Shown here: positions 1 through 64,000 of the stretch, one piece after another
Layout: each line of letters begins with the position of its first letter
Numbering within the stretch: the first letter of the stretch is position 1
Assembly (NCBI GenBank): GCA_018457135.1
Contig: JAGGDU010000009.1
Span: forward strand, 1-64,000
Length of the DNA stretch: 64,000 bases
Reading direction: 5' to 3'
Source of the DNA: Trichodesmium erythraeum GBRTRLIN201
GTDB lineage: Bacteria; Cyanobacteriota; Cyanobacteriia; Cyanobacteriales; Microcoleaceae
Program-made: the position numbers and the translations under genes
The notes under the pieces: model-generated
Told to the model about the DNA's origin: nothing
The model's input: the letters and a program-made list of their open reading frames with translations, nothing else
Databases searched by the model: none

Positions 1-180
1 CTTTTTTCTGACTCCACCTGCTTTAATTAATCTTTTTTCTGTTTTGGCGATCGCCGACTTTTTTTATGATTCTATTGTTGGGGCATTTTCTATTAATTTT
101 ATTAGCTTTTTATAAGTAATACCAATAATTTTTTTTGTTTCTTTTGGATGATTATAAATATTTTCTAAAGTTGGATTCAT
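1..180 (-). pseudogene. N-terminal relic of a DDE transposase, cut by window edge
   Basis: Read leftward from an ATG at 178-180, the frame gives MNPTLENIYNHPKETKKIIG, then a TAA stop at about codon 39, and then continues in frame with SAIAKTEKRLIKAGG up to the window edge. The order (short N-terminal helix, a G-I-T-Y-K-K-L segment, then a basic K-T-E-K-R...A-G-G stretch) resembles the start of cyanobacterial IS5-like transposases that carry an HTH before the DDE domain. The in-frame stop suggests a dead copy, but the rest lies outside the window. The family call is from memory of the pattern and is moderate at best. Confidence 0.4.
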
Positions 181-1374
181 TTGGGAGACTGTATACATAA
201 ATAGTTTTAATAATTTTACCTTATTTTCTATTTTGGAGATATCTATTGAGGAGGGTATGAACGAGTATTGCCCTGTAATAGAACAAATTATTCGTAAAAA
301 CCATTGCCCTGCAATTGGAACGCACAAATGGAATTATCAGACAGCAGCTCGGTCGATAGCATCGCCGAGAGAATAAATTTGGCAAGCTCTGGCAACAAAC
401 TGAGGTAACAGTAAGGTTGGCAAGGGACTAATTTAATTGGATTTGGGTTCATAGTCGCAAAGAAAATACTGCTGCGCAAAGAGCTGAGGAACGCGATCGC
501 TCTTTGGAGTTGGAAAGACTTAATTACTTATCCCACACTTTACTGACGCACTACCTGCTAATTCTACTTAGATAATACCAATTCCCATAAAGTAACGGTA
601 ACTTTTTGTCAAACTTCAGTTATTAAATAATTAATATAAAAAAATAACTTTTTTACTCTCTTGAGCTAAGTTAATGTTAATTATTATGTTTATTTCTACT
701 CTACTACCCTACTTCCCTACTTTCCTACTCAATAAAATTTAGAAACGTGTTTAAAAAAATGGTCTAAGACTTCAATTATTAAGTAATTAGGACAAAGAGA
801 AAAAATTTTTTGCTTAGTTGATTCTTGTTAATGTTAATTTTATAAATGTTGTAGGAACATTTCAGGTAACCTCCCTACCTACTACCCCTTCACCGGAGCT
901 TACTCAAAGTACCAAGTAGAAAAGTTTTTTTATAAATTGTATTATTCCTATTTTATATTGTTGAAGTTTCAAGGCTAACAAAACTTATTAAATCCCAGCA
1001 GATAGTCCTACATTATTAATTTATTTTTGAAGCTCTCTTCTCATTATTCTCAGTTAAAAAGGTACCTTAAAAATAGATATTCTTGACTGCTTTATTAATT
1101 ACTGGGGGCTTAACTTTTAAATTTATGTGATTTATTCTTTATAATATTATTTAGATTATAACTAAATTCAACTGAGCAACGATTTGTGATAGCAAAAATC
1201 ATCTCAAAAGTATCTACTAATCTACCATCACAATCAAAAATAATTATTTTAATAATGATTAAAATACAATTGTTAATTTGTACTTAATTCTATTATGAGT
1301 GATTGCAGTTTTTTGGGAGTATATCCGATCAAATATAAATCCAAAATAATTGGAGTAGATACTTAATGTAATAT
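181..1374. other. Long spacer without an intact gene
   Basis: No convincing intact gene is seen. On the + strand, about 465-581 reads in frame as a charged coiled segment (A-A-Q-R-A-E-E-R-D-R-S-L-E-L-E-R-L) ending at a TAA. It looks like the C-terminal tail of an Uma2-type or similar coiled protein whose upstream part is lost; this is weak. The remainder is very AT-rich. Confidence 0.3.
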
Positions 1375-2301
1375 TTATTCAAGATTAGCACGAGCATTTC
1401 GTTGCAGCATTTCTGGCTTAATACGTCGCAATGCAGAGGCGGGAAACTGCTTATTCCAATCTTCCTGTGATATCTCTGCTAGTTTTGTTAACTTAGGTAC
1501 TAAATTATTAGGGTAAGGTTGAAACTCATCAATATTTGTCTCTTGAGCAAATCTTTGATTCCAAGGACAAACATCTTGACAAATATCACAACCTGCAACC
1601 CATCCTTTTAAATTTGACTTAATATGTACAGGGAGTTTTGGATTTCTATTTTCAATTGTATGATAAGCAATACAAAGATTGGCATCAATAACAAAAGATT
1701 CTACAATTGCATTAGTAGGACAAGCTTCAAGACAACGAGTACAACTACCACAATGTTCAGTATGGGGGCGATCATTTGTCAACTCTAGGTTCGTTAGCAC
1801 TTCGCCCAAAAACACCCATGAACCATATTCTCTAGTAATTAGATTACCATTTTTTGCTATCCAACCCACACCAGCTTGCTCCGCTAATGGTTTTTCCATA
1901 ATAGGACCAGTATCTACATAATAGCGAGTTAAAATCTCTTGATCTTGCTCTTGCAGCCAGTTTACCAGAGATTTTAACTTTTTGTGCATTACTTTATGAT
2001 AATCTCTACCCCACCCATAACGAGAAATTTTACCAATCTCACTACTTTCAGAATGTTTATGTGGGGTATAATAGTTGAGTGCCACACAAATAACAGACTT
2101 TACCTCTGGCATCACCTTCTTCAAATCCTGTCTTTTAGGGTTAGCCATCCATTCTAAATCTGCCTGATAACCCTTATTCAACCAACTTTGTAATCTATTT
2201 ATTTCTGAGCTCAATTTGTTAGCTGAAGTTATTCCAACCTTATGAAATCCAACTTCTAGCGCTTTTTGTTTGATTTGACTACTACTAATATATAATTTCA
2301 T
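1375..2301 (-). CDS. queG: Epoxyqueuosine reductase QueG
   Basis: QueG carries out the last step of queuosine synthesis, reducing epoxyqueuosine to queuosine in tRNA wobble positions with cobalamin and two [4Fe-4S] clusters. The 308-residue protein has the family's usual length. It has an N-terminal domain with the conserved stretches MANPKRQDL and RYGWGRDYHKVMHKKL, then GPIMEKPLAEQAGVGWIAKN, then two ferredoxin-like clusters: C-G-S-C-T-R-C-L-E-A-C-P at about residues 184-196 and C-D-I-C-Q-D-V-C-P-W-N at about 235-248. All eight cluster cysteines are present. The gene stands alone, flanked by long spacers. The start at 2301 gives the conserved N-terminus (SQIKQKALEVGFHKVGI), so no later start is preferred. 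Confidence 0.96.
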   Translation of the reverse strand: MKLYISSSQIKQKALEVGFHKVGITSANKLSSEINRLQSWLNKGYQADLEWMANPKRQDLKKVMPEVKSVICVALNYYTPHKHSESSEIGKISRYGWGRDYHKVMHKKLKSLVNWLQEQDQEILTRYYVDTGPIMEKPLAEQAGVGWIAKNGNLITREYGSWVFLGEVLTNLELTNDRPHTEHCGSCTRCLEACPTNAIVESFVIDANLCIAYHTIENRNPKLPVHIKSNLKGWVAGCDICQDVCPWNQRFAQETNIDEFQPYPNNLVPKLTKLAEISQEDWNKQFPASALRRIKPEMLQRNARANLE

Positions 2302-2544
2302 TTATCTGCTAAAAATTACTACAAATACTTAACTGGTTTCTTACATGAGACCTAACTGTGGAAATATTTTAACAAATTGGGAATTGGGAGTAATTGATGT
2401 GATAAAAGTATTTTCATTATGATGGCAAAAAAATCAAGACTTGATCAAAATGCTTTTGAAAGCCCTATTATTTAATCCGATCCTATCTTAATACATCAGC
2501 TATAAGCTTATGTATTAAGAGAATCTAAAGAAGTTTTATTCCTA

Positions 2545-2621
2545 GTGCAGGATGGCAGAAATAAGTGACCAGTAGAAGCAATGTCTTCTTCCTGAGATAG
2601 AATACTCAGAGGTGCGATCGC
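2545..2621 (+). repeat. Left terminal inverted repeat of IS630 copy 1
   Basis: This 77-bp end starts GTGCAGGATGGCAGAAATAA and finishes at a HIP1 octamer GCGATCGC. It pairs with 4071-4147 with four mismatches. Confidence 0.9.
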
Positions 2622-2727
2622 ATCGGAGAGGCCAGCCCCAAAAAGTGACCACTAAAAAAAGTGATTTATGAAGTCAACTAGAATTTGTGCAAGCCCAATC
2701 AATCAGCCTAGTCAACCCCATGAATGA

Positions 2728-3976
2728 ATGCCTATCCCCAAAGCTCAATCCATAATCCTGTCGCCTAGACAGAAAAACCTGCTGCAAGTTCTAGCCAGTC
2801 AGACCACCAATTCCTATCCCCTGGTCAGAAGAGTAAAACTCATCCTAGCTGCGGCCTCTGGAACCAAAATTAGAACGATAAGTGAACAACTACAAACTAC
2901 ATAGAAGGCAAGTGAGGCAGTAGCGAAAAAGGTCGTTGGAGGCTTCTGAACAACTGGCAATTGCTGAAACTCAACAGGTGAGCGACAAGAAGTTAAGGAC
3001 ACTGACAGAAGACATTCTCAGTGATGCTCCCCGACCAGGAACAACCAAATTTTTCTCCGTGGAGCAAGTGGTCCAAATCTTAGCATAGGCCAGTGAAGAC
3101 CCAAAACAATCTCAAAGACCAGTGAGTCATTAGACTCCAAGGGAGCTAGCAGAAAAAACCATAGATAGAAGGATTGTGGAGAAGATTTCACCCCGTAGTG
3201 TGGGGCGTTTTTTAAAAGGAAGAGACTCTACAACCTCATGGTCATCGTTACTGGTTAAACTCTAATCCCTCTGACCCAGTAGCTTTTCGCGACCAGGTTA
3301 AATCTATCTGTCAGTGATATCTGTCGGCCCAAGAATTACTCGAAAAAGGAATTCATCTGATTAGTACCGATAAAATGACGAGTATCCCAGCTAATGAGAG
3401 AATTGGCCCCACTCAACCAATAGAGCCAGGACAAGTCGAACGCAATGAGTTTGAGTACATTTCCCTAGGTACTCAATGTCTACTGGCCAACTGGCACATA
3501 GCCAAAAGACAAATCATTACCCCTTCAATTAAGGCCACCCCCAGAGAAGTTGATTTTCTGCAACACATTGAACAGACTATCCATACTGAATTCTGATGGA
3601 GGATGAATTTTTCGGATTAGAGCAACTCAATACTCATAAATCTGAATGATTAGTCCGTCAAGTGGCTCAATGTTGTGGTATTCAGACTGATTTGGGGGTA
3701 AAACAGAAATCAGGTATTCGAGACTCTATAGTAACTCGTGCTGCTTTTTTGTCTGAGGAGTCTCACCGGATTCGCTTTGTTTATATCCCTAAACATACTT
3801 CTTGGCTGAATCAAATTGAGTGTTGGTTCTCTATTTGGGCCAGGGGTTGACTCCGGCGTAGTAGTTTCTCTTCCACCTCAGAGCTCAAGCAGAAGATACT
3901 AAATTTTATTGACTATTTCAACTGTACTCTAGCCAGACCTTGTTGCTGGAAATTTCAGGGGTTTGAGCGAGGATGA
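2728..3976 (+). pseudogene. IS630 transposase, broken (copy 1)
   Basis: The frame opens at ATG 2728 (MPIPKAQSIILSPRQKNLLQ), passes an HTH region (RRVKLILAAASGTKIRTISEQLQ split by a one-base insertion near 2900), then SVEQVVQILA, TPRELAEKTIDRR, the first catalytic Asp in S-T-D-K-M-T-S-I near 3366, FEYISLGTQCLLANWHIAK, QLNTHKSE, and the C-terminal FVYIPKHTSWLNQIECWFS block with the catalytic Glu, ending at TGA 3974-3976. In-frame stops fall where the family usually has Trp or Arg: VRQ*RKR, SH*TPREL, SE*LVRQ and RG*LRRS. The second catalytic Asp position reads Glu (LEQLN instead of the usual DNLN-like motif). The gene cannot make an active enzyme. Confidence 0.85.
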
Positions 3977-4070
3977 TTAACCAGATTCAGATTTATGCTC
4001 ATACTGGCTCAAGCATCAAACTCTATGCCGATCATTTTTAGCTTGGCTATTGACTATTTATTTTACGAGG

Positions 4071-4147
4071 GCGATCACACTTCTGAGTATTCTATCTCAG
4101 GAAGAATACATCGCTTCTACTGGTCACTTATTTCTGCCATCCTGCAC
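4071..4147 (-). repeat. Right terminal inverted repeat of IS630 copy 1
   Basis: Reverse complement of the left end, differing at four positions (A/G, C/A, G/A and C/T). It ends ...CCATCCTGCAC directly before the flanking TA. Confidence 0.9.
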
Positions 4148-4340
4148 TAGTAAAACTATGTGTACATTGGGGATACAATTATTTTCATTAACTCTTTCGA
4201 CTTTAAACATCTGCCCTGGTAGATTTTATAGAGAATTTATAAATCGGAATCTATGTTTAGATAAATGGCTGAAGCCCTTACATTGAGTGAGATAGTTTTC
4301 CACTTACAAGAGATTTTTAAAACTTCAGGCCAATCTCCTA

Positions 4341-4763
4341 TTAAATGTCTTCTGGTATGCTTGCCTCCAACTTTAAACAGTTTCTACCATCTATTTGCAA
4401 TCTATATTCTACATTATCCATGAGTCTATTCATAATTAACCATCCATAACCACTTTCTTGTTTAGCATCTGGTGTGGGTGGGTTATAATCCTCTGTATGG
4501 TAACCTTGACCATAGTCCCAAATTTCTAAAGCAATATCATTGTTTTTTATTTCTAAGCGTATTAGTACAGGTAAGTGTGGCTTGTCTTTATGAGCATGAC
4601 GAATCACATTGGAATAAGCCTCCGCCAATACTAAACGCAAACGGTTAGATTGACGAGGCCAATCAATATGTTTTCCTAGCTCTATTTCTAAACTACTTAA
4701 TAACCAATTTTCAACAATAGTCAAAAAATTTATATCACTTGGCACCTGAAGCTCAGTTTTCAT
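4341..4763 (-). CDS. RsbW-like anti-sigma factor / serine kinase (HATPase_c_2)
   Basis: A GHKL-type ATPase of the RsbW/SpoIIAB class, which in partner-switching systems binds a sigma factor or phosphorylates an STAS antagonist. Seen from the start MKTELQVPSD: an N-box (VLAEAYSNVIRHAH with the E and N), a G1 box (LEIWDYGQGY) and a G2 region (SGYGWLIMNRLMDNV). The start at 4763 is preferred because GGAGG lies 12 nt upstream and the N-terminus then matches family length (140 residues). An ATG at 4802 would add 13 residues and overlap the upstream gene by 35 nt. The gene follows the PP2C response regulator on the same strand with a 4-nt gap and is surely co-transcribed with it. No sigma factor or STAS gene is in view. 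Confidence 0.88.
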   Translation of the reverse strand: MKTELQVPSDINFLTIVENWLLSSLEIELGKHIDWPRQSNRLRLVLAEAYSNVIRHAHKDKPHLPVLIRLEIKNNDIALEIWDYGQGYHTEDYNPPTPDAKQESGYGWLIMNRLMDNVEYRLQIDGRNCLKLEASIPEDI

Positions 4764-4767
4764 AAAT

Positions 4768-6429
4768 TCACAGAACCTCCAGAGATAGTATAGTTTGGTC
4801 ATCTTCCTGAACCTGATTATCAGTTCGGATATAAGCCAATAAACTATTCAGGTCTAGTTGGCTTTTATGTTCCTTGAGAAGTTTCCATAAACCTTCTTGT
4901 TGCAACATTACACGACTTACTTCCCCACTATCAGTAGCCTTTTGAACTACCGTAGCTTCAGTGATGCCATCACTAGTCAAAAGGAATACATCTCCTGAAT
5001 CTAACTCTATAGTACCTGCTTTGCCTCTCCATATTGGCAATATTCCTAAAGGAATACCACGATCTTTAAGGAAATTTGGTACTTGCTCAGAACCTTTGTT
5101 TCCAGTATTTACCAATGGGTTTTTAGACCATACCAAGGGATATATATGGCCAGCATTAGCATAGGCTAATGAGCCATTTTCTGGTGTATAACGAGCCAAA
5201 ACCATTGTAATGAAGCAATTACTGCTAATCAGATCGTCTGAAAGACTACTGTTAAGATTGTGCATAACTTCGTAGGGTTCTGGGGAATTTTCTTGAGAAA
5301 GTTCTCGTCGCATCAAAGAAATAGCACTAGCCATGAATAACGCAGCAGGTACTCCCTTACCCGAAACATCTCCCAATGCTAACCATATTTCCCCTTGAGG
5401 GTGAGTATAAACTTCAAAAAAATCACCTCCTACTTCTCTAGCTGGATAGCAACAAGCCTGTATCCTGAACTTATCAAAATCTGGCCAACTTTGACGCAAT
5501 AAGTTGCTTTGTATTTGACGAGCTACTTCTAGCTCATTACGCATTTGTTCAGCCAATTCCCTAGTACGCTGATATAGTTTAGCTTGGGACAATGCTAAAG
5601 CTCCTTGCTCTAACACACTTTCTATAAACTTTATATCTTCATCAGACCAGAAATTACTACTGTTTTGTTGATTAAGGGCTAAAACTGCCAGTAAATCTTG
5701 CTGGTAAATCAGAGGGACTATTAATTTGCAACTATTTTTATTTGAACCTTCTTCAAAGTAGGTTTGACGACTTTTTACTACTTGCAATAACAATTCTTCA
5801 GTGATGGGAAAGTTTTTCTCGGTATTTTCAGAGCTTTGATAAGAAACAGGCTTAGATATTAAGCGATCGCCTGCTACTGGCCATAAGATTCCTTCTGTTG
5901 CTGTAAAAGTTTGTCCTACTGTTTTAACTATTGTCGATAACATATCAGAGTAATCCAATGATTCTCTAATCACACTCATTACCTCATTCAAAATAGATTC
6001 TCGTCGCAGAGCCAGAGTCAAAGTCTTAGTTCTTTGCTTCAGCACTTTGTAGGTTTCTGAAGCTTGTTGAACTACTAATTTTAGTTCTTCTGGAGTCCAT
6101 GGTTTTGTGATATACTTAAATACTTTGCCTGAGTTAATTGCTTCTACTAAATCTTCTACATCTGTATAGCCTGTAAGTAGAATTCTCACTGTATCTGGAA
6201 ATATTTCAAAGGTTCTCCCTAAAAACTCTGTACCATTCATTTCTGGCATTCTTTGGTCAGAGATAATAAGTGCCATTTCTCCTTCCGCTTTTAAAACATC
6301 CATTGCAGTGAAGGCACTATCTGCCTTATATACTTTAAAATCTCGCCTAAACGTCCTGTACAACAAATCTAAATTATCTGGTTCGTCATCAACAACCAGC
6401 AATTTCAGTTTCCTATCTCCCAAACTCAT
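4768..6429 (-). CDS. Response regulator with GAF and SpoIIE/RsbU-type PP2C phosphatase
   Basis: This 553-residue cytoplasmic signalling protein has three parts. Residues 1-125 are a receiver domain with the acidic pair LLVVDDEPDN, the phospho-acceptor Asp58 (LIISDQRMPEMNG) and the conserved Lys in FKYITKPW. About 145-300 is a GAF-like sensor segment. About 310-553 is a PP2C-SpoIIE phosphatase with metal-binding motifs EVGGDFFEVY, GDVSGKGVPAALFM and LTSDGITEA, and a C-terminal EDDQTILSL. Phosphorylation of Asp58 probably controls dephosphorylation of an STAS-type antagonist (family knowledge). The RsbW-like kinase follows immediately, so the pair forms a phosphatase/kinase partner-switch module. 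The matching histidine kinase and STAS protein are elsewhere. Confidence 0.93.
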   Translation of the reverse strand: MSLGDRKLKLLVVDDEPDNLDLLYRTFRRDFKVYKADSAFTAMDVLKAEGEMALIISDQRMPEMNGTEFLGRTFEIFPDTVRILLTGYTDVEDLVEAINSGKVFKYITKPWTPEELKLVVQQASETYKVLKQRTKTLTLALRRESILNEVMSVIRESLDYSDMLSTIVKTVGQTFTATEGILWPVAGDRLISKPVSYQSSENTEKNFPITEELLLQVVKSRQTYFEEGSNKNSCKLIVPLIYQQDLLAVLALNQQNSSNFWSDEDIKFIESVLEQGALALSQAKLYQRTRELAEQMRNELEVARQIQSNLLRQSWPDFDKFRIQACCYPAREVGGDFFEVYTHPQGEIWLALGDVSGKGVPAALFMASAISLMRRELSQENSPEPYEVMHNLNSSLSDDLISSNCFITMVLARYTPENGSLAYANAGHIYPLVWSKNPLVNTGNKGSEQVPNFLKDRGIPLGILPIWRGKAGTIELDSGDVFLLTSDGITEATVVQKATDSGEVSRVMLQQEGLWKLLKEHKSQLDLNSLLAYIRTDNQVQEDDQTILSLEVL

Positions 6430-7071
6430 GCTATATCTTGGCTCCTAGACAAATTTTTAGATATTGCACTCTCATTTTTGCCATTAGAGTATTTCATAGT
6501 CAAATATTTCAGCTTAGTCATATCTACATAATAATAATGTAGAAGTAAACTTTCATAAATTTTGCCTTTACTTTTTCTCGTCATTACCAACTAAATTTAA
6601 GGCTTCTTTGAGAACCCGAGCTATTATGGAGGTTAATTTTTAATAAATCCCTATCTATAGAGCCCTTATCTGTCTTGAATTGATACCAAGCTATAGCTAA
6701 AGAATGAGATTACTGCCACCTAATTAGGGTAACTATATTTTCAATTTCTAGGGTTTTGATTAGATTTGTAGTTAGTTTATATCTCTTGGGAATATAATAT
6801 TATAAATCCTGCTAAAGAGATAGCTTGTTATTAGCAATCATGCCAGACACATAAATAATAGCTTTCTATTGCTATCCAACTATAGTTACGAGCCCAAAAG
6901 TAGTAAATTTGTACAGTTAATCTTTTCTTATATTAGCCATCCTCATTATGGTGTCTAAGTGTAAGTGAGTTATCTTTTAAATCCAAGTACCATCAATACA
7001 GATAATTATTGACGCTTGTAGATTATAACAAAGAATTATAGCCAACAGCTTACTTGCCCTATATGTACCAT
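6430..7071. other. Spacer, no gene seen
   Basis: AT-rich spacer between the 5' end of the response-regulator gene and the 3' end of rsmH. It should hold the promoter of the signalling operon. No gene, RNA or repeat was recognised. Confidence 0.5.
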
Positions 7072-7938
7072 TTAGCTTAACTTTTCTGCCAATCTTAGTT
7101 TCGCAGAACGAGCCCGTGGATTTATTGCCACTTCATTATCTTGAGGTTGTATGGGTTTTTTTGTCAATACCTTTAAAATAGAAGCATTTCTCAGGCTATG
7201 TTTGACCAAACGATCCTCTAAACTATGAAAACTAATAATTCCTATTCTACCCCCAATTTTTAGCCAGTGAGGAGCATTCTTGAGGAAAGTTTCTAGACGA
7301 GAAAGTTCCTGATTTACTTCTATTCTGAGAGCTTGAAAAACACGAGTAGCTGGGTGTATTCTACCATAACGGTATTTGTAAGGTACACAGTTGGCAACCA
7401 CTTCGGCCAACTCAGTTGTTGTTTCCAGAGGACGACTTTCTATTATTTTCCTGGCAATGCGCCGGGACAGACGTTCTTCTCCATAGGTATAAAAAATATT
7501 TGCCAACTTGACTTCTTCCCAATGATTAATTATTTTGGCTGCTGTGATAGTTTGTTGCTGATTCATGCGCATATCTAATTTACCTTGATGCCGGAAACTA
7601 AAACCTCGTTCTGGAGTATCCAACTGTACAGAATTTATACCTAAGTCTGCTAATATGCCATCAAATTTGAGATTTTGGGGATCATAATCAGCAAAATTAC
7701 TGTGGCAGAATTGAATGTTAGAGTTGTAAGAGGCCAGTAAAGTTTGAGAAGAGTCGAGCGCTTGTTTATCTTGGTCAATAGCTACTACTTTCACCTCTGG
7801 GGCAGCAGCTAGAATTAACTTAGTATGGCCACCAAATCCCAATGTAGCATCTAAGTAGAGACCTCTAGGACGGATTACTAAACCAGAAATCAACTCACTA
7901 CTTAGAACTGGTATATGGTTCATAATGTCATTACTCAA
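7072..7938 (-). CDS. rsmH: 16S rRNA (cytosine-1402-N4)-methyltransferase RsmH
   Basis: RsmH (MraW) N4-methylates C1402 of 16S rRNA in the ribosomal P site. The 288-residue protein begins [20 protein letters not shown]; the internal Met6 is an equally good start, since many homologs begin HxPVL. SAM-binding motif [16 protein letters not shown] is near residues 27-42, followed by [11 protein letters not shown], the [15 protein letters not shown] block, [15 protein letters not shown], and the C-terminal [15 protein letters not shown] and [10 protein letters not shown] motifs. The gene is not in a dcw cluster here, as is usual in cyanobacteria. Confidence 0.97.
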
Positions 7939-7979
7939 AGGGCAAAAGTCAAAATTGAAGTATTTACCAAAAGATTGGG

Positions 7980-8095
7980 TTTAAAGCCTCCCCTGCCTAT
8001 CGGGCAACTTTTTAGTTGTTTTTTTAATATATATATGTTACTAATTTATTAGTTAGTTAGTCCCAGACGGGCAGTCATAGAAAAAAACGGACACT
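7980..8095 (+). repeat. Dispersed repeat, copy A, with terminator-like hairpin
   Basis: One of three diverged copies (others at 10031-10155 and, inverted, 34447-34572). Shared landmarks in order: AAAGCCTCCC, (C)AACTTTTTAGTTG followed by a T-run, TAAATATGTT-like, a TTAATTAGT-like stretch, CGGGCGGG-like, and a purine run ending ACGGAC. CAACT-TTTT-AGTTG plus T7 looks like a small intrinsic terminator pointing right. It lies between the divergent rsmH and ndhH genes. Function unknown. Confidence 0.55.
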
Positions 8096-8619
8096 GAAGC
8101 AAGGTGCTACATTTAACTTGTTGAAAACTATGAACCTTATCTGTATAACATCACCGATTAAAGTGAGGATAATTGCAGATATTGTCTTGCTATTTGGCGA
8201 CAAAACATATAAGGCTTGATAGTTTGGATCATATTACCTGAGCGCTCCCTGCACTGTAACAACAACGGAGTCTGTTTTTTTATGTCGCTTAACTTACAAT
8301 CAGCCATCTATTTTGATAGATTTTAGTTCTTCCTTCCTTGGGCTGGAGTGTTCCCTTGTTAAAAAAGTTATTAACTGTACAATTTGACACTTAACTTTTT
8401 AGCTTTTGTCAAGGAATTGACCAAATTTTCAAGGATACCTTTTTAAAATTATATAATTATAATTACATATCAGTAATTTTCAAAAAATTCAAAAATATTT
8501 ATTAAGGTTTTTAGTTAACTATTGCTCCTCACAAAACATAATAGCATTTAGCCTCAAAAAACTCAGGCCAAATAATTGGAAAGAAACATTAAATATTACT
8601 CATTAGGAGAATAGTCAAG
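8096..8619. promoter_or_regulatory. ndhH upstream region and 5' leader
   Basis: AT-rich leader upstream of ndhH. A ribosome binding site AGGAGA lies 8-13 nt before the ATG at 8620. No clear promoter box or riboswitch was recognised in the rest. Confidence 0.4.
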
Positions 8620-9804
8620 ATGAGCCAAATTCAAACTAGAACCGAGCCCATGGTCATTAACATGGGGCCTCATCATCCCTCAATGCATGGGGTATTAAGG
8701 TTGATTGTTACTTTAGATGGAGAAGATGTAATTGACTGTGAACCTGTAATTGGTTACTTACACAGGGGCATGGAAAAGATTGCGGAAAACCGCACTAATA
8801 CAATGTTTGTTCCTTACGTTAGTCGTTGGGATTATGCTGCGGGAATGTTTAATGAGGCCGTAACAGTAAATGCTCCGGAACAACTGGCCGACATAGCAGT
8901 TCCTAAAAGGGCTAGTTATATCCGGGTAATTATGCTGGAACTAAACCGGATTGCTAATCACTTGTTATGGCTTGGCCCATTCCTGGCGGATGTCGGGGCC
9001 CAAACTCCTTTCTTCTACATCTTCCGAGAAAGGGAAATGATTTATGACTTGTGGGAAGCTGCTACAGGTTATCGAATGGTAAACAATAATTATTTCCGTA
9101 TTGGTGGGGTAGCTGCTGATTTGCCTTATGGTTGGGTGGATAAGTGCGAAGATTTTTGTGATTATTTTTTACCCAAGGTTGATGAGTATGAACGTCTGAT
9201 TACTAATAACCCAATTTTCCGTCGCCGAATTATGGGATTAGGTGTAATTAGTCGGGAAGAGGCGATTAACTGGGGACTTTCTGGACCTATGTTGCGAGCT
9301 TCTGGGGTAAAGTGGGATTTACGGAAGGTTGACCATTATGAGTGTTATGACGATTTTGACTGGGAAGTTCACTGGGAAAAAGATGGAGATTGTTTGGCGC
9401 GATATCTCGTGCGGATTCGAGAAATGCGAGAGTCGGTTAATATTATTCGTCAAGCTATTAAAGGACTTCCTGGTGGGCCTTATGAAAATCTGGAAGCTAA
9501 ACGGATGGCTGAGGGGCCTAAGTCCGAGTGGAATGATTTTGATTACCAATTTTTAGGTAAAAAAATTCCTCCGACTTTTAAGATTCCTAAAGGTGAGCAT
9601 TATGTTCGCATTGAAAGTGGTAAGGGAGAGATTGGAATTTATATTATTGGTGATAATAATATTTTTCCTTGGCGTTTTAAGATTCGGGCGGCAGATTTCG
9701 TAAATTTGCAGATTTTTCCTCATATTTTGCAGGGTGCGAAAGTGGCGGATCTTGTGGCTATTTTAGGTAGTATTGACATTATTATGGGGTCTGTGGATCG
9801 ATAG
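8620..9804 (+). CDS. ndhH: NAD(P)H-quinone oxidoreductase subunit H (NDH-1 49 kDa-type)
   Basis: NdhH is the thylakoid NDH-1 subunit homologous to NuoD. It forms part of the plastoquinone pocket in the peripheral arm and takes part in cyclic electron flow, respiration and CO2 uptake. The 394-residue length equals the usual cyanobacterial and chloroplast NdhH. Typical motifs are [29 protein letters not shown], the central [20 protein letters not shown] and the C-terminal [12 protein letters not shown]. It has a good AGGAGA ribosome binding site. It stands alone, as ndhH often does in cyanobacteria, and nothing downstream appears co-transcribed. Confidence 0.98.
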
Positions 9805-9847
9805 TAAGATCAATTGTTAAAAGGTAAAATTTAAAAGTCACAAAAGT

Positions 9848-10017
9848 AAGCATTCAGCATTCAGTATGCTTCCTAAATAGTAACTTTACTAGCTTATGAG
9901 TTATTAACATCAAAGGAAGCAGAAATTAGTCTCTGTGGAGAATTAATGAAATTAGTCATCGGCTAATCTTAGTAGTTGCTTGAATATGTTTAAAAACTGA
10001 CTGAAAGCTGAATGCTT
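9848..10017. repeat. Short inverted-repeat element of the AAGCATTCAGC type
   Basis: An 18-bp end AAGCATTCAGCATTCAGT (9848-9865) is matched as its reverse complement at 10000-10017 with one mismatch. About 130 bp without coding content lies between. Related AAGCATTCA motifs occur at 51590-51605 and in the hairpin at 51951-51980. Confidence 0.5.
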
Positions 10018-10030
10018 GCAAAAAAATTGT

Positions 10031-10155
10031 GCTTAAAGCCTCCCCCATAAGGAAAGAATTTTTTAGTTGTTTTTTTAATAAATATGTTTTAATTATGTAA
10101 AAAATTAATTAGTCACGGGCGGGTAGTCTGAGGTAGAAAACAGACTTACTGGACA
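10031..10155 (+). repeat. Dispersed repeat, copy B
   Basis: Same family as 7980-8095 and 34447-34572. It shares AAAGCCTCCCCC, TTTTTAGTTGTTTTTTTAATA, AAATATGTTTT, TTAATTAGTCACGGGCGGG and the purine-rich end. The hairpin stem is weaker than in copy A because the left arm reads GAATT. Confidence 0.5.
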
Positions 10156-11469
10156 AGAGTAAAACTAGAGTCAAGTTTTGCCCTACCGAGATGAAAAGCA
10201 TTAGCCTGTGGAGCGTGTAGCTTTATATAACTAAAACATCAACCAGAGTTTTGGCTCCCAAAAACTCTCCTCTGTGCTTAATGCCTAGGGAGGATATCAA
10301 TAAAAAAATGTTATCAAAAACCAAAAGTCAGAAAGATTTATTAACCTTTTGCTTTTGGCTTTTTTTGTTGGAGAGATAAGGGCGATCGCTTGCTTGCTTA
10401 AGTCAGAAGTCAGAAGTAAATTAGCAGTACGGACTATATTTAAGAATAGGGAAAATGTTTGAGCCAGTAATAGTAACTACTAGACCAATATCATTAACCA
10501 TTTCTCAAAAACTTTTGTACATTTCCCCATAGTAAAGGACCTACCCCTAAGCCCGGCCATGGAGAATTAGAGAAGTTTAATGAAAAGTCTGTATAGTAGA
10601 GACATTGCACGGAAGGTCTGTACAACATAAGAATAATTAACGGTCTACTGGCTAATAGTTATCAAAAAAAGTTATTTAGCCTATATTGATATTTTGATTA
10701 ATTAATATCAACTAAGTATCATATTAATCCATGACAATTGATATTTAATAAGATTGTATCATAATATAATAAATATTTATTTATTAATAATTATCAAAAT
10801 CATTGGGTCTAAAATACCGCCTTTTAAGGCTCAAGATTTTTGGGAAGTTTGCTCACTCATCCCCGTTACAAAAATAACTTATAACTTCGCTAAAAGCTAT
10901 GGCATAGCTACGATAAAAAAAACTTTATAAAGATTACTACATTATTCAAAAAAAAGTTAGGTAAGGTTAGCTATAGTATGACTTATATTACTCAAAAAAA
11001 TAAAGTTTAGCTAATAGTTATTAAAACTCTAAAATATAATATTTTTAAATACAAAAATCTCAGAAATTCCTAGAGAAAAATTAAATTACTAGAGAAAAAA
11101 TTAGCTGTATTTTCGATATGAAGCTTTAAAACTTACTTTTTGTAAACATACAAATATTGTGTGTGCACAAAAAGTTTTTTTATAAGTAAAAATATTACTG
11201 CATTTTCATTAAATATGTGGCGGTATAAAATTGAGAAAAGTCACTAAAATAAATCGTAAACTATCAGAATTTTGATAATTAATTTACATTCTGTACAGTA
11301 GAAAAAGCTTTAATTTTAACTGTAAATTCTGATGCAATAATAATGTTAAACTACCAAATCTTATTGCCTATAATATTAACAATAATTACCCAATTTTTTT
11401 GATTAATTTTTAAATTGCTTGTAAGTTTATTTAAAATATTTTTCTAATTGAAACTCATGCTGATGAAAA
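10156..11469. other. Long AT-rich spacer, no gene seen
   Basis: About 1.3 kb with no supportable coding frame on either strand. A HIP1 octamer is present near 10381. No RNA gene or repeat recognised beyond copy B just upstream. Confidence 0.4.
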
Positions 11470-12267
11470 TGACTTTTATGCCATTGAAGAATATGGGAAA
11501 AAGGCAAAGCTGGGAGAATTTACTGATGTTTATTCTTTAGCAGTAAATCTTGATTATTTAATAACTGCTGAAATTCCTATTCCATAACCTGAATAGGGAG
11601 CGAGAATGGCTTTTAACTCGCCACAAAATTTAATCGGAAAATTAGTGATTGTTTTTAAGAAGCTATTCTTAAAGGTATGGCATTTGATCCTGAAGAACGT
11701 CTGCAGTAAGTGGCATAATAATGATCTTATTTTACAGAAGTTAAAAGTCAAAAACAAGTACTTAATTCTGAGGAGATTCCAGAATGTAATACTAATTTAG
11801 AAATTCAAAAGTTAAAAGTAGGATTTTATTGAATGAAAATTTTGCAAATACAATAATTTCCAATACAATAATTTCCAAAGATTATTTTACTTCTAAACAT
11901 TTGGTAAAATTTTTTAATAAAACAGAAATTGATTATAAGCAACTAGAAAAAATTTTGCCTGCGCAAAAATCTCAAGCAGTAGATCCAAAAATAAGATAAA
12001 TAATGTTGAATTTTTGACGTCTAATAACCAGAGAATAGGAAGTAAAAGAAGAAATATAAAAATTTTCCTACACAGACTTAAGTATTATCAATAAACTTGA
12101 GATTAAATATAGGAATGATAGATTTTGTTCAGCATTCAAAAAAAATGCAGAGGATTTGTGGTAAATTTAATGTTGATTATAATATTTATATGAGGTTTAT
12201 TGAACAGGTGGAATAGGGGGTAAATAAAAGCTTATTATCTTGATTTAATTTTACTATTAATGTGCCA
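11470..12267 (+). pseudogene. Decayed Ser/Thr protein kinase with C-terminal GUN4 domain
   Basis: Across several frames and stops the region reads as the end of a Hanks-type kinase followed by a GUN4 domain. Kinase pieces: IEEYGKKAKLGEFTDVYSLA (subdomain VIII-IX, the D-V-Y-S-L-A signature) and AILKGMAFDPEERLQ (subdomain XI). GUN4 pieces: DYKQLEKIL, YTDLSIINKLEIKYRNDRF (compare the family pattern DLxxIDxLWxKYSNGRF), then NIYMRF and the tail LLS-FNFTINVPV. GUN4 binds tetrapyrroles; kinase-GUN4 fusions exist in filamentous cyanobacteria (family knowledge). The N-terminal kinase lobe and catalytic loop are missing. Lesions include stops near 11588, 11706, 11998 and 12210. Confidence 0.65.
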
Positions 12268-12748
12268 GTCCGAAATTTGGTCTGTGGAGTAGGGCAAGGA
12301 ATAGTAGATTTTAGTATTGCTTTTTTTTATCTCGCATAGAAAATTTTAAAATTTATCAAGTTACAAATATTTCTCTTAATATTATTGGGATAATAGAAAT
12401 AGACTCTTCTTCTGTAAGAATTTTTTTTTGCTGAAAGAAAATGGAGAGAGTCAGAGAGAGAAACTATTGCTAAAATAGTTAAAGGTAGCAGTAAACTATA
12501 TATAGGAATTAGTAAATTAGATGAGTTTACCCTGATTTTGCCTGTGTTAATTATACTAAATTTAGTTATTAAAGAGAACTTACCCTATCTCTAAATTTTA
12601 TTTAGGGTAAAGACTTCAAATTTTTTAAATATCCTCTTACCAGTAGAGATTTAGTATTACTTAAAAATTTAAATTTTACCATTGGTATGAAGCTGCTTTA
12701 ATTACTCAAATAATTTTATCAAAGTTATGGAGATTTTGTAGGATAAAA
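12268..12748. other. Spacer upstream of mddA, no gene seen
   Basis: Continues the decayed tract without a frame that can be assigned. The end must carry the mddA promoter; a weak AGGAT ribosome binding site precedes the ATG at 12749. Confidence 0.35.
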
Positions 12749-13495
12749 ATGAGTAGAACACTAGTATTTATTTATGGTATAGTTTGTTATTTAATATCAT
12801 TGATGACTTTTCTGTATACCATTGGTTTTGTGGGCAATTTAATAGTACCAAAAACACTAGATTTAAACTTAGATGGTTCTCTGATTAAGGGGTTATTAAT
12901 TGATATTTTATTAATCTTTTTGTTTGGTGTTCAACATAGTATTATGGCACGTCAAAGTTTCAAAAAATGGTGGACTAAAATAATTCCAGAAGTTATAGAA
13001 CGTAGCACTTATGTTTTGATGGCAAGCCTAGTATTATTACTGTTATGTTGGCAATGGTCTTCTTTTGGTGGAATTATCTGGAATATACAAAACCCAATAA
13101 TTTTTAACGTTATTTATGGCATTTTTGCCGTGGGATGGTTAATTGTTTTTCTTAGCACTTTTATGATTAACCATTTTGATTTATTCGGCTTGCGACAAGT
13201 ATATTTATATTGGCGTGGTCAGGAATATGAAGATTTAGAATTCAGAAATCCAGGGTTTTATAAATATATTCGCCATCCAATTATGTTAGGTTTTCTTATT
13301 GCTTTTTGGGCAACTCCATTAATGACAAGTTCTCATCTAGTTTTTGCTATAGGTATCACAATTTATGTATTAATAGGTATTAAATTAGAAGAGGTAGATA
13401 TGATTTCTATTTATGGAAATTTATATCAGGAATATCGCCAGCAAGTTTCTATGTTAATTCCTGTGCCCAAAATAAAATTTATCAAGCATAAATAG
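12749..13495 (+). CDS. mddA: Methanethiol S-methyltransferase MddA
   Basis: A 248-residue integral membrane methyltransferase of the NnrU/isoprenylcysteine carboxyl methyltransferase-like superfamily. MddA converts methanethiol to dimethyl sulfide using SAM. Features: five to six hydrophobic segments; FGVQHSIMARQSFK; the loop FDLFGLRQVYLYWRG; FYKYIRHPIMLGFLIAFWATP around residues 168-188; and the C-terminal LEEVDMISIYGNLYQEYRQQV with the SAM-proximal E-E-x-D and Y-x-x-Y-R pattern. LFGLRQV together with RHPxxxGFLxAFWATP points to MddA rather than to other ICMT-like enzymes. The gene stands alone after a long degenerate spacer. Confidence 0.85.
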   Translation: MSRTLVFIYGIVCYLISLMTFLYTIGFVGNLIVPKTLDLNLDGSLIKGLLIDILLIFLFGVQHSIMARQSFKKWWTKIIPEVIERSTYVLMASLVLLLLCWQWSSFGGIIWNIQNPIIFNVIYGIFAVGWLIVFLSTFMINHFDLFGLRQVYLYWRGQEYEDLEFRNPGFYKYIRHPIMLGFLIAFWATPLMTSSHLVFAIGITIYVLIGIKLEEVDMISIYGNLYQEYRQQVSMLIPVPKIKFIKHK

Positions 13496-13701
13496 ATAAA
13501 AAAATTAGGGTTATTCCTGATTTTTTCTCGGGACTAGATATAGATATGTAGATATGAATATATTCTATATAGATAGCAAAAAACATTGAGTGAATAAAAT
13601 TATAAATTTCAGATACAGTTAGATAATAAAACTAACTATTCCTATTTATAGGAAAGAAAAAAAAATTAATTTTTATTCTTTCTTAATTTTTCCTTAAATT
13701 T

Positions 13702-14895
13702 ATGAATCAACCACAACTAACTATCAGCAATAATAATGAAAATTTATGTACAATTATCTATAAAAGCATATCTGAATCTCAAAATAAACGGATTACTTTT
13801 GCTGAATATATGGATTTAGTTTTATACCATCCCCAATATGGTTATTATGCAACTCATCCTGTAAATATTGGCAAACAAGGAGACTTTTTAACCTCTCCTC
13901 ATTGGGGTAGTGACTTTGGAGAATTATTAGCAGAACAATTTCTACAAATGTGGCATATTTTGCAAAGGCCTAATAATTTTACTATAGTAGAAATGGGTGC
14001 TGGTCAGGGAATTTTAGCAGAGCAAATTTTAGGTTATCTTAAACAAAAACATTTAGATTTTTTCCAAACAGTTGAATATCTAATTGTTGAAAAATCAGAA
14101 GTTTTAAAAGTACAACAAAAACAAATTTTACAGTCATATCAAGTGAGATGGAGTGACTGGGATAAAATTTCCCATAGTTCAATTACAGGTTGTTTCTTTT
14201 CTAATGAGTTGGTAGATGCTTTTCCAGTGCATAAGTTTAGAATAGAAGAACGGGAAATTAAAGAAATTTATGTGTCTTCTAACTCTCAAGGAAAGTTTGT
14301 AGAAATAACTGATAAAATTTCAACTCCTGAAATTGCTGAATATTTTAATTTAGTGGATATAGATTTACTCTCATTTGTTGATGTTGAGGGTTATCAAAGT
14401 GAAGTAAATTTACAGGCTTTAGATTGGATAAAAATTGTTAGTAATAAGTTGCTAAAGGGTTATTTATTAACTATTGATTATGGTTATCAAGCAGTACGCT
14501 ATTATAATCCTGTTAGAAAAGAGGGAACTCTACAATGTTATTATCAACATCATCGAAATAATGACCCTTATTGGAATGTTGGGCGACAAGATATTACTGC
14601 TCATGTTGATTTTACTGCTTTGGAAAAACAGGGAAATTTATTAGACTTAGAAACTCTAGGTTTTACTAAACAAGGTTTATTTTTAATGGCTTTAGGTTTA
14701 GGAGATAGATTAAATGAATTATCAAATAATCAAGGTTTTTCTGTTGAAGAAGTTTTCCGACGTAGGGAAGCATTACATTCATTAATAGACCCAATTGGGT
14801 TAGGAAATTTTGGGGTTTTGGTGCAGAGCAAAAGTTTGAGTGAGGAAGAAAAAAAGCAAACTTTGAAAGGTTTAAGCATGCCTCCTATGGGTTAA
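13702..14895 (+). CDS. SAM-dependent methyltransferase, MidA/NDUFAF7 family
   Basis: A 397-residue class I methyltransferase of the DUF185 family. The mitochondrial member NDUFAF7 methylates an arginine on the NDUFS2 subunit of complex I, the homolog of NdhH (established for eukaryotes; the cyanobacterial target is unproven). Seen: FAEYMDLVLYHPQYGYYA near the N-terminus, GDFLTSPHWGSDFGELLAEQ, SAM motif I VEMGAGQGILAEQ near residue 98, the acidic GCFFSNELVDAFPVHKF block, LLTIDYGYQ, and DITAHVDFTALEKQG. Start ATG 13702 gives the usual length. Ribosome binding site is weak. That this gene lies about 4 kb from ndhH is suggestive but not an operon. Confidence 0.9.
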   Translation: MNQPQLTISNNNENLCTIIYKSISESQNKRITFAEYMDLVLYHPQYGYYATHPVNIGKQGDFLTSPHWGSDFGELLAEQFLQMWHILQRPNNFTIVEMGAGQGILAEQILGYLKQKHLDFFQTVEYLIVEKSEVLKVQQKQILQSYQVRWSDWDKISHSSITGCFFSNELVDAFPVHKFRIEEREIKEIYVSSNSQGKFVEITDKISTPEIAEYFNLVDIDLLSFVDVEGYQSEVNLQALDWIKIVSNKLLKGYLLTIDYGYQAVRYYNPVRKEGTLQCYYQHHRNNDPYWNVGRQDITAHVDFTALEKQGNLLDLETLGFTKQGLFLMALGLGDRLNELSNNQGFSVEEVFRRREALHSLIDPIGLGNFGVLVQSKSLSEEEKKQTLKGLSMPPMG

Positions 14896-14959
14896 TAATT
14901 TTAGAATTCATAAGTTGTTTTTGCAATGGGGGTTTTAAGCAGAAAAAGAGGGGGAAAAT

Positions 14960-14994
14960 CCAGGGCAAACGCATCTAATTTTTTTGACAAATGA
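14960..14994 (+). repeat. Solitary end resembling the 16674-16873 element
   Basis: CCAGGGCAAACGCATCTAA followed by a T-run and TGACAAATGA closely resembles the left end of the short element at 16674 (CCAGGGCAAGCTCATCTAAA...TGACGAATCA). No matching right end was found before the IS630 copy, so it may be a truncated element or the far end of a larger one interrupted by IS630. Confidence 0.35.
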
Positions 14995-15149
14995 CTAAGA
15001 CTAACTTTCGAGAATGGGCTTTGTGAGACATCTTAGCTCACGTTTCAAAAACGCTATTTTCGAGTTAGCGATTAAACTCGGTTTCGCGCTCCGCTATCGC
15101 GCTAGACCTTTAACGATAACTGATATGGAAGTATTTTATTGTTGTTCTA

Positions 15150-15227
15150 GTGCAGGATGGCAGAAATAAGTGACCACGTAGAAGCAATGCCTTCTTCCTG
15201 AGATAGAGTACTCAGAGGTGCGATCGC
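15150..15227 (+). repeat. Left terminal inverted repeat of IS630 copy 2
   Basis: Same end as copy 1 with one inserted base (GACCACGTAG versus GACCAGTAG). It runs to a HIP1 octamer at 15220-15227. Confidence 0.88.
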
Positions 15228-15334
15228 ATCGGAGAGGCCAGCCCCAAAAAGTGACCACTAAAAAAAAGTGATTTATGAAGTCAACTAGAATTTGTGGAAG
15301 CCTAATCAATCAGCTTAGTCAACCCCATGAATGA

Positions 15335-16319
15335 ATGCCTATCCCCAAAGCTCAATCCATAGTCCTGTCGCCAAGATAGAAAAACCTGCTGCAAGTTCTA
15401 GCTAGTCAGACCACCAATTCCTATCCCCTGGTCAGAAGAGTAAAACTCATCTTAGCTGCGGCCTCTGGAACCAACATTAGAAGGATAAGTGAACAACTAC
15501 AACTACATAGAAGGCAAGTGAGGCAGTAGCGAAAAAGGTGCTTGGAGGCTTCTGAACAACTTTTAAAAGGAAGGGACTCTACAACCTCATGGTCATCGTT
15601 ACTGGTTAAACTCTAATCCCTCTGACCCAGTAGCTTTTCGCGACCAGGTTAAATCTATCTGTCAGTGATATCTGTCGGCCCAAGAATTACTCGAAAAAGG
15701 AATTCATCTGATTAGTACCGATAAAATGACGAGTATCCCAGCTAATGAGAGAATTGGCCCCACTCAACCAATAGAGCCAGGACAAGTCGAACGCAATGAG
15801 TTTGAGTACATTTCCCTAGGTACTCAATGTCTACTGGCCAACTGGCACATAGCCAAAAGACAAATCATTACCCCTTCAATTAAGGCCACCCCCAGAGAAG
15901 TTGATTTTCTGCAACACATTGAACAGACTATCCATACTGAATTCTGATGGAGGATGAATTTTTCGGATTAGAGCAACTCAATACTCATAAATCTGAATGA
16001 TTAGTCCGTCAAGTGGCTCAATGTTGTGGTATTCAGACTGATTTGGGGGTAAAACAGAAATCAGGTATTCGAGACTCTATAGTAACTCGTGCTGCTTTTT
16101 TGTCTGAGGAGTCTCACCGGATTCGCTTTGTTTATATCCCTAAACATACTTCTTGGCTGAATCAAATTGAGTGTTGGTTCTCTATTTGGGCCAGGGGTTG
16201 ACTCCGGCGTAGTAGTTTCTCTTCCACCTCAGAGCTCAAGCAGAAGATACTAAATTTTATTGACTATTTCAACTGTACTCTAACCAGACCTTGTTAATAG
16301 GGGGTTTGATCGAGGATGA
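15335..16319 (+). pseudogene. IS630 transposase, broken and internally deleted (copy 2)
   Basis: The frame opens at ATG 15335, equivalent to 2728 in copy 1. Here the HTH region reads through in frame (EQLQLHRRQVRQ) because copy 2 lacks the one-base insertion of copy 1, and then meets the TAG of VRQ*RKR. After a deletion removing the segment that ends before the first catalytic Asp, it carries the same STDKMTSI, SE*LVRQ and RG*LRRS stretches as copy 1. It cannot make a transposase. Confidence 0.85.
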
Positions 16320-16413
16320 TTAACTAGATTCAGATTTATGCTCATACTGGCTCAAGTATCAAACTCTATGCCGATAATTTTTAGCTTGGCTATTGACCAT
16401 TTATTTTATGAGA

Positions 16414-16490
16414 GCGATCGCACTTCTGAGTATTCTATCTCAGGAAGAAGGCATCGCTTCTACTGGTTACTTATTTCTGCCATCCTGCAC
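16414..16490 (-). repeat. Right terminal inverted repeat of IS630 copy 2
   Basis: Begins GCGATCGC and ends CCATCCTGCAC before the TA at 16491-16492. Complementary to 15150-15227 with a few mismatches. Confidence 0.88.
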
Positions 16491-16526
16491 TAGTAGCTTG
16501 TGAGAACAATAACTCTTACCTATTAA

Positions 16527-16673
16527 CTATGGCTGACTGGTCACCCCCTGAGCAATTAAATATAGCATTTCTTCTTTGCTGAAAAGCTTTTGAGACTGTT
16601 GAATTAGCTTACCATTATAATAAGATTCCACGAAAACTAATTCTCCATTCATATAATGAGTACTTGATGGAGA
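16527..16673 (-). pseudogene. Unidentified gene tail cut by a short repeat element
   Basis: Read leftward from about 16673, one frame gives a clean 48-codon stretch (STHYMNGELVFVESYYNG, then LFSKEEMLYLIAQGV) ending at TAG 16527-16529. It has no start and its 5' side stops exactly at the inverted-repeat element 16674-16873, so it looks like a gene remnant truncated by that insertion. Family not recognised. Confidence 0.3.
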
Positions 16674-16873
16674 CCCAGGGCAAGCTCATCTAAATTTTTA
16701 TTGACGAATCAATATTTTTATGATAACGATTTAATAAATTTTTATATTATTGGTTTTCGCAACTTAACAATTGGAATGTATTTTCGTCACTAAATTAACT
16801 CAAAACCTGTCAGGGCAATAGGATTAGAAAAGATACTATTTTTCAACGATTGTTAAGATGAGCTGACCCTGGG
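16674..16873. mobile_element. 200-bp MITE-like element
   Basis: The ends CCCAGGGCAAGCTCATCTAA (from 16674) and, as reverse complement, CCCAGGGTCAGCTCATCTTA (to 16873) match at 18 of 21 positions. The interior is AT-rich with no coding frame. The structure is that of a non-autonomous transposable element. No target duplication was recognised. A related solitary end lies at 14960. Confidence 0.55.
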
Positions 16874-18085
16874 GTTTTAAACAAGCTTCTAAAAATATTT
16901 TGCCTTAAAAGGCAGAGAGTAATAGCATTTATAAAAAACTTTTCAACTTGACTATTGAGTGCCTTGAATTTGGAAGGTTAGGGATGTTGTCATAGAATTT
17001 CCATACAACATAAGCAGACTTAGGCAAATACTATAATATAGCGCATAAAAATTTCGACAATCTTCACGCTTTACTTCATGGGTTAGCGGAGCTTTGCGTT
17101 AGCGATCTCCTAACTATTTTTATTCAAAAAAACCTTTAGTTTTTCAAGTTAAATAACCTTAATTTTAATTGAAAGATGCTTCAATTGGTTGGTTAGATAT
17201 TTTGATAATAATCCGTGTTTAACTTGATAAATACTTTGTCCTATTTTAAAAGCAAATTTTTTTCAGAAGCTCCACACCCTTCATTGCACAAGCAATATAA
17301 TTTTTTTAATTATTCCCAGATGACATTGGCATGCGTTCTAAACCCGTTAATTGTTTAATTATGCCGTGAAATTATTCAATTTTCTATCTAGGCAAGAGAT
17401 TCAAATTCTACAATTGCAAAACTACTTTTTCTTAATACAAGCATTTTCTTGAATACAAATTGAAAATTTAAATAATTAAAATACTTAATTTTTCCTGGTT
17501 TCTAATTCATAATTCATAACTCCTAACTTATCAGAGATACAATAACTAATTACTCGTTTTTTAGATGGGATCTAATTGTTTTAATAAATTTAAGCTTTAG
17601 TAGATTTTTATTGGTAATAAAATAGCTCTCAAATATCAGATTATACGAACTAATTTAAATGATAAAATAATCAACTGATTAACCAAATTTTCGCTTCTAT
17701 ACAGAAAGGTAAAAATAGAGGTAGAAATAAACCATTATAAGCAAAATATTTAGGATAATACCTTTTTTAATTAGTTATTTTGAATGGTGATAAACTAAAA
17801 GTTATATAGGCGATTAAATTGGCAAAAGTGCTGGATGACAAAGTAAGTTTAATGTCCCTGATTAGAATTAATGTAGCGATCGCTCAACTTAGGAAAATAA
17901 CTGCCCCATAGAGAGTTCTGGGTAATAAAATTCAACCCCATCCCTAACAACATTAGGAATTCTCAAATAGTACCCGAAAGTACAACTAATATCATGGCTC
18001 TTTCAATACCCACTCTGGGAAAATTTTAGGGAATTGGAAATTGGGAGTGTAATGTTTATAAAGCAGGTACTTAGTTTAGTTTCAA
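16874..18085. other. Long spacer, no gene seen
   Basis: About 1.2 kb of AT-rich DNA. One HIP1 octamer near 17876. No supportable gene, RNA or repeat. Confidence 0.4.
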
Positions 18086-19102
18086 TTAAAACTCTAAATA
18101 GTAATCTAAATCTGATAATTTATACATCCGAATGTAATCTTTACCATATTTTTCTAATGTTTGACTTGTGACTGGTTGAAATACTTCTAAAACTCCTTTT
18201 TTTTGTAGTTTTCCTTTGAGTCAATGACCTAAAATTTTTAAGTCATCTCTTGACCTCAGATTTTTATAATAATCACCTTGAGTTCGACAGGGAAATACTA
18301 AACCATCATCAGTGTAGGCAACAAAATCTCTTTGAGGATAAATGGGATTTTTAGTTGAAGCTATATCTACAATAATTTATACTTCAAACCAGTCTCTAGG
18401 AATAACATTACCTGTTTTTCTATTCCATCTTATTTTGCCAAAAAAAGCATTTAAGTTGGAACGTTTTTGGTTTTCAACTCTAGCTAAAGATAGATCTAAA
18501 TAAGAAATATTATAATTAATGAATGGTTTATTTTTTGGATTTATCAAAGTCGTTTTTTTGTGGTTTTCCTTAGCTGATTCAATAATAGGAAATGATTCAC
18601 ACTTAGCAAAATTAACAGATACATTATCAGTCAATATCCAATTAAGATAGGTTTCTGTTTGATTAATAGTAGTAGTATCACTAATTTTGCAGGTAAATTC
18701 TAAATTATTAAACAGTCCTCTTTGAGAAAAATTTAAAGACCCTGCAAAATAAAGTAGTTCATCTTGATATTTTATCCTGTAAATTTTGCCATGAAATGGT
18801 GGTAGATTCTACACAAATCTGACACCTCCACATTTAGCATTGGCAGATAATATTAAACTGTTTAATTTGCCTAACTTATTCTAGGTATTTCTATTTAATT
18901 TTTAAAAAATTATCATGGCAACTAATAATGTAAAATTCCCACAAATGTTGATAATTATAGCAATATATTATTGAGATTGTTTTACTGTAATTTCTGAAGT
19001 ATAACCAGATGCAATAGTAACAGAATTAGCTAATTTAAAAAGATTTCTAAGTTGATCGCCAAAAGCACCTCCAAAATCTGGATAATTAGTATAAATAGCC
19101 AT
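18086..19102 (-). pseudogene. Dead PLD-family restriction endonuclease (NgoFVII-like)
   Basis: From ATG 19102 the frame reads AIYTNYPDFGGAFGDQLRNL and SVTIASGYTSE, the typical N-terminus of NgoFVII-type nucleases, then a TAA. After a scrambled stretch it resumes with PPFHGKIYRIKYQDELLYFA and GSLNFSQRGLFNN, the H-x-K...G-S-x-N core of a phospholipase D-type site. A clean 85-codon stretch (18377-18634) follows, ending RWNRKTGNVIPRDWFEV and a TAA. The frame then continues DIASTKNPIYPQRDFVAYTD, GDYYKNLRSRDDLKILGH, a TGA where Trp is expected, LKGKLQKKGVLEVF and stops at 18086-18088. At least four stops make it inactive. It starts 17 nt after the methyltransferase gene, so the two formed one operon. 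Confidence 0.75.
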
Positions 19103-19119
19103 AATATTAATCTCAAAAA

Positions 19120-20259
19120 TTAGAGTAAACTTAACTGTATTGGTTGTCCATCTAGTTCTGATTCTGCTAATTTTAATCTTTCTTTGATTGACATAGCTTG
19201 TAAATGCTTACTGAGATTGTATAAATCTATTTTATTATAATCATTTTTGAATAGTGGAATCAAAGATTCAACAATAGAAACAATTCCATCTGGAGGTACA
19301 GCATTACCAATTTGTCGCCTAATTTCACTAAAAGAACCTTCAAAAATAAAATCATCAGGAAATGTTTGTAATCTTGCTCTTTCTCTATTTGTTAAAGACC
19401 TGGGTTCCGGATAATGATAACCCCATGTCCCTCCACCTCCTCCAGCAATTATTGTTGCAGCAGGTTTGTCTGGATCAATTCGTCGATAAACATGACTAAT
19501 CATTCCTTTTACATAGTACGGACTATCTTTAGGAATGTCTGTAAAATTACCTCCTGCTTTTATCCTTTTCAATATTTCAATTGTTCGAGGTTGAATTTTT
19601 TGATGTTCATTATTATTGGGAACTTTTTCTACATTTTTAAGTGCTTTACCAGCAGTTATATAGGTATATTTCCGACCAATACCATATTCTGGTGAAGGAT
19701 GAATAAAATTAAAACCAGTGTCCATTCTAATGCCTACTAAAATGACTCTTTCTCTAAATTGAGGTACTCCATAATCAGCAAAATTATATAGTTTAGGTTT
19801 GACTAAATAACCTGGAGATATACTTTCAAAATCTGACATGATTCGTTTAATTGCTTGGTATTTATTAGCACTTAATAAACCTTTGACATTTTCGGCGATA
19901 AATACCTTTGGTTGTTTACGTTTAACAAATTCTAAGAAGTAGGTATATAAATTGCCTCTAATACCTTTTAAGCCTGGACGTTTCCAAATCATTGAGAAAT
20001 CTTGACAAGGGAAACCTCCTATAATTAAGTCTGCTTCTGGAACTTCAGCAATATTTATATTTTCTATTTGATTATTCTCAATAATATTAGAAATATTTCT
20101 TCTAAAAGTTCTACAGGCATAAAGGTCAGAATCAATGGCCCACACTAACTTAAATCCTGTATAGTGAAATGGTAAATCCATTCCTCCACAACCAGAAAAT
20201 AAAGATATGATTTTTGGTGCCTTATTCCAATGTATTTTTTCTAAAGCTTGAACTAACAT
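19120..20259 (-). CDS. DNA (cytosine-5-)-methyltransferase
   Basis: A 379-residue type II C5-cytosine methyltransferase, apparently intact. Motif I IISLFSGCGGMDLPF (residues 17-31), motif IV GGFPCQDFS with catalytic Cys85, motif VI FIAENVKGLL (Glu123-Asn124-Val125), motif VIII PQFRERVILVG (Q167-x-R-x-R171), motif IX RERARLQTFPDDF and motif X QIGNAVPP are all present. The variable target-recognition region lies between about 200 and 300; its target cannot be read from sequence, although NgoFVII-type partners recognise GC-rich sites. Directly downstream is the ruined nuclease gene, so this is now an orphan methyltransferase. Confidence 0.93.
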   Translation of the reverse strand: MLVQALEKIHWNKAPKIISLFSGCGGMDLPFHYTGFKLVWAIDSDLYACRTFRRNISNIIENNQIENINIAEVPEADLIIGGFPCQDFSMIWKRPGLKGIRGNLYTYFLEFVKRKQPKVFIAENVKGLLSANKYQAIKRIMSDFESISPGYLVKPKLYNFADYGVPQFRERVILVGIRMDTGFNFIHPSPEYGIGRKYTYITAGKALKNVEKVPNNNEHQKIQPRTIEILKRIKAGGNFTDIPKDSPYYVKGMISHVYRRIDPDKPAATIIAGGGGGTWGYHYPEPRSLTNRERARLQTFPDDFIFEGSFSEIRRQIGNAVPPDGIVSIVESLIPLFKNDYNKIDLYNLSKHLQAMSIKERLKLAESELDGQPIQLSLL

Positions 20260-20609
20260 TTTATTGTTTAAAAATATAACTCTTGTACTTACTAATTCAA
20301 GTTATATTATAACAAAAAAAATAATATTTTAAGTCTCTCCTTTTACCGAAATCAAAAAATATTTGTTATAGTTATTTTAACCCTCTGAATGATGGGCTTT
20401 GGTACTGATAACTAATAACTAAAATATTTTTTTTATAAGCAATTTTTTGTATCTGTAAAGCTTCAAGAAAATCTACTAACTTTTATAATGATAAACATTT
20501 ATAGACAAAATTTAAAATTTAAGATATATTAATAAAGTTAAAAAAAATGATAAAATACTAAAATTATCATAATACCCACCAAATCATATTTTGGCAAGGA
20601 GATTAATCA
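20260..20609. promoter_or_regulatory. Divergent intergenic region
   Basis: Spacer of 350 bp between the leftward methyltransferase gene and the rightward Ca2+ ATPase gene; it must hold both promoters. GCAAGGAG at 20593-20600 is a good ribosome binding site for the ATG at 20610. No operator-like palindrome recognised. Confidence 0.4.
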
Positions 20610-23534
20610 ATGAAAACAACAGAAGAACCACGTCAAAAACACAGCCGTCATCAAGGACTGACAGAGGCTGAGGTTGAGGCAAGTAGGCAAAAATATGGTT
20701 ATAATTTATTAACGCCACCCAAGAGATTGCCCTGGTGGAAATTATGGTTAGAAAAGTTTGAAGACCCAATAATTCGGATTTTAATAATTGCCGCTGTTAT
20801 TGCTATTACTGTCGGAATTTTTGAAGGTAATTATGTAGAAGGTTTAGGTATTATTGCTGCTATCCTAATAGCTACAACTGTTGCTTTTTTGAATGAATAT
20901 AAAGCTAATCAAGAATTCGAGATTCTTAATCGAGTAAATGATGAAATACCAATCACAGTAATTCGGGATAATAACATTACAACTATTCCGAAAAAAGACT
21001 TAGTAGTAGGGGATTTGGTAATCATAGAAACAGGAGACGAAATACCAGCAGATGGTCAAGTAATAGAGGCAGTTTCTCTAGAAGTTAATGAAGCTAGTTT
21101 AACTGGGGAAGCAATGTCAGTTACTAAAACAGTAGAGACAAATTTATCCTTTAACAATCATAATAGTGACGCTTACCCTCCCAATAAAGTTTTACGAGAT
21201 ACTGTAGTGAATGATGGACATGGAATTATTGAAATTACGGCCATTGGTGATGCTACAGAAATCGGTAAAACTGCTAGATGTGTTCTTGACATTACAGATG
21301 TAGAAACTCCTCTAAATCTGCAACTGGCACGCCTCAGTAATCTAATTGGTATCCTTGGTTTAGGTGTAGCAGTGTTAATAGATATGGCTCTAGTAGTACG
21401 GGGTATATTTACAGGAGAACTCAACCTCACCTTTAGACAATGGTACATTATCAGTATCCTTGCCATTAGTTTAGTTACTGCCTTAACTAGAGTCTGGTTG
21501 CCAATAATTATAGATGGATTAGAATCAGTAGGTAAGGAAATAGAAGTTCCGGGATGGTTAGAAGATGATAGTAAGATCGCCTGGTCAAGAAATCTTTTGA
21601 CCGCCCTAGTAATATTTGGCATCGGTATGGGAGTCGGGTATTATTTAGAGTGGGTTCCCGCTTCTCCCACTGATTGGATCGCTACAGATGTTGCCCTGAA
21701 ATTCTTAACATACTTTATGATTGCAGTTGCAGTTATAGTTGTTGCCGTACCTGAAGGATTAGCTCTAAGTGTTACCCTAAGTCTTGCCTACAGTATTCAG
21801 AAAATGACTAAACAAAATAATTTAGTTCGCCGGATGCACGCTTGCGAAACTATTGGTGCCACAACGGTTATTTGTTCTGATAAAACAGGCACGTTAACTG
21901 AAAACAAAATGCAGGTGAGTGATTTCCAGTTTCCTAGTTTTGAGAATAGCACTCTCAATGCTGAAAATATTATAGTTGAAGCGATATGTGCAAACACTAC
22001 AGCTAACTTAGAACATAGAAAAGAGGGAGTTTCTACTCCTTTGGGAGACCATACAGAAGCATCTTTGCTATTGTGGTTAGAGCTAAACAACATTGACTAT
22101 ATTGACAAACGAGAAGATTTTGAGGTTATTAGTCAGTTAACTTTTTCTTCAGACAGAAAGTACATGGCAACTCTCGGAGTTTCCCCTACTATAGGCGAAA
22201 AAATACTCCATATTAAGGGTGCGCCCGAAATATTGTTAGTAAGTTGCAATCAAGTTCTGACCTCAGATGGAATCCAAGCTTTTACAAATTCTCAGAGAGT
22301 ATCGCTCACAGCAGAGTTAAATAAGCATGAATCTATTGGCAGACGGACTTTAGGATTTGCCTATGTTAGAGATCCTCAAAACTATCAACAAGGGTGTGAA
22401 CTTGAACAATACGATGATCTCGTTTGGTTGGGTTTTGTGGCAATCGCCGATCCAGTGCGAGAAGAAGTACCCCTAGCAGTAGAAATCTGCCGAAAAGCTG
22501 GGGTTAAAGTGAAAATGATTACAGGGGATAGTCGTTTGACTGCAATAGAAATTGCTCGTGAAATTGGAATTATAAGTGAGGATGAGGATAATGATTATTC
22601 TATCACTGGTAACAAACTCCGTGAGTTGGATGATGCAGCAGCTTTAGAAATGGTGCAAAAAGCAAAAGTGATTGCTAGAGCACGACCACAGGATAAGCAA
22701 CGTATTGTACAACTACTACAAGGTAGTGGGGAAGTGGTGGCAGTTACGGGTGATGGGACTAACGATGCACCTGCTTTAAACCAAGCGCAGGTTGGTTTGT
22801 CAATGGGTAGTGGTACTTCTGTAGCTAAGGAAGCTAGCGATATTATCATTTTGAATGATTCTTTTGGTAGTATCGAAAATGCAGTTATGTGGGGGCGATC
22901 GCTGTACCAAAATATTCAAAAGTTTATTCTTTTCCAGTTAACAATAAATGTTGCTGCTTGTGGGATAGCTTTATTAGGTCCGTTTATTGGAATTAATCTG
23001 CCGTTTACTGTGATTCAACTATTGTGGGTGAATTTAATTATGGATACTTTTGCTGCATTGGCTTTGGCAACGGAACCACCTAATGAAAAAGTTATGGAGA
23101 AAGCACCAAGAAATTCTCAAGAATTTATAATTTCCCAATCAATGGCGGTGAATATTTTCTCTGTAGCATCAATATTTTTGGTGTTTTTTGTCGGTTTCTT
23201 GCTGTATATCCAAAAAGACCAAGTAGTAACTCCTTATGAATTGTCTCTATTTTTCACTACATTTGTTATGTTGCAATTTTGGAATATGTTTAATGCTAAA
23301 TGTTTTGGTTTAAGGGAATCTGCATTTTCTAATATTAGTAAAAATGCTAGTTTTATAGTTATTGCTGCATTGATTTTTGTGGGGCAAATTTTGATGGTTC
23401 AATATGGAGGAAGTGTATTTAGAACAGTTCCTTTATCTTTAAGAGATTGGTTAATAATTATTGGTGGTACTTCTATTGTATTCTGGATAGGTGAAATTTG
23501 GCGGATGATTCAAATACGGTTTAAGGCTTCTTAA
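20610..23534 (+). CDS. Calcium-translocating P-type ATPase (PMCA/SERCA-like, type II)
   Basis: A 974-residue P-type ATPase of the plasma membrane, most like type IIB Ca2+ pumps. Seen: N-terminal cation-ATPase domain (HQGLTEAEVEASRQKYGYN), actuator motif VNEASLTGEAMSV, the M4 ion-binding AVPEGLALSVTLSLAYS, phosphorylation site CSDKTGTLTENK with Asp424, nucleotide-domain HIKGAPEILL, MITGDSRLTAIEIA, the hinge VTGDGTNDAPALNQAQVGLSMG, and six C-terminal membrane segments including NLIMDTFAALALATEPP. The V-P-E-G-L in M4 and N-x-x-x-D in M6 fit Ca2+ transport. A long M3-side insertion (about 295-330) separates membrane segments. The spacing to AAGGAG supports this start. Confidence 0.93.
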   Translation: MKTTEEPRQKHSRHQGLTEAEVEASRQKYGYNLLTPPKRLPWWKLWLEKFEDPIIRILIIAAVIAITVGIFEGNYVEGLGIIAAILIATTVAFLNEYKANQEFEILNRVNDEIPITVIRDNNITTIPKKDLVVGDLVIIETGDEIPADGQVIEAVSLEVNEASLTGEAMSVTKTVETNLSFNNHNSDAYPPNKVLRDTVVNDGHGIIEITAIGDATEIGKTARCVLDITDVETPLNLQLARLSNLIGILGLGVAVLIDMALVVRGIFTGELNLTFRQWYIISILAISLVTALTRVWLPIIIDGLESVGKEIEVPGWLEDDSKIAWSRNLLTALVIFGIGMGVGYYLEWVPASPTDWIATDVALKFLTYFMIAVAVIVVAVPEGLALSVTLSLAYSIQKMTKQNNLVRRMHACETIGATTVICSDKTGTLTENKMQVSDFQFPSFENSTLNAENIIVEAICANTTANLEHRKEGVSTPLGDHTEASLLLWLELNNIDYIDKREDFEVISQLTFSSDRKYMATLGVSPTIGEKILHIKGAPEILLVSCNQVLTSDGIQAFTNSQRVSLTAELNKHESIGRRTLGFAYVRDPQNYQQGCELEQYDDLVWLGFVAIADPVREEVPLAVEICRKAGVKVKMITGDSRLTAIEIAREIGIISEDEDNDYSITGNKLRELDDAAALEMVQKAKVIARARPQDKQRIVQLLQGSGEVVAVTGDGTNDAPALNQAQVGLSMGSGTSVAKEASDIIILNDSFGSIENAVMWGRSLYQNIQKFILFQLTINVAACGIALLGPFIGINLPFTVIQLLWVNLIMDTFAALALATEPPNEKVMEKAPRNSQEFIISQSMAVNIFSVASIFLVFFVGFLLYIQKDQVVTPYELSLFFTTFVMLQFWNMFNAKCFGLRESAFSNISKNASFIVIAALIFVGQILMVQYGGSVFRTVPLSLRDWLIIIGGTSIVFWIGEIWRMIQIRFKAS

Positions 23535-23825
23535 AAAGTAGTAGGTTGAGTAAAATTAAGTCCCTTTAGGAGTGGAGTGTGATCATAAACTTGGTTTATG
23601 GGAGGTAGATATTAGTATGGTAGGGTATTTGATACTCTAAGCAGAATATACTGTTTTATCCCAATACTACCATATTGAATATCAATAGGACTTACGCAAA
23701 ATAATTTATTTCTCTCATTTTGAGTGTTAGCGCTAGGGTTTCATATGCTTAAGCTTTGCAGTCCTTGAGCAATTTCAAAATCAAAATTTCCTTCCTCATG
23801 GATAGCTCCTGGTTATATAAATTCA
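23535..23825. other. Spacer 3' of the Ca2+ ATPase gene
   Basis: No gene. An imperfect inverted repeat (GATATTAGTATGGTAG near 23608 against CTACCATATTGAATATC near 23667) could form a hairpin about 130 nt after the stop. GGACTTACGCA at 23688, a motif often found at cyanobacterial insertion junctions, occurs again at 63850. Confidence 0.3.
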
Positions 23826-23926
23826 TACCAATTTCATAAACTTAGGCTACATTACTTAATATTAATAAGATTATATGATTTCATTCTTGAGTATGATGTG
23901 TAGCCATACTTAAGGAAATTGGTATG
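23826..23926. mobile_element. 101-bp MITE, copy 1
   Basis: Ends ATACCAATTTC and GAAATTGGTAT are perfect inverted repeats, with imperfect complementarity extending to about 28 bp (TTAGGCTACAT against ATGTGTAGCCATAC). The right 48 bp is nearly identical to 48406-48455. It lies about 140 bp upstream of the dead tnpB gene. Confidence 0.6.
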
Positions 23927-24065
23927 ATTGTAAATTTATACAAATTACGAGTTGTATAAATTTATGTTTCGACTGTTGCTGAAATGAAAGAGGAGCATTG
24001 ACTTAATCCTAGAATAACAATATAATACCTGAAAAAGCATACCATTATACTGCCAATATCCATAA

Positions 24066-25254
24066 ATGAAATCCATCATAACTAAGCTCAAACTGAGTAA
24101 TAAGCAGAAAAGCCTGATGGATCAACACGCAGGTTATGGCAGATGGTGTGACAACTGGGGGTTAAGTTTTTGGAATGCAGCTTACAGAGATGGTTGTAAA
24201 CCTAATACCCGTAAACTCAAAGAAGTTTTTACCAATAACACAAAACCTCTTTATCTTTGGATGAAAAACTTGTCGTATAGAGTTTATCAATACGCTTTCA
24301 TCAATTTAGGTGAAGCATTTAAGAGGTTCTTTTCCTTCGGAATGCTTCGCAAACAAGGGTTGAGTCAACACCCAAGGTTTAAGAATAAAGGTAAACATGA
24401 TTCATTCACTATAGATAATTGTGAGAAACCAAGAGAACTAAATGCTTGGAATCACAAATTACCTTTTATTAGTGTTATGAGAATTTATGAACCAATTGAA
24501 ACAACGACTCAAAAACTAACTACAAGTAAACAGACTGGTGATTGGTACTTAAGCTTAAACTATGAATTTACCCCTACTTAAACACCTAAAACCATTGAGG
24601 TAGTAAGTGTTGACTTAGGTCTAAAGACATTAGCAATTTTAAGTGATGGTAAAGTATTTGAAAGTCTGAAATCTGATCGCATATTTACAACTAAGCTATC
24701 TAGAATACAATACCTAAATTGCAATCAAGAGATAGGTTCTGCTAATTGGAAAAAAGCACAACTGAAGATAGCTAGATTACATGGAAAAGTAGCTAACATC
24801 TGTAAAGATGCACTTCATAAATTGACAACATACGCAAGCCTTTAAGCACGGCGTTGTTGTCATTGAAGACTTAAAGGTTAGTGGGATGTTTGGTACAGCG
24901 ATATGAAAAGACGATCAAAAATTAGCCAAGTCAATTGCATACCAAGGTTTTTATGAGTTTCGCAGACAACTAGAATACAAGTGCCAATGGTACGGCTCGG
25001 AGTTAGTAGTAGTTGACAGGTTTTTTCCATCATCAAAAACTTATTCAAACTGCGGTCATCTTCAAGATATGCTATTAAATCTAAGGAATTATGACTGCTC
25101 AGAGTGTGATTTATCAATCTTATTGAGATTTAAACGCCAGTATGAATTTGAGAGATGCGGTCGGTTTGATAGTCAACGCTTGTGGATGAGTAACCGCCGA
25201 TGGTCTCAGTTAAAGCAGGAAGTAAACATTAAAATGTCACTTATTATGAAGTAG
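24066..25254 (+). pseudogene. Decayed IS200/IS605-type TnpB
   Basis: A 171-codon N-terminal part is open from ATG 24066 (SIITKLKLSNKQKSLMDQH to YEFTPT, stop at about 24579). After it the frame continues with VVSVDLGLKTLAILSDGK (first RuvC Asp), a frameshift near 24835, HGVVVIEDLKVSGMFG (RuvC Glu), a TGA near 24903, RRQLEYKCQWYGSELVVVD, a zinc-finger region (SNCGH...DCSECD, with a Tyr where the first Cys is usual), and a third-frame remnant of D-L-N-A-S-M-N-L-R-D-A-V-G preceded by a TGA where Arg of DRD-N-A is expected. No tnpA is adjacent. It is not functional. Confidence 0.82.
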
Positions 25255-25321
25255 TAAAGTAACAACAGAAAAGGTAAAATTTTACCCGCAAAAAATTAAA
25301 CTCAAGCATCTTAAATTGATT

Positions 25322-27946
25322 ATGTCTGCAAAAAAACTAACAGGTAACGAAATCAGAAAAAAGTTTCTCAGCTTTTACGCACAAAGGGAACACACCATTT
25401 TACCAAGTGCATCTCTAGTTCCCGAAGACCCTACGGTCTTACTAACTATTGCGGGAATGCTACCATTTAAACCCATATTTCTTGGACAACAACCCCGACA
25501 ATATCCCCGCGCCACTACATCCCAAAAATGTATCCGTACTAATGATATTGAAAATGTTGGTCGCACTGCCAGACACCACACTTTTTTTGAGATGTTAGGT
25601 AACTTCAGTTTTGGCGACTATTTTAAACCAGAAGCGATCGCTTTGGCTTGGGAGCTTTCCACAAAAATATTTGCTTTACCACCAGAGCGTTTAGTTGTCA
25701 GTGTATTCCGAGAAGATGATGAAGCTTTTGCAATTTGGCGCGACCAAATAGGTATTCCAGCACATCGTATTCAACGGATGGATGAGGCAGATAATTTTTG
25801 GGCATCAGGTCCAACGGGTCCATGCGGTCCATGTTCAGAAATTTATTATGATTTTCACCCAGAATTAGGGGATGATCACATTGACTTGGAAGATGACACT
25901 AGGTTTATTGAGTTTTATAACCTAGTATTTATGCAATATAACCGTGATGCTAACGGAAATCTCACCCCGCTAGAAAACAGAAATATTGATACGGGGATGG
26001 GGTTGGAAAGGATGGCGCAAATCTTACAAAAAGTTCCTAATAATTATGAAACTGACCTGATTTTTCCCATCATTAAAACGGCTAGTGATATTGCTGATAT
26101 TGACTATAGAAAAAGTGACGATAAAACCAAAGTTTCTCTTAAAGTCATTGGTGATCATGTGCGAGCAGTAGCAAATTTAATTGCTGATGGTGTCACCGCA
26201 TCTAATGTCGGTAGGGGTTATATTTTACGACGGTTAATTCGGCGAGTTGTTCGTCATGGTCGTTTGATTGGAATTTCTGGGGAATTTACATCAAAAGTTG
26301 CTGAAACAGCAATCACTCTGGCTGAGGATATTTACCCAAATCTTCGAGAACGAGAAACTGTGATTAAAGCAGAGTTACAACGGGAAGAGTCTCGCTTCCT
26401 TGAAACATTGGAGCGAGGAGAAAAACTATTGGCAGAAATTATGGCCAAACCCGAAACCAAGAAAACTCAGCATATTTCTGGAGAAGATGCTTTCAAGTTA
26501 TACGATACCTATGGCTTTCCCTTAGAGCTGACTCAAGAAATAGCTGAGGAAAATGGTTTAACTGTTGATGTCAGTATGTTTGATCAAGAAATGAAACTAG
26601 CCCAAATACGCTCTCAGTCAGCACATGAAACTATTGACTTGACAGCTCAAGATGGGGTAAAATTAGATATAGACAAAACGCAGTTTTTAGGATACACAGA
26701 TTTGAGTTCTCCAGCACAGGTAATGGCTTTGGTAGGAGATGGTGAACAATTGGAGACGGTTCAAGCAGGTGCTCAAGTGCAAATTGTACTTGACAAAACG
26801 CCTTTTTATGCTGAGTCTGGAGGACAAATAGCCGATCGTGGTTATCTCAGTGGGGATAGTTTGGTAGTACGAATAGAAGACGTGCAAAAGCAGAATAATA
26901 TTTTTGTACATTTTGGTCGTATTGAGCGAGGTAGGTTACAGTTAGGAATGACGGTGAATGCTCAAATAGATGGTACTTGTCGACGTCGAGCACAGGCAAA
27001 TCATACAGCGACTCATCTATTACAAGCTGCTTTGCGCTCTCTTGTAGACTCGTCAATTTCTCAGGCGGGTTCTTTGGTATCTTTTGACCGTTTACGATTT
27101 GATTTTAATTGCCCAAGGGGTTTGAAACCGGAGGAAGTCGAGCAAGTAGAAGCTCAAGTCAATAGTTGGATAGCTGAAGCACATTCGGCGACGGTTGCCG
27201 AAATGCCATTGGAAGTAGCTAAAGCAAAGGGAGCAGTTGCTATGTTTGGAGAAAAATATGCTGATGTGGTGCGGGTGGTTGACTATCCGGGAGTATCGAT
27301 GGAATTATGTGGGGGAACTCATGTGAATAATACTGCAGAAATTGGCGTGTTTAAAATTATTTCTGAAGCTGGTATTTCTTCTGGAGTACGCCGTATTGAA
27401 GCAGTGGCAGGTTTAGCAGTTTTAGATTATTTGAAGGTGCGGGATGCTGTGGTTAAAGAATTGAGCGATCGCTTTAAGGCAAAACCGGAGGAGCTATCGG
27501 AGCGTGTGAGTAACTTGCAGCAGGAGTTGAAGGACTCGCAGAAACAGTTGGAAGCATTGAAAGGGGAGTTAGCAGTAGCGAAGTCTGACCAGTTGTTGGG
27601 GAATGCTGAGACTGTCGGTGAGTTTCAGATATTGGTAGCAGAAATGCCTGGAGTTGATGCGGAGGCGTTGAAGACAGCAGCAGAGAGGTTGCAACAAAAG
27701 TTAGATGAAAGTGCTGTGGTATTAGGTTCTGCAGCTGAGGGTAAAGTTAGTTTAGTTGCTGCTTTTAGTAAATCTGTAAATGGTAAAGGTTTGCAAGCAG
27801 GAAAATTTATTGGCGGGATAGCGAAAATTTGTGGAGGAGGCGGTGGCGGCCGTCCGAACTTGGCGCAAGCAGGGGGTCGCGATCCGAGTAAGTTGAAGGA
27901 GGCATTGGAGAGTGCGAAGGAGCAGTTGGTTGATGGGTTGAAGTAA
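25322..27946 (+). CDS. alaS: Alanyl-tRNA synthetase
   Basis: AlaRS charges tRNA-Ala and edits mischarged Ser or Gly. The 874-residue protein has the aminoacylation domain ([52 protein letters not shown]), the tRNA-recognition region, the editing domain with HTATHLL near residue 561 and CGGTH near 663, and a C-terminal coiled and Gly-rich C-Ala domain ([17 protein letters not shown]). The ATG at 25322 ([11 protein letters not shown]) is chosen; a TTG two codons upstream is unlikely. It is a single gene. The 3' half is richer in GC and in G-rich codons than its neighbours. Confidence 0.97.
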
Positions 27947-27970
27947 ATGTTGGATTTGCTTTATTGACTT

Positions 27971-28048
27971 TTTAGGTTGGGTTGAGGCAACGAAACTAAA
28001 CATATATAGGTTTTTGTTGGTTTAAGCGACAGCGCAACCCAACCTAAA
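27971..28048. repeat. Inverted-repeat element TTTAGGTTGGGTTG
   Basis: A perfect 14-bp inverted repeat (TTTAGGTTGGGTTG at 27971-27984, CAACCCAACCTAAA at 28035-28048) encloses 50 bp, just after alaS. The TAGGTTGGGTTG...CAACCCAACCTA motif is a common cyanobacterial dispersed palindrome. It may also act as a transcript end for alaS. Confidence 0.65.
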
Positions 28049-28268
28049 GCCATTAAACTTGAAACTATCACCATAATGTAACTAATAAAAATAGATCTTT
28101 CAGAGTGGAACAAACCAGAAAAAGATCTTTACAATGTCGAATCCTAAACCTGAATAAATTTTATTAGTCCGCTTATTTTGATAGGGATTTAACTTCTACA
28201 AAAGCTAGAGAATGCAGTAATTTTAGCATTTTGCACAGAAGAAGCAGTTATTTTAACCATCTTTATTC
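28049..28268. other. Short spacer
   Basis: AT-rich spacer between the palindrome and the DUF697-like gene. Nothing further recognised. Confidence 0.3.
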
Positions 28269-28628
28269 TTAAGGAAGAGGGGAACAGTCATCAAAGTAAC
28301 TGATGAGTGCCTCTCCAACAGCCTTTGTAACTCCAGCCGCCACTGCTTATTTCGCACCCCACCCTACAACAGGAATAAAATCAAGAACGGAGTGAGCAAC
28401 CTTACTCCCTATAAGTGGAGCCGCAACTATCGTAAATATTTCTGCGGCTGCAGTTTTACTCACACTAACATCAAAGATTGCTCCAACTTGACGAATCATT
28501 GCGATATCACCAGCACCCATTGCATAGTGTGAACCTGGAACCCAAGCTATTGCTGCAAATCCTAAAGCCCATTTATTAATAGCTGAACTTGCTTGTCTTC
28601 TTGCTTCTGATTTACTATGTGCTACCAT
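28269..28628 (-). pseudogene. Small DUF697-like membrane protein, truncated by a stop
   Basis: ATG 28628 opens a 93-codon frame: a basic start (AHSKSEARRQASSAINKW), then Gly/Ala-rich hydrophobic segments (GFAAIAWVPGSHYAMGAGD, MIRQVGAIFDVSVSKTAA, APLIGSKVAHSVLDFIPVVG). It ends at TAA 28347. Past that stop the same frame continues AVAAGVTKAVGEALISYFDD to a second stop at 28269-28271. The pattern of an amphipathic I-R-Q-V-G-A-I-F helix between two Gly-rich hairpins, ending in T-K-A-V-G-E-A-x-I-x-Y-F, resembles DUF697 domains. The shorter 28347-28628 product could still be made. Function unknown. Confidence 0.5.
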
Positions 28629-28712
28629 ATTTTAGCTGCTATTTTTTGTTGAGTTTACTTTGCCCTATATTTTATTTCGTCATTTTTAGCTTTGTCAACT
28701 TTCAACAAGTAT

Positions 28713-28772
28713 ATTTAGTACCTGATTTTTCAACTATTTGAAATGAATTTAGTACATTTAGTACATTTAGTT
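28713..28772 (+). promoter_or_regulatory. Tandem ATTTAGTAC repeats upstream of the STAND gene
   Basis: ATTTAGTAC occurs at 28713-28721, 28747-28755 and 28756-28764, with a fourth truncated unit ATTTAGTT at 28765-28772. The last three are head-to-tail at 9-bp spacing. They lie 54-113 bp before the ATG at 28826, where an operator would be expected. AAGTATATTT also occurs twice (28708 and 28778). Confidence 0.5.
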
Positions 28773-28825
28773 GAAAAAGTATATTTCACAGGATATACTG
28801 GATAAACATTTATTAGTATTTACCT

Positions 28826-30214
28826 ATGAATAATTTTGAAACTATCTTAAATTGGGCTGATAATTTGATGTTTAATGAAACTAGAAAAAATCTCTCAGAG
28901 GTTCAGAAAGAAATACTAAAAGGCATTTGGGAAGGAAAAACATATGGTGAAATAGCTAAAGAACTTTATTGCAGCGAATCTAAAGTGAAAGAAAAAGCTG
29001 CTAAATTATTAAAAAAACTCTGTAAAGACTTAGGCTCAGACCTTAATAAGTCTAACTTTCGTTATAAGGCAGAGAAAAAATATTGTGTTTCTCAAGATTA
29101 CAAATCTAACTCGGGTCACTTTTTGTTACAAGTTGATAATTTTAATATTGGCGGTCAATTAATACAAAGTGTAGAAGGTGAAAAAGCAAGTTTGCCATAT
29201 TCTCCTAAAAGTCCTCAAAACAAAAATAAATCTCCTATAATTAATCTCAAAGATGCACCGAAATTAACTTGCAATTCTCATCGCACATCAGAAATATCTA
29301 CCCTCAAAAAATGGATATTAGAAAGCAACATTCAATTCATAACAATCTACGGATTAAGTGGAATTGGCAAAAGCAATCTTGCTTGTCAACTTATCGAACA
29401 TGTTCAAACAGAATTTGACTATATTTTTTGGAAAAGCCTTAATAATTATCCTCATCTTTCAACTATAAAAACCGAACTAAAAAAATTTTTTTCCCAATCC
29501 CAAACCAAGCTATTATCTACAATTATTGATTATTTTCGTGCTTATCGTTGTCTAGTAATTCTTGATGATGTAGAAAATATTTTTCAAAGTGGTGAATTAG
29601 CCGGTAAATACCTATTAGACTATAAAAACTACGGCAATTTTTTTAAACAAATTGCTTCTTTATCTCATCAAAGTTGTGTAATTATCATTAGTTGGGAAAA
29701 ATCTATAGAAATAGCAAGATTAGAAACAGAAAATTATCCAATAAGAACCTTACATCTGAAAGGATTAGAAAAAGAAGAAGCCACAAAAATATTGAAAACG
29801 AAAAAATTAAAAGATGAGGAAAAGTGGTCAGAATTAATAACTATTTATCAAGGTAATCCCACCTGCTTAAACGTTATAGCTGCAACAATTAGGGAATACT
29901 TTTCTGGTAGAGTTTCTCAGTTTTTAGCTGAAATTGAGGAGATTTATTTAGGAGATTTTCAACAAACTTTAGAGTATCATTTTGAGCGTTTTAACCCATC
30001 AGAAAAAAAAGTAACTTACTGGTTATGTAATCAAAATAAACCCATAAATATTTGCCAAATACCTAATAATAATGAATTATCTAAATCAGAATTTTTACAA
30101 GTAATTGAATCTTTATGTAGACGTAGCTTAGTGGAAAAAAAGGAACTAGACAACAAATATGTATTTGAAATTAATCCTGTATTTAAACAATATATTCTTA
30201 CCAAAAATAAATAG
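28826..30214 (+). CDS. NB-ARC (STAND) ATPase with N-terminal helix-turn-helix
   Basis: A 462-residue protein. Residues 1-80 form an HTH of the type found at the N-terminus of cyanobacterial NACHT/NB-ARC-WD40 proteins (LSEVQKEILKGIWEGKTYGE, ELYCSESKVKEKAAKLLKKL). A linker follows, then an NB-ARC ATPase: P-loop YGLSGIGKSNLACQL near residue 175, FDYIFWKSLNNYP, Walker B CLVILDDVENIF near 241, and VIIISWEKS. The winged-helix end is about 375-462 (FERFNPSEKKVTYWLCNQN, FEINPVFKQYIL). The usual C-terminal WD40 or TPR sensor is absent, and no such repeats were found after the stop. STAND proteins act as ligand-triggered switches, many in antiviral defence; the role here is unknown. Confidence 0.85.
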   Translation: MNNFETILNWADNLMFNETRKNLSEVQKEILKGIWEGKTYGEIAKELYCSESKVKEKAAKLLKKLCKDLGSDLNKSNFRYKAEKKYCVSQDYKSNSGHFLLQVDNFNIGGQLIQSVEGEKASLPYSPKSPQNKNKSPIINLKDAPKLTCNSHRTSEISTLKKWILESNIQFITIYGLSGIGKSNLACQLIEHVQTEFDYIFWKSLNNYPHLSTIKTELKKFFSQSQTKLLSTIIDYFRAYRCLVILDDVENIFQSGELAGKYLLDYKNYGNFFKQIASLSHQSCVIIISWEKSIEIARLETENYPIRTLHLKGLEKEEATKILKTKKLKDEEKWSELITIYQGNPTCLNVIAATIREYFSGRVSQFLAEIEEIYLGDFQQTLEYHFERFNPSEKKVTYWLCNQNKPINICQIPNNNELSKSEFLQVIESLCRRSLVEKKELDNKYVFEINPVFKQYILTKNK

Positions 30215-30893
30215 TAATCAAGTGAAGTTATCTTTCATTAAATCAGAGATAATAACGAGAGCTTCTAAAACAGAAATAACCTCTACATCATTCGCTGAAG
30301 CACCTTATTTTACAGGTTCACTAAGGTCTTGCGCCTCCAAAAGCAGATAGGATGATACCCACCTCGTTTAATGGTTTATTTAATATGTTAATTCTGCATT
30401 TTTATCTATCTCTAAAACTACTTTAAATTTAGGATAACAGTGAGTTATAGCTGACAATTTTTTCAGTATTTTTGACTAAAATTACTGAATCAATGCGATG
30501 TATTGTGAGGATAAAACTAATTACATAAACACCGTGTTTCACCGCCACAGCATTCAATTTTTTAAGAAAATAAATCCAGGCTCCATGATAAATTGATTTT
30601 AATAGCTTAGTGTTTCTAGCTCTTACCTTTAAGCTTAAGGTATTTTAGAGAATAATGGTCATATTTTTTAACTAATTTATGAGTAGTTTTATACAGCTTT
30701 GTTGCACTGCGGATGCCCATAGTGTAACAATAAAAGTACATGACATAAAAGTAAATATGAATAAGTCCAAGTCCCAGTCAAAATCAAAGTACCGTCTTAG
30801 CAACTGGTCGGAGTATCATACAAGAATCTATCTCACTAATAGTAAAATAATGATACTATGATAAGCCTTACTCAGTATAGCAATTAAAAGAAG
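30215..30893. other. Spacer after the STAND gene, no gene seen
   Basis: No frame with recognisable protein character, and no WD40 or TPR remnant that would complete the STAND protein. Confidence 0.4.
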
Positions 30894-31157
30894 ATGCCAG
30901 GTAGATTTGAAGGATTAAGTAACATAAAATGGAAGTTATTTAAAGATATTTTTCCTATTTCACCAGAAAATAAAGAGGTAAAGGTATGCCTCATATTCCA
31001 TTTCAATAAATACAATCATATCCTTCTCACTTCCCCAATAACAGGTTGTCGTGGTTGTGATGTAACAGCTTGAGAAATTTGGTATTCTAAGAGTTCACCA
31101 CACAGATAGTTGAAGCGTTAGGAAGAAGATGAAACTCTCAAACAACTACAAGGATGA
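30894..31157 (+). pseudogene. 5' stub of an IS5-type transposase (DUF4096-like)
   Basis: ATG 30894 opens MPGRFEGLSNIKWKLFKDIF, then ISPENKEVKVCLIFHFNKYN, then TSPITGCRGCDV, matching the order of IS5/IS1031 transposase starts (...RGKGMPHxPFR...ITGCRWxDVP). A stop follows, then the remnant LKR*EEDETLKQLQG. Only the first 85 codons or so remain, abutting the RTX remnant. No inverted repeats were recognised. Confidence 0.6.
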
Positions 31158-31159
31158 GT

Positions 31160-31707
31160 TTAAAGTGTATCATTACCATCACATCCTATGATTTCGTCAT
31201 TACCTTAACTACCAAAAAGTGTATCATTAACCGCATTTCCTGTGATTTGGTCATTACCTTCGTTACCATATATTATGTCATCACCAATTCCACCATAAAG
31301 TTTATCATGACCCGCGTCACCTGTAATTTCCTCATTATCGTCATCACCTAGTATTTTATCATCACCAATTCCACCATAGAGTTTGTCATTACCTCCTCTT
31401 CCTGTCTGCGTATCGTTTCCATCACCTCCCCCCAGACTAGGTCATTACTGTCATCACCACGAAGTATATCATTACTAATTTTTCCTTCTATTGAGTCATT
31501 GCCATGACTACCTAAAACTTTGTCATCACCAGCACTTCCTTTTATTGTGTCATCCCCAGAATTACCAAAAAGTTTATCATCACCTGCTTCACCTGTGATG
31601 TTGTCATTACCTTCGCTACCAAAAATAGAATCATCACTATTTTCATCAGAGAAGTTATCATTTTAACCTGTACCAGAAATAGTTATACCATCAGTTCCTG
31701 TTGACAT
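31160..31707 (-). pseudogene. Decayed RTX (hemolysin-type Ca2+-binding) repeat gene
   Basis: ATG 31707, preceded by a good GGAGAAC, opens MSTGTDGITISGTG, then a TAA. The frame then runs through about fifteen nonapeptide units of the G-x-D-x-(L/I)-x-G-x-x type (for example GNDNITGEAGDDKLFGNSGD and GGNDKLYGGIGDDKILGDDD). A frameshift lies near 31430, a second stop near 31215, and the end is at 31160-31162. Such repeats bind Ca2+ after type I secretion. The ORF is too broken to make the full protein. Its 3' end abuts the IS5-type stub. Confidence 0.8.
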
Positions 31708-32273
31708 ATTGTTCTCCTATTTTATTTGGTGTGTGTGATGAGTTGCTTTAATTTTTGAACTTAGATCCTACTTTAGTAACATCGTAGATAAACTTCACTT
31801 TGTTCTTATCTCTATTTTTATCAGAATTTACCTATTACCTCTTAACTCTATATTAGAGTGTATTTTTGATAATTATTTCAGATATTTACACTGCAATTAG
31901 TGTTTTTTTAAGTCCTGTTTAGAATTTATATATTTTATATATTTTGAAAGTTTGATACTATGATCATAATCATAATAATTTATAAGATTACTCACTGTTC
32001 GCCCATTTTTTTCAGTTATAGAACTTACGTAGTACCGCTATATGTAGTTTATTTAGGTTTTGCTTGGGGAGAATAAAATAGTAGGAACTTACCCAGAGTT
32101 ACTCCGTTAACCAAGAGGCTAGCTTTCCGAGATACAGATCCTATAAACCTTACCCCAATTTCCAACCTCAACAAAATTAATATAGTAACTCGCCCAAGCA
32201 CCAAAAAATGCTTGAAAAGTGATTTTACTTTTGATTAACCTTGGTATATTTAGAGTTATTCTTATTTCTGTGT
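31708..32273. other. Spacer, no gene seen
   Basis: AT-rich DNA upstream of the RTX remnant. It holds no recognised gene or repeat. Confidence 0.35.
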
Positions 32274-32591
32274 TTATTTTACAGAAACTACATTTACATC
32301 AATTGTATTATTGGTAGTACTTGAGCCTTGGTTATTCATATTAGATACTACTTGTGTATCTTTGCCCCGACGCAATTTAATAAAATCAACTACCATCTGA
32401 GAAACTTCTGTAACTAAAAGAGTTACAATAGCAATATCATCAATTTGTCCAATAATTGGGATAAAATCTGGAGAAATATCAAAAGGACTCAATACATAAG
32501 CCAATGTTCCAGCAATAATCCACCAACGATATTTAGGATTACGGATAGTATTGCGGTACCAAGTATATAGAGATTGAATGGAAAAGCTCAT
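32274..32591 (-). CDS. DUF1232 (YkvA-type) membrane protein
   Basis: A 105-residue protein with the DUF1232 core: W-W-I-I-A-G-T-L-A-Y-V-L-S-P-F-D-I-S-P-D, then FIPIIGQIDDIAIVTLLV (residues about 24-62). The S-P-x-D-x-x-P-D-F-I-P...G-x-x-D-D pattern is diagnostic. It is probably an inner-membrane protein with two helices and a polar, Asn-rich C-terminal tail. Function of the family is unknown. It lies downstream of rlmD on the same strand with a 142-nt gap and could share its transcript. Confidence 0.88.
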   Translation of the reverse strand: MSFSIQSLYTWYRNTIRNPKYRWWIIAGTLAYVLSPFDISPDFIPIIGQIDDIAIVTLLVTEVSQMVVDFIKLRRGKDTQVVSNMNNQGSSTTNNTIDVNVVSVK

Positions 32592-32733
32592 TTAATTATC
32601 CTCAAATTTAAAAGTTGCTTATATATTAAATAATCCCAGAGTTTAAAGCACTATGTCAGTGCTAATATTAACCCTCAGTTTTTCTAGAAAATTCTACAGT
32701 TAAAATTCAGGAATTTAGTTCAATAAATTTGTG

Positions 32734-34191
32734 TTACAGCTTTATTAGAAATGCAGCACACTCAACATGGGCAGTTTGAGGAAAAAAATCTACAGGTTGT
32801 ACCTTGTTCAAACAATATTTACCAGTTGAACAGAGAAATTTTAAATCACGAGCCAAAGTAGCAGGTTTACAGCTAATATATACAATTCGCTCAGGTAGAA
32901 TTTCCAGCAAAGTCTCTAAAACAGAGCGATCGCAACCTTTCCTTGGTGGGTCTAACAAAACTATATCTGGTTTGACCTCCAATTGAGGCAACAAACGCTC
33001 AACTTTTCCTTCATAAAAGTGTACATTTGTCAAGTGATTAATTTTAGCATTAAACTTAGCCTGCTCAATGGCCACTCCTTGCACTTCTAAACCAATGACC
33101 ATACTTTTTCTCAATTTTATTTCTGATAAATCTTCTGTCACTATATTCAGAGATTCATTATAGTTAATATCAACTTGCTGTAAATATTTTGCCAGAGATA
33201 AACAGAAAGTACCTACTCCACAATAAGCATCAACAATAATCTCAGAGTTACTCAAAGCCAACTCTTGAATAACTATTTCTACTAACTTTTCAGTAGTCTT
33301 TGTATTTACCTGAAAAAAAGTATTAGGAGTCAATTGAAATTCTAAACCACTAAACTTTTCCCGCACATAAAACCTACCAGCAACACAAACAGTTTGTTGA
33401 CCAAAAATAGTATTTGTTGCCTTTGAATTATAGTTTAAACAAACACCCACTAACCGAGAATAATCTTCCAACCATTTCTGGGCTTGAACTGTAATGCCAG
33501 GTAATAACTTTTCTGGATTTTCCTCACTACCATTAACCACCAAAGTTAATATAATTTCCCCTGTTTTTTCCCCTATTTTCAAAGATAAATGACGTAAAAT
33601 ACCTATACGTTTATGTTCATCATATATTTTCCATTTTCGCCTAGTAATATCCTGTTTTATCTCTTTTAGCAAAGGGTTAAAACGTTGGTCTTGAATCGGA
33701 CATTGATTTAGATTAATCAACTTATGGCTACCCTTTTGATAATAACCTGCTTTCACCTCACCTTCATTAGAAATACTCAAAGGATATGTAACTTTGTTGC
33801 GATATCCAAAAGTTGATACAGATGCCAAAGTAGGGTCAACTTCTGGTAATTTTAGCCCTCCTATTCTTTCTAAAGCTTGAATAACTTGATTTTGTTTTGC
33901 TTGAAGCTGATATTCATAACCAACATGTTGCCATTGACAACCACCACACTTATCCGCTACAATACAGTAAGGTTTTATCCGTTGTTCAGACCCTTCTAAA
34001 AGTTGATGCATTTTCCCATAGGCATATTTAGGTTTGACTCTTGTCAGGCGGGCAAGTAGACGATCGCCAGAAACTGTATTAGGCACAAATACCACTTTTT
34101 CATCATAACGACCCACTCCATCACCACTATCTGTTAAATCCGTGATAGTTATTTCTACTAGCTGACCTTGTTGCCAAAATGATGTGACCAA
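32734..34191 (-). CDS. rlmD: 23S rRNA (uracil-5-)-methyltransferase, RlmD/RumA type
   Basis: A 485-residue TrmA/RlmD-family RNA m5U methyltransferase. Seen: N-terminal TRAM domain (QLVEITITDLTDSGDGVGRY), a [4Fe-4S] cysteine set YCIVADKCGGCQWQH plus Cys in NLNQCPIQDQRF, the SAM-binding FFQVNTKTTEKLVE and VDAYCGVGTFCLSLAK, DIVLLDPPRKGCD, and the catalytic Cys in VYISCKPATLARDL. An inserted stretch (NESLNIVTEDLSEIKLRKS) interrupts the Rossmann part between the SAM motif and GLEVQGVAIEQAK. The Fe-S cluster separates it from TrmA. The exact uracil modified (1939 or 747) is not certain. Confidence 0.9.
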   Translation of the reverse strand: MVTSFWQQGQLVEITITDLTDSGDGVGRYDEKVVFVPNTVSGDRLLARLTRVKPKYAYGKMHQLLEGSEQRIKPYCIVADKCGGCQWQHVGYEYQLQAKQNQVIQALERIGGLKLPEVDPTLASVSTFGYRNKVTYPLSISNEGEVKAGYYQKGSHKLINLNQCPIQDQRFNPLLKEIKQDITRRKWKIYDEHKRIGILRHLSLKIGEKTGEIILTLVVNGSEENPEKLLPGITVQAQKWLEDYSRLVGVCLNYNSKATNTIFGQQTVCVAGRFYVREKFSGLEFQLTPNTFFQVNTKTTEKLVEIVIQELALSNSEIIVDAYCGVGTFCLSLAKYLQQVDINYNESLNIVTEDLSEIKLRKSMVIGLEVQGVAIEQAKFNAKINHLTNVHFYEGKVERLLPQLEVKPDIVLLDPPRKGCDRSVLETLLEILPERIVYISCKPATLARDLKFLCSTGKYCLNKVQPVDFFPQTAHVECAAFLIKL

Positions 34192-34446
34192 TTTTTAATA
34201 ATCCCTTTTCACTAAGTCAATCTTATCTTAAAAGTTTTTCATTTTCCCCATGAGTAATTATTTTTAGTCTATCTCTAACAATTGCTTTTTACATCTTCCC
34301 TGGCTATTTTTATTGAGGGGAATTATACCGAGGTGAAACTCCTGCGACAAGTAGACGTTTTACCAGACACTGCACCCACGGGAACCCATGAGAGGAGAGA
34401 TAGAATAGATAGTTAGGGGATAGAGCTTGATTAAACTTCCCTGGCG
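34192..34446. other. Spacer upstream of rlmD
   Basis: No gene. It precedes the dispersed repeat and should hold the rlmD promoter on the minus strand. Confidence 0.3.
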
Positions 34447-34572
34447 CGTCCGTTTTTTGTTTGGTAACTGTTCCCCCACGACCAGACTAAATAAATTAAT
34501 AAATCAAATAACATATTTACTCAAAAAAAACAACTAAAAAGTTATGCCATGGGCGCGGAAAGCTTTCAAAGC
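34447..34572 (-). repeat. Dispersed repeat, copy C
   Basis: On the minus strand it reads GAAAGCTTTCCGCGCCCATG, AACTTTTTAGTTG plus T8, TAAATATGTTATTTG, TTAATTTATTTAGTC, GTGGGGGAACAGT and AAAAAACGGACGCG, following copies A and B in order. It ends about 170 bp before apcD exon 1. Confidence 0.5.
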
Positions 34573-34738
34573 ACAAGCAAATTTTTGAGTAATATTAATA
34601 TTATTTTGAGGTTACATTCTTTATCCCTGTCGCGGAGAGTATAACAGAAACTTTAAAGTTAAGAATAAGAATTAGACTAGAAACTCATTTATATTCTATA
34701 CTCAAAATGAAATATAACTCTAAAAAAAATCAATAATT

Positions 34739-34746
34739 ATGAGTGT
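34739..34746 (+). CDS. apcD: apcD exon 1 (8 nt)
   Basis: ATG AGT GT, immediately followed by the group II intron 5' consensus GTGCGAC. Joined to 37371, it gives ATG AGT GTA GTT AGT CAA, that is MSVVSQ, the normal start of allophycocyanin alpha-B. No other start upstream of the 3' exon supplies these residues. The exon is far too short for gene finders, which would start the protein at the internal Met encoded at 37450 and lose the first 29 residues or so. Confidence 0.9.
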
Positions 34747-35349
34747 GTGCGACTCGTTGGCCACTAAACCATGAAACAGGCTATAAATGGCCACCCCAAG
34801 TCAATACATGAGGACAACCTCCGACTTGTGTATAACTCTTATGATCTTAGAGGTGTAATTCCTCTCGCCTTGTTGTTAGGTTGACAGCATAGGCCACAGG
34901 GTAGAGACTGAACATCAATCCCTGAAGCTGGCCTAAACGGGGTCAAAGCTTTAACTACCAAATAAGTGAGACTCCAAGCAGAGACTGACAAGTGGACGAA
35001 CAGGAAGGTAATCAAACTCTCGTTAAATTAGACCATTCCAAAGGTAGCTATGGAGTGAAAGACATTATGTCAGAGGAATTATGGATAACTTTATATGCTC
35101 GGAGTTATCAACAACCAAATAAAACCCTCCGGGAGATTTTACCCCACTAAATCAGTCGTAATAAAGGCATAAGGGAACGAGAAAAACTCTCTAAGACACC
35201 TAAGAATAAATTATAGGTCGAGAACTTAGGAAGCCATTCAAGGTCAATCTACACAGTTAGTCGTAGGTCTTAGAGAGAGCAGGATTGGGTAAGAAGCAAG
35301 ATTAGCAGACGTACCCACTGTTAGACGTAATGTAAAGCAATGATTAGCA

Positions 35350-37350
35350 ATGAATAAAGCTAAAACACTAAAAAGAAACTTAGGAAACCCTCAACCATTT
35401 TTAAGTGTGGCATGGGATACAGAGGATATACCGTCTCAAGTTAGTATCAATCTAACTCTTAAATGGAGAGACATAGACTGGAGGCGGGCTATGAAGAATG
35501 TATTTAAGTTGCAAAAGTTAATTTACAGAGCATCCAGCTGTGGCAAAATTCGCAAGATGCCTAGATACCAAAAACTTCTGACCAAAAGTTATTACCCTTT
35601 GTTGCTAACTGTTAGATGGGTGAGACAGGATAATCAAGTTAAAAACACCGTCGGGGTAGATGGTATTAAAAATCTACCACCAATGCAACGTTTTAATTTT
35701 GTGTACCTACTCAAATCACATTCCCTGAAAGCCATTCTAAACCCTAGAGTCTCAATACTAAAGCAAGGGTTAAATGCAAAATTTTCCTTAAGCATCCCAA
35801 CAATGTACGACCGAGCATTACAGGGCTCGGTCAAGCTAAGTATGGAACCAGAGTGGGAGAAACGCTTTGAACCTAATAGTTATGGTTTGGGACTAGGACG
35901 ATCAACCAATGATGCTATTGAAATCATCTTTACCAGCATCAAGAATAAATCTAAATACTTTCTTGATGTTGATATATCCAAATGTTTTGATCTATTTGAT
36001 CTAATTAACCATGATGCACTGCTAGGAAAAATTAAGAAATCATCCTACAGACGACTAATCAAACAATGTTTAAAGTCTAGAGTTTTAGACAATAATCAAT
36101 TCTACCCACCCCAACAGCTCCTATTCACCTACCCCGACAGCTTCCTTCTCGGAAATAGATGTGGGTTGGTTGAGTTGGATACAGCACAGGGAGAGGTAAT
36201 GAGTCCTCTGCTAGCAAACATCACCTTACACGGTATAGAGAAAAGACTAATGGAGTTTGCCAAAACCCTAGATTTGAAAAATAAAAAGGGTGCTCAAATG
36301 AGCTGGCAATCGAAATGTCAAAGTCTAATTCTAGTAGACTATGTAGATGAGTTCGTAATTCTACAGGAAGATATCAAAGTACTACTGCAAGCAAAAACCG
36401 TAATGCAGGAATGGTTAAACCAGGTAAGATTAGAATTAAAACAAGAATTGACCAGAATTGCCAACGCTCTAGAAGAGTATAAAGGGAACAAGCCTGGATT
36501 GGACTTCTTCGGATTCACAATGAGGCAAGGTCAGGCAAAGATAGCAAAACTTGGATTTCAAACCCTGATTAAATTGTCCGCTAGAAGTATTAAAACTCAT
36601 TACCGGAAACTGGCAGAAAGATTTGATTCATACAAAATTGCACCAGTCAAAGGATTAATTGCTAAACTTAATCCAGCTATCAGTGGATGGGTTAACTATT
36701 TCTCAACACAAGTAAGTACTAATAAAATATTCAACAAACTGGATATGCTTCTGTGGAAGAGACTATGGTGTTGCGCAAGTAGACAGCATCCAAACAATTC
36801 AGCCACCTGGGTTAAACAAGAGTATTTCCCGAATATTGAGAATGGAAATTGGATTCTCCCGCGGGGCGAATATATGCTAAATCAATACTCTGATGTTCCC
36901 ATCATAGGAGACATCAAAGTAAAAGATAATAACTTAACACTAGATGGTGACTGGAATTATTGGACTAGCAGAGTTGGCAAATATTCAGGGGTAAAAACAG
37001 AGACTTCAAAATTATTCAAAAGTCAGAAGAATAAATGTGCATTTTGTGGATTGACCTTTAGAGTAACTGACCTAATAGAGGTAAACTATGTAATACCTAA
37101 GTTTAAAGGTGGTGACAACATACTAAGGAATAAACAATTGTTGCACCAATATTGCCACGAGACTAACATTGCTTTAAATCACAAGAGCTATCTAATAGGC
37201 AATTCACAGGACTTACCTGAATGTTACTTATGGGTTAACGATATGCTGACACTAAAGCAGGGATGTACCCTTGAATTGGGACCTCTAACAGAGGAGCCGG
37301 ATGAAGCGAAAGTTTCATGTCCGGTTCTGAAGACAAGTCGGGTAGGGTGA
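35350..37350 (+). CDS. Group II intron-encoded maturase/RT-like protein, catalytic sites altered
   Basis: A 666-residue intron protein. N-terminal region WRDIDWRRAMKNVFKLQKLI, reverse-transcriptase fold (TMYDRALQGSVKLSMEPEWE, NSYGLGLGRSTNDAIEIIF, YFLDVDISKCFDLFDLINHD), maturase domain X (KLNPAISGWVNYFSTQVST and LLWKRLWCCASRQHPN, about 435-490) and a C-terminal HNH module with Cys563, Cys566 and QYCHETN. Key changes: the YADD box reads Y331-V-D-E334; the usual QGG of RT motif 4 reads Q-G-E at 280-282; the HNH D-H-I reads N579-Y580-V. It probably supports splicing but not retrohoming (inference). The frame runs on through domain V to a stop inside domain VI, so its true functional end is upstream. 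Confidence 0.92.
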   Translation: MNKAKTLKRNLGNPQPFLSVAWDTEDIPSQVSINLTLKWRDIDWRRAMKNVFKLQKLIYRASSCGKIRKMPRYQKLLTKSYYPLLLTVRWVRQDNQVKNTVGVDGIKNLPPMQRFNFVYLLKSHSLKAILNPRVSILKQGLNAKFSLSIPTMYDRALQGSVKLSMEPEWEKRFEPNSYGLGLGRSTNDAIEIIFTSIKNKSKYFLDVDISKCFDLFDLINHDALLGKIKKSSYRRLIKQCLKSRVLDNNQFYPPQQLLFTYPDSFLLGNRCGLVELDTAQGEVMSPLLANITLHGIEKRLMEFAKTLDLKNKKGAQMSWQSKCQSLILVDYVDEFVILQEDIKVLLQAKTVMQEWLNQVRLELKQELTRIANALEEYKGNKPGLDFFGFTMRQGQAKIAKLGFQTLIKLSARSIKTHYRKLAERFDSYKIAPVKGLIAKLNPAISGWVNYFSTQVSTNKIFNKLDMLLWKRLWCCASRQHPNNSATWVKQEYFPNIENGNWILPRGEYMLNQYSDVPIIGDIKVKDNNLTLDGDWNYWTSRVGKYSGVKTETSKLFKSQKNKCAFCGLTFRVTDLIEVNYVIPKFKGGDNILRNKQLLHQYCHETNIALNHKSYLIGNSQDLPECYLWVNDMLTLKQGCTLELGPLTEEPDEAKVSCPVLKTSRVG

Positions 37351-37370
37351 CTTATCTGGCTTAGTTTAAC
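37294..37370 (+). ncRNA. Group II intron domains V and VI
   Basis: Domain V 37294-37327: 34 nt, GAGCCGGATGAAGC stem side, GAAA tetraloop (37308-37311), pairing GTTTCATGTCCGGTTC. Domain VI 37331-37370: 12 consecutive pairs including G-U, then A and GTTTAAC. This is the catalytic core and branch-point helix. Confidence 0.9.
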
Positions 37371-37848
37371 AGTTAGTCAAGTTATTCTCAAAGCAGATGA
37401 TGAATTACGTTACCCCAGTAGTGGGGAACTTGAAGCCATAAATACTTTTTTGAAAACAGGTGAGCAGCGTGTTAAAATTGCTACATTGCTTTCTGAAAAT
37501 GAAAAAAAAATTGTGGACAAAGCTAGTCAGGACTTATGGCGCAGGCGTCCAGATTTTATTGCCCCTGGTGGTAATGCTTTTGGTCAACGCGAACGTGCTT
37601 TATGTCTTCGTGACTATGGTTGGTACCTGCGTTTGATTACTTATGGGCTATTAGCTGGGGATAAAGATCCTATTGAAAGTATTGGTTTGATAGGTGTTCG
37701 GGAAATGTATAACTCTCTTGGTGTACCGGTTCCTGGAATGGTAGAGTCGATTCGTTGTTTAAAGGAAGCAAGTCTTTCTTTACTTGATGAAGAGGATGCT
37801 AAGGAAACTGCTCCTTATTTTGACTATATTATTCAAGCAATGTCTTAA
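37371..37848 (+). CDS. apcD: apcD exon 2: allophycocyanin subunit alpha-B
   Basis: ApcD is a terminal-emitter subunit of the phycobilisome core that passes energy to photosystem I or II chlorophyll. Exon 2 continues [18 protein letters not shown] and ends [12 protein letters not shown]. With exon 1 the protein is exactly 161 residues, the standard ApcD length. The phycocyanobilin-binding Cys81 is present ([16 protein letters not shown]), as are [10 protein letters not shown] and [17 protein letters not shown]. The features distinguish it from ApcA. Correct expression requires removal of the 2624-nt intron; regulation is therefore likely to depend on splicing. Confidence 0.95.
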
Positions 37849-39092
37849 TTTTTTTGGCTTCTTGTAGCTTTTTTGTTCTCTAGGTAGGGATTTTATCACT
37901 AAATCCCTACAGACAATTTTTTTGAGTTTTGAATAAGAAATAACTCCCATTCCCCACTTCAAAATATAGTAAATAGAATATAGTAAATAGATAGTATAAG
38001 AGAGAAATAGCAATTGATTAAGTATTAATACTGGTAACAAAGAAAAATTGCTATGACTAAAACATTCAAAATAAAAGGTGATTTAGGTGAGGTCGAAAAA
38101 AAACTTTTCAAACAAATAAAATCGGTTTAAGTCGGAGTAAAACTCCATTAAATTTAAGATTAGTTGATTCAAAAATAACTGGAAAAAAAACATTATTTCT
38201 CCTAGATAATAACCCTAAAAAAAACACGGGAAAAAACTTTGATAAATACAATTTTAATTGGTTAAATTAGATATCTGTTTTAACCCCTGAACATATAAGA
38301 CATGAATGGATTGAAAACATTGAAAGATCTATTGTATATTTGGTCTATCTGTCAGACGACACTACTGTTTTTTTACCCCAGTTTTCATGCCTTTTAAAGT
38401 TTGCCTAAGTTATTGTTTTCTGATGGTATCAACCAGTAAATATTAACCCATTATTAATCCCAAAGGCTTCATTTATTTTTGGAGATGTTAGAAAGGCATT
38501 ATCAAGCTTAATTATATCGGATATTTTAGAATTATCAAACCTTGTTAGAGCTATTGTTCCTATTTATATTTAGAGAGGATTTTTTTTCAGTTAATTTTTG
38601 TATATCTCAAACATTAGTTGCAAGAAAATCTCCCGTATTGGGTTTTTCAAGACTTACTTTTTATTAATAAATTTTTAAGCGATCGCCTCAATATTTTTTC
38701 CATTCATTTAATAGTAATAAAAATACCTATATAAAAGAAATAGCCCTAAATTTTATTGTGTTCTTTTTCCGCTCTTGCACTCTTTATCAGATAATCTGAG
38801 AATAATTTATGTTTCACTTGATCAATAGTTTTTTCTATTTTTAGTACTAATTTTTTTTTAAATTCCAGACTAATATAACACAGACTATATAATTTTTATT
38901 GATTGAGACGAAATTTACAGACTTTGCTTGCCTTTAATCACTTAATTATAGTGTAAAATAATTCAATTTTTAATCTGCTTTCAGATTAAACTATACTACA
39001 GATTTAAATTACCCATTAGTTGCAATATATTCTGTCCTATTGTTAGAAATATTAGCCTAGAGTAGCTTAATTTTTGATATCAAATGATCTAT
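37849..39092. other. Long spacer with a possible unidentified gene relic
   Basis: No intact gene. On the + strand from ATG 38053 several short frames read protein-like (TKTFKIKGDLGEVEKKLFK; then in another frame RLVDSKITGKKTLFLLDNNP; then VLTPEHIRHEWIENIERSIV near 38280-38340; then SLIISDILELSNLVRAIVP near 38500-38560). Their order on one strand suggests a decayed gene of about 500 bp, but no family was recognised. A HIP1 octamer lies near 38678. Confidence 0.3.
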
Positions 39093-40031
39093 TTATGTAT
39101 TTTCTATTACACCACTAATAATCCCTATTAAAATTAATATCCCAAAGGCTAATCTATACCAAATAAATATCCAGGTATCCTGAGTTTGTAAATATCTCAT
39201 CAACCAAGAAATTGCAATATAAGAGAAGATAATAGCAGAAAAAACTCCAGTGAGAGTTGCTACTAAACCCACACTTCCAAACCCTTCATCTAAAAGCGTT
39301 TTCAATTCAACTAAACCTGCTAAAGTAATTGCCGGAAGGCCCAGTAAAAAAGAAAACCGTGCTGCTGTGGATCTTTCTAATCCTATAAACAACCCTCCTG
39401 TAATAGTTGAGCCAGAACGAGATACTCCAGGAATTAATGCTAATACTTGAGCTAGACCAATTACTATACCATCTCTAATATCTAGTTTTTCAAAGTTACG
39501 TTTCCGGCTACCAATTCGTTCTGCGATAACTAATAACAAGGCCATAATTATTGAAGCTATGGCGATCGCTACTGTACTTCGCAATCGAGAATTATCAAAA
39601 TCTGGAATAAATACTTTGATCAACAAACCAAAAAATACTATTGGTATAGTACCCAACCCTATACTGACCAACATTTTCAAATCTGGTGACTGGTAGTCTG
39701 ATGTAATTATGGACTTGTATGCACCAAATGTAATTTTTGTCAAGTCATTCCAGAAATACCAAACTATTGAAACAATACTACCTAGTTGAATAACTGCAGT
39801 AAAAGCCACACCAGGGTCTCCCCATCCAAGAGCTACAGGGATAATCTTGAGGTGAGCAGTACTACTAACTGGAATACATTCTGTCACACCTTGTACCATT
39901 CCCAGAATAACTGCCTGAAAAATAGTCAACTGTTCAGAGTCAACTATAGGGTTAGGGCAACATGACTGGCCGATTTTTTCTAGAGATATAAAAATTAGAG
40001 CAGTGAAAATGAATGCACAGAAAAATTTCAT
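39093..40031 (-). CDS. uppP: Undecaprenyl-diphosphate phosphatase UppP (BacA)
   Basis: An inner-membrane enzyme that recycles the lipid carrier of peptidoglycan and other wall polymers. The 312-residue protein has an extra N-terminal hydrophobic segment (about 1-33), as in cyanobacterial members. Then come the family's two signature regions: GMVQGVTECIPVSSTAHLK with catalytic Glu and the S-S-T-A-H-L motif, and PGVSRSGSTITGGLFIGLER with the catalytic Arg/Ser. About eight membrane helices follow. A start at the first or a later Met cannot be separated; the long form is retained because the extension is a clean membrane segment. Confidence 0.94.
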   Translation of the reverse strand: MKFFCAFIFTALIFISLEKIGQSCCPNPIVDSEQLTIFQAVILGMVQGVTECIPVSSTAHLKIIPVALGWGDPGVAFTAVIQLGSIVSIVWYFWNDLTKITFGAYKSIITSDYQSPDLKMLVSIGLGTIPIVFFGLLIKVFIPDFDNSRLRSTVAIAIASIIMALLLVIAERIGSRKRNFEKLDIRDGIVIGLAQVLALIPGVSRSGSTITGGLFIGLERSTAARFSFLLGLPAITLAGLVELKTLLDEGFGSVGLVATLTGVFSAIIFSYIAISWLMRYLQTQDTWIFIWYRLAFGILILIGIISGVIENT

Positions 40032-40665
40032 CGACTAGAATTTTCCTATTATTATAGGTGGATTATAGCATTGGCTTTAGTGATTTTGGCTGCTGATTTT
40101 CCGGGAAATAGCGATCGCCTTTATAGCTTCAGTAGTCATGGACAATACCTGGCTAATTATTAATTTCTCGGAAGACGAAGGTTAGCTTGAAGAATAGAAC
40201 AATATTTTTTCAAATATCAAATCATCCATTTTCCCTCCTTGGAGTTCAGTTTTTTCTCAATACATCATTTTCCCTTAGATTTGGCCAGGGAGTCTGGGAA
40301 TCTTTTTTTTAGAACTTAAAAAATCCGGTTTCTGACACTGTTCAGGAGCAGGAACAAATATTGTCTTACTGTAGAGCAGGTATTAAGTTAGGACAGGTAT
40401 CTTACCTGCTATAAACCAACAAGCAAAAGGCCCATTCTTAACTATTTCTCAAAAATCCCCCCTATGAGGATAAAAGAGATAAAAATGTTATTAGTATTAA
40501 ATATGCCCTAGTAGGGGATAAAACATGATATTTTAAATAAAATAAAGTTAAGTAAAAAAATAAAAAAAAACCTTGTTTAATAATGCTTTTTTTGATATAA
40601 TAACTAACTTTTTTCCAGAAAAGCAGGAAAAAATTTTTTTTGCTTTTGTTTTAGAAAAAATTAAA
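40032..40665. other. Divergent spacer
   Basis: Region between uppP (leftward) and the DUF3120 gene (rightward). One HIP1 octamer near 40109. No gene seen. An in-frame TTG at 40573 could extend the DUF3120 protein by 31 residues. Confidence 0.35.
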
Positions 40666-41301
40666 ATGAGCCAAAAGTGGGCTGTGTTTAGTGCTGCCAT
40701 ATTTCTAGTGACAGTGCCAGTATTTTTTCAAGCTCCAATGGTACGTCAACTACCTTGGTTAAGTTTAGTTATGACAGGCTTTTGGTTATGGCTAAGTTTA
40801 AAATTGCTTAAAAAGAGAGCTACTAATTTATGGGGTGATTTATTGCTAGGGTTTACTTGGAGTTGGTTCACAGGTTCGATATACTGGGGTTGGCTACGAC
40901 AGGAACCATTTCTCCATTTACCAGTTGAAGCAATGTTTGTACCTTGGGCATTATGGTGTTTAAGCCACAATAGAGAAATGGTAGGGAACTGTTTTTATTT
41001 AGGCTCTCTACTAGGCACAGCAGTTACAGACGGATATTTCTATATAACTGGTCTGATTCCTTATTGGCGGAGTTTAATGATAGTTGAACCAGAAATGGCT
41101 TTAGAAGTATTTCAAGATGCTTTAACTCAAGTGCGTACTTCCTGGGGGGTAACTTGGATTATTCTGTTAGTAGGAATTCTTTTGTTTTTTGGTCTTGTAC
41201 CTTTGCAGTCTAAAAGCTTACACTGGTGGGCCTTTGGCGCAGCAGTATTGAGCACTATTGTAGTAGATAGTCTGTTTTTGTTGGCTGCTTTTGTGGCCTA
41301 A
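40666..41301 (+). CDS. DUF3120 membrane protein, cyanobacterial conserved
   Basis: A multi-pass membrane protein with about six hydrophobic segments. From ATG 40666 it is 211 residues. Recognised DUF3120 features: W-A-V-F-S-A-A-I-F-L-V-T-V-P-V-F-F-Q-A-P, GFTWSWFTGSIYWGWLRQEP, VEAMFVPWALWCL, GSLLGTAVTDGYFYITGLIP and SWGVTWIILL. The family is known only from cyanobacteria and plastids and has no assigned function. The upstream in-frame extension has a poor start (TTG) and low-complexity, Phe-rich sequence, so the later ATG is preferred. Confidence 0.85.
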   Translation: MSQKWAVFSAAIFLVTVPVFFQAPMVRQLPWLSLVMTGFWLWLSLKLLKKRATNLWGDLLLGFTWSWFTGSIYWGWLRQEPFLHLPVEAMFVPWALWCLSHNREMVGNCFYLGSLLGTAVTDGYFYITGLIPYWRSLMIVEPEMALEVFQDALTQVRTSWGVTWIILLVGILLFFGLVPLQSKSLHWWAFGAAVLSTIVVDSLFLLAAFVA

Positions 41302-41708
41302 GACAAAATTTCAGAGGGCTAGTAATTGTTGACTATAATCTAGCATTATCATAGATAATCTTTAATTATCTTTAGTCATACTACTTGGATTCACAACTGA
41401 ACTACACTCAAATAACCAGCCAAAAACATTGCTGCTCAAACACGAGCTTTGTATCCAGTCATCCAAATAAGTTGAGGTTTATGCTTCACCGAACTTCATC
41501 CCTTTTTCATAACTTTTAAAATCTCTTAAGTGTAAGATGAAATTTCTCACTGTCATTGACTTACATAAGCTTTTGGTTTAGGTTAAACCCAAAAACTGCT
41601 GACCTGCTTGAGGTGTTATGATTTGGGTAATATGCATTCTTAAAGTGTGAAAACTGTGGTTTAAGTTGTGGAGCGATACTTACAATGCTAATTGAAATCT
41701 AAAAATGG
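41302..41708. other. Spacer, no gene seen
   Basis: Non-coding by eye, after the DUF3120 gene and before the first of two related repeats. Confidence 0.35.
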
Positions 41709-41846
41709 AATTCAGTTCGACCCCATGTACTAGGAAAGCTGGATAACACCTACCTGATTAGGTAGAAGCACTAAATAGAACTGATATAATCAAGTATTTT
41801 TATAGATTTATGTAGATAATTATAGGTTTCTTAGAACGGTCAATTA
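41709..41846 (+). repeat. Tandem-separated repeat, copy D1
   Basis: About 138 bp, closely related to 42319-42457. Landmarks: CCCCATGTACTAGG, AAAGCTGGATAACACCTACC, a perfect hairpin CTACCT-GATT-AGGTAG, AGAAGCACT, GATATAA, then AGATTTATGTAGATAATT and TAGGTTTCTTA. Confidence 0.6.
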
Positions 41847-42318
41847 CAAAAAAATTTGTTAACCCTAATTGATAAATATCATCCATCACTCTACCTATTT
41901 TATCATCATTGAAATATTCACTTTTGACTCCTGTCCCTAATAATTTTTATATCTCTTTTTCTTCAAATAACTGACCCTAACAAATATAAAATACGTGATA
42001 CTATGACTAAATTTTTGATGATTAAAGATTTAATCATTTGTCATTATCTAATTTTTTATTGATTATAGACTCCTAATTTTTGGTTAATTATTTCCACCTT
42101 ATTATTAAGGAACAATCAACATTTTCTAAAGAGGATTAATCCTTGAAATACGGCCCTAACAATAGTGTTGAAGTACTTTTAATTCCGTGAGGGCTAAGAT
42201 ACATATTTTGAAAGTAACAATAATAATAAATTAGATAAAAACACTAAATAAGCTTAGTAAAAACTATCGTGCTACCCTAAATATAGTGTGTATAACTGAA
42301 AAATGTTAATCTAACAAT
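41847..42318. other. Interval between repeats D1 and D2
   Basis: About 470 bp, non-coding by eye; it is unclear whether D1 and D2 bound a single element. Confidence 0.3.
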
Positions 42319-42457
42319 AGAGTTAAGTTGGACACCATGTGCCAGGGGAGCTGGATGACTCCTACTTTACCAGGTAAAAGCACTGAAGAGAAATGATATA
42401 AGCGAGCGTCTTCAGAGATTTATGTAGATAATTGTAGGTTTCTTAAAATGGATAATA
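42319..42457 (+). repeat. Tandem-separated repeat, copy D2
   Basis: Shares the order of D1: ACACCATGTGCCAGG, GGAGCTGGATGACTCCTAC, a weaker version of the stem (CTTTACCAGGTAAAAG), AGCACTGAAGAGAAATGATA, then AGATTTATGTAGATAATT and TAGGTTTCTTA. Confidence 0.6.
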
Positions 42458-42967
42458 AAACCTGACTCTAAAGGACTCAGCTTAATTTATAAGTCTTGGT
42501 TACTAGAATACATAGTACCTGCCATTCAGGGCCCGTGAGGTACAAATTTAGCTGGCAAAATATCCGCACTAAAAAAGTTTTACTCTTTACGTCTTATAGA
42601 TTATTTGTCCAATCTGATGTTATAAATGATAACCTGGGACATTTATTGGAAGAGGTCTATTTCATTCCCTAATGTTAGTCACAAAAAGATAGAGGTTAGA
42701 GTAGCTTTGGCTTACTCGGAGGAGTAACGCCTTTGTCTTACACAAATAGCCCTAGTTATTGGAATGAGAAAAATTATTGTATCAATGTTTAATGCTCAAA
42801 GTTTACTTAAGTGTTGTAGAGTAAATTATTAGTAATTAGTTATTAGCTAATATAGCAGTAAATCTACTTCATAGATAGATTAATAATTGCACTTTGTCAC
42901 AAATCAATAATGAAGCTAGGTTCTGGCAAAGTTATCTATAGATATCAAGACTTGGAGAAATACAATA
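42458..42967. promoter_or_regulatory. psbU upstream region
   Basis: Spacer of about 510 bp. CTTGGAGAAA at 42951-42960 gives a ribosome binding site before ATG 42968. A promoter is expected here but no boxes could be assigned with confidence. Confidence 0.35.
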
Positions 42968-43396
42968 ATGAAAAAGATCGGTCTATTATTGACAATATTT
43001 AGTTTATGTTTGGGCTGTCTGGGATTAGTACCATCTGACAAAGCTCATGCAGGTAACTTAAATTTAACTACATGGCCTTCAGCGTCAATTTTAGCAGTAG
43101 AATCTAGAACAGTTAACAATGCAGACAAGAAATTAGGAGAGATTGGAGAAAAGCTCGATCTTAACAATAGTCCTTTACGAAGCTTTCGGAAATATCGGGG
43201 AATGTTCCCAACTATAGCTGCACAGATAGTAGACAATGCTCCCTACGAAAAAGTAGAAGATGTACTAGAAATGCCTGGCCTAACTGAAGAGCAAAAAAAG
43301 CTTTTAGAAGCAAATCTGAAAAATTTTACAGTGACTAAAACTGCTGATGTATATAATGAAGGTGACTATAGATTGAATACTGGTTCATACGACTAA
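42968..43396 (+). CDS. psbU: Photosystem II 12 kDa extrinsic protein PsbU
   Basis: PsbU caps the lumenal face of photosystem II with PsbO and PsbV and stabilises the Mn cluster. The 142-residue precursor has a Sec-type signal peptide, likely cut after A-H-A at residue 28 (IGLLLTIFSLCLGCLGLVPS is hydrophobic). The mature domain contains the tandem helix-hairpin-helix family pattern: K-L-G-E-I-G-E-K-L-D-L-N-N-S, FRKYRGMFPTIAAQIVDNAP and VEDVLEMPGLTEEQKKLLEA. Length and motifs match cyanobacterial PsbU. It is a single gene with its own ribosome binding site. Confidence 0.96.
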   Translation: MKKIGLLLTIFSLCLGCLGLVPSDKAHAGNLNLTTWPSASILAVESRTVNNADKKLGEIGEKLDLNNSPLRSFRKYRGMFPTIAAQIVDNAPYEKVEDVLEMPGLTEEQKKLLEANLKNFTVTKTADVYNEGDYRLNTGSYD

Positions 43397-43845
43397 AAAC
43401 TAAATATTAAATCAAAAATATTTGTCAGTTTTTAATCTTGCTGTGTACTAATTCATATAGTATTAGGGGTGAGCAGGAAGAGAATTTAAAACATTCCTCA
43501 ATCATCAGATTAGGAAAATTATCCTACACCCCTATAAGTAGCTAGTTTATCAACCATAAATAATAAATAAACAGCAATAGTAATTACAGATTTTTCCAGA
43601 ATAAATACTATTTAGTTCTGAATATTTACGATTAGTTTTCCTATAGCTTTTTCCAGCAGTAACCCTGTTTGTATATATTCTGTAAATTCCTAATTTGAGA
43701 AAGACTTAATTGTCAATGATTTAAGGAATAATATTCCTTAAATTATGACCTTGTTTAGTATAGCTAAATAGCTAGGATTTTCACTAATTATTATAACTAA
43801 AGAAAGAGAAAATCCACTCTATCAAGTGAGTGGAGTACATCAAAC
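43397..43845. other. Convergent spacer, no gene seen
   Basis: Between psbU (rightward) and btpA (leftward). AT-rich, with no convincing GC-rich terminator. Confidence 0.35.
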
Positions 43846-44718
43846 TTATACTTTTTTGATAGGGGAAGGTGAATTGATAGTCTCTGCTTCCCAATTCTGA
43901 TAATCTTTTCCCTTATCTGATATTGTCCAGCGAGTTGCTTCCACAAACTGACTCACACGGATAGGGTCTATTGGTTGGTCTATTTTACCATGTCGCTTGA
44001 GGGAGCTAGAGACAATAACCCCATCCGCAGCTTGCATCAAGGTAGAAATGTTTTCCCAGTTAGCACCACTACCGATAAAGACTGGGGTACCTGCTGCTGC
44101 TGCTCTGGCTAATTCTAAATCTTCCAAACTAGGAGGGCTTCCTGTTGCGCGACCAGAAATAATTACCCCATCAGCGAGACCACGTTCTATTGTTTCTTGA
44201 ACGACTGTCGTTAGATTTTGCTCACCCAAAGGTAGGGCGTGTTTGACTAAAACATCTGCCAATATTTTGACATCAGTACCCAGTTCTCGACGATAACGTA
44301 AAAGTTGATGTGCTATGCCTTCAATCAATCCTTGATCTGTGGCCATAACTCCAGTCAGGACATTCACACGGATAAATTGGGCTTCCACACAATAAGCGAT
44401 ACCCATAGCACTTTGGCCATCATTACGCAAAACGTTAATTCCAATAGGTAGAGAAACCAAGTTCATAATCTTTTGTACTAGAAGTGTCATTGCACTAACC
44501 ACAGCCGGATCAACTTGGTCTTTAACAAAAGGAGCATCGAAAAAGTTTTCTACTATAATGCCATCTACACCTCCTGAGACAAGGGCTGTGGCTTCTCTTT
44601 CTGCTCTACTGATAATAGCTTGAAGGTCACCTCCCCAAAGGGGTGAGGTGGGCAGAGGTTGTAAATGTACTACCCCAATTATTGGATTTCTGGTTTTAAA
44701 TATTTGCTTTAAGTCCAC
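43846..44718 (-). CDS. btpA: BtpA family photosystem I biogenesis protein
   Basis: BtpA is a peripheral thylakoid protein needed for stable accumulation of the photosystem I PsaA/PsaB core in cyanobacteria; its fold is TIM-barrel like. Motifs: DLKQIFKTRNPIIGVVHLQP, GGVDGIIVENFFDAPF, GINVLRNDGQSAMGIAYCVE, FIRVNVLTGVMATDQGLIEG, ILADVLVKHALPLG and GVIVSSSLKRHGK. The GTG at 44718 is preferred: it gives VDLKQIF, the usual family start, about 290 residues, and CAGGTAAACCC upstream fits a ribosome binding site. An ATG at 44808 would add 30 residues. Confidence 0.93.
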   Translation of the reverse strand: MDLKQIFKTRNPIIGVVHLQPLPTSPLWGGDLQAIISRAEREATALVSGGVDGIIVENFFDAPFVKDQVDPAVVSAMTLLVQKIMNLVSLPIGINVLRNDGQSAMGIAYCVEAQFIRVNVLTGVMATDQGLIEGIAHQLLRYRRELGTDVKILADVLVKHALPLGEQNLTTVVQETIERGLADGVIISGRATGSPPSLEDLELARAAAAGTPVFIGSGANWENISTLMQAADGVIVSSSLKRHGKIDQPIDPIRVSQFVEATRWTISDKGKDYQNWEAETINSPSPIKKV

Positions 44719-44808
44719 GGGTTTACCTGAAACCACAGTTATTTGGCAATAACTTAATGTTTTCCCAATGTAGCGAAACTGCCACAACGTGGGTATCCCA
44801 AATCTCAT

Positions 44809-45351
44809 GATTTAGGTTTCTGTTTTTTTAGCACCTGCTTTCGGAGATTTTTTCTCTTCGAGTCTTATGGTTGCTCCACAAACTGACACTGCTAGTCTAG
44901 CAGTCAATTTGGAGAGTGTTTCTTATAGTTGAAATAAGGATCTTTATCCAAGGTGGAATTTGCCCATTACAACTACATCTATCTTAAAATTTTCCCTCTA
45001 TTTTATGATCATCATATCATTTTGGAGTTGAATTATTATTTAACTTAGGAAAGTCTATTGTTAAGTATTCAGCTATTAGATATTAGTCCTGAGCAGAATT
45101 TAAATGAATATAGACTTTAAGGTAAAGGAAGTAAGTTTTTGTAATAAAATTTAATTCTGGCTCAATTAATAAAGCTTTGCTCTGAAATCAAAAGTAATAG
45201 TTGATAGCTGAGGGTTAAATGCTTACGTCTATTCAAAATTATTCTCAAATAATCAAGGTTGGTAAAAAAAATTAATATGTATAAATTTTTTCACCAAGTT
45301 ATTCATGGGTATTGCTAATAATTTACGGAATTTATTAAAAATTTTAGATTA
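44809..45351. other. Divergent spacer, no gene seen
   Basis: Between btpA (leftward) and the SGNH hydrolase gene (rightward). No gene or repeat recognised. Confidence 0.35.
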
Positions 45352-46284
45352 ATGAAAGGTATATTGATATTTTTAGCTATTGTAATTTGTTTATTGGGGG
45401 TATTAGAAATAGGACTCCGCTTAGTCTTTGGTTTTGGTAATCCTCTTACTTATAATATAGATAGTAAAATTGGTTATCTTTTGACACCAAATCAAAGTGT
45501 TACTCGCTTTGGTAACCGGATAAAAATTAATCAGTATTCTATGCGTTCTGACCCGATAGAAGAGTCAAAAGAAAATATTACATTGAGAATACTTTTGTTA
45601 GGAGACTCTGTAGCGAATGGTAGTTGGTGGACAGATCAAAATGACACAATTTCTGCAATTATAGAGAAACAATTAAATGAAAAATTAGGTCAAAATAAAA
45701 CTGTTGAAGTTTTTAATGCTTCAGCTAATTCTTGGGGACCTAGAAATGAACTTGCTTATTTAGAAAAGTTCGGTTTATTTAATTCTCAAACTATAGTATT
45801 ACTGATTAATACTGATGATTTATTTGCTAAAGCACCTAGCTCATTAGTGGTAGGAGTTCATCGGAGTTATCCAGACAAAAAACCTCTTTCTGCAATAACT
45901 GAAGTGATTAGTCGTTATTTATTGCCGACAGCAAAAATTCCAGAAATTCAGGAAGAAGAAGAAAAAGTTAGTTTTAATTTAGCAGCAATCAAAAAAATTC
46001 AGGAAATTACTAATCAAAACAATACTAAATTTATCTTGGTAATGACTCCTTTGCTTAGGGAAGTAGGCAAACCAGGACCTCGTGATTATGAAATTAAAAC
46101 TCGTAAATTGTTAGAGGAATTTAACCAAGCTGAAAATATTTTATATTTAGATCTATTACCAATTTTTAAATCTGTATTAGAACCAGATAGTTTGTATCGA
46201 GATAATATTCATTTAAGTATTAAAGGAAATCAGATTGTTAGTGAAATGATTAGTAAGTTAATTATTAATCATAGTCAGTTTTAA
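45352..46284 (+). CDS. SGNH/GDSL-type hydrolase, membrane anchored
   Basis: A 310-residue protein with an N-terminal membrane anchor or uncleaved signal (GILIFLAIVICLLGVLEIGL). SGNH blocks: block I LRILLLGDSVANGSW (catalytic Ser), block III-like FNASANSWGPRNELAYLEKF (Asn), and block V LYRDNIHLSIKGNQI (Asp-x-x-His). Such proteins are periplasmic or membrane esterases/acyl esterases, sometimes acting on polysaccharide O-acyl groups. The substrate cannot be told. It stands alone. Confidence 0.85.
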   Translation: MKGILIFLAIVICLLGVLEIGLRLVFGFGNPLTYNIDSKIGYLLTPNQSVTRFGNRIKINQYSMRSDPIEESKENITLRILLLGDSVANGSWWTDQNDTISAIIEKQLNEKLGQNKTVEVFNASANSWGPRNELAYLEKFGLFNSQTIVLLINTDDLFAKAPSSLVVGVHRSYPDKKPLSAITEVISRYLLPTAKIPEIQEEEEKVSFNLAAIKKIQEITNQNNTKFILVMTPLLREVGKPGPRDYEIKTRKLLEEFNQAENILYLDLLPIFKSVLEPDSLYRDNIHLSIKGNQIVSEMISKLIINHSQF

Positions 46285-47037
46285 AGAATGTAATAGTTAT
46301 GTTATAAAGATTTTGGAAGCTGAGAATAGAAACCTGATTATTGATAATGTTATAAAGTTTCTATTTAGTGTAGTTAATTGAATTGATATACTTCAGATTA
46401 ACCATAGTAACAAAAGTTTTTGTTTGAGCATAGAAAAAAGTTTATAAAAGTCTAGGTGGAACTTTTAATATTTCTCAAATTGATAAGTAGTTGTGCTAAA
46501 TTCATTACATATCTATATTAGCTAAGTTCTTAGCATTATTATGAGCGAAAATAATTAAGGTGACCTGAAAAAAACTGAAAGCATTTACTTAAATATTACT
46601 CAGGGTTTTTTTGTATAAAAAATGTACAATATTTTGCTACAAGTTGACTCAAAACCCTCAATTTTGAGATTTTAAGGATAGAAAAATTGAAAGAAAATAT
46701 TTTTGACAACATCTTCTGTCATTCAAGTTTATCCATACCTCCGTAGCTCCTAACCTTACCAATAATATGTATTTAATAAGTCATAATTAAAAAATAGGTA
46801 AATAATTTAGCTTATCCAATTATAAAAATTTGCGCATTGGTTTTGATAATTTTTATAATATTTAATTCTATCAGCTATCAGTAACGACGGCTGGAGTCGG
46901 AATCTGAAAATTTGAAATATTCTTTTTATCCCCTCAAAAGGCGGAGGCTTGAAACTTTGTTTATTAATCAAAAATTATGATTATTTTTGCTATCTATATA
47001 AAGAGGTAAAATATTAATTAGAACATTTAGAATTATG
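46285..47037. other. Convergent spacer, no gene seen
   Basis: About 750 bp of AT-rich DNA between two convergent genes. No terminator or repeat could be assigned. Confidence 0.35.
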
Positions 47038-48141
47038 TTACGAAATAGAAGATGTTTGTTGCCACGGATCTAAGATATCTTTGAATAAAGTTTCCTCAAT
47101 CCAAGTTTTAGCTACTACTGTTAAAGGCAAAGCCAAAATTAAACCTAAAATTCCAAAAAAAGTAGTGAAGAAAATTTGGGCCCCTAAAGTAATAGCAGGT
47201 AAAAGTGAGACTTGTTTTGCCATAACAACTGGACTTAGCCAATAACTTTCAATATTCTGAATAATAATATATAAAATTCCTACTGCAGCTATTTTCCAAG
47301 GAGTATCCAAAAAAGCAATCATTATAGGAAAAACTACACTCAAAGTCGGACCAATATTAGGAATAAAATTGAGTAAACCTGCAAGTAAAGCATGAGTCAA
47401 AACTAAATCAATTTGTAATAGTAATAGACCAATACCACTCAAGGTCGCTACAAAAACAGAGTTAATCACTATTCCACCAAACCAATTCCCTAAAGCTACT
47501 TCACACTTTGATATAATTTCATCTGCACGTCGGCGATAAAAAGAAGGAAATAAAAGTAATCCCACTCGTCGATAAGCTTGAGCATTAACTAAAAACATTA
47601 TTGTTAATACAAATACTAAAAGTACCTGCAAAAATACTGTAAAAGTATTAGAAAAAATCTTCAAAAAGTTGCTAAATAACTGAGTACCGAATTTTTGTGT
47701 TTGTACTAGCATATTAGTAGCAGTAGGTGGTGCTGGAAATAAATCTGGTCTTTGTTGATATAACTGGATAAGTTGAGAGCGGACTTCTGTAAAAACATCA
47801 GGTATTAAGGCAACTAATTTTTGAAACTGGCTAATAAAAGGTGGTACAATTAGTAACAAAAATACCAGCATAATTAATGCAGCTAAACTTAAAGTAGCAA
47901 TTACAGCTAAATTTCTTTCAAGACCCCATCTATTAAATTTTTGTACTAATCTATTTAAGGCAGTTGCCAAAACTATTGCAGCAAATATTAATAGTAAAAG
48001 TTGTCGGATTTCCCAAAATATATATAGAACAATCAGCAAACTAAAAAAGCCTAACCATTTACCAAAATTCATATTTTTTTGTTGTTTTGAAGTTGTTTGA
48101 GTAACTACTGCTGTGACAATTTTAAGTTGAGAAATAAACAA
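47038..48141 (-). CDS. AI-2E family transporter (PerM/TqsA-like)
   Basis: A 367-residue inner-membrane protein with about eight hydrophobic helices. Family signatures: FLLLIVPPFISQFQKLVALI, GGIVINSVFVATLSGIGLLL, LAGLLNFIPNIGPTLSVVFP and IIQNIESYWLSPVVMAKQVS, then LGAQIFFTTFFGILGLILAL. Family members include an exporter of autoinducer-2 and Na+/H+ antiporters; the substrate here is unknown. An alternative start at Met24 (NFGKWLGFFSLL) would remove a polar N-terminus and is plausible. Confidence 0.9.
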   Translation of the reverse strand: MFISQLKIVTAVVTQTTSKQQKNMNFGKWLGFFSLLIVLYIFWEIRQLLLLIFAAIVLATALNRLVQKFNRWGLERNLAVIATLSLAALIMLVFLLLIVPPFISQFQKLVALIPDVFTEVRSQLIQLYQQRPDLFPAPPTATNMLVQTQKFGTQLFSNFLKIFSNTFTVFLQVLLVFVLTIMFLVNAQAYRRVGLLLFPSFYRRRADEIISKCEVALGNWFGGIVINSVFVATLSGIGLLLLQIDLVLTHALLAGLLNFIPNIGPTLSVVFPIMIAFLDTPWKIAAVGILYIIIQNIESYWLSPVVMAKQVSLLPAITLGAQIFFTTFFGILGLILALPLTVVAKTWIEETLFKDILDPWQQTSSIS

Positions 48142-48355
48142 TTAAATGTTATCCATTATTGACTTTCTCTATTTATCTTTAAAGTAAGTGCTTCTACTAA
48201 TCAATATAAAGTTTTTCAAGTACTACCTTGACTTTGAATTTAGCAGTATAATAAAAGATATTAATCTAGCTATTATTATAAAATAATTATCAAGTTTAAA
48301 AGTAAAATTTGATAAAATTACAGTGAAAAAATATTGATAGTTAAAACTATATATA
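48142..48355. other. Spacer
   Basis: Short AT-rich spacer upstream of the AI-2E family gene; no gene seen. Confidence 0.3.
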
Positions 48356-48455
48356 ATACCAATAATTTAGACTTAAATTATACTGTTTATCTTAATAATA
48401 TAATATAATTTCATTTTTGAGTATGATGCGTAGCCATACTTGAGGAAATTATTAT
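48356..48455. mobile_element. 100-bp MITE, copy 2
   Basis: Ends ATACCAATAATTT and AAATTATTAT are imperfect inverted repeats. The right half (TTCATTTTTGAGTATGATGC onward) is nearly identical to the copy at 23826-23926, and overall length agrees to one base. Confidence 0.6.
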
Positions 48456-49328
48456 AAGAATAAAAGAGTTAGATTCAGAATAGTCGATTAATACTTTGAA
48501 ACTCTTCTCTAAAAAGATTAAGTTTGACTTTATAGAGTTTCTCAGTAAGTACGAGGTAAGCTTGTATCTTTATTTCCTATTCCCTGTACCTTATTCTTTG
48601 TCCTCTATTCCCTAAAACTTATAATTTTTTACCGAAGTACTATAAGAATTTTTGTATTGGAACATCAAATTAATTTTTTTTTAGTAAAAAATATTTAGCC
48701 TTAAAATTATAACTAGATTTGTTTCCCACATTTTTACCTATGTAAGTTTAAGCAATTGATTTAATAATCACTGTACTGAACTGTTTAATATTAAATATTA
48801 TAAAACACAAATTTTTAATAGATAACTTTTTCTAGCTGCAATAACAAATCTAAAGTATTATTTTAGTTAAAACAGTTCAATACAGTAACAATATAGATGC
48901 TAACAACTCAAATAATTCCTGATTTAATGGTCAGAGAATTTATATCCATGTCAATAAGTACAGAAATTATCTCAAAGTTTTTGGGTGGTAAGCACCTAAA
49001 TAAAATTATTTACAAAGCGCGATGTTTACACAAGAATTTAATTTTAGTTTCGATAAATGTGTAATTTATTTAGTTTATCCACTTAAAGCCTTCATGATTT
49101 TTATAATGGCAAAGTTCCCTTAGACTGGAGAATTTTTATAAAATCAAGATATTATATTTTTTTAGTACTCCTAAAATAGCAATAATATCAGAAATATTTG
49201 ATGACTACAATATTCCCTATTCCTGAACTATTACAGTCTTATAATAAATAAGTTTTATGTGTCATAATACTAATAATTATTGGTTTAACTCTACCTTTTC
49301 ATGATGATAATTTTGAGGTTTCATCTAG
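48456..49328. other. Long spacer, no gene seen
   Basis: About 870 bp of AT-rich DNA between the MITE and the dipeptidase relic. It holds no recognised feature. Confidence 0.35.
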
Positions 49329-50615
49329 ATGAACTTATCAAAAAATCTAGTCTTATCATTGCCAATAGTTTTACTTTCTTTTACAGTAAATGGATGTACT
49401 ATCTCGAAGAAACAATTACTATCATCTCCTAAAGTAAGTCAATATCAGTTACAAAAAGTATTAACTCCTGAAGAAATACACGATTTTTTTTAACAGTTAA
49501 CGGTCATATTGATTTGCTTTATCATCAATTTTTATATCCTGATTTTCAACCAAATATCAGACATCAACCTGGAGGAATTGATATTAGTCAGTCAGATATT
49601 ACTCGAATTGAGGAAAGTGGCCTATATGCTGTATTTACGTCAATATTTACTATTCAAAAATAGAGGAATAAAGAAGAACATCAGCGGAGAAAAGAGGAAG
49701 TAATTAAAATGATTAAAATAACAAAAAAGATGGTTGAGTTCAATTTTTTTTAAATTTTACTTGCCTTAAATGCACAGGATGCTGAACTGCTAGATAAAAT
49801 TATAAAAATGGCAATATTTATGGGCATGGAAAATGCTTATCCAATTGGTAAAGATATTAGTAATGTTCAATTTTTCTATCACCAAGGGATTAGATATAAA
49901 ATAATAACTCATACCCAAAATAATGAGCTTGGTGATTCTTCTACATATCAAAAACAAAAATGGAATGGCTTAAGTTACCATGGGAAAAAAGTTATCAAAG
50001 AAATAAATATTTTGGGTATCATGGTTGATATTTATCATGTCTATAATTATACATTTTTGGATTTAATTAAGTTAATAAAAGCACCAGTAATTGCATCTCA
50101 TTCTAGTGCTAGATAACTAGAAAAAAAATCCTAAAATATGAGTAATTAAATTTTAAAAATTGTCAAATAAAATGATGTAGTTGTACAAAATTGTATTTTT
50201 GATGACTATATTAAAAAAATCCCGGAAATACCATAAATAAAAACAGCAATGAAATAAATTGAACAAAAACTTGCTGCATTTAAAAATGGAAAACTAAGCC
50301 AAGAACAAACAAAAGTACTCAAAGAAAAATATTGTCAAATTAATAAGAAATATCTGAAAAATTAACCCACTGTTGCTGATGTAGTAGACCATATAGATTA
50401 CATGGTAAAAGTTATAAGTATTAATCATGTTGCTATTGTTTTAGATTTAGATAGGGATGGTGGAGTATTTGGAATGAATGATGTTTCACAAATACCCAAT
50501 ATTACAAAATACAAAATAATTAATGGCACGGGGATATACTGAAAAAGATATTCAAAAAATTTGGGGTAAAAACTTAATGAGAGTTTTTAGTGAAGTGCAA
50601 AAGATGTCTAGATAA
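49329..50615 (+). pseudogene. Decayed lipoprotein dipeptidase (peptidase M19)
   Basis: ATG 49329 opens a lipoprotein signal (LVLSLPIVLLSFTVNGC, lipobox V-N-G-C). Then LTPEEIHDFF and a TAA at about 49491; the next frame gives GHIDLLYHQFLYPDFQPNIR, GGIDISQSDITRIEESGLYA. Another stop, another frame shift, and the region 49808-50116 reads FMGMENAYPIGKDISNVQFF, HTQNNELGDSSTYQKQKWNG, INILGIMVDIYHVYN, KAPVIASHSSAR. Later parts read VADVVDHIDYMVKVISINHV and DGGVFGMNDVSQIP, ending GYTEKDIQKIWGKNLMRVFS. These follow the order of M19 renal dipeptidase-like enzymes. At least five lesions; the metal-ligand His/Glu sites are partly preserved (IEN, HSS). Confidence 0.78.
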
Positions 50616-50679
50616 ATTCAAAACTAAGAAATATCCGGGAAATAACTTTGTACAATGATTGACTTATAATTTTTTTAGT

Positions 50680-51588
50680 ATGATTGAGATTTTCTTTTCC
50701 GTTGTATCTGCTGTTTTTCCAGTGGGGTGTATAGTTTTAATTGGTTTTATATTTGGCAAAAATTTTTCCATTGATGAACAGACACTTTCTCAGCTAGCTT
50801 TGTATGTTTTGTTTCCTGCATTATTAACCGATATAATGTATCAAACTACTATGAGAATTGAGGAAGCAATAGGGATATTTATAGCCTTTGGGTTAACTTA
50901 TATTTTACTTTGTTTAATTCCTTGGGGAATAGGAAGACGGTTAGGTTTTTCGGAGTCTCTGCAAAAAAGTTTATTGGCGACTACAGCTTTACCTAATTCT
51001 GGAAACATGGGGTTACCTGTAGCTTTATTTGCATTAGGAGAAGCTGGGTTAGAAAGGGCTATAATTTATTTAATATCATGGAATTTAATTGTGTTTAGTA
51101 CAATGCCTGCCATTCTCAAAGGAGGGGGGTTTCGATCTGGTATTATTTTTACTTTTAAATTACCGATAATTTGGGGAATGATTTTAGGTGTAATTCTTAA
51201 CTTATTCAATATTGAATTACCTTTAAAACTTGATGATGGTTTACATATTTTGAGAGAAGCTGCAATTCCAATTTCTTTATTATTGATGGGAATACAAATA
51301 TCTAAAAATCGTTTTCAACCAGGTACTTATGAGTTAGGTGCTAGTTTAATTCGTTTGTTTGGAGGAGCATTTGTTGCTTATTTAGTTGGTAAAATTATGA
51401 ACTTGGAAATGCTTGATTTACAAGTGTTAGTATTAGAAAGTGCTATGCCAAGTGCTTTAGCTTCTTTTTTAATAGTTAATGAATTTGGTGGGGATGCGAC
51501 ACGAACTTCTAGAGTTGTGATAATATCAACGCTTTTATCTTTTTTGACTTTACCGATAGTCTTGTGGGCAATTGGGGCAACATCTTGA
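50680..51588 (+). CDS. AEC family transporter (auxin efflux carrier-like)
   Basis: A membrane carrier with ten predicted helices, about 302 residues from ATG 50680; a TTG seven codons upstream is less likely. Features: FPVGCIVLIGFIFGKNFSID, LALYVLFPALLTDIMYQT, the conserved ATTALPNSGNMGLPVALFAL loop, PIIWGMILGVILNLF, AAIPISLLLMGIQIS and SAMPSALASFLIVNEFGGDA. Bacterial members export or import organic acids such as malate; the substrate here is unknown. Confidence 0.9.
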   Translation: MIEIFFSVVSAVFPVGCIVLIGFIFGKNFSIDEQTLSQLALYVLFPALLTDIMYQTTMRIEEAIGIFIAFGLTYILLCLIPWGIGRRLGFSESLQKSLLATTALPNSGNMGLPVALFALGEAGLERAIIYLISWNLIVFSTMPAILKGGGFRSGIIFTFKLPIIWGMILGVILNLFNIELPLKLDDGLHILREAAIPISLLLMGIQISKNRFQPGTYELGASLIRLFGGAFVAYLVGKIMNLEMLDLQVLVLESAMPSALASFLIVNEFGGDATRTSRVVIISTLLSFLTLPIVLWAIGATS

Positions 51589-51869
51589 TGTATAAGCATT
51601 CATGTCTTACCAGTCAGCTATAGTGTTTTCTAATGAGGTGTAAATTTATATTTAAGTTTTTTCTAAGAAAAAAAGCACTGGATGCGAATAATCTAAATCC
51701 TTGTTTTTACTAATATTTAATGCTTTTTAATGCTTTTTTTTCTTTAGTATTAACCTCATTACTACCAACATATTTCCTTTTTTAATAGGACTCGCTTTTC
51801 ACATCCTATATCAAATTTTATATCAACAATTAAAATTAGTAATTAGGCTTTGTAGAAAAAGTTTTTTTT

Positions 51870-51898
51870 ACCGCAAAATTTTTTTTGCGGTTTAATTT
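51870..51898 (+). terminator. Probable bidirectional intrinsic terminator
   Basis: ACCGCAAAA (51870-51878), TTTT loop, TTTTGCGGT (51883-51891), then TTAATTT. On the minus strand the same stem is followed by a T-free purine side, then AAAAAAAAC; thus it best serves rightward transcripts from the AEC gene and may also stop leftward ones. Confidence 0.6.
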
Positions 51899-51950
51899 GA
51901 GTTAAATATTTTACTATAATAGCTGAACTTTAGCACAAGTTTAGTAAAGG

Positions 51951-51980
51951 TGAATGCTTAACTATAACTATAAGCATTCA
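51951..51980. repeat. Perfect hairpin TGAATGCTTA/TAAGCATTCA
   Basis: A 10-bp perfect stem with a 10-nt loop, 10 nt beyond the stop of the ABC transporter gene (minus strand). It belongs to the AAGCATTCA motif family seen at 9848-10017. Confidence 0.5.
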
Positions 51981-51990
51981 ACTCAAGATA

Positions 51991-53742
51991 TTAACTAAAT
52001 TGTTTCTGATATAAACGAGTGTAAAGTTCACCTTTTTCTAATAATTCTATGTGAGTACCTGACTCTACAATTTCACCATTTTCCATAACCAAAATTCGAT
52101 TAGCACGTTGTACAGTTGTCAACCTATGAGCAACAATAAATACAGTTCTCCCTTCCATCAATCTTTCTAAGGCTTCTTGAACTAAAGATTCAGATTCATA
52201 GTCTAGAGAAGAAGTAGCTTCATCTAATATTAATATCCTCGGATTTTCTAATACTGCACGAGCGATCGCTATTCTTTGTCTTTGCCCTCCAGATAAATTA
52301 ACTCCCCTTTCACCTACCCAAGTTTGATAACCTTCCGGTAGCTTAGTAATAAACTGATGAGCATTAGCAATTTTAGCTGCTTCTTTTACTGCATAAATAT
52401 TATAATCTAGTTGACCAAAGGCAATATTTTGTAAGATAGTTCCAGAAAATAAAGTTACCTCTTGGGGAACAATTCCAATTTGTCTTCTTAGACTTATAAG
52501 AGTAACATCTTGAATATTTATCTCATCAATTAATATTTCCCCTGACTGAGGGTCATAAAACCTAGGAAGCAAGTTTATAAGTGTAGTTTTACCTGCTCCA
52601 GAGGCTCCTACAAAAGCAATTATTTCCCCTGATTTTACCAACAAATTCAGATTTTTTAAAACTTGCTTTTCAGAATTATAAGAAAAACAAACATTTTTAT
52701 ATTCTACTTTTCCCACTACAGTAGGAAGAGGAATTGCATCTGTTTTTTGTATAATTTTAGGTTGAATTCTTAAGATTTCAAAAACTCTATCGCATGAAGC
52801 TTCACCTTGTTTAAATTCACTATAATTACTTGTTGTTAAAGAAATCGGATCAATTAACAAAGCAACACCTGTTACATAACTAATAAAGCCTTCTCCACTT
52901 AAATTTCCTTGAGATATTTGCCATCCTCCCAATAAAAATAAAAAAATCACACTCATTGCTTCCAAGAAACCCACTACTACAAACTGGAGTGCTTTAACTT
53001 TTTCTGCCATATATTTTGCTTGTCTGTTTTGTTCAGCTTCCACAGAAAATTGAGCAATTTGATATTCTTCAGCTGCAAAAGTTTGAACTATTCTAATACC
53101 ATTAAATACTTCAGTTATGAGAGCAGATAAATTGGAAATACGATGTTGACTTTGGCGAGAAAAAGAAAGTAATAACTCTCCAAACCAACCTATTAATAAT
53201 GCCATCAAAGGTGCAATTATCAGAGTTGCTAGAGTTAATTGCCAGTTAAGATAGACCATATAGCCTAATACAACTATTAATTGTAAAATGCAAGGAACAA
53301 ATTGGTGAAAAAATTTATTGATAACTTCCCCAGTACGATCTATATCTTCTGTAATTCGATAGGAAAGATCCCCAGTTTTTGATTTTTCAAAGTAACTGAT
53401 ATGAAGTTTTTGTAAGTGAGAATACAATTGTTTGCGCAAGTCTAAAGCAATGGTTAAAGCTGCTTTTGCCATCAGAGTATCTTGACCATATTGTACAGCG
53501 CCCTTAATCATAAAAATGATAGCTGCTAGCCCTGCAAGTTGAATAATTGCTCTGACATCTCCCTTGCCGATATAACCTGCCATTTCACCCATTAACCAAG
53601 CTAAAATAGGCCAGAAAATAGTAAATACTAATGTGCAGGTCAATGCCTTCACAATAGTTGGCCAATATTCATAAATGTAGGGTAAGAGCTTCCAATAACT
53701 AGATCTAGATTTCTGGATACCAAGCTTAATTTGATTTTTCAA
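51991..53742 (-). CDS. ABC exporter, fused permease and ATPase
   Basis: A 583-residue type IV ABC half-transporter that should work as a homodimer. Residues 1-330 contain six membrane helices (FWPILAWLMGEMAGYI, FHQFVPCILQLIVVLGYMVY, VVVGFLEAMSVIFLFLLGGW). The ATPase has Walker A GASGAGKTTLINLL, Q-loop IGIVPQEVTLFSGTI, signature LSGGQRQRIAIARA, Walker B ILILDEATSSLD and H-loop VFIVAHRLTTV. It resembles MsbA-like lipid or multidrug exporters; substrate not determinable. No accessory membrane-fusion or outer-membrane gene is adjacent. Confidence 0.94.
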   Translation of the reverse strand: MKNQIKLGIQKSRSSYWKLLPYIYEYWPTIVKALTCTLVFTIFWPILAWLMGEMAGYIGKGDVRAIIQLAGLAAIIFMIKGAVQYGQDTLMAKAALTIALDLRKQLYSHLQKLHISYFEKSKTGDLSYRITEDIDRTGEVINKFFHQFVPCILQLIVVLGYMVYLNWQLTLATLIIAPLMALLIGWFGELLLSFSRQSQHRISNLSALITEVFNGIRIVQTFAAEEYQIAQFSVEAEQNRQAKYMAEKVKALQFVVVGFLEAMSVIFLFLLGGWQISQGNLSGEGFISYVTGVALLIDPISLTTSNYSEFKQGEASCDRVFEILRIQPKIIQKTDAIPLPTVVGKVEYKNVCFSYNSEKQVLKNLNLLVKSGEIIAFVGASGAGKTTLINLLPRFYDPQSGEILIDEINIQDVTLISLRRQIGIVPQEVTLFSGTILQNIAFGQLDYNIYAVKEAAKIANAHQFITKLPEGYQTWVGERGVNLSGGQRQRIAIARAVLENPRILILDEATSSLDYESESLVQEALERLMEGRTVFIVAHRLTTVQRANRILVMENGEIVESGTHIELLEKGELYTRLYQKQFS

Positions 53743-54149
53743 AATATTCTAAAGTTTTCTATATTTCTATATTAAAGATAAAAAAACTTGCTTTTAATGA
53801 TTGAGCATGTTAAATTGATTTTAAAGTCAATTTGCAGTAAGATTTTGTGACCTATAATAGTCCATTCTACTGGGTAAAGGCCAGCTAATATTTAAATTAG
53901 TTAAAGTTTGATTTGGCAACTTTACTTTAAGTTATATAATTAATGTGATGCTCCATATATGCAAATTTGACAATCAATCTGTCCGGTTTTTGCACAGACT
54001 GGGAGTAGATAAGCTGAACCTTAAATACAATTTTTATGTCTAAATTTAAAGTCCTGCTTTATGGGCTTCTTTGAATTGGGATGTAATTATTAGTTAGGTA
54101 AAATCCAGTTTTGCAGTAGTTCATTTAATTTGACTAAACAGAGGAATTT
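53743..54149. promoter_or_regulatory. Divergent spacer before the GY-rich gene
   Basis: About 400 bp between the ABC gene (leftward) and the GY-rich gene (rightward). GAGGAATTT precedes ATG 54150 as ribosome binding site. No other site recognised. Confidence 0.35.
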
Positions 54150-54548
54150 ATGGAAACATTAGCATTTTCCCATTTAGCCTATAGCGCAGAAAATTCAGAG
54201 AATCAAGAGTTTACTGTTTGTGTAGACTTTAAAAAACTATCTAGCGTTGGTGCAATGGGTTTACTGTCTGCTGCTACTGTATTCGGAGCAATGGGCGTAA
54301 CTGCTGATTCTGCTTCTGCTTATGGTGGTTATGGTTATGGTGGCTACGGTGACTACGGTGGCTATGGTAGTAACTATGGTAACCATGGTAACTATGGTCG
54401 TAATTCTGGTCACTACTATAAAAAAGTTGTTAGTAGTTCCTACAATCGTTCCTATGGTAATTATGGTAACTACGGTGGTTCTCGTGGCTATGGTAGTCGC
54501 TATGGTGGCTACGGTGGTGGCTACGGTGGCTACGGTGGCTGCTACTAA
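54150..54548 (+). CDS. Gly/Tyr-rich secreted repeat protein with METLA leader
   Basis: A 132-residue protein. Residues 1-57 form a leader: METLAFSHLA, an acidic stretch, then FKKLSSVGAMGLLSAATVFG and V-T-A-D-S-A-S-A, resembling a signal sequence with a long N-region. The rest is low complexity, mainly Y-G-G and Y-G-N-Y-G units with scattered Arg and Ser, ending YGGYGGCY with one Cys. The leader is homologous to that of the gene at 54797. GY-rich secreted proteins are often structural or cell-wall associated; the function is unknown. A ribosome binding site GAGGAA is present. Confidence 0.75.
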   Translation: METLAFSHLAYSAENSENQEFTVCVDFKKLSSVGAMGLLSAATVFGAMGVTADSASAYGGYGYGGYGDYGGYGSNYGNHGNYGRNSGHYYKKVVSSSYNRSYGNYGNYGGSRGYGSRYGGYGGGYGGYGGCY

Positions 54549-54667
54549 GTTGGTTTATTAAAAGTCCACAAATAAATACAGAGTTGGTTGGGACTTTTTA
54601 AGTTTTTTTAAACATTCTGCATTAAAAATCTATCTGATATGGTAGTTTAGTGCAGAAATATATAAAT

Positions 54668-54759
54668 AGGGCGGTGTGGCACCCGTCCTTAAAACTCGTA
54701 GAGTCTGGTGCAAAGCGAAAGACTTGAAAGCGAGAAGCTCACGCTCACCCCACAAAAAA
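54668..54759 (+). ncRNA. Candidate structured element, possibly IS200/IS605 right end
   Basis: This 92-bp tract is unusually GC-rich for the window. It could fold with GGTGTGG pairing with CCCCACA, AGTCT with AGACT, and GAG-AAG-CTC within GCGAGAAGCTCACGC. GAAGCTCACGC-type hairpins are familiar from the right ends of IS200/IS605 elements, where the guide RNA of TnpB is formed. No tnpB lies beside it. It sits just upstream of the gene at 54797, whose 5' leader it may form. Confidence 0.35.
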
Positions 54760-54796
54760 ATTGTCAAATATAACTCATCAGAGGAGTTGAGGATTC

Positions 54797-55288
54797 ATGG
54801 AAACACTAGCATATTCTCATCTAGCTACCACCGAAGAAAGTTTTATAGTTGAACCCACGTTGAAAGCAGTCGACTGGAAAAAGTTTTCCAGCTTAGGGAT
54901 GATGGGTCTGCTATCAGTCGCTACTATTTTAAGTTCTCTTAGCGTAACTGCTGATTCTGCTGCTGCTAATTGCTACTCTCGCTGCGGTAGTCCTAATTAT
55001 CGTTATGGTAGTGGCTTAGGTCGGCGCTATGGTCGTCCACACTATCGTCATGCTTCTTATCGTCGTCACCGCCATGGTCATGGATATTATCTTCACCATG
55101 GTAGCCGTGGACACAGGGTTGCTAAGTTGCAACATCAACTAGGACTTATGGGATATTTTCATCATCCTCGTGCAACTGGTTATTTTGGCCATAAGACTAA
55201 GTATGCAGTTAAAGCATTCCAACGGGATGTTGGCTTAAGGGCAGATGGTATTGTTGGACCTCGTACTCGTGCAGCTTTAGGTTTTTAA
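54797..55288 (+). CDS. Secreted peptidoglycan-binding domain protein with METLA leader
   Basis: A 163-residue protein. Residues 1-58 are a leader (METLAYSHLA, then WKKFSSLGMMGLLSVATILS, V-T-A-D-S-A-A-A) shared with the upstream GY-rich gene. A His/Arg/Tyr-rich linker follows (about 60-108). The C-terminus is a PG_binding_1 domain: V-A-K-L-Q-H-Q-L-G-L-M-G-Y-F, then ATGYFGHKTKYAVKAFQRDV and GLRADGIVGPRTRAALGF. It likely binds cell-wall peptidoglycan in the periplasm. GAGGAGTTGAGG upstream is a strong ribosome binding site. Confidence 0.9.
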   Translation: METLAYSHLATTEESFIVEPTLKAVDWKKFSSLGMMGLLSVATILSSLSVTADSAAANCYSRCGSPNYRYGSGLGRRYGRPHYRHASYRRHRHGHGYYLHHGSRGHRVAKLQHQLGLMGYFHHPRATGYFGHKTKYAVKAFQRDVGLRADGIVGPRTRAALGF

Positions 55289-55418
55289 TATTCCTGATTG
55301 GAATTCCAGGGCTTTATCTATTGATTTCACCCTTAGATCAAAGCTAATTTGCTAATTTATAGTATTTTTTTTGATACAGGAGTGAGGATAAATCACTCTC
55401 ATTTGTAATTTTAATTAT

Positions 55419-55448
55419 CCCGCGTTGTCACTTAAGAGCAACGTCGGG
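55419..55448 (+). terminator. Possible terminator hairpin
   Basis: CCCG-CGTTG pairs with CAACG-T-CGGG around a 10-nt loop, with one bulge, about 130 nt after the peptidoglycan-binding gene. The T-run after it is weak, so the call is tentative. Confidence 0.35.
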
Positions 55449-57035
55449 AGCATTTATAAATATTCTAGTATTATATCAATTTTGGACTAGTTAAACTATT
55501 GTTGAATTTATTAATATTTATTCATATAAGTTTATATATATTGATATAGTTATACTTAATCAAGCTATGTAGATTATAGTAAAATCTAATAAACATAGTA
55601 GTTTGTGGTATCAAACCAAACCACCGCCTAACCAAATTATTAATAAGTTACCATTCGCACATAGTCAAGTAATTAAGACTTCTGTGAGCCTCAAGCCACT
55701 AAGGTGAGACTGTTACTAAAAAGGGTCTATAGGTTTTATTATAGATATTGGGAGATCCCGCTGAACCCGTTGAATCTTTCTGTGCATTGTTAACAACTTT
55801 GAGCACTCATAATATCAGAATGAAAAAAGACCCTGACCTGAATATGAAAATTGTATGATCCCAATATGGGTAAGTGAATCAATTTATTAGGGTTGGCTGC
55901 ATTTGAAATTACAGCTAGGGAACTGGAAGAGAGAAATTTTCCTGGTTAAAGTAAAGAATAAAAATTACTTACTCTATCCCTTACTGAGAGGGGATAATTG
56001 GGGCAGATAAGCTTCTGCCTATAATCTAGTATAGTATTAGCCATTCAAATTTCAGTTGTGCCAAAGACTTAAGTGCTAGCTTGAATCTAGCTAAAACGGT
56101 CAGTAAAAGCTATGCTCCGCAATTAATCATTACTTGTTTAGCACTACCTATTTATGATTTTAGGGGATATAATTGATCCAAAACCTAAAAGTTTCCTCTT
56201 CTAAGTTCTGCTCTCAACTTCCGAGAATTTAGACCAACCTCTTCTTTTCTACAATATTTATGAGACAAGGGGGGTATTTGAACCCTAGTTATTAAACAAT
56301 TGAAAGTTGTCCGATGGGTGTGCGACGCTTTAAAACAAATTTTTCGGTAATTATCATTAGCTTATCTGAGAGTTTTTAGCAAGATGGACTAACAATATAC
56401 TCACTATCAAACAAACTAAACATTTCCCAAAAGTTTTCAGCCAATGAAGAATAGTTTGTTTAATATATCGAATCAGTGTATGGTATTAGTCTTTGTCAAA
56501 TGTAGTAGTTCTTAACATATTTCCTACTCCTCTATTCCATGAAGGTAGTTATATGTATTATAATGTTCAAACTAGTCATTTAGGATAGTCTTCTTCATTA
56601 AAGTTAATATAAAATTTAGGTGAGATGAAGATTCTGAGAAATTAGATTTCCCGAATAGAAGGAAAAAAAGGAAAAATCTAATTTTGTATTTTTATCCCCT
56701 TACTTTTACTGAAAAATTGGTTTTCAAGCCTCATAACCTATAATCTGGGAGTTTTTTTTGCAGGAGGATCTGTAGCTCTCATCAGAAGGAATTAACTGGT
56801 GCTTACGGTTGTTATTTTTTTGTTACAATTATCCGGATATGATTTTATTCAGTATTAAAGAAGTATAATTGATATTTTGGGGGGAGGGGGGAATAGCTAT
56901 AAATTCTCCGAAGGTGTTTGGGTCGCATCTTTGGGTCGCATCAAAAAGGAAAACACCCTTACTTATTGTATCACAATCAAAAGAATTATATTACTCCGAA
57001 GCCAAGGGATTTGATATTAAACTGTTATTGTTTGA
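55449..57035. other. Long spacer, no gene seen
   Basis: About 1.6 kb of DNA with no supportable gene, RNA or repeat on either strand. GTGTGCGAC at 56319 recalls a group II intron 5' end but has no partner domain V downstream. Confidence 0.4.
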
Positions 57036-58550
57036 TTAAGTCAAGGCTCCTGTTCTAAGACGCTCCATATAATTTTGCAAATCCTTTGCTACTGGACTAC
57101 ACAAAAAATACCCACCCAAAATATTAGGAAAAGCCATTGAAAGTAGAGTAGCATCACTAAAATTAATTACAGAGGATGGGTTAGATACTGAACCGACAAA
57201 AGTAGCAATCAAAAACAATATTTTGTAAATAATTAATCCCTTACCATCAGATAAATAATCCCAACAACGTTCGCCGTAGTAACTCCAAGAAATCATGGTA
57301 GAAAACGCAAAACAGAAAACAGCGATCGCTAATAGAACTGGAAACCATGCCAAAACAGTACCAAAAGCTGCAGAAGTTAATTCTGCCCCTTTATTTGCTT
57401 CCCGCAAAGCAGAGAATTCTTCAGCATTATATACCTTAGTAATAACAATTACCAAAGCGGTCATATTGCAAACCACAATAGTATCAATAAATGGTTCTAA
57501 CAGGGCGACTAAGCCTTCACGAATAGGTTCATCAGTTCTAGCAGCAGAGTGAGCGATCGCTGCGGAACCGACACCAGCTTCATTAGAAAAAGCCGAACGT
57601 TGAAATCCCTGAATAATTACACCAGTAATCCCACCCTCTACTGCTTGGGGGGCAAAAGCACCAGAAATAATAGTAGCGATCGCTCCTGGAATTTGGGTAA
57701 AATTAGCCAGAAGAATAAATAGGCAAGCCAAAACATAGAGCAGACACATTAAAGGTACAAGAGTACCTGCCACCATACCAATACGCTGAATACCACCAAT
57801 AATAACTAATCCGACCAAAACTACTAGCACTAAGCCATAAACCCAACTAGGTAAACCTGGTAATACATTTGAAACGGCGCCATAAGACTGGTTTGCCTGA
57901 AACATATTAGCACCACCAAAAGCAGCAGAAATACAGAAGATAGAAAATAATACAGCGAGAACTTTGCCTAAGGTTCCCTGCCCCATTTCTGCTAAACCTG
58001 CGGATAGGTAGCGCATCGGCCCACCAGAAATAGTGCCATCAGGTTTAACAATGCGATATTTTTGAGCCAGGGTACATTCTATAAATTTACTAGTCATCCC
58101 AAAAAAACCAGCGATCGTCATCCAGAAGACAGCACCAGCTCCCCCCATACTCACTGCTACAGCTACACCAGCGATATTTCCTAATCCTACTGTTCCTGAT
58201 AATGCTGTTGCTAAAGCTTGAAAATGTGAAACTTCTCCTTGAGCTTCGGGATCATCATATTTACCTCTAAGGATCTCAATGGCGTGTGTAAAAGCACGAA
58301 TATTAATAAATTGCATCCTAATAGTAAAAAAAAATGCGCCAATAATTAGCCATAAAATAATTAAAGGAAAACCACCGATACTAAAGAAGAGGATGTTAAA
58401 TATTACATCTACAAAACTCGAAAAAGCTTGATCGATGATGTTTATGAGACTATCTCCTTGTTCTGGTTGTGTTGCTAAAACAACAGTTGGTGTTAATATC
58501 AATAGGAGTATATATAGCCAAGTTTGTCTTTTCATTTTCAACTTTACCAA
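57036..58550 (-). CDS. Alanine/glycine:cation symporter (AGCS family), copy 2
   Basis: A 504-residue Na+- or H+-coupled amino acid symporter. N-terminal segment TWLYILLLILTPTVVLATQP looks like a signal or first helix. Family blocks: GAFFFTIRMQFINIRAFTHA, HFQALATALSGTVGLGNIAG, VAVSMGGAGAVFWMTIAGFF, GMTSKFIECTLAQKYRIVKP, GGPMRYLSAGLAEMGQGTLG and FQRSAFSNEAGVGSAAIAHS. It follows a closely related gene with a 219-nt gap. Met6 (MKRQTWLYI) is an alternative start. The likely substrates are alanine and glycine. Confidence 0.92.
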   Translation of the reverse strand: MVKLKMKRQTWLYILLLILTPTVVLATQPEQGDSLINIIDQAFSSFVDVIFNILFFSIGGFPLIILWLIIGAFFFTIRMQFINIRAFTHAIEILRGKYDDPEAQGEVSHFQALATALSGTVGLGNIAGVAVAVSMGGAGAVFWMTIAGFFGMTSKFIECTLAQKYRIVKPDGTISGGPMRYLSAGLAEMGQGTLGKVLAVLFSIFCISAAFGGANMFQANQSYGAVSNVLPGLPSWVYGLVLVVLVGLVIIGGIQRIGMVAGTLVPLMCLLYVLACLFILLANFTQIPGAIATIISGAFAPQAVEGGITGVIIQGFQRSAFSNEAGVGSAAIAHSAARTDEPIREGLVALLEPFIDTIVVCNMTALVIVITKVYNAEEFSALREANKGAELTSAAFGTVLAWFPVLLAIAVFCFAFSTMISWSYYGERCWDYLSDGKGLIIYKILFLIATFVGSVSNPSSVINFSDATLLSMAFPNILGGYFLCSPVAKDLQNYMERLRTGALT

Positions 58551-58769
58551 TAAATTATTTTCTTAATTAAATACATATACCATAAAAGTATAATTTTGTC
58601 TGTTTAGCAATTTCATTGAATCACTTTCAGGATTAGGAAAAATTTTAAAAACGTTTTTAGAAAAAAATGTTCTCAAAATATTTATCATTAAAAAAAAATA
58701 AATGGTATTAAACCTTTGTTGTTTTGAGGATTTACTCATCCTGAAAAATAAAAAATAAAAGTATTAATT
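58551..58769. other. Gap between the two AGCS genes
   Basis: 219 bp, AT-rich. No terminator or promoter recognised, so co-transcription is open. Confidence 0.3.
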
Positions 58770-60188
58770 TTATGAACTTATTTCTCCTGTTTGTAAACGT
58801 TTCATATAATTTTTGAGGTCATTGGCGATTTTATTAGAGAGGAAGTAAGCCCCAAGTAAACTAGGAAAAGCGAGAGCTATTTTTAGAGAGTCAGCGAATT
58901 TAATTACTGTTTCTGGTTGAATAACTGTACCAAGAAAAATACTTATTAAGAATAAAATTTTATATATAATTACACTCCGGTCTCCAAATAAATATTGCCA
59001 GGAAACTTGACCATAATAACTACTAGAAATTATAGTAGATAAGGCAAATAAAAATATACATAGTGTCAAAAGAGAAGGAAACCAGGTAATCACAGAAGCA
59101 AAAGCGGCTAAAGTTAGTTCAGAACCACCAAAATTGGCAAATTCTGGATTATTGTAAGCTCCAGTAATAATTACTACTAAAGCAGTGATGTTGCAGATGA
59201 TGATAGTATCAATAAATGGTTCTAGTAATGCGACAATACCTTCCCGAATAGGTTCATCAGTTTTGGCTGTAGCATGAGCGATCGCTGCCACTCCCAACCC
59301 TGCTTCATTAGAAAAAGCTGCGCGACGGAACCCTTGTACTAAGGCTCCAGCAAAACCACCTACCATAGCTTGGGGAATAAAAGCACTGTGAAGAATACTA
59401 GCTAAGGCATTAGGAATAGCCGTAAAGTTAGATAAAATCACCCATAAACCTGCCAAAAAATAGATGCCACACATTGCAGGTACTATAGCAGCAGCTACTG
59501 CAGCGATACGTTGGATACCTCCAATAATTACTAATCCTACTATTAATACTAAAAGCAATCCATAGATCCAAGTTTTTTCGGCAACAAATGGTAGTATATT
59601 GGCAACAACAACTTGAGATTGATTAGACTGAAATATACTAGAACTACCCAATGTCGCCAAAATGTTTAAAAATGCGAACATTACTGCTAGAATTTGACCT
59701 AATTTTTTTTGCCCTATATCGGCCAAGCCTATTGACAGGTAATACATTGGTCCTCCAGTAACTGTACCATTGGGGTGAAAAATGCGATATTTTTGAGCTA
59801 GGCTACACTCAATAAATTTAGTACTCATCCCTAAAAAACCTGCGAGGGTCATCCAAAAAGCTGCACCCGGTCCTCCTACACTAATAGCAATAGCAACTCC
59901 AGCAATATTTCCTAGCCCTACGGTACCAGATAGGGCAGTAGCGAGAGCTTCAAAGTGGGAAACTTCTCCTTCCTCATTCTTGTCATCGTATTTGCCCAAA
60001 ACAACATCTACAGCATGTTTAAAGGCGCGAAGATTAATAAACTGCATTCGGATAGTAAAAAAGAGAGCACCACTAATGAGCCACAGTACAATAATTGGTA
60101 GGCCTTGCTCTCCTCCTATACTATAAAAAATGATAGCATCTATATTTTTTAATAAATTAGAAAAATTAGCAGAAATCCAATCTAACAT
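58770..60188 (-). CDS. Alanine/glycine:cation symporter (AGCS family), copy 1
   Basis: A 472-residue paralog of the gene at 57036-58550. Same blocks: GALFFTIRMQFINLRAFKHA, HFEALATALSGTVGLGNIAG, ISVGGPGAAFWMTLAGFLGM, STKFIECSLAQKYRIFHPNG, GGPMYYLSIGLADIGQKKLG and FRRAAFSNEAGLGVAAIAHA. It lacks the N-terminal 30-residue signal-like stretch of its neighbour. Conserved sequence throughout suggests a tandem duplication, but the two have diverged enough to differ in substrate. Confidence 0.92.
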   Translation of the reverse strand: MLDWISANFSNLLKNIDAIIFYSIGGEQGLPIIVLWLISGALFFTIRMQFINLRAFKHAVDVVLGKYDDKNEEGEVSHFEALATALSGTVGLGNIAGVAIAISVGGPGAAFWMTLAGFLGMSTKFIECSLAQKYRIFHPNGTVTGGPMYYLSIGLADIGQKKLGQILAVMFAFLNILATLGSSSIFQSNQSQVVVANILPFVAEKTWIYGLLLVLIVGLVIIGGIQRIAAVAAAIVPAMCGIYFLAGLWVILSNFTAIPNALASILHSAFIPQAMVGGFAGALVQGFRRAAFSNEAGLGVAAIAHATAKTDEPIREGIVALLEPFIDTIIICNITALVVIITGAYNNPEFANFGGSELTLAAFASVITWFPSLLTLCIFLFALSTIISSSYYGQVSWQYLFGDRSVIIYKILFLISIFLGTVIQPETVIKFADSLKIALAFPSLLGAYFLSNKIANDLKNYMKRLQTGEISS

Positions 60189-60871
60189 TTAGTTCAGTTC
60201 TATTTTCAGTCAAGTATTAGTTTATTTTAGCACTTAAAAGTTATTTTTTAAGTTAATTAAAATACTTAGGAAACTTAAGTTTTTAGTACTTTAGCCGTCA
60301 GCTTGAGCACAATGGCAAGGGTCTAGCTGCACAAAAATATAAAGTTGAAATGCTTACAAAAAATGTCTGAAAGTAATAAATCACTAATTTAAGCCGATAA
60401 TCTTTTCTTTGCCAGACTTTGAATTCTTCTTGGAGGCTAATTTTTTCTTCTAGCTGATAGCTGACAGCTCAATGATTATAAAAAACTATATTGAGCTTGA
60501 ACGAAGTTAGGCAATTACCTTAACAAAGCTCTATTTTCTCTGAGAAAACTATCAACAAAAACTTTAAGTAGTTATGCCAAATTAATTATATATATTTGCT
60601 TGTATTGAATAGCCTACAGATATAAAATTAACAGGGAAGAAATAATTGCAATCACTACAATTCATTCACTTAATTTATTATAATTAATTATTAGAACATG
60701 AACTTAATTTTTGTATGGCCATAATCATAAAAAATATATATAATTTTGCAATTTTGATTGAGCAATGAGCTATGAATAAACACAGATTATTCAAATAGAT
60801 AAAATTCAAATATATTTGCTCAAATCATCTATTCTGAAAATCAACAAAATGTTTTAATACTATAAATAATA
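60189..60871. other. Divergent spacer, no gene seen
   Basis: About 680 bp of AT-rich DNA between the symporter genes and the SelD fusion. A GCTGATAGCTGACAGCTC stretch near 60455 is of the microsatellite-like type common in cyanobacterial spacers. No gene seen. Confidence 0.4.
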
Positions 60872-63175
60872 ATGAAATTCCCTATACCACCAAAAACAGA
60901 TTTAGTCCTAATAGGAGGCGGTCATAGCCATGCGATCGCTCTCCGAAAATTTGCCATGAACCCTATACCAGGGGTTAGACTAACCCTAATCACAGATGTA
61001 TATCACACTCCTTACTCTGGAATGTTACCAGGATATGTGGCAGGTTTATACAACTTCGATCAATGTCACATAGATCTACTCCCCCTCGCCAAATTTGCTG
61101 GGGCTAGAATATTTTTAAGCCACGCTATAGGTCTAGACCTGGAGAAAAATCAGATACTTTGCACTAGTCGTCCCCCTGTAAATTTCGATTTACTTTCTAT
61201 TGATATTGGTAGCACTCCCGCTAGTTTAACTGTACCGGGGGCAATAGAATATGCTATTGCGGTTAAACCAATATCAAAATTTCTCACCTATTGGGATAAA
61301 ATAACTACAATGATTTCCAAATCTCCAACACAGAAAACGCGGATCGCAATAGTGGGTGGTGGTGCTGGGGGGGTAGAGTTAGCTTTCGCGGTTCAAAGTC
61401 ATCTCCATCAGATTTATCGCAATGCTAAACAACCTACTGATAATTTGGAATTGCATCTATTTCATAGAGGGAAGAGATTATTACCACAGCGTCATCATTG
61501 GGTAGGAAAGGAAGTTGAGAAAATTCTTAAAAGTCGCGGTGTGCTATTGCATTTAAAGGAAAGTGTTGAGGAGGTTAGGGGTGATGACCAGGAGCTTCCC
61601 ACGAATGTAGAGGGAAATAAAACATTCCATTCTTTATACTCTACTCTCAAAATGATTTGTTGTGCTTCAGGGTTGGAAATAGAGTGTGATATTCTGTTTT
61701 GGGTGACTCAAGCATCGGCCTCTCCTTGGTTACAAAAAGCAGGTTTGGCAACAGATACCAGAGGTTTTGTTTTGGTTAATGAGAAATTACAGTCAATTTC
61801 TCATCCTCAAGTCTTTGCGGCCGGAGATGTGGCAACAATAATCAATCATTCTCGCCCCAAAGCTGGAGTGTTTGCGGTGCGACAGGGACAACCTTTGTTT
61901 GAAAATCTACAACGGGCTCTTAAGAAAAAATTGCTGAAGTCATTTATACCTCAGAAAAAGTTCTTGATTTTAATTGGTACTGGTGATGAACGGGCGATCG
62001 CTTCCCGTGGCAGAATAGGTTTTGGTCCTCATAAGTTACTTTGGCGTTGGAAAAACCGCATTGACCGTAAATTTATGGCTCAATTCTCTAATCTAAAAAT
62101 GGAAGACAGAACGCAGAAGGCAGAAGACAGAAAACAAGATTCCCAAATGTACTGTGCTGGTTGTGGAGCAAAAGTTACTAGTAGGGTTTTGGAAAATGTG
62201 CTGCATAAAATTCCACAGGAAATCAGGAGGGATGATATTTTGATTGGTATGGATACACCTGATGATGCTGCAGTGATTAGGGTACCAGCGGATAGGGTAA
62301 TGGTACAGACGATCGATTATTTTCGAGGGTTGCTTGATGACCCCTATTTGTTGGGAAAAATTACGGCTAATCATTGTTTGAGTGATTTATTTGCTATGGG
62401 GGCAATGGCTCAGAGTGGGTTAGCGATCGCTACTATTCCCTACGCTGCCCCAAGTAAACAGGAGGATACTTTATATCAATTGTTATTGGGAGCAACGGAA
62501 GTTTTGAATCAATCTGGTGCTGTTCTGATAGGTGGTCATACAACAGAGGGAGAAGAGCTGGCTTTTGGTCTCACCTGTAATGGTTTAGTGTCACAAAAAA
62601 AACTATTGTACAAGGGAGGGATGCAACCGGGGGATATGCTGATATTAACGAAAGCTTTGGGAACAGGGACGTTATTTGCTGCAGATATGCGTCTGAAGGC
62701 AAGGGGGCGTTGGATTGAAAGTGCTATTAAGTCAATGTTGGGTTCTAATCAGAATGCTGCACAGTTATTATTAGAGTATGGTGTTACTGCTTGTACGGAT
62801 GTGACTGGATTTGGATTAGTCGGACATTTGTTGGAAATGTTAAAAGGGCAAAGAGTGGGCGTGGAATTGGATATGGAAGCTATTCCTGTGTTGCCAGGTG
62901 TAGCTGAAACTTTGGAACAAGGTATTTTTAGTTCTCTTTATCCGGGAAATTTGCAAATGTCTGCATCAATTCAAAATCGTGAACAAGCGAGTATGTATCC
63001 TCTTTATCCTCTGTTGTTTGACCCGCAAACTTCTGGTGGGTTGCTTGCTACAGTGCCAGCTAATTTAGCGAGTGCTTGTTTGAATGCGCTACAACAGGAG
63101 TATTTTGAAACTAGAATTATTGGGCGAGTATTATTGTTAGATACAGGGATGCTGCCCATTAGAATTCATTTTTGA
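60872..63175 (+). CDS. selD: FAD/NAD(P)-oxidoreductase fused to selenide, water dikinase
   Basis: A 767-residue fusion. Residues 1-405: pyridine nucleotide-disulfide oxidoreductase, like type II NADH dehydrogenases (LVLIGGGHSHAIALRKF, SGMLPGYVAG, IAIVGGGAGGVELAFAV, VFAAGDVATI). Residues about 426-767: SelD, which makes selenophosphate from selenide and ATP. The N-terminal G-C431-G-A-K434 keeps the catalytic Cys and Lys (a Cys two residues on in E. coli is Ala here). Also TPDDAAVIRVPAD, LSDLFAMGA, IGGHTTEGEE, CTDVTGFGLVGHLLEM and FDPQTSGGLL. Such fusions are known in cyanobacteria and some algae. It is likely to serve tRNA 2-selenouridine. A low-complexity linker (about 410-423) joins the domains. 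Confidence 0.93.
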   Translation: MKFPIPPKTDLVLIGGGHSHAIALRKFAMNPIPGVRLTLITDVYHTPYSGMLPGYVAGLYNFDQCHIDLLPLAKFAGARIFLSHAIGLDLEKNQILCTSRPPVNFDLLSIDIGSTPASLTVPGAIEYAIAVKPISKFLTYWDKITTMISKSPTQKTRIAIVGGGAGGVELAFAVQSHLHQIYRNAKQPTDNLELHLFHRGKRLLPQRHHWVGKEVEKILKSRGVLLHLKESVEEVRGDDQELPTNVEGNKTFHSLYSTLKMICCASGLEIECDILFWVTQASASPWLQKAGLATDTRGFVLVNEKLQSISHPQVFAAGDVATIINHSRPKAGVFAVRQGQPLFENLQRALKKKLLKSFIPQKKFLILIGTGDERAIASRGRIGFGPHKLLWRWKNRIDRKFMAQFSNLKMEDRTQKAEDRKQDSQMYCAGCGAKVTSRVLENVLHKIPQEIRRDDILIGMDTPDDAAVIRVPADRVMVQTIDYFRGLLDDPYLLGKITANHCLSDLFAMGAMAQSGLAIATIPYAAPSKQEDTLYQLLLGATEVLNQSGAVLIGGHTTEGEELAFGLTCNGLVSQKKLLYKGGMQPGDMLILTKALGTGTLFAADMRLKARGRWIESAIKSMLGSNQNAAQLLLEYGVTACTDVTGFGLVGHLLEMLKGQRVGVELDMEAIPVLPGVAETLEQGIFSSLYPGNLQMSASIQNREQASMYPLYPLLFDPQTSGGLLATVPANLASACLNALQQEYFETRIIGRVLLLDTGMLPIRIHF

Positions 63176-63325
63176 GCCTGTGGCAACCAATATCATTTTT
63201 AAAAAACTTTTCTATTTGGCACTTTGATCAGGGGATCTACTATTGCTCCCCTCCCACCAAAGGGATAAGGTAGGGGAGTAGGAGTAGGGAGGTTGCATAA
63301 TAGCGTCTGTACAAAATCAGAAAAA
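63176..63325. other. Short spacer after selD
   Basis: Purine/pyrimidine-skewed tract including AGGTAGGGGAGTAGG; no gene seen. Confidence 0.3.
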
Positions 63326-63600
63326 TTAACATTCGGTGTTGATGTGTGTGCCTATAAAATAGACACGATCGCATAATATATTTACTTGAGCTACCGTAGC
63401 AATACGTCCCTCATCTTGGAGGGAGGTAGCGGTAGTTGATACATCTATATTTCCCGAAATATTTGTGCTGCCAACAATCTCAGCTACCATAGTATTTGAA
63501 CCTGTCAAAACTACATCATCATTCTCTTTAAATATAAAAGATGTAGCCTGAATTATTTCTCTACTACCAGTTAATAATTCCGGTAAAGATAGGGGGTATA
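63326..63600 (-). pseudogene. Relic of a repetitive surface (filamentous haemagglutinin-like) protein
   Basis: On the minus strand the frame reads PELLTGSREIIQATSFIFKE, then NDDVVLTGSNTMVAEIVGST, then GNIDVSTTATSLQDEGRIAT and stops at 63326. The Ser/Thr/Gly/Val-rich, beta-prone pattern resembles the passenger of haemagglutinin-like two-partner secreted proteins of cyanobacteria. There is no start codon with a ribosome binding site and no TPS signal; only a fragment remains. A 43-bp piece of it is repeated downstream at 63798-63840. Confidence 0.3.
63486..63528 (+). repeat. 43-bp direct repeat, unit 1
   Basis: ACCATAGTATTTGAACC...ATCATTCTCTT, identical to 63798-63840. It lies inside the surface-protein relic. 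Confidence 0.75.
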
Positions 63601-63797
63601 TATTAACATTAGAAATATTTTACCCATCCTGTAAAAAGGTTATATGCAACGTCTATATTTCTAAGCTTAATAAATTTTCTAATAGCATCTCTGTAAATAA
63701 AACCTTAAGTAACAAGACGATTTAACATCAGTGAAATCATGGCTATATTAACAAAGGATTCACTCACTTCCGGTAAACCCTCCTAAGAATCTCAAGC
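63601..63797. other. AT-rich interval between direct repeats
   Basis: No gene, and no frame continues the surface-protein relic without stops. Confidence 0.3.
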
Positions 63798-63840
63798 ACC
63801 ATAGTATTTGAACCTGTCAAAACTACATCATCATTCTCTT
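63798..63840 (+). repeat. 43-bp direct repeat, unit 2
   Basis: Exact copy of 63486-63528, flanked on the right by AAATCAGGACTTACGCAG, a string of the type found at insertion junctions (compare 23688). Confidence 0.75.
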
Positions 63841-64000
63841 GAAATCAGGACTTACGCAGGTACGATATATATAGGGTACTGTTGACATGAAATTCTCCAT
63901 ACTATAATTAGTTTTTTTTCAGATATATATTACTTTTAATATCTATGAAAATAAGGTTACAATTAGGTTAAATTAACTTGCTAAAAATCTTTAACTATTA
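63841..64000. other. Window end, no gene seen
   Basis: AT-rich; no supportable feature. Confidence 0.3.

Follow-up and report, generated by a model that had tools for sequence, protein, structure and literature searches.

We conclude with high confidence that a CL-type (IIB-like) group II intron inserted at the start of the apcD gene in the Trichodesmium erythraeum lineage, that full-length ApcD should need splicing, and that the protein encoded by the intron is degenerate. The intron is 2,624 nt long and occupies positions 34747-37370 on the forward strand of the window (the whole 64,000-nt stretch of DNA that was analysed), beginning with GTGCGAC and ending with TTTAAC. It interrupts apcD 8 nt past its start; the GTGCGAC at 34747 lies directly 3' of ATGAGTGT (34739-34746), to the base where the sequence-only reading had placed it.

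The two flanks of the intron together encode a complete ApcD. Exon 1 (ATG AGT GT, 34739-34746, forward strand) contributes 8 coding nt and was delimited by alignment to empty sites at 14 loci; exon 2 (37371-37848, forward strand), which matches the Pfam Phycobilisome family, contributes the last base of codon 3, 158 aa and the stop codon, and is 91-94% identical to the ApcD of close relatives. Joining them gives an open reading frame of exactly 161 aa with Cys81 present, as had been proposed from the letters of the sequence. The predicted spliced junction runs from ...ATGAGTGT directly into AGTTAGTCAAG, giving an ApcD N-terminus of MSVVSQVILK. The best solved relatives of the joined frame were allophycocyanin alpha-B chains (296 bits, compared with 194 bits for the best plain allophycocyanin chain), and the earlier assignment to ApcD was borne out by the full-length alignment, the length of 161 aa, the bilin Cys81 and the closer relationship to alpha-B than to alpha. 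When a start was called mechanically on the unspliced sequence it landed at codon 30 (TTG at 37450), giving a product of 132 aa, which is the kind of late-start misannotation that had been foreseen.

Comparison with intronless relatives, which the sequence-only reading had suggested would reveal the insertion site, located it exactly. The uninterrupted junction ATGAG(T/C)(G/A)TAGTTAG(T/C)CAA was found in 13 relatives (14 loci) drawn from Trichodesmium, Okeania, Hydrocoleum and other Microcoleaceae, and the nearest relatives with an empty site also keep the upstream TATACT...AAATATAA. The region 34697-34738 (forward strand) probably comprises the -10 element of the apcD promoter together with the 5' UTR, as it contains a TATACT consensus match and is conserved with intronless relatives; the TATACT match alone was not above chance. 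Upstream of apcD, TATATTCTATACTCAAAATGAAATAT was also present in loci L106, L012 and L131. A second, uninterrupted apcD, which would have spoken against the earlier interpretation, was not found in a search of the host genome (assembly 99.97% complete), where the next best match to exon 2 was 54% identical.

The intron has the catalytic core and termini of a group II ribozyme. Domain V (37291-37331, forward strand) was matched by Rfam RF04357 (60.7 bits, E 2e-11) and the catalytic core of domains V and VI by RF00029 at 37292-37370 (57.1 bits, E 1e-8), both above the curated scores. Domain VI (37332-37370, forward strand) was assigned from RF00029 and from the fold: the minimum-energy structure of 37286-37372 consists of domain V followed by domain VI with one bulged A (z = -6.0). 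This bulge was assigned by position to A37363, the branch point, which fits the spacing of 7-8 nt expected between a branch A and the 3' splice site. The core thus ends at 37370, as had been read from the sequence. The intron termini match 5' GUGYG and 3' AY. With a domain V hairpin, domain VI, the terminal motifs, the EBS1, EBS2 and EBS3 pairings and a protein of the RT-X-HNH type all present, the element is a group II intron of the IIB-like CL type.

Both splice sites are fixed by independent evidence, i.e. the EBS1, EBS2 and EBS3 pairings and the TTTAAC 3' end that the apcD intron shares with its siblings in the genome. IBS2 (TAATT, 34734-34738) pairs with EBS2 (AATTA, 35026-35030) at 5 of 5 positions, and IBS1 (GAGTGT, 34741-34746), which contains the G of the start codon, pairs with EBS1 (ATGCTC, 35095-35100) at 6 of 6 positions counting G-U, with a seventh G-U pair possible with G35101; EBS3 (T35137) pairs with IBS3 (A37371), all of these elements being on the forward strand. 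In all ten introns compared, position 35137 was the complement of the base that opens the 3' exon, while the next best column reached 7/10. Among 15 distinct paralogous introns, EBS1 and EBS2 fitted their own exons far better than the exons of other introns (0 of 20,000 permutations), with own-exon means over the family of 5.7/6 for EBS1 and 4.3/5 for EBS2. EBS1 and EBS2 are two of the short variable segments in the sibling 5' domains, which are otherwise similar, i.e. ∼77-86% identical to that of the apcD intron apart from such segments. A duplicate apcD and an artefact of the assembly were weighed as explanations and rejected in view of the own-exon pairings, the genome search and the empty sites.

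The 14-base 5' end of the intron, GTGCGRCTYGYTGG, occurs in 26 copies in the genome and had no match in a reversed-pattern control, and the Rfam group II core gave 24 matches above the cut-off and three more that were weaker (sibling 3' ends were taken from Rfam; the pattern search misses variants with a longer domain VI). The same family also interrupts dnaN (four times), the ribonucleotide reductase gene, ruvA, tsaD, thyX and two lysozyme-like genes and, apparently, guaB3. As at least six further genes are split by this family, the apcD event is typical of this genome, and the rule invoked in the sequence-only reading, that group II introns usually avoid essential genes, is inapplicable to a host in which dnaN and tsaD are among those split. 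Nor is Trichodesmium the outside precedent that it had been taken for, since the genome analysed belongs to T. erythraeum or to something very close to it: its copy of the twintron host protein described from T. erythraeum shows 99% identity over residues 1-81, with intron proteins just 3' of it on the same contig, and its introns in ribonucleotide reductase and thyX agree with those published for that species. In dnaN (C19:954-6818), exons of 30, 55, 158 and 303 nt precede the last exon and all four introns carry only fragments of an intron-encoded protein (IEP), so this essential gene should rely on maturases supplied in trans. A lysozyme/C39-like gene (C134:14278-21748) is interrupted three times, its last two introns being separated by a 45-nt exon, and tsaD (C42:12624-14660) and ruvA (C205:18526-20619) contain one each; joining the flanks of the latter two gave full-length proteins over the NCBIfam cut-offs. 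The ribonucleotide reductase intron (C146:6291-8844) has an open IEP frame with the RT motif YAGN. The intron that follows the guaB3 5' exon (C203:1292-3814) has an open IEP that keeps YADD, PQGG and the HNH pair DH, and may be the active driver copy; a guaB3 3' exon was not found adjoining it, and the contig end carries a second, partial copy.

Selection on exon 2 argues for a functional apcD and hence for splicing. Its dN/dS against close intronless relatives was 0.09-0.17, compared with 0.10-0.17 for intronless pairs, and its terminal branch showed no excess of first- or second-position change; this purifying selection could in part predate the insertion, whose age is loosely bounded. It is extremely unlikely that the intron has silenced apcD and left a decaying pseudogene in a cell that relies on other core subunits. 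T. erythraeum has been described as pseudogene-rich (PMC4649490), which would suit such a history, but exon 2 is an open frame of 158 codons with the dN/dS and the normal terminal branch given above, the three exon pairings and domains V and VI are all intact, and siblings lie in dnaN, tsaD and ribonucleotide reductase genes, where splicing failure should be lethal or severe. In T. erythraeum, 17 introns, ten of them without an ORF, are reported to be spliced in vivo, and splicing with protein supplied in trans has been shown in E. coli (PMC4649490).

We infer from these features and from the established chemistry of group II introns that apcD is spliced in vivo, along the following lines. The intron would have entered the beginning of apcD by reverse splicing, directed by EBS/IBS pairing. 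The precursor RNA would fold so that EBS1 and EBS2 hold exon 1 while EBS3 holds exon 2; A37363 would attack the bond 34746/34747, i.e. the 5' splice site that follows ATGAGTGT, and exon joining would yield the message for the 161-residue ApcD, probably aided by the intron's own IEP or by a related maturase encoded elsewhere in the genome. The AUG (34739-34741) sits where IBS2 meets IBS1, partly inside the exon-binding duplexes, and should therefore be hidden during exon binding. While the intron holds the exon, the AUG would be masked and the intron-bound precursor would presumably be hard to translate; translation from this AUG on unspliced RNA would give only an 11-residue peptide.

The IEP (35350-37350, forward strand; 666 aa) contains RVT_N, RVT_1, GIIM (maturase X) and HNH domains, all over the Pfam cut-offs, and its closest solved relative is the TeI4h maturase (6me0). 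Its catalytic motifs, on which the sequence-only reading was silent, are degenerate in both the RT and the HNH domain: YADD is changed to YVDE, PQGG to AQGE and the HNH pair DH to NY, so that the IEP has neither the intact YADD site nor the HNH catalytic residues of an active retroelement. It scored 201 against the 300-bit cut-off of the NCBIfam group II RT/maturase equivalog, and was altered at 50 of ∼212 positions that are invariant in 13 relatives, which themselves differ at 1-25. An IEP without these RT and HNH catalytic residues means that the intron is probably no longer self-mobile. That it is still a fully mobile retroelement, located in apcD by chance, is very unlikely: the IEP is full-length with every domain present, the target site is perfectly matched, and the guaB3-linked relative with its intact YADD and HNH could supply activity in trans, but the YADD, PQGG and HNH positions and many otherwise invariant sites are altered, and in T. 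elongatus the natural YAGD of TeI4h supports 2.5e-5 % mobility compared with 3.4 % with YADD (PMC2882425).

The IEP frame has nevertheless stayed open. There is no stop in 666 codons although most sibling frames are broken, and in a codon-level alignment the insertions specific to apcD (of 3, 18 and 1 residues) and its single-residue deletion are all in frame; when neutral change was simulated, as little as 0.05 changes per site left the frame intact in only 0.25% of runs. The branch ratio of codon positions 1+2 to position 3 was 0.47 (0.32-0.64) for the apcD IEP and 0.19 (0.14-0.24) for the guaB3-linked sibling, and the apcD branch is therefore relaxed and not neutral, its ratio being clearly below 1. 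Degenerate motifs in an open frame suggest a largely immobile intron that is maintained for splicing only, and we infer that it persists as a splicing-only passenger since imprecise removal would destroy apcD. Given the altered invariant sites, which include the maturase domain (X 10/36, RT 18/96), the splicing activity of the IEP itself is not assured. One might accordingly suppose that splicing depends chiefly on another maturase acting in trans and that the intron's own IEP is decaying without function, and this is possible, if on the unlikely side. The elevated amino-acid change relative to the possibly active sibling and the altered X-domain sites would fit, and trans-acting proteins are documented in T. 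erythraeum (PMC4649490), but the uninterrupted 666 codons, the frame-preserving indels and a branch ratio still clearly below 1 all point to a retained function.

The IEP frame continues through domain V into domain VI (37291-37350 of the window), and owing to this overlap one stretch serves as both ribozyme core and coding sequence. The frame of the guaB3-linked sibling likewise extends into domains V and VI, and several relatives have a stop near that point.

Introns of T. erythraeum have been published in ribonucleotide reductase, thyX and dnaN genes and as the Tery_4732 twintron (Liu 2003, Liu & Yang, Meng 2005 and Pfreundt & Hess 2015). The apcD intron is of the same family, with the GTGCGACTCGTTGG 5' end, the TTTAAC 3' end, exon-matched EBS and a protein-coding host, but differs in that the host is a phycobilisome core gene whose 5' exon contributes just 8 coding nt; unlike its mostly fragmentary siblings, it has an IEP frame that is open but catalytically degenerate. 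Our paper searches, which combined apcD, phycobiliproteins or allophycocyanin with group II introns or introns of Trichodesmium, found no report of the apcD intron; the IMS101 splicing list (10.1038/srep06187) lay outside these searches, and the apcD intron may already be on that in vivo list. With the TeI3/TeI4 introns of T. elongatus (CL/IIB1) it shares an RT-X-HNH protein and copy-specific EBS that match their own site, EBS divergence between genomic copies having been described there (PMC2882425), and TeI4h likewise has a natural active-site change (YAGD); in contrast to those copies, most of which lie in non-coding DNA or other mobile elements, the apcD intron lies in a photosynthesis gene. 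Degenerate but open bacterial intron proteins are described as rare, with one known example as of a 2015 review, namely O.i.I2 in radC of Oceanobacillus iheyensis, which was described as the sole known bacterial intron of that kind (PMC4424553). Like the apcD IEP, it has lost YADD and other motifs without acquiring stops and lies in a host protein gene, but it is of the ML class and from a Firmicute, whereas the apcD intron is of the CL type and cyanobacterial.

A further parallel is the plastid trnK intron with MatK, where RT function is lost, the maturase frame is open and the host gene cannot do without splicing. The branch ratio in the apcD IEP was 0.75 for RT and 0.15 for X, a difference driven by the third-position estimates; a clean MatK-like pattern, with RT free to change and X constrained, was not borne out when altered invariant positions were counted. 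The RT motifs of MatK can for the most part not be aligned and its X domain is clearly conserved, whereas in the apcD IEP the RT remains alignable and X is also altered. We propose only tentatively, and think it rather doubtful, that the apcD intron is a bacterial counterpart of trnK/MatK, fixed in a photosynthesis gene, with a retroelement enzyme turned into a splicing-only maturase and a buried start codon. If this were true, ApcD translation would be strictly tied to completed splicing and could be regulated through it.

Gene-interrupting introns were already known in T. erythraeum and apcD is a clear further case, which extends the hosts of bacterial group II introns to a phycobilisome core gene and has an ApcD N-terminus that simple gene finding overlooks. 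The ribonucleotide reductase IEP is a second catalytically degenerate yet open intron protein, and counting that of apcD at least two further proteins of this kind appear to be present in this genome. T. erythraeum also offers a cultivable system for studying how bacterial introns change from mobile elements to splicing-only elements.
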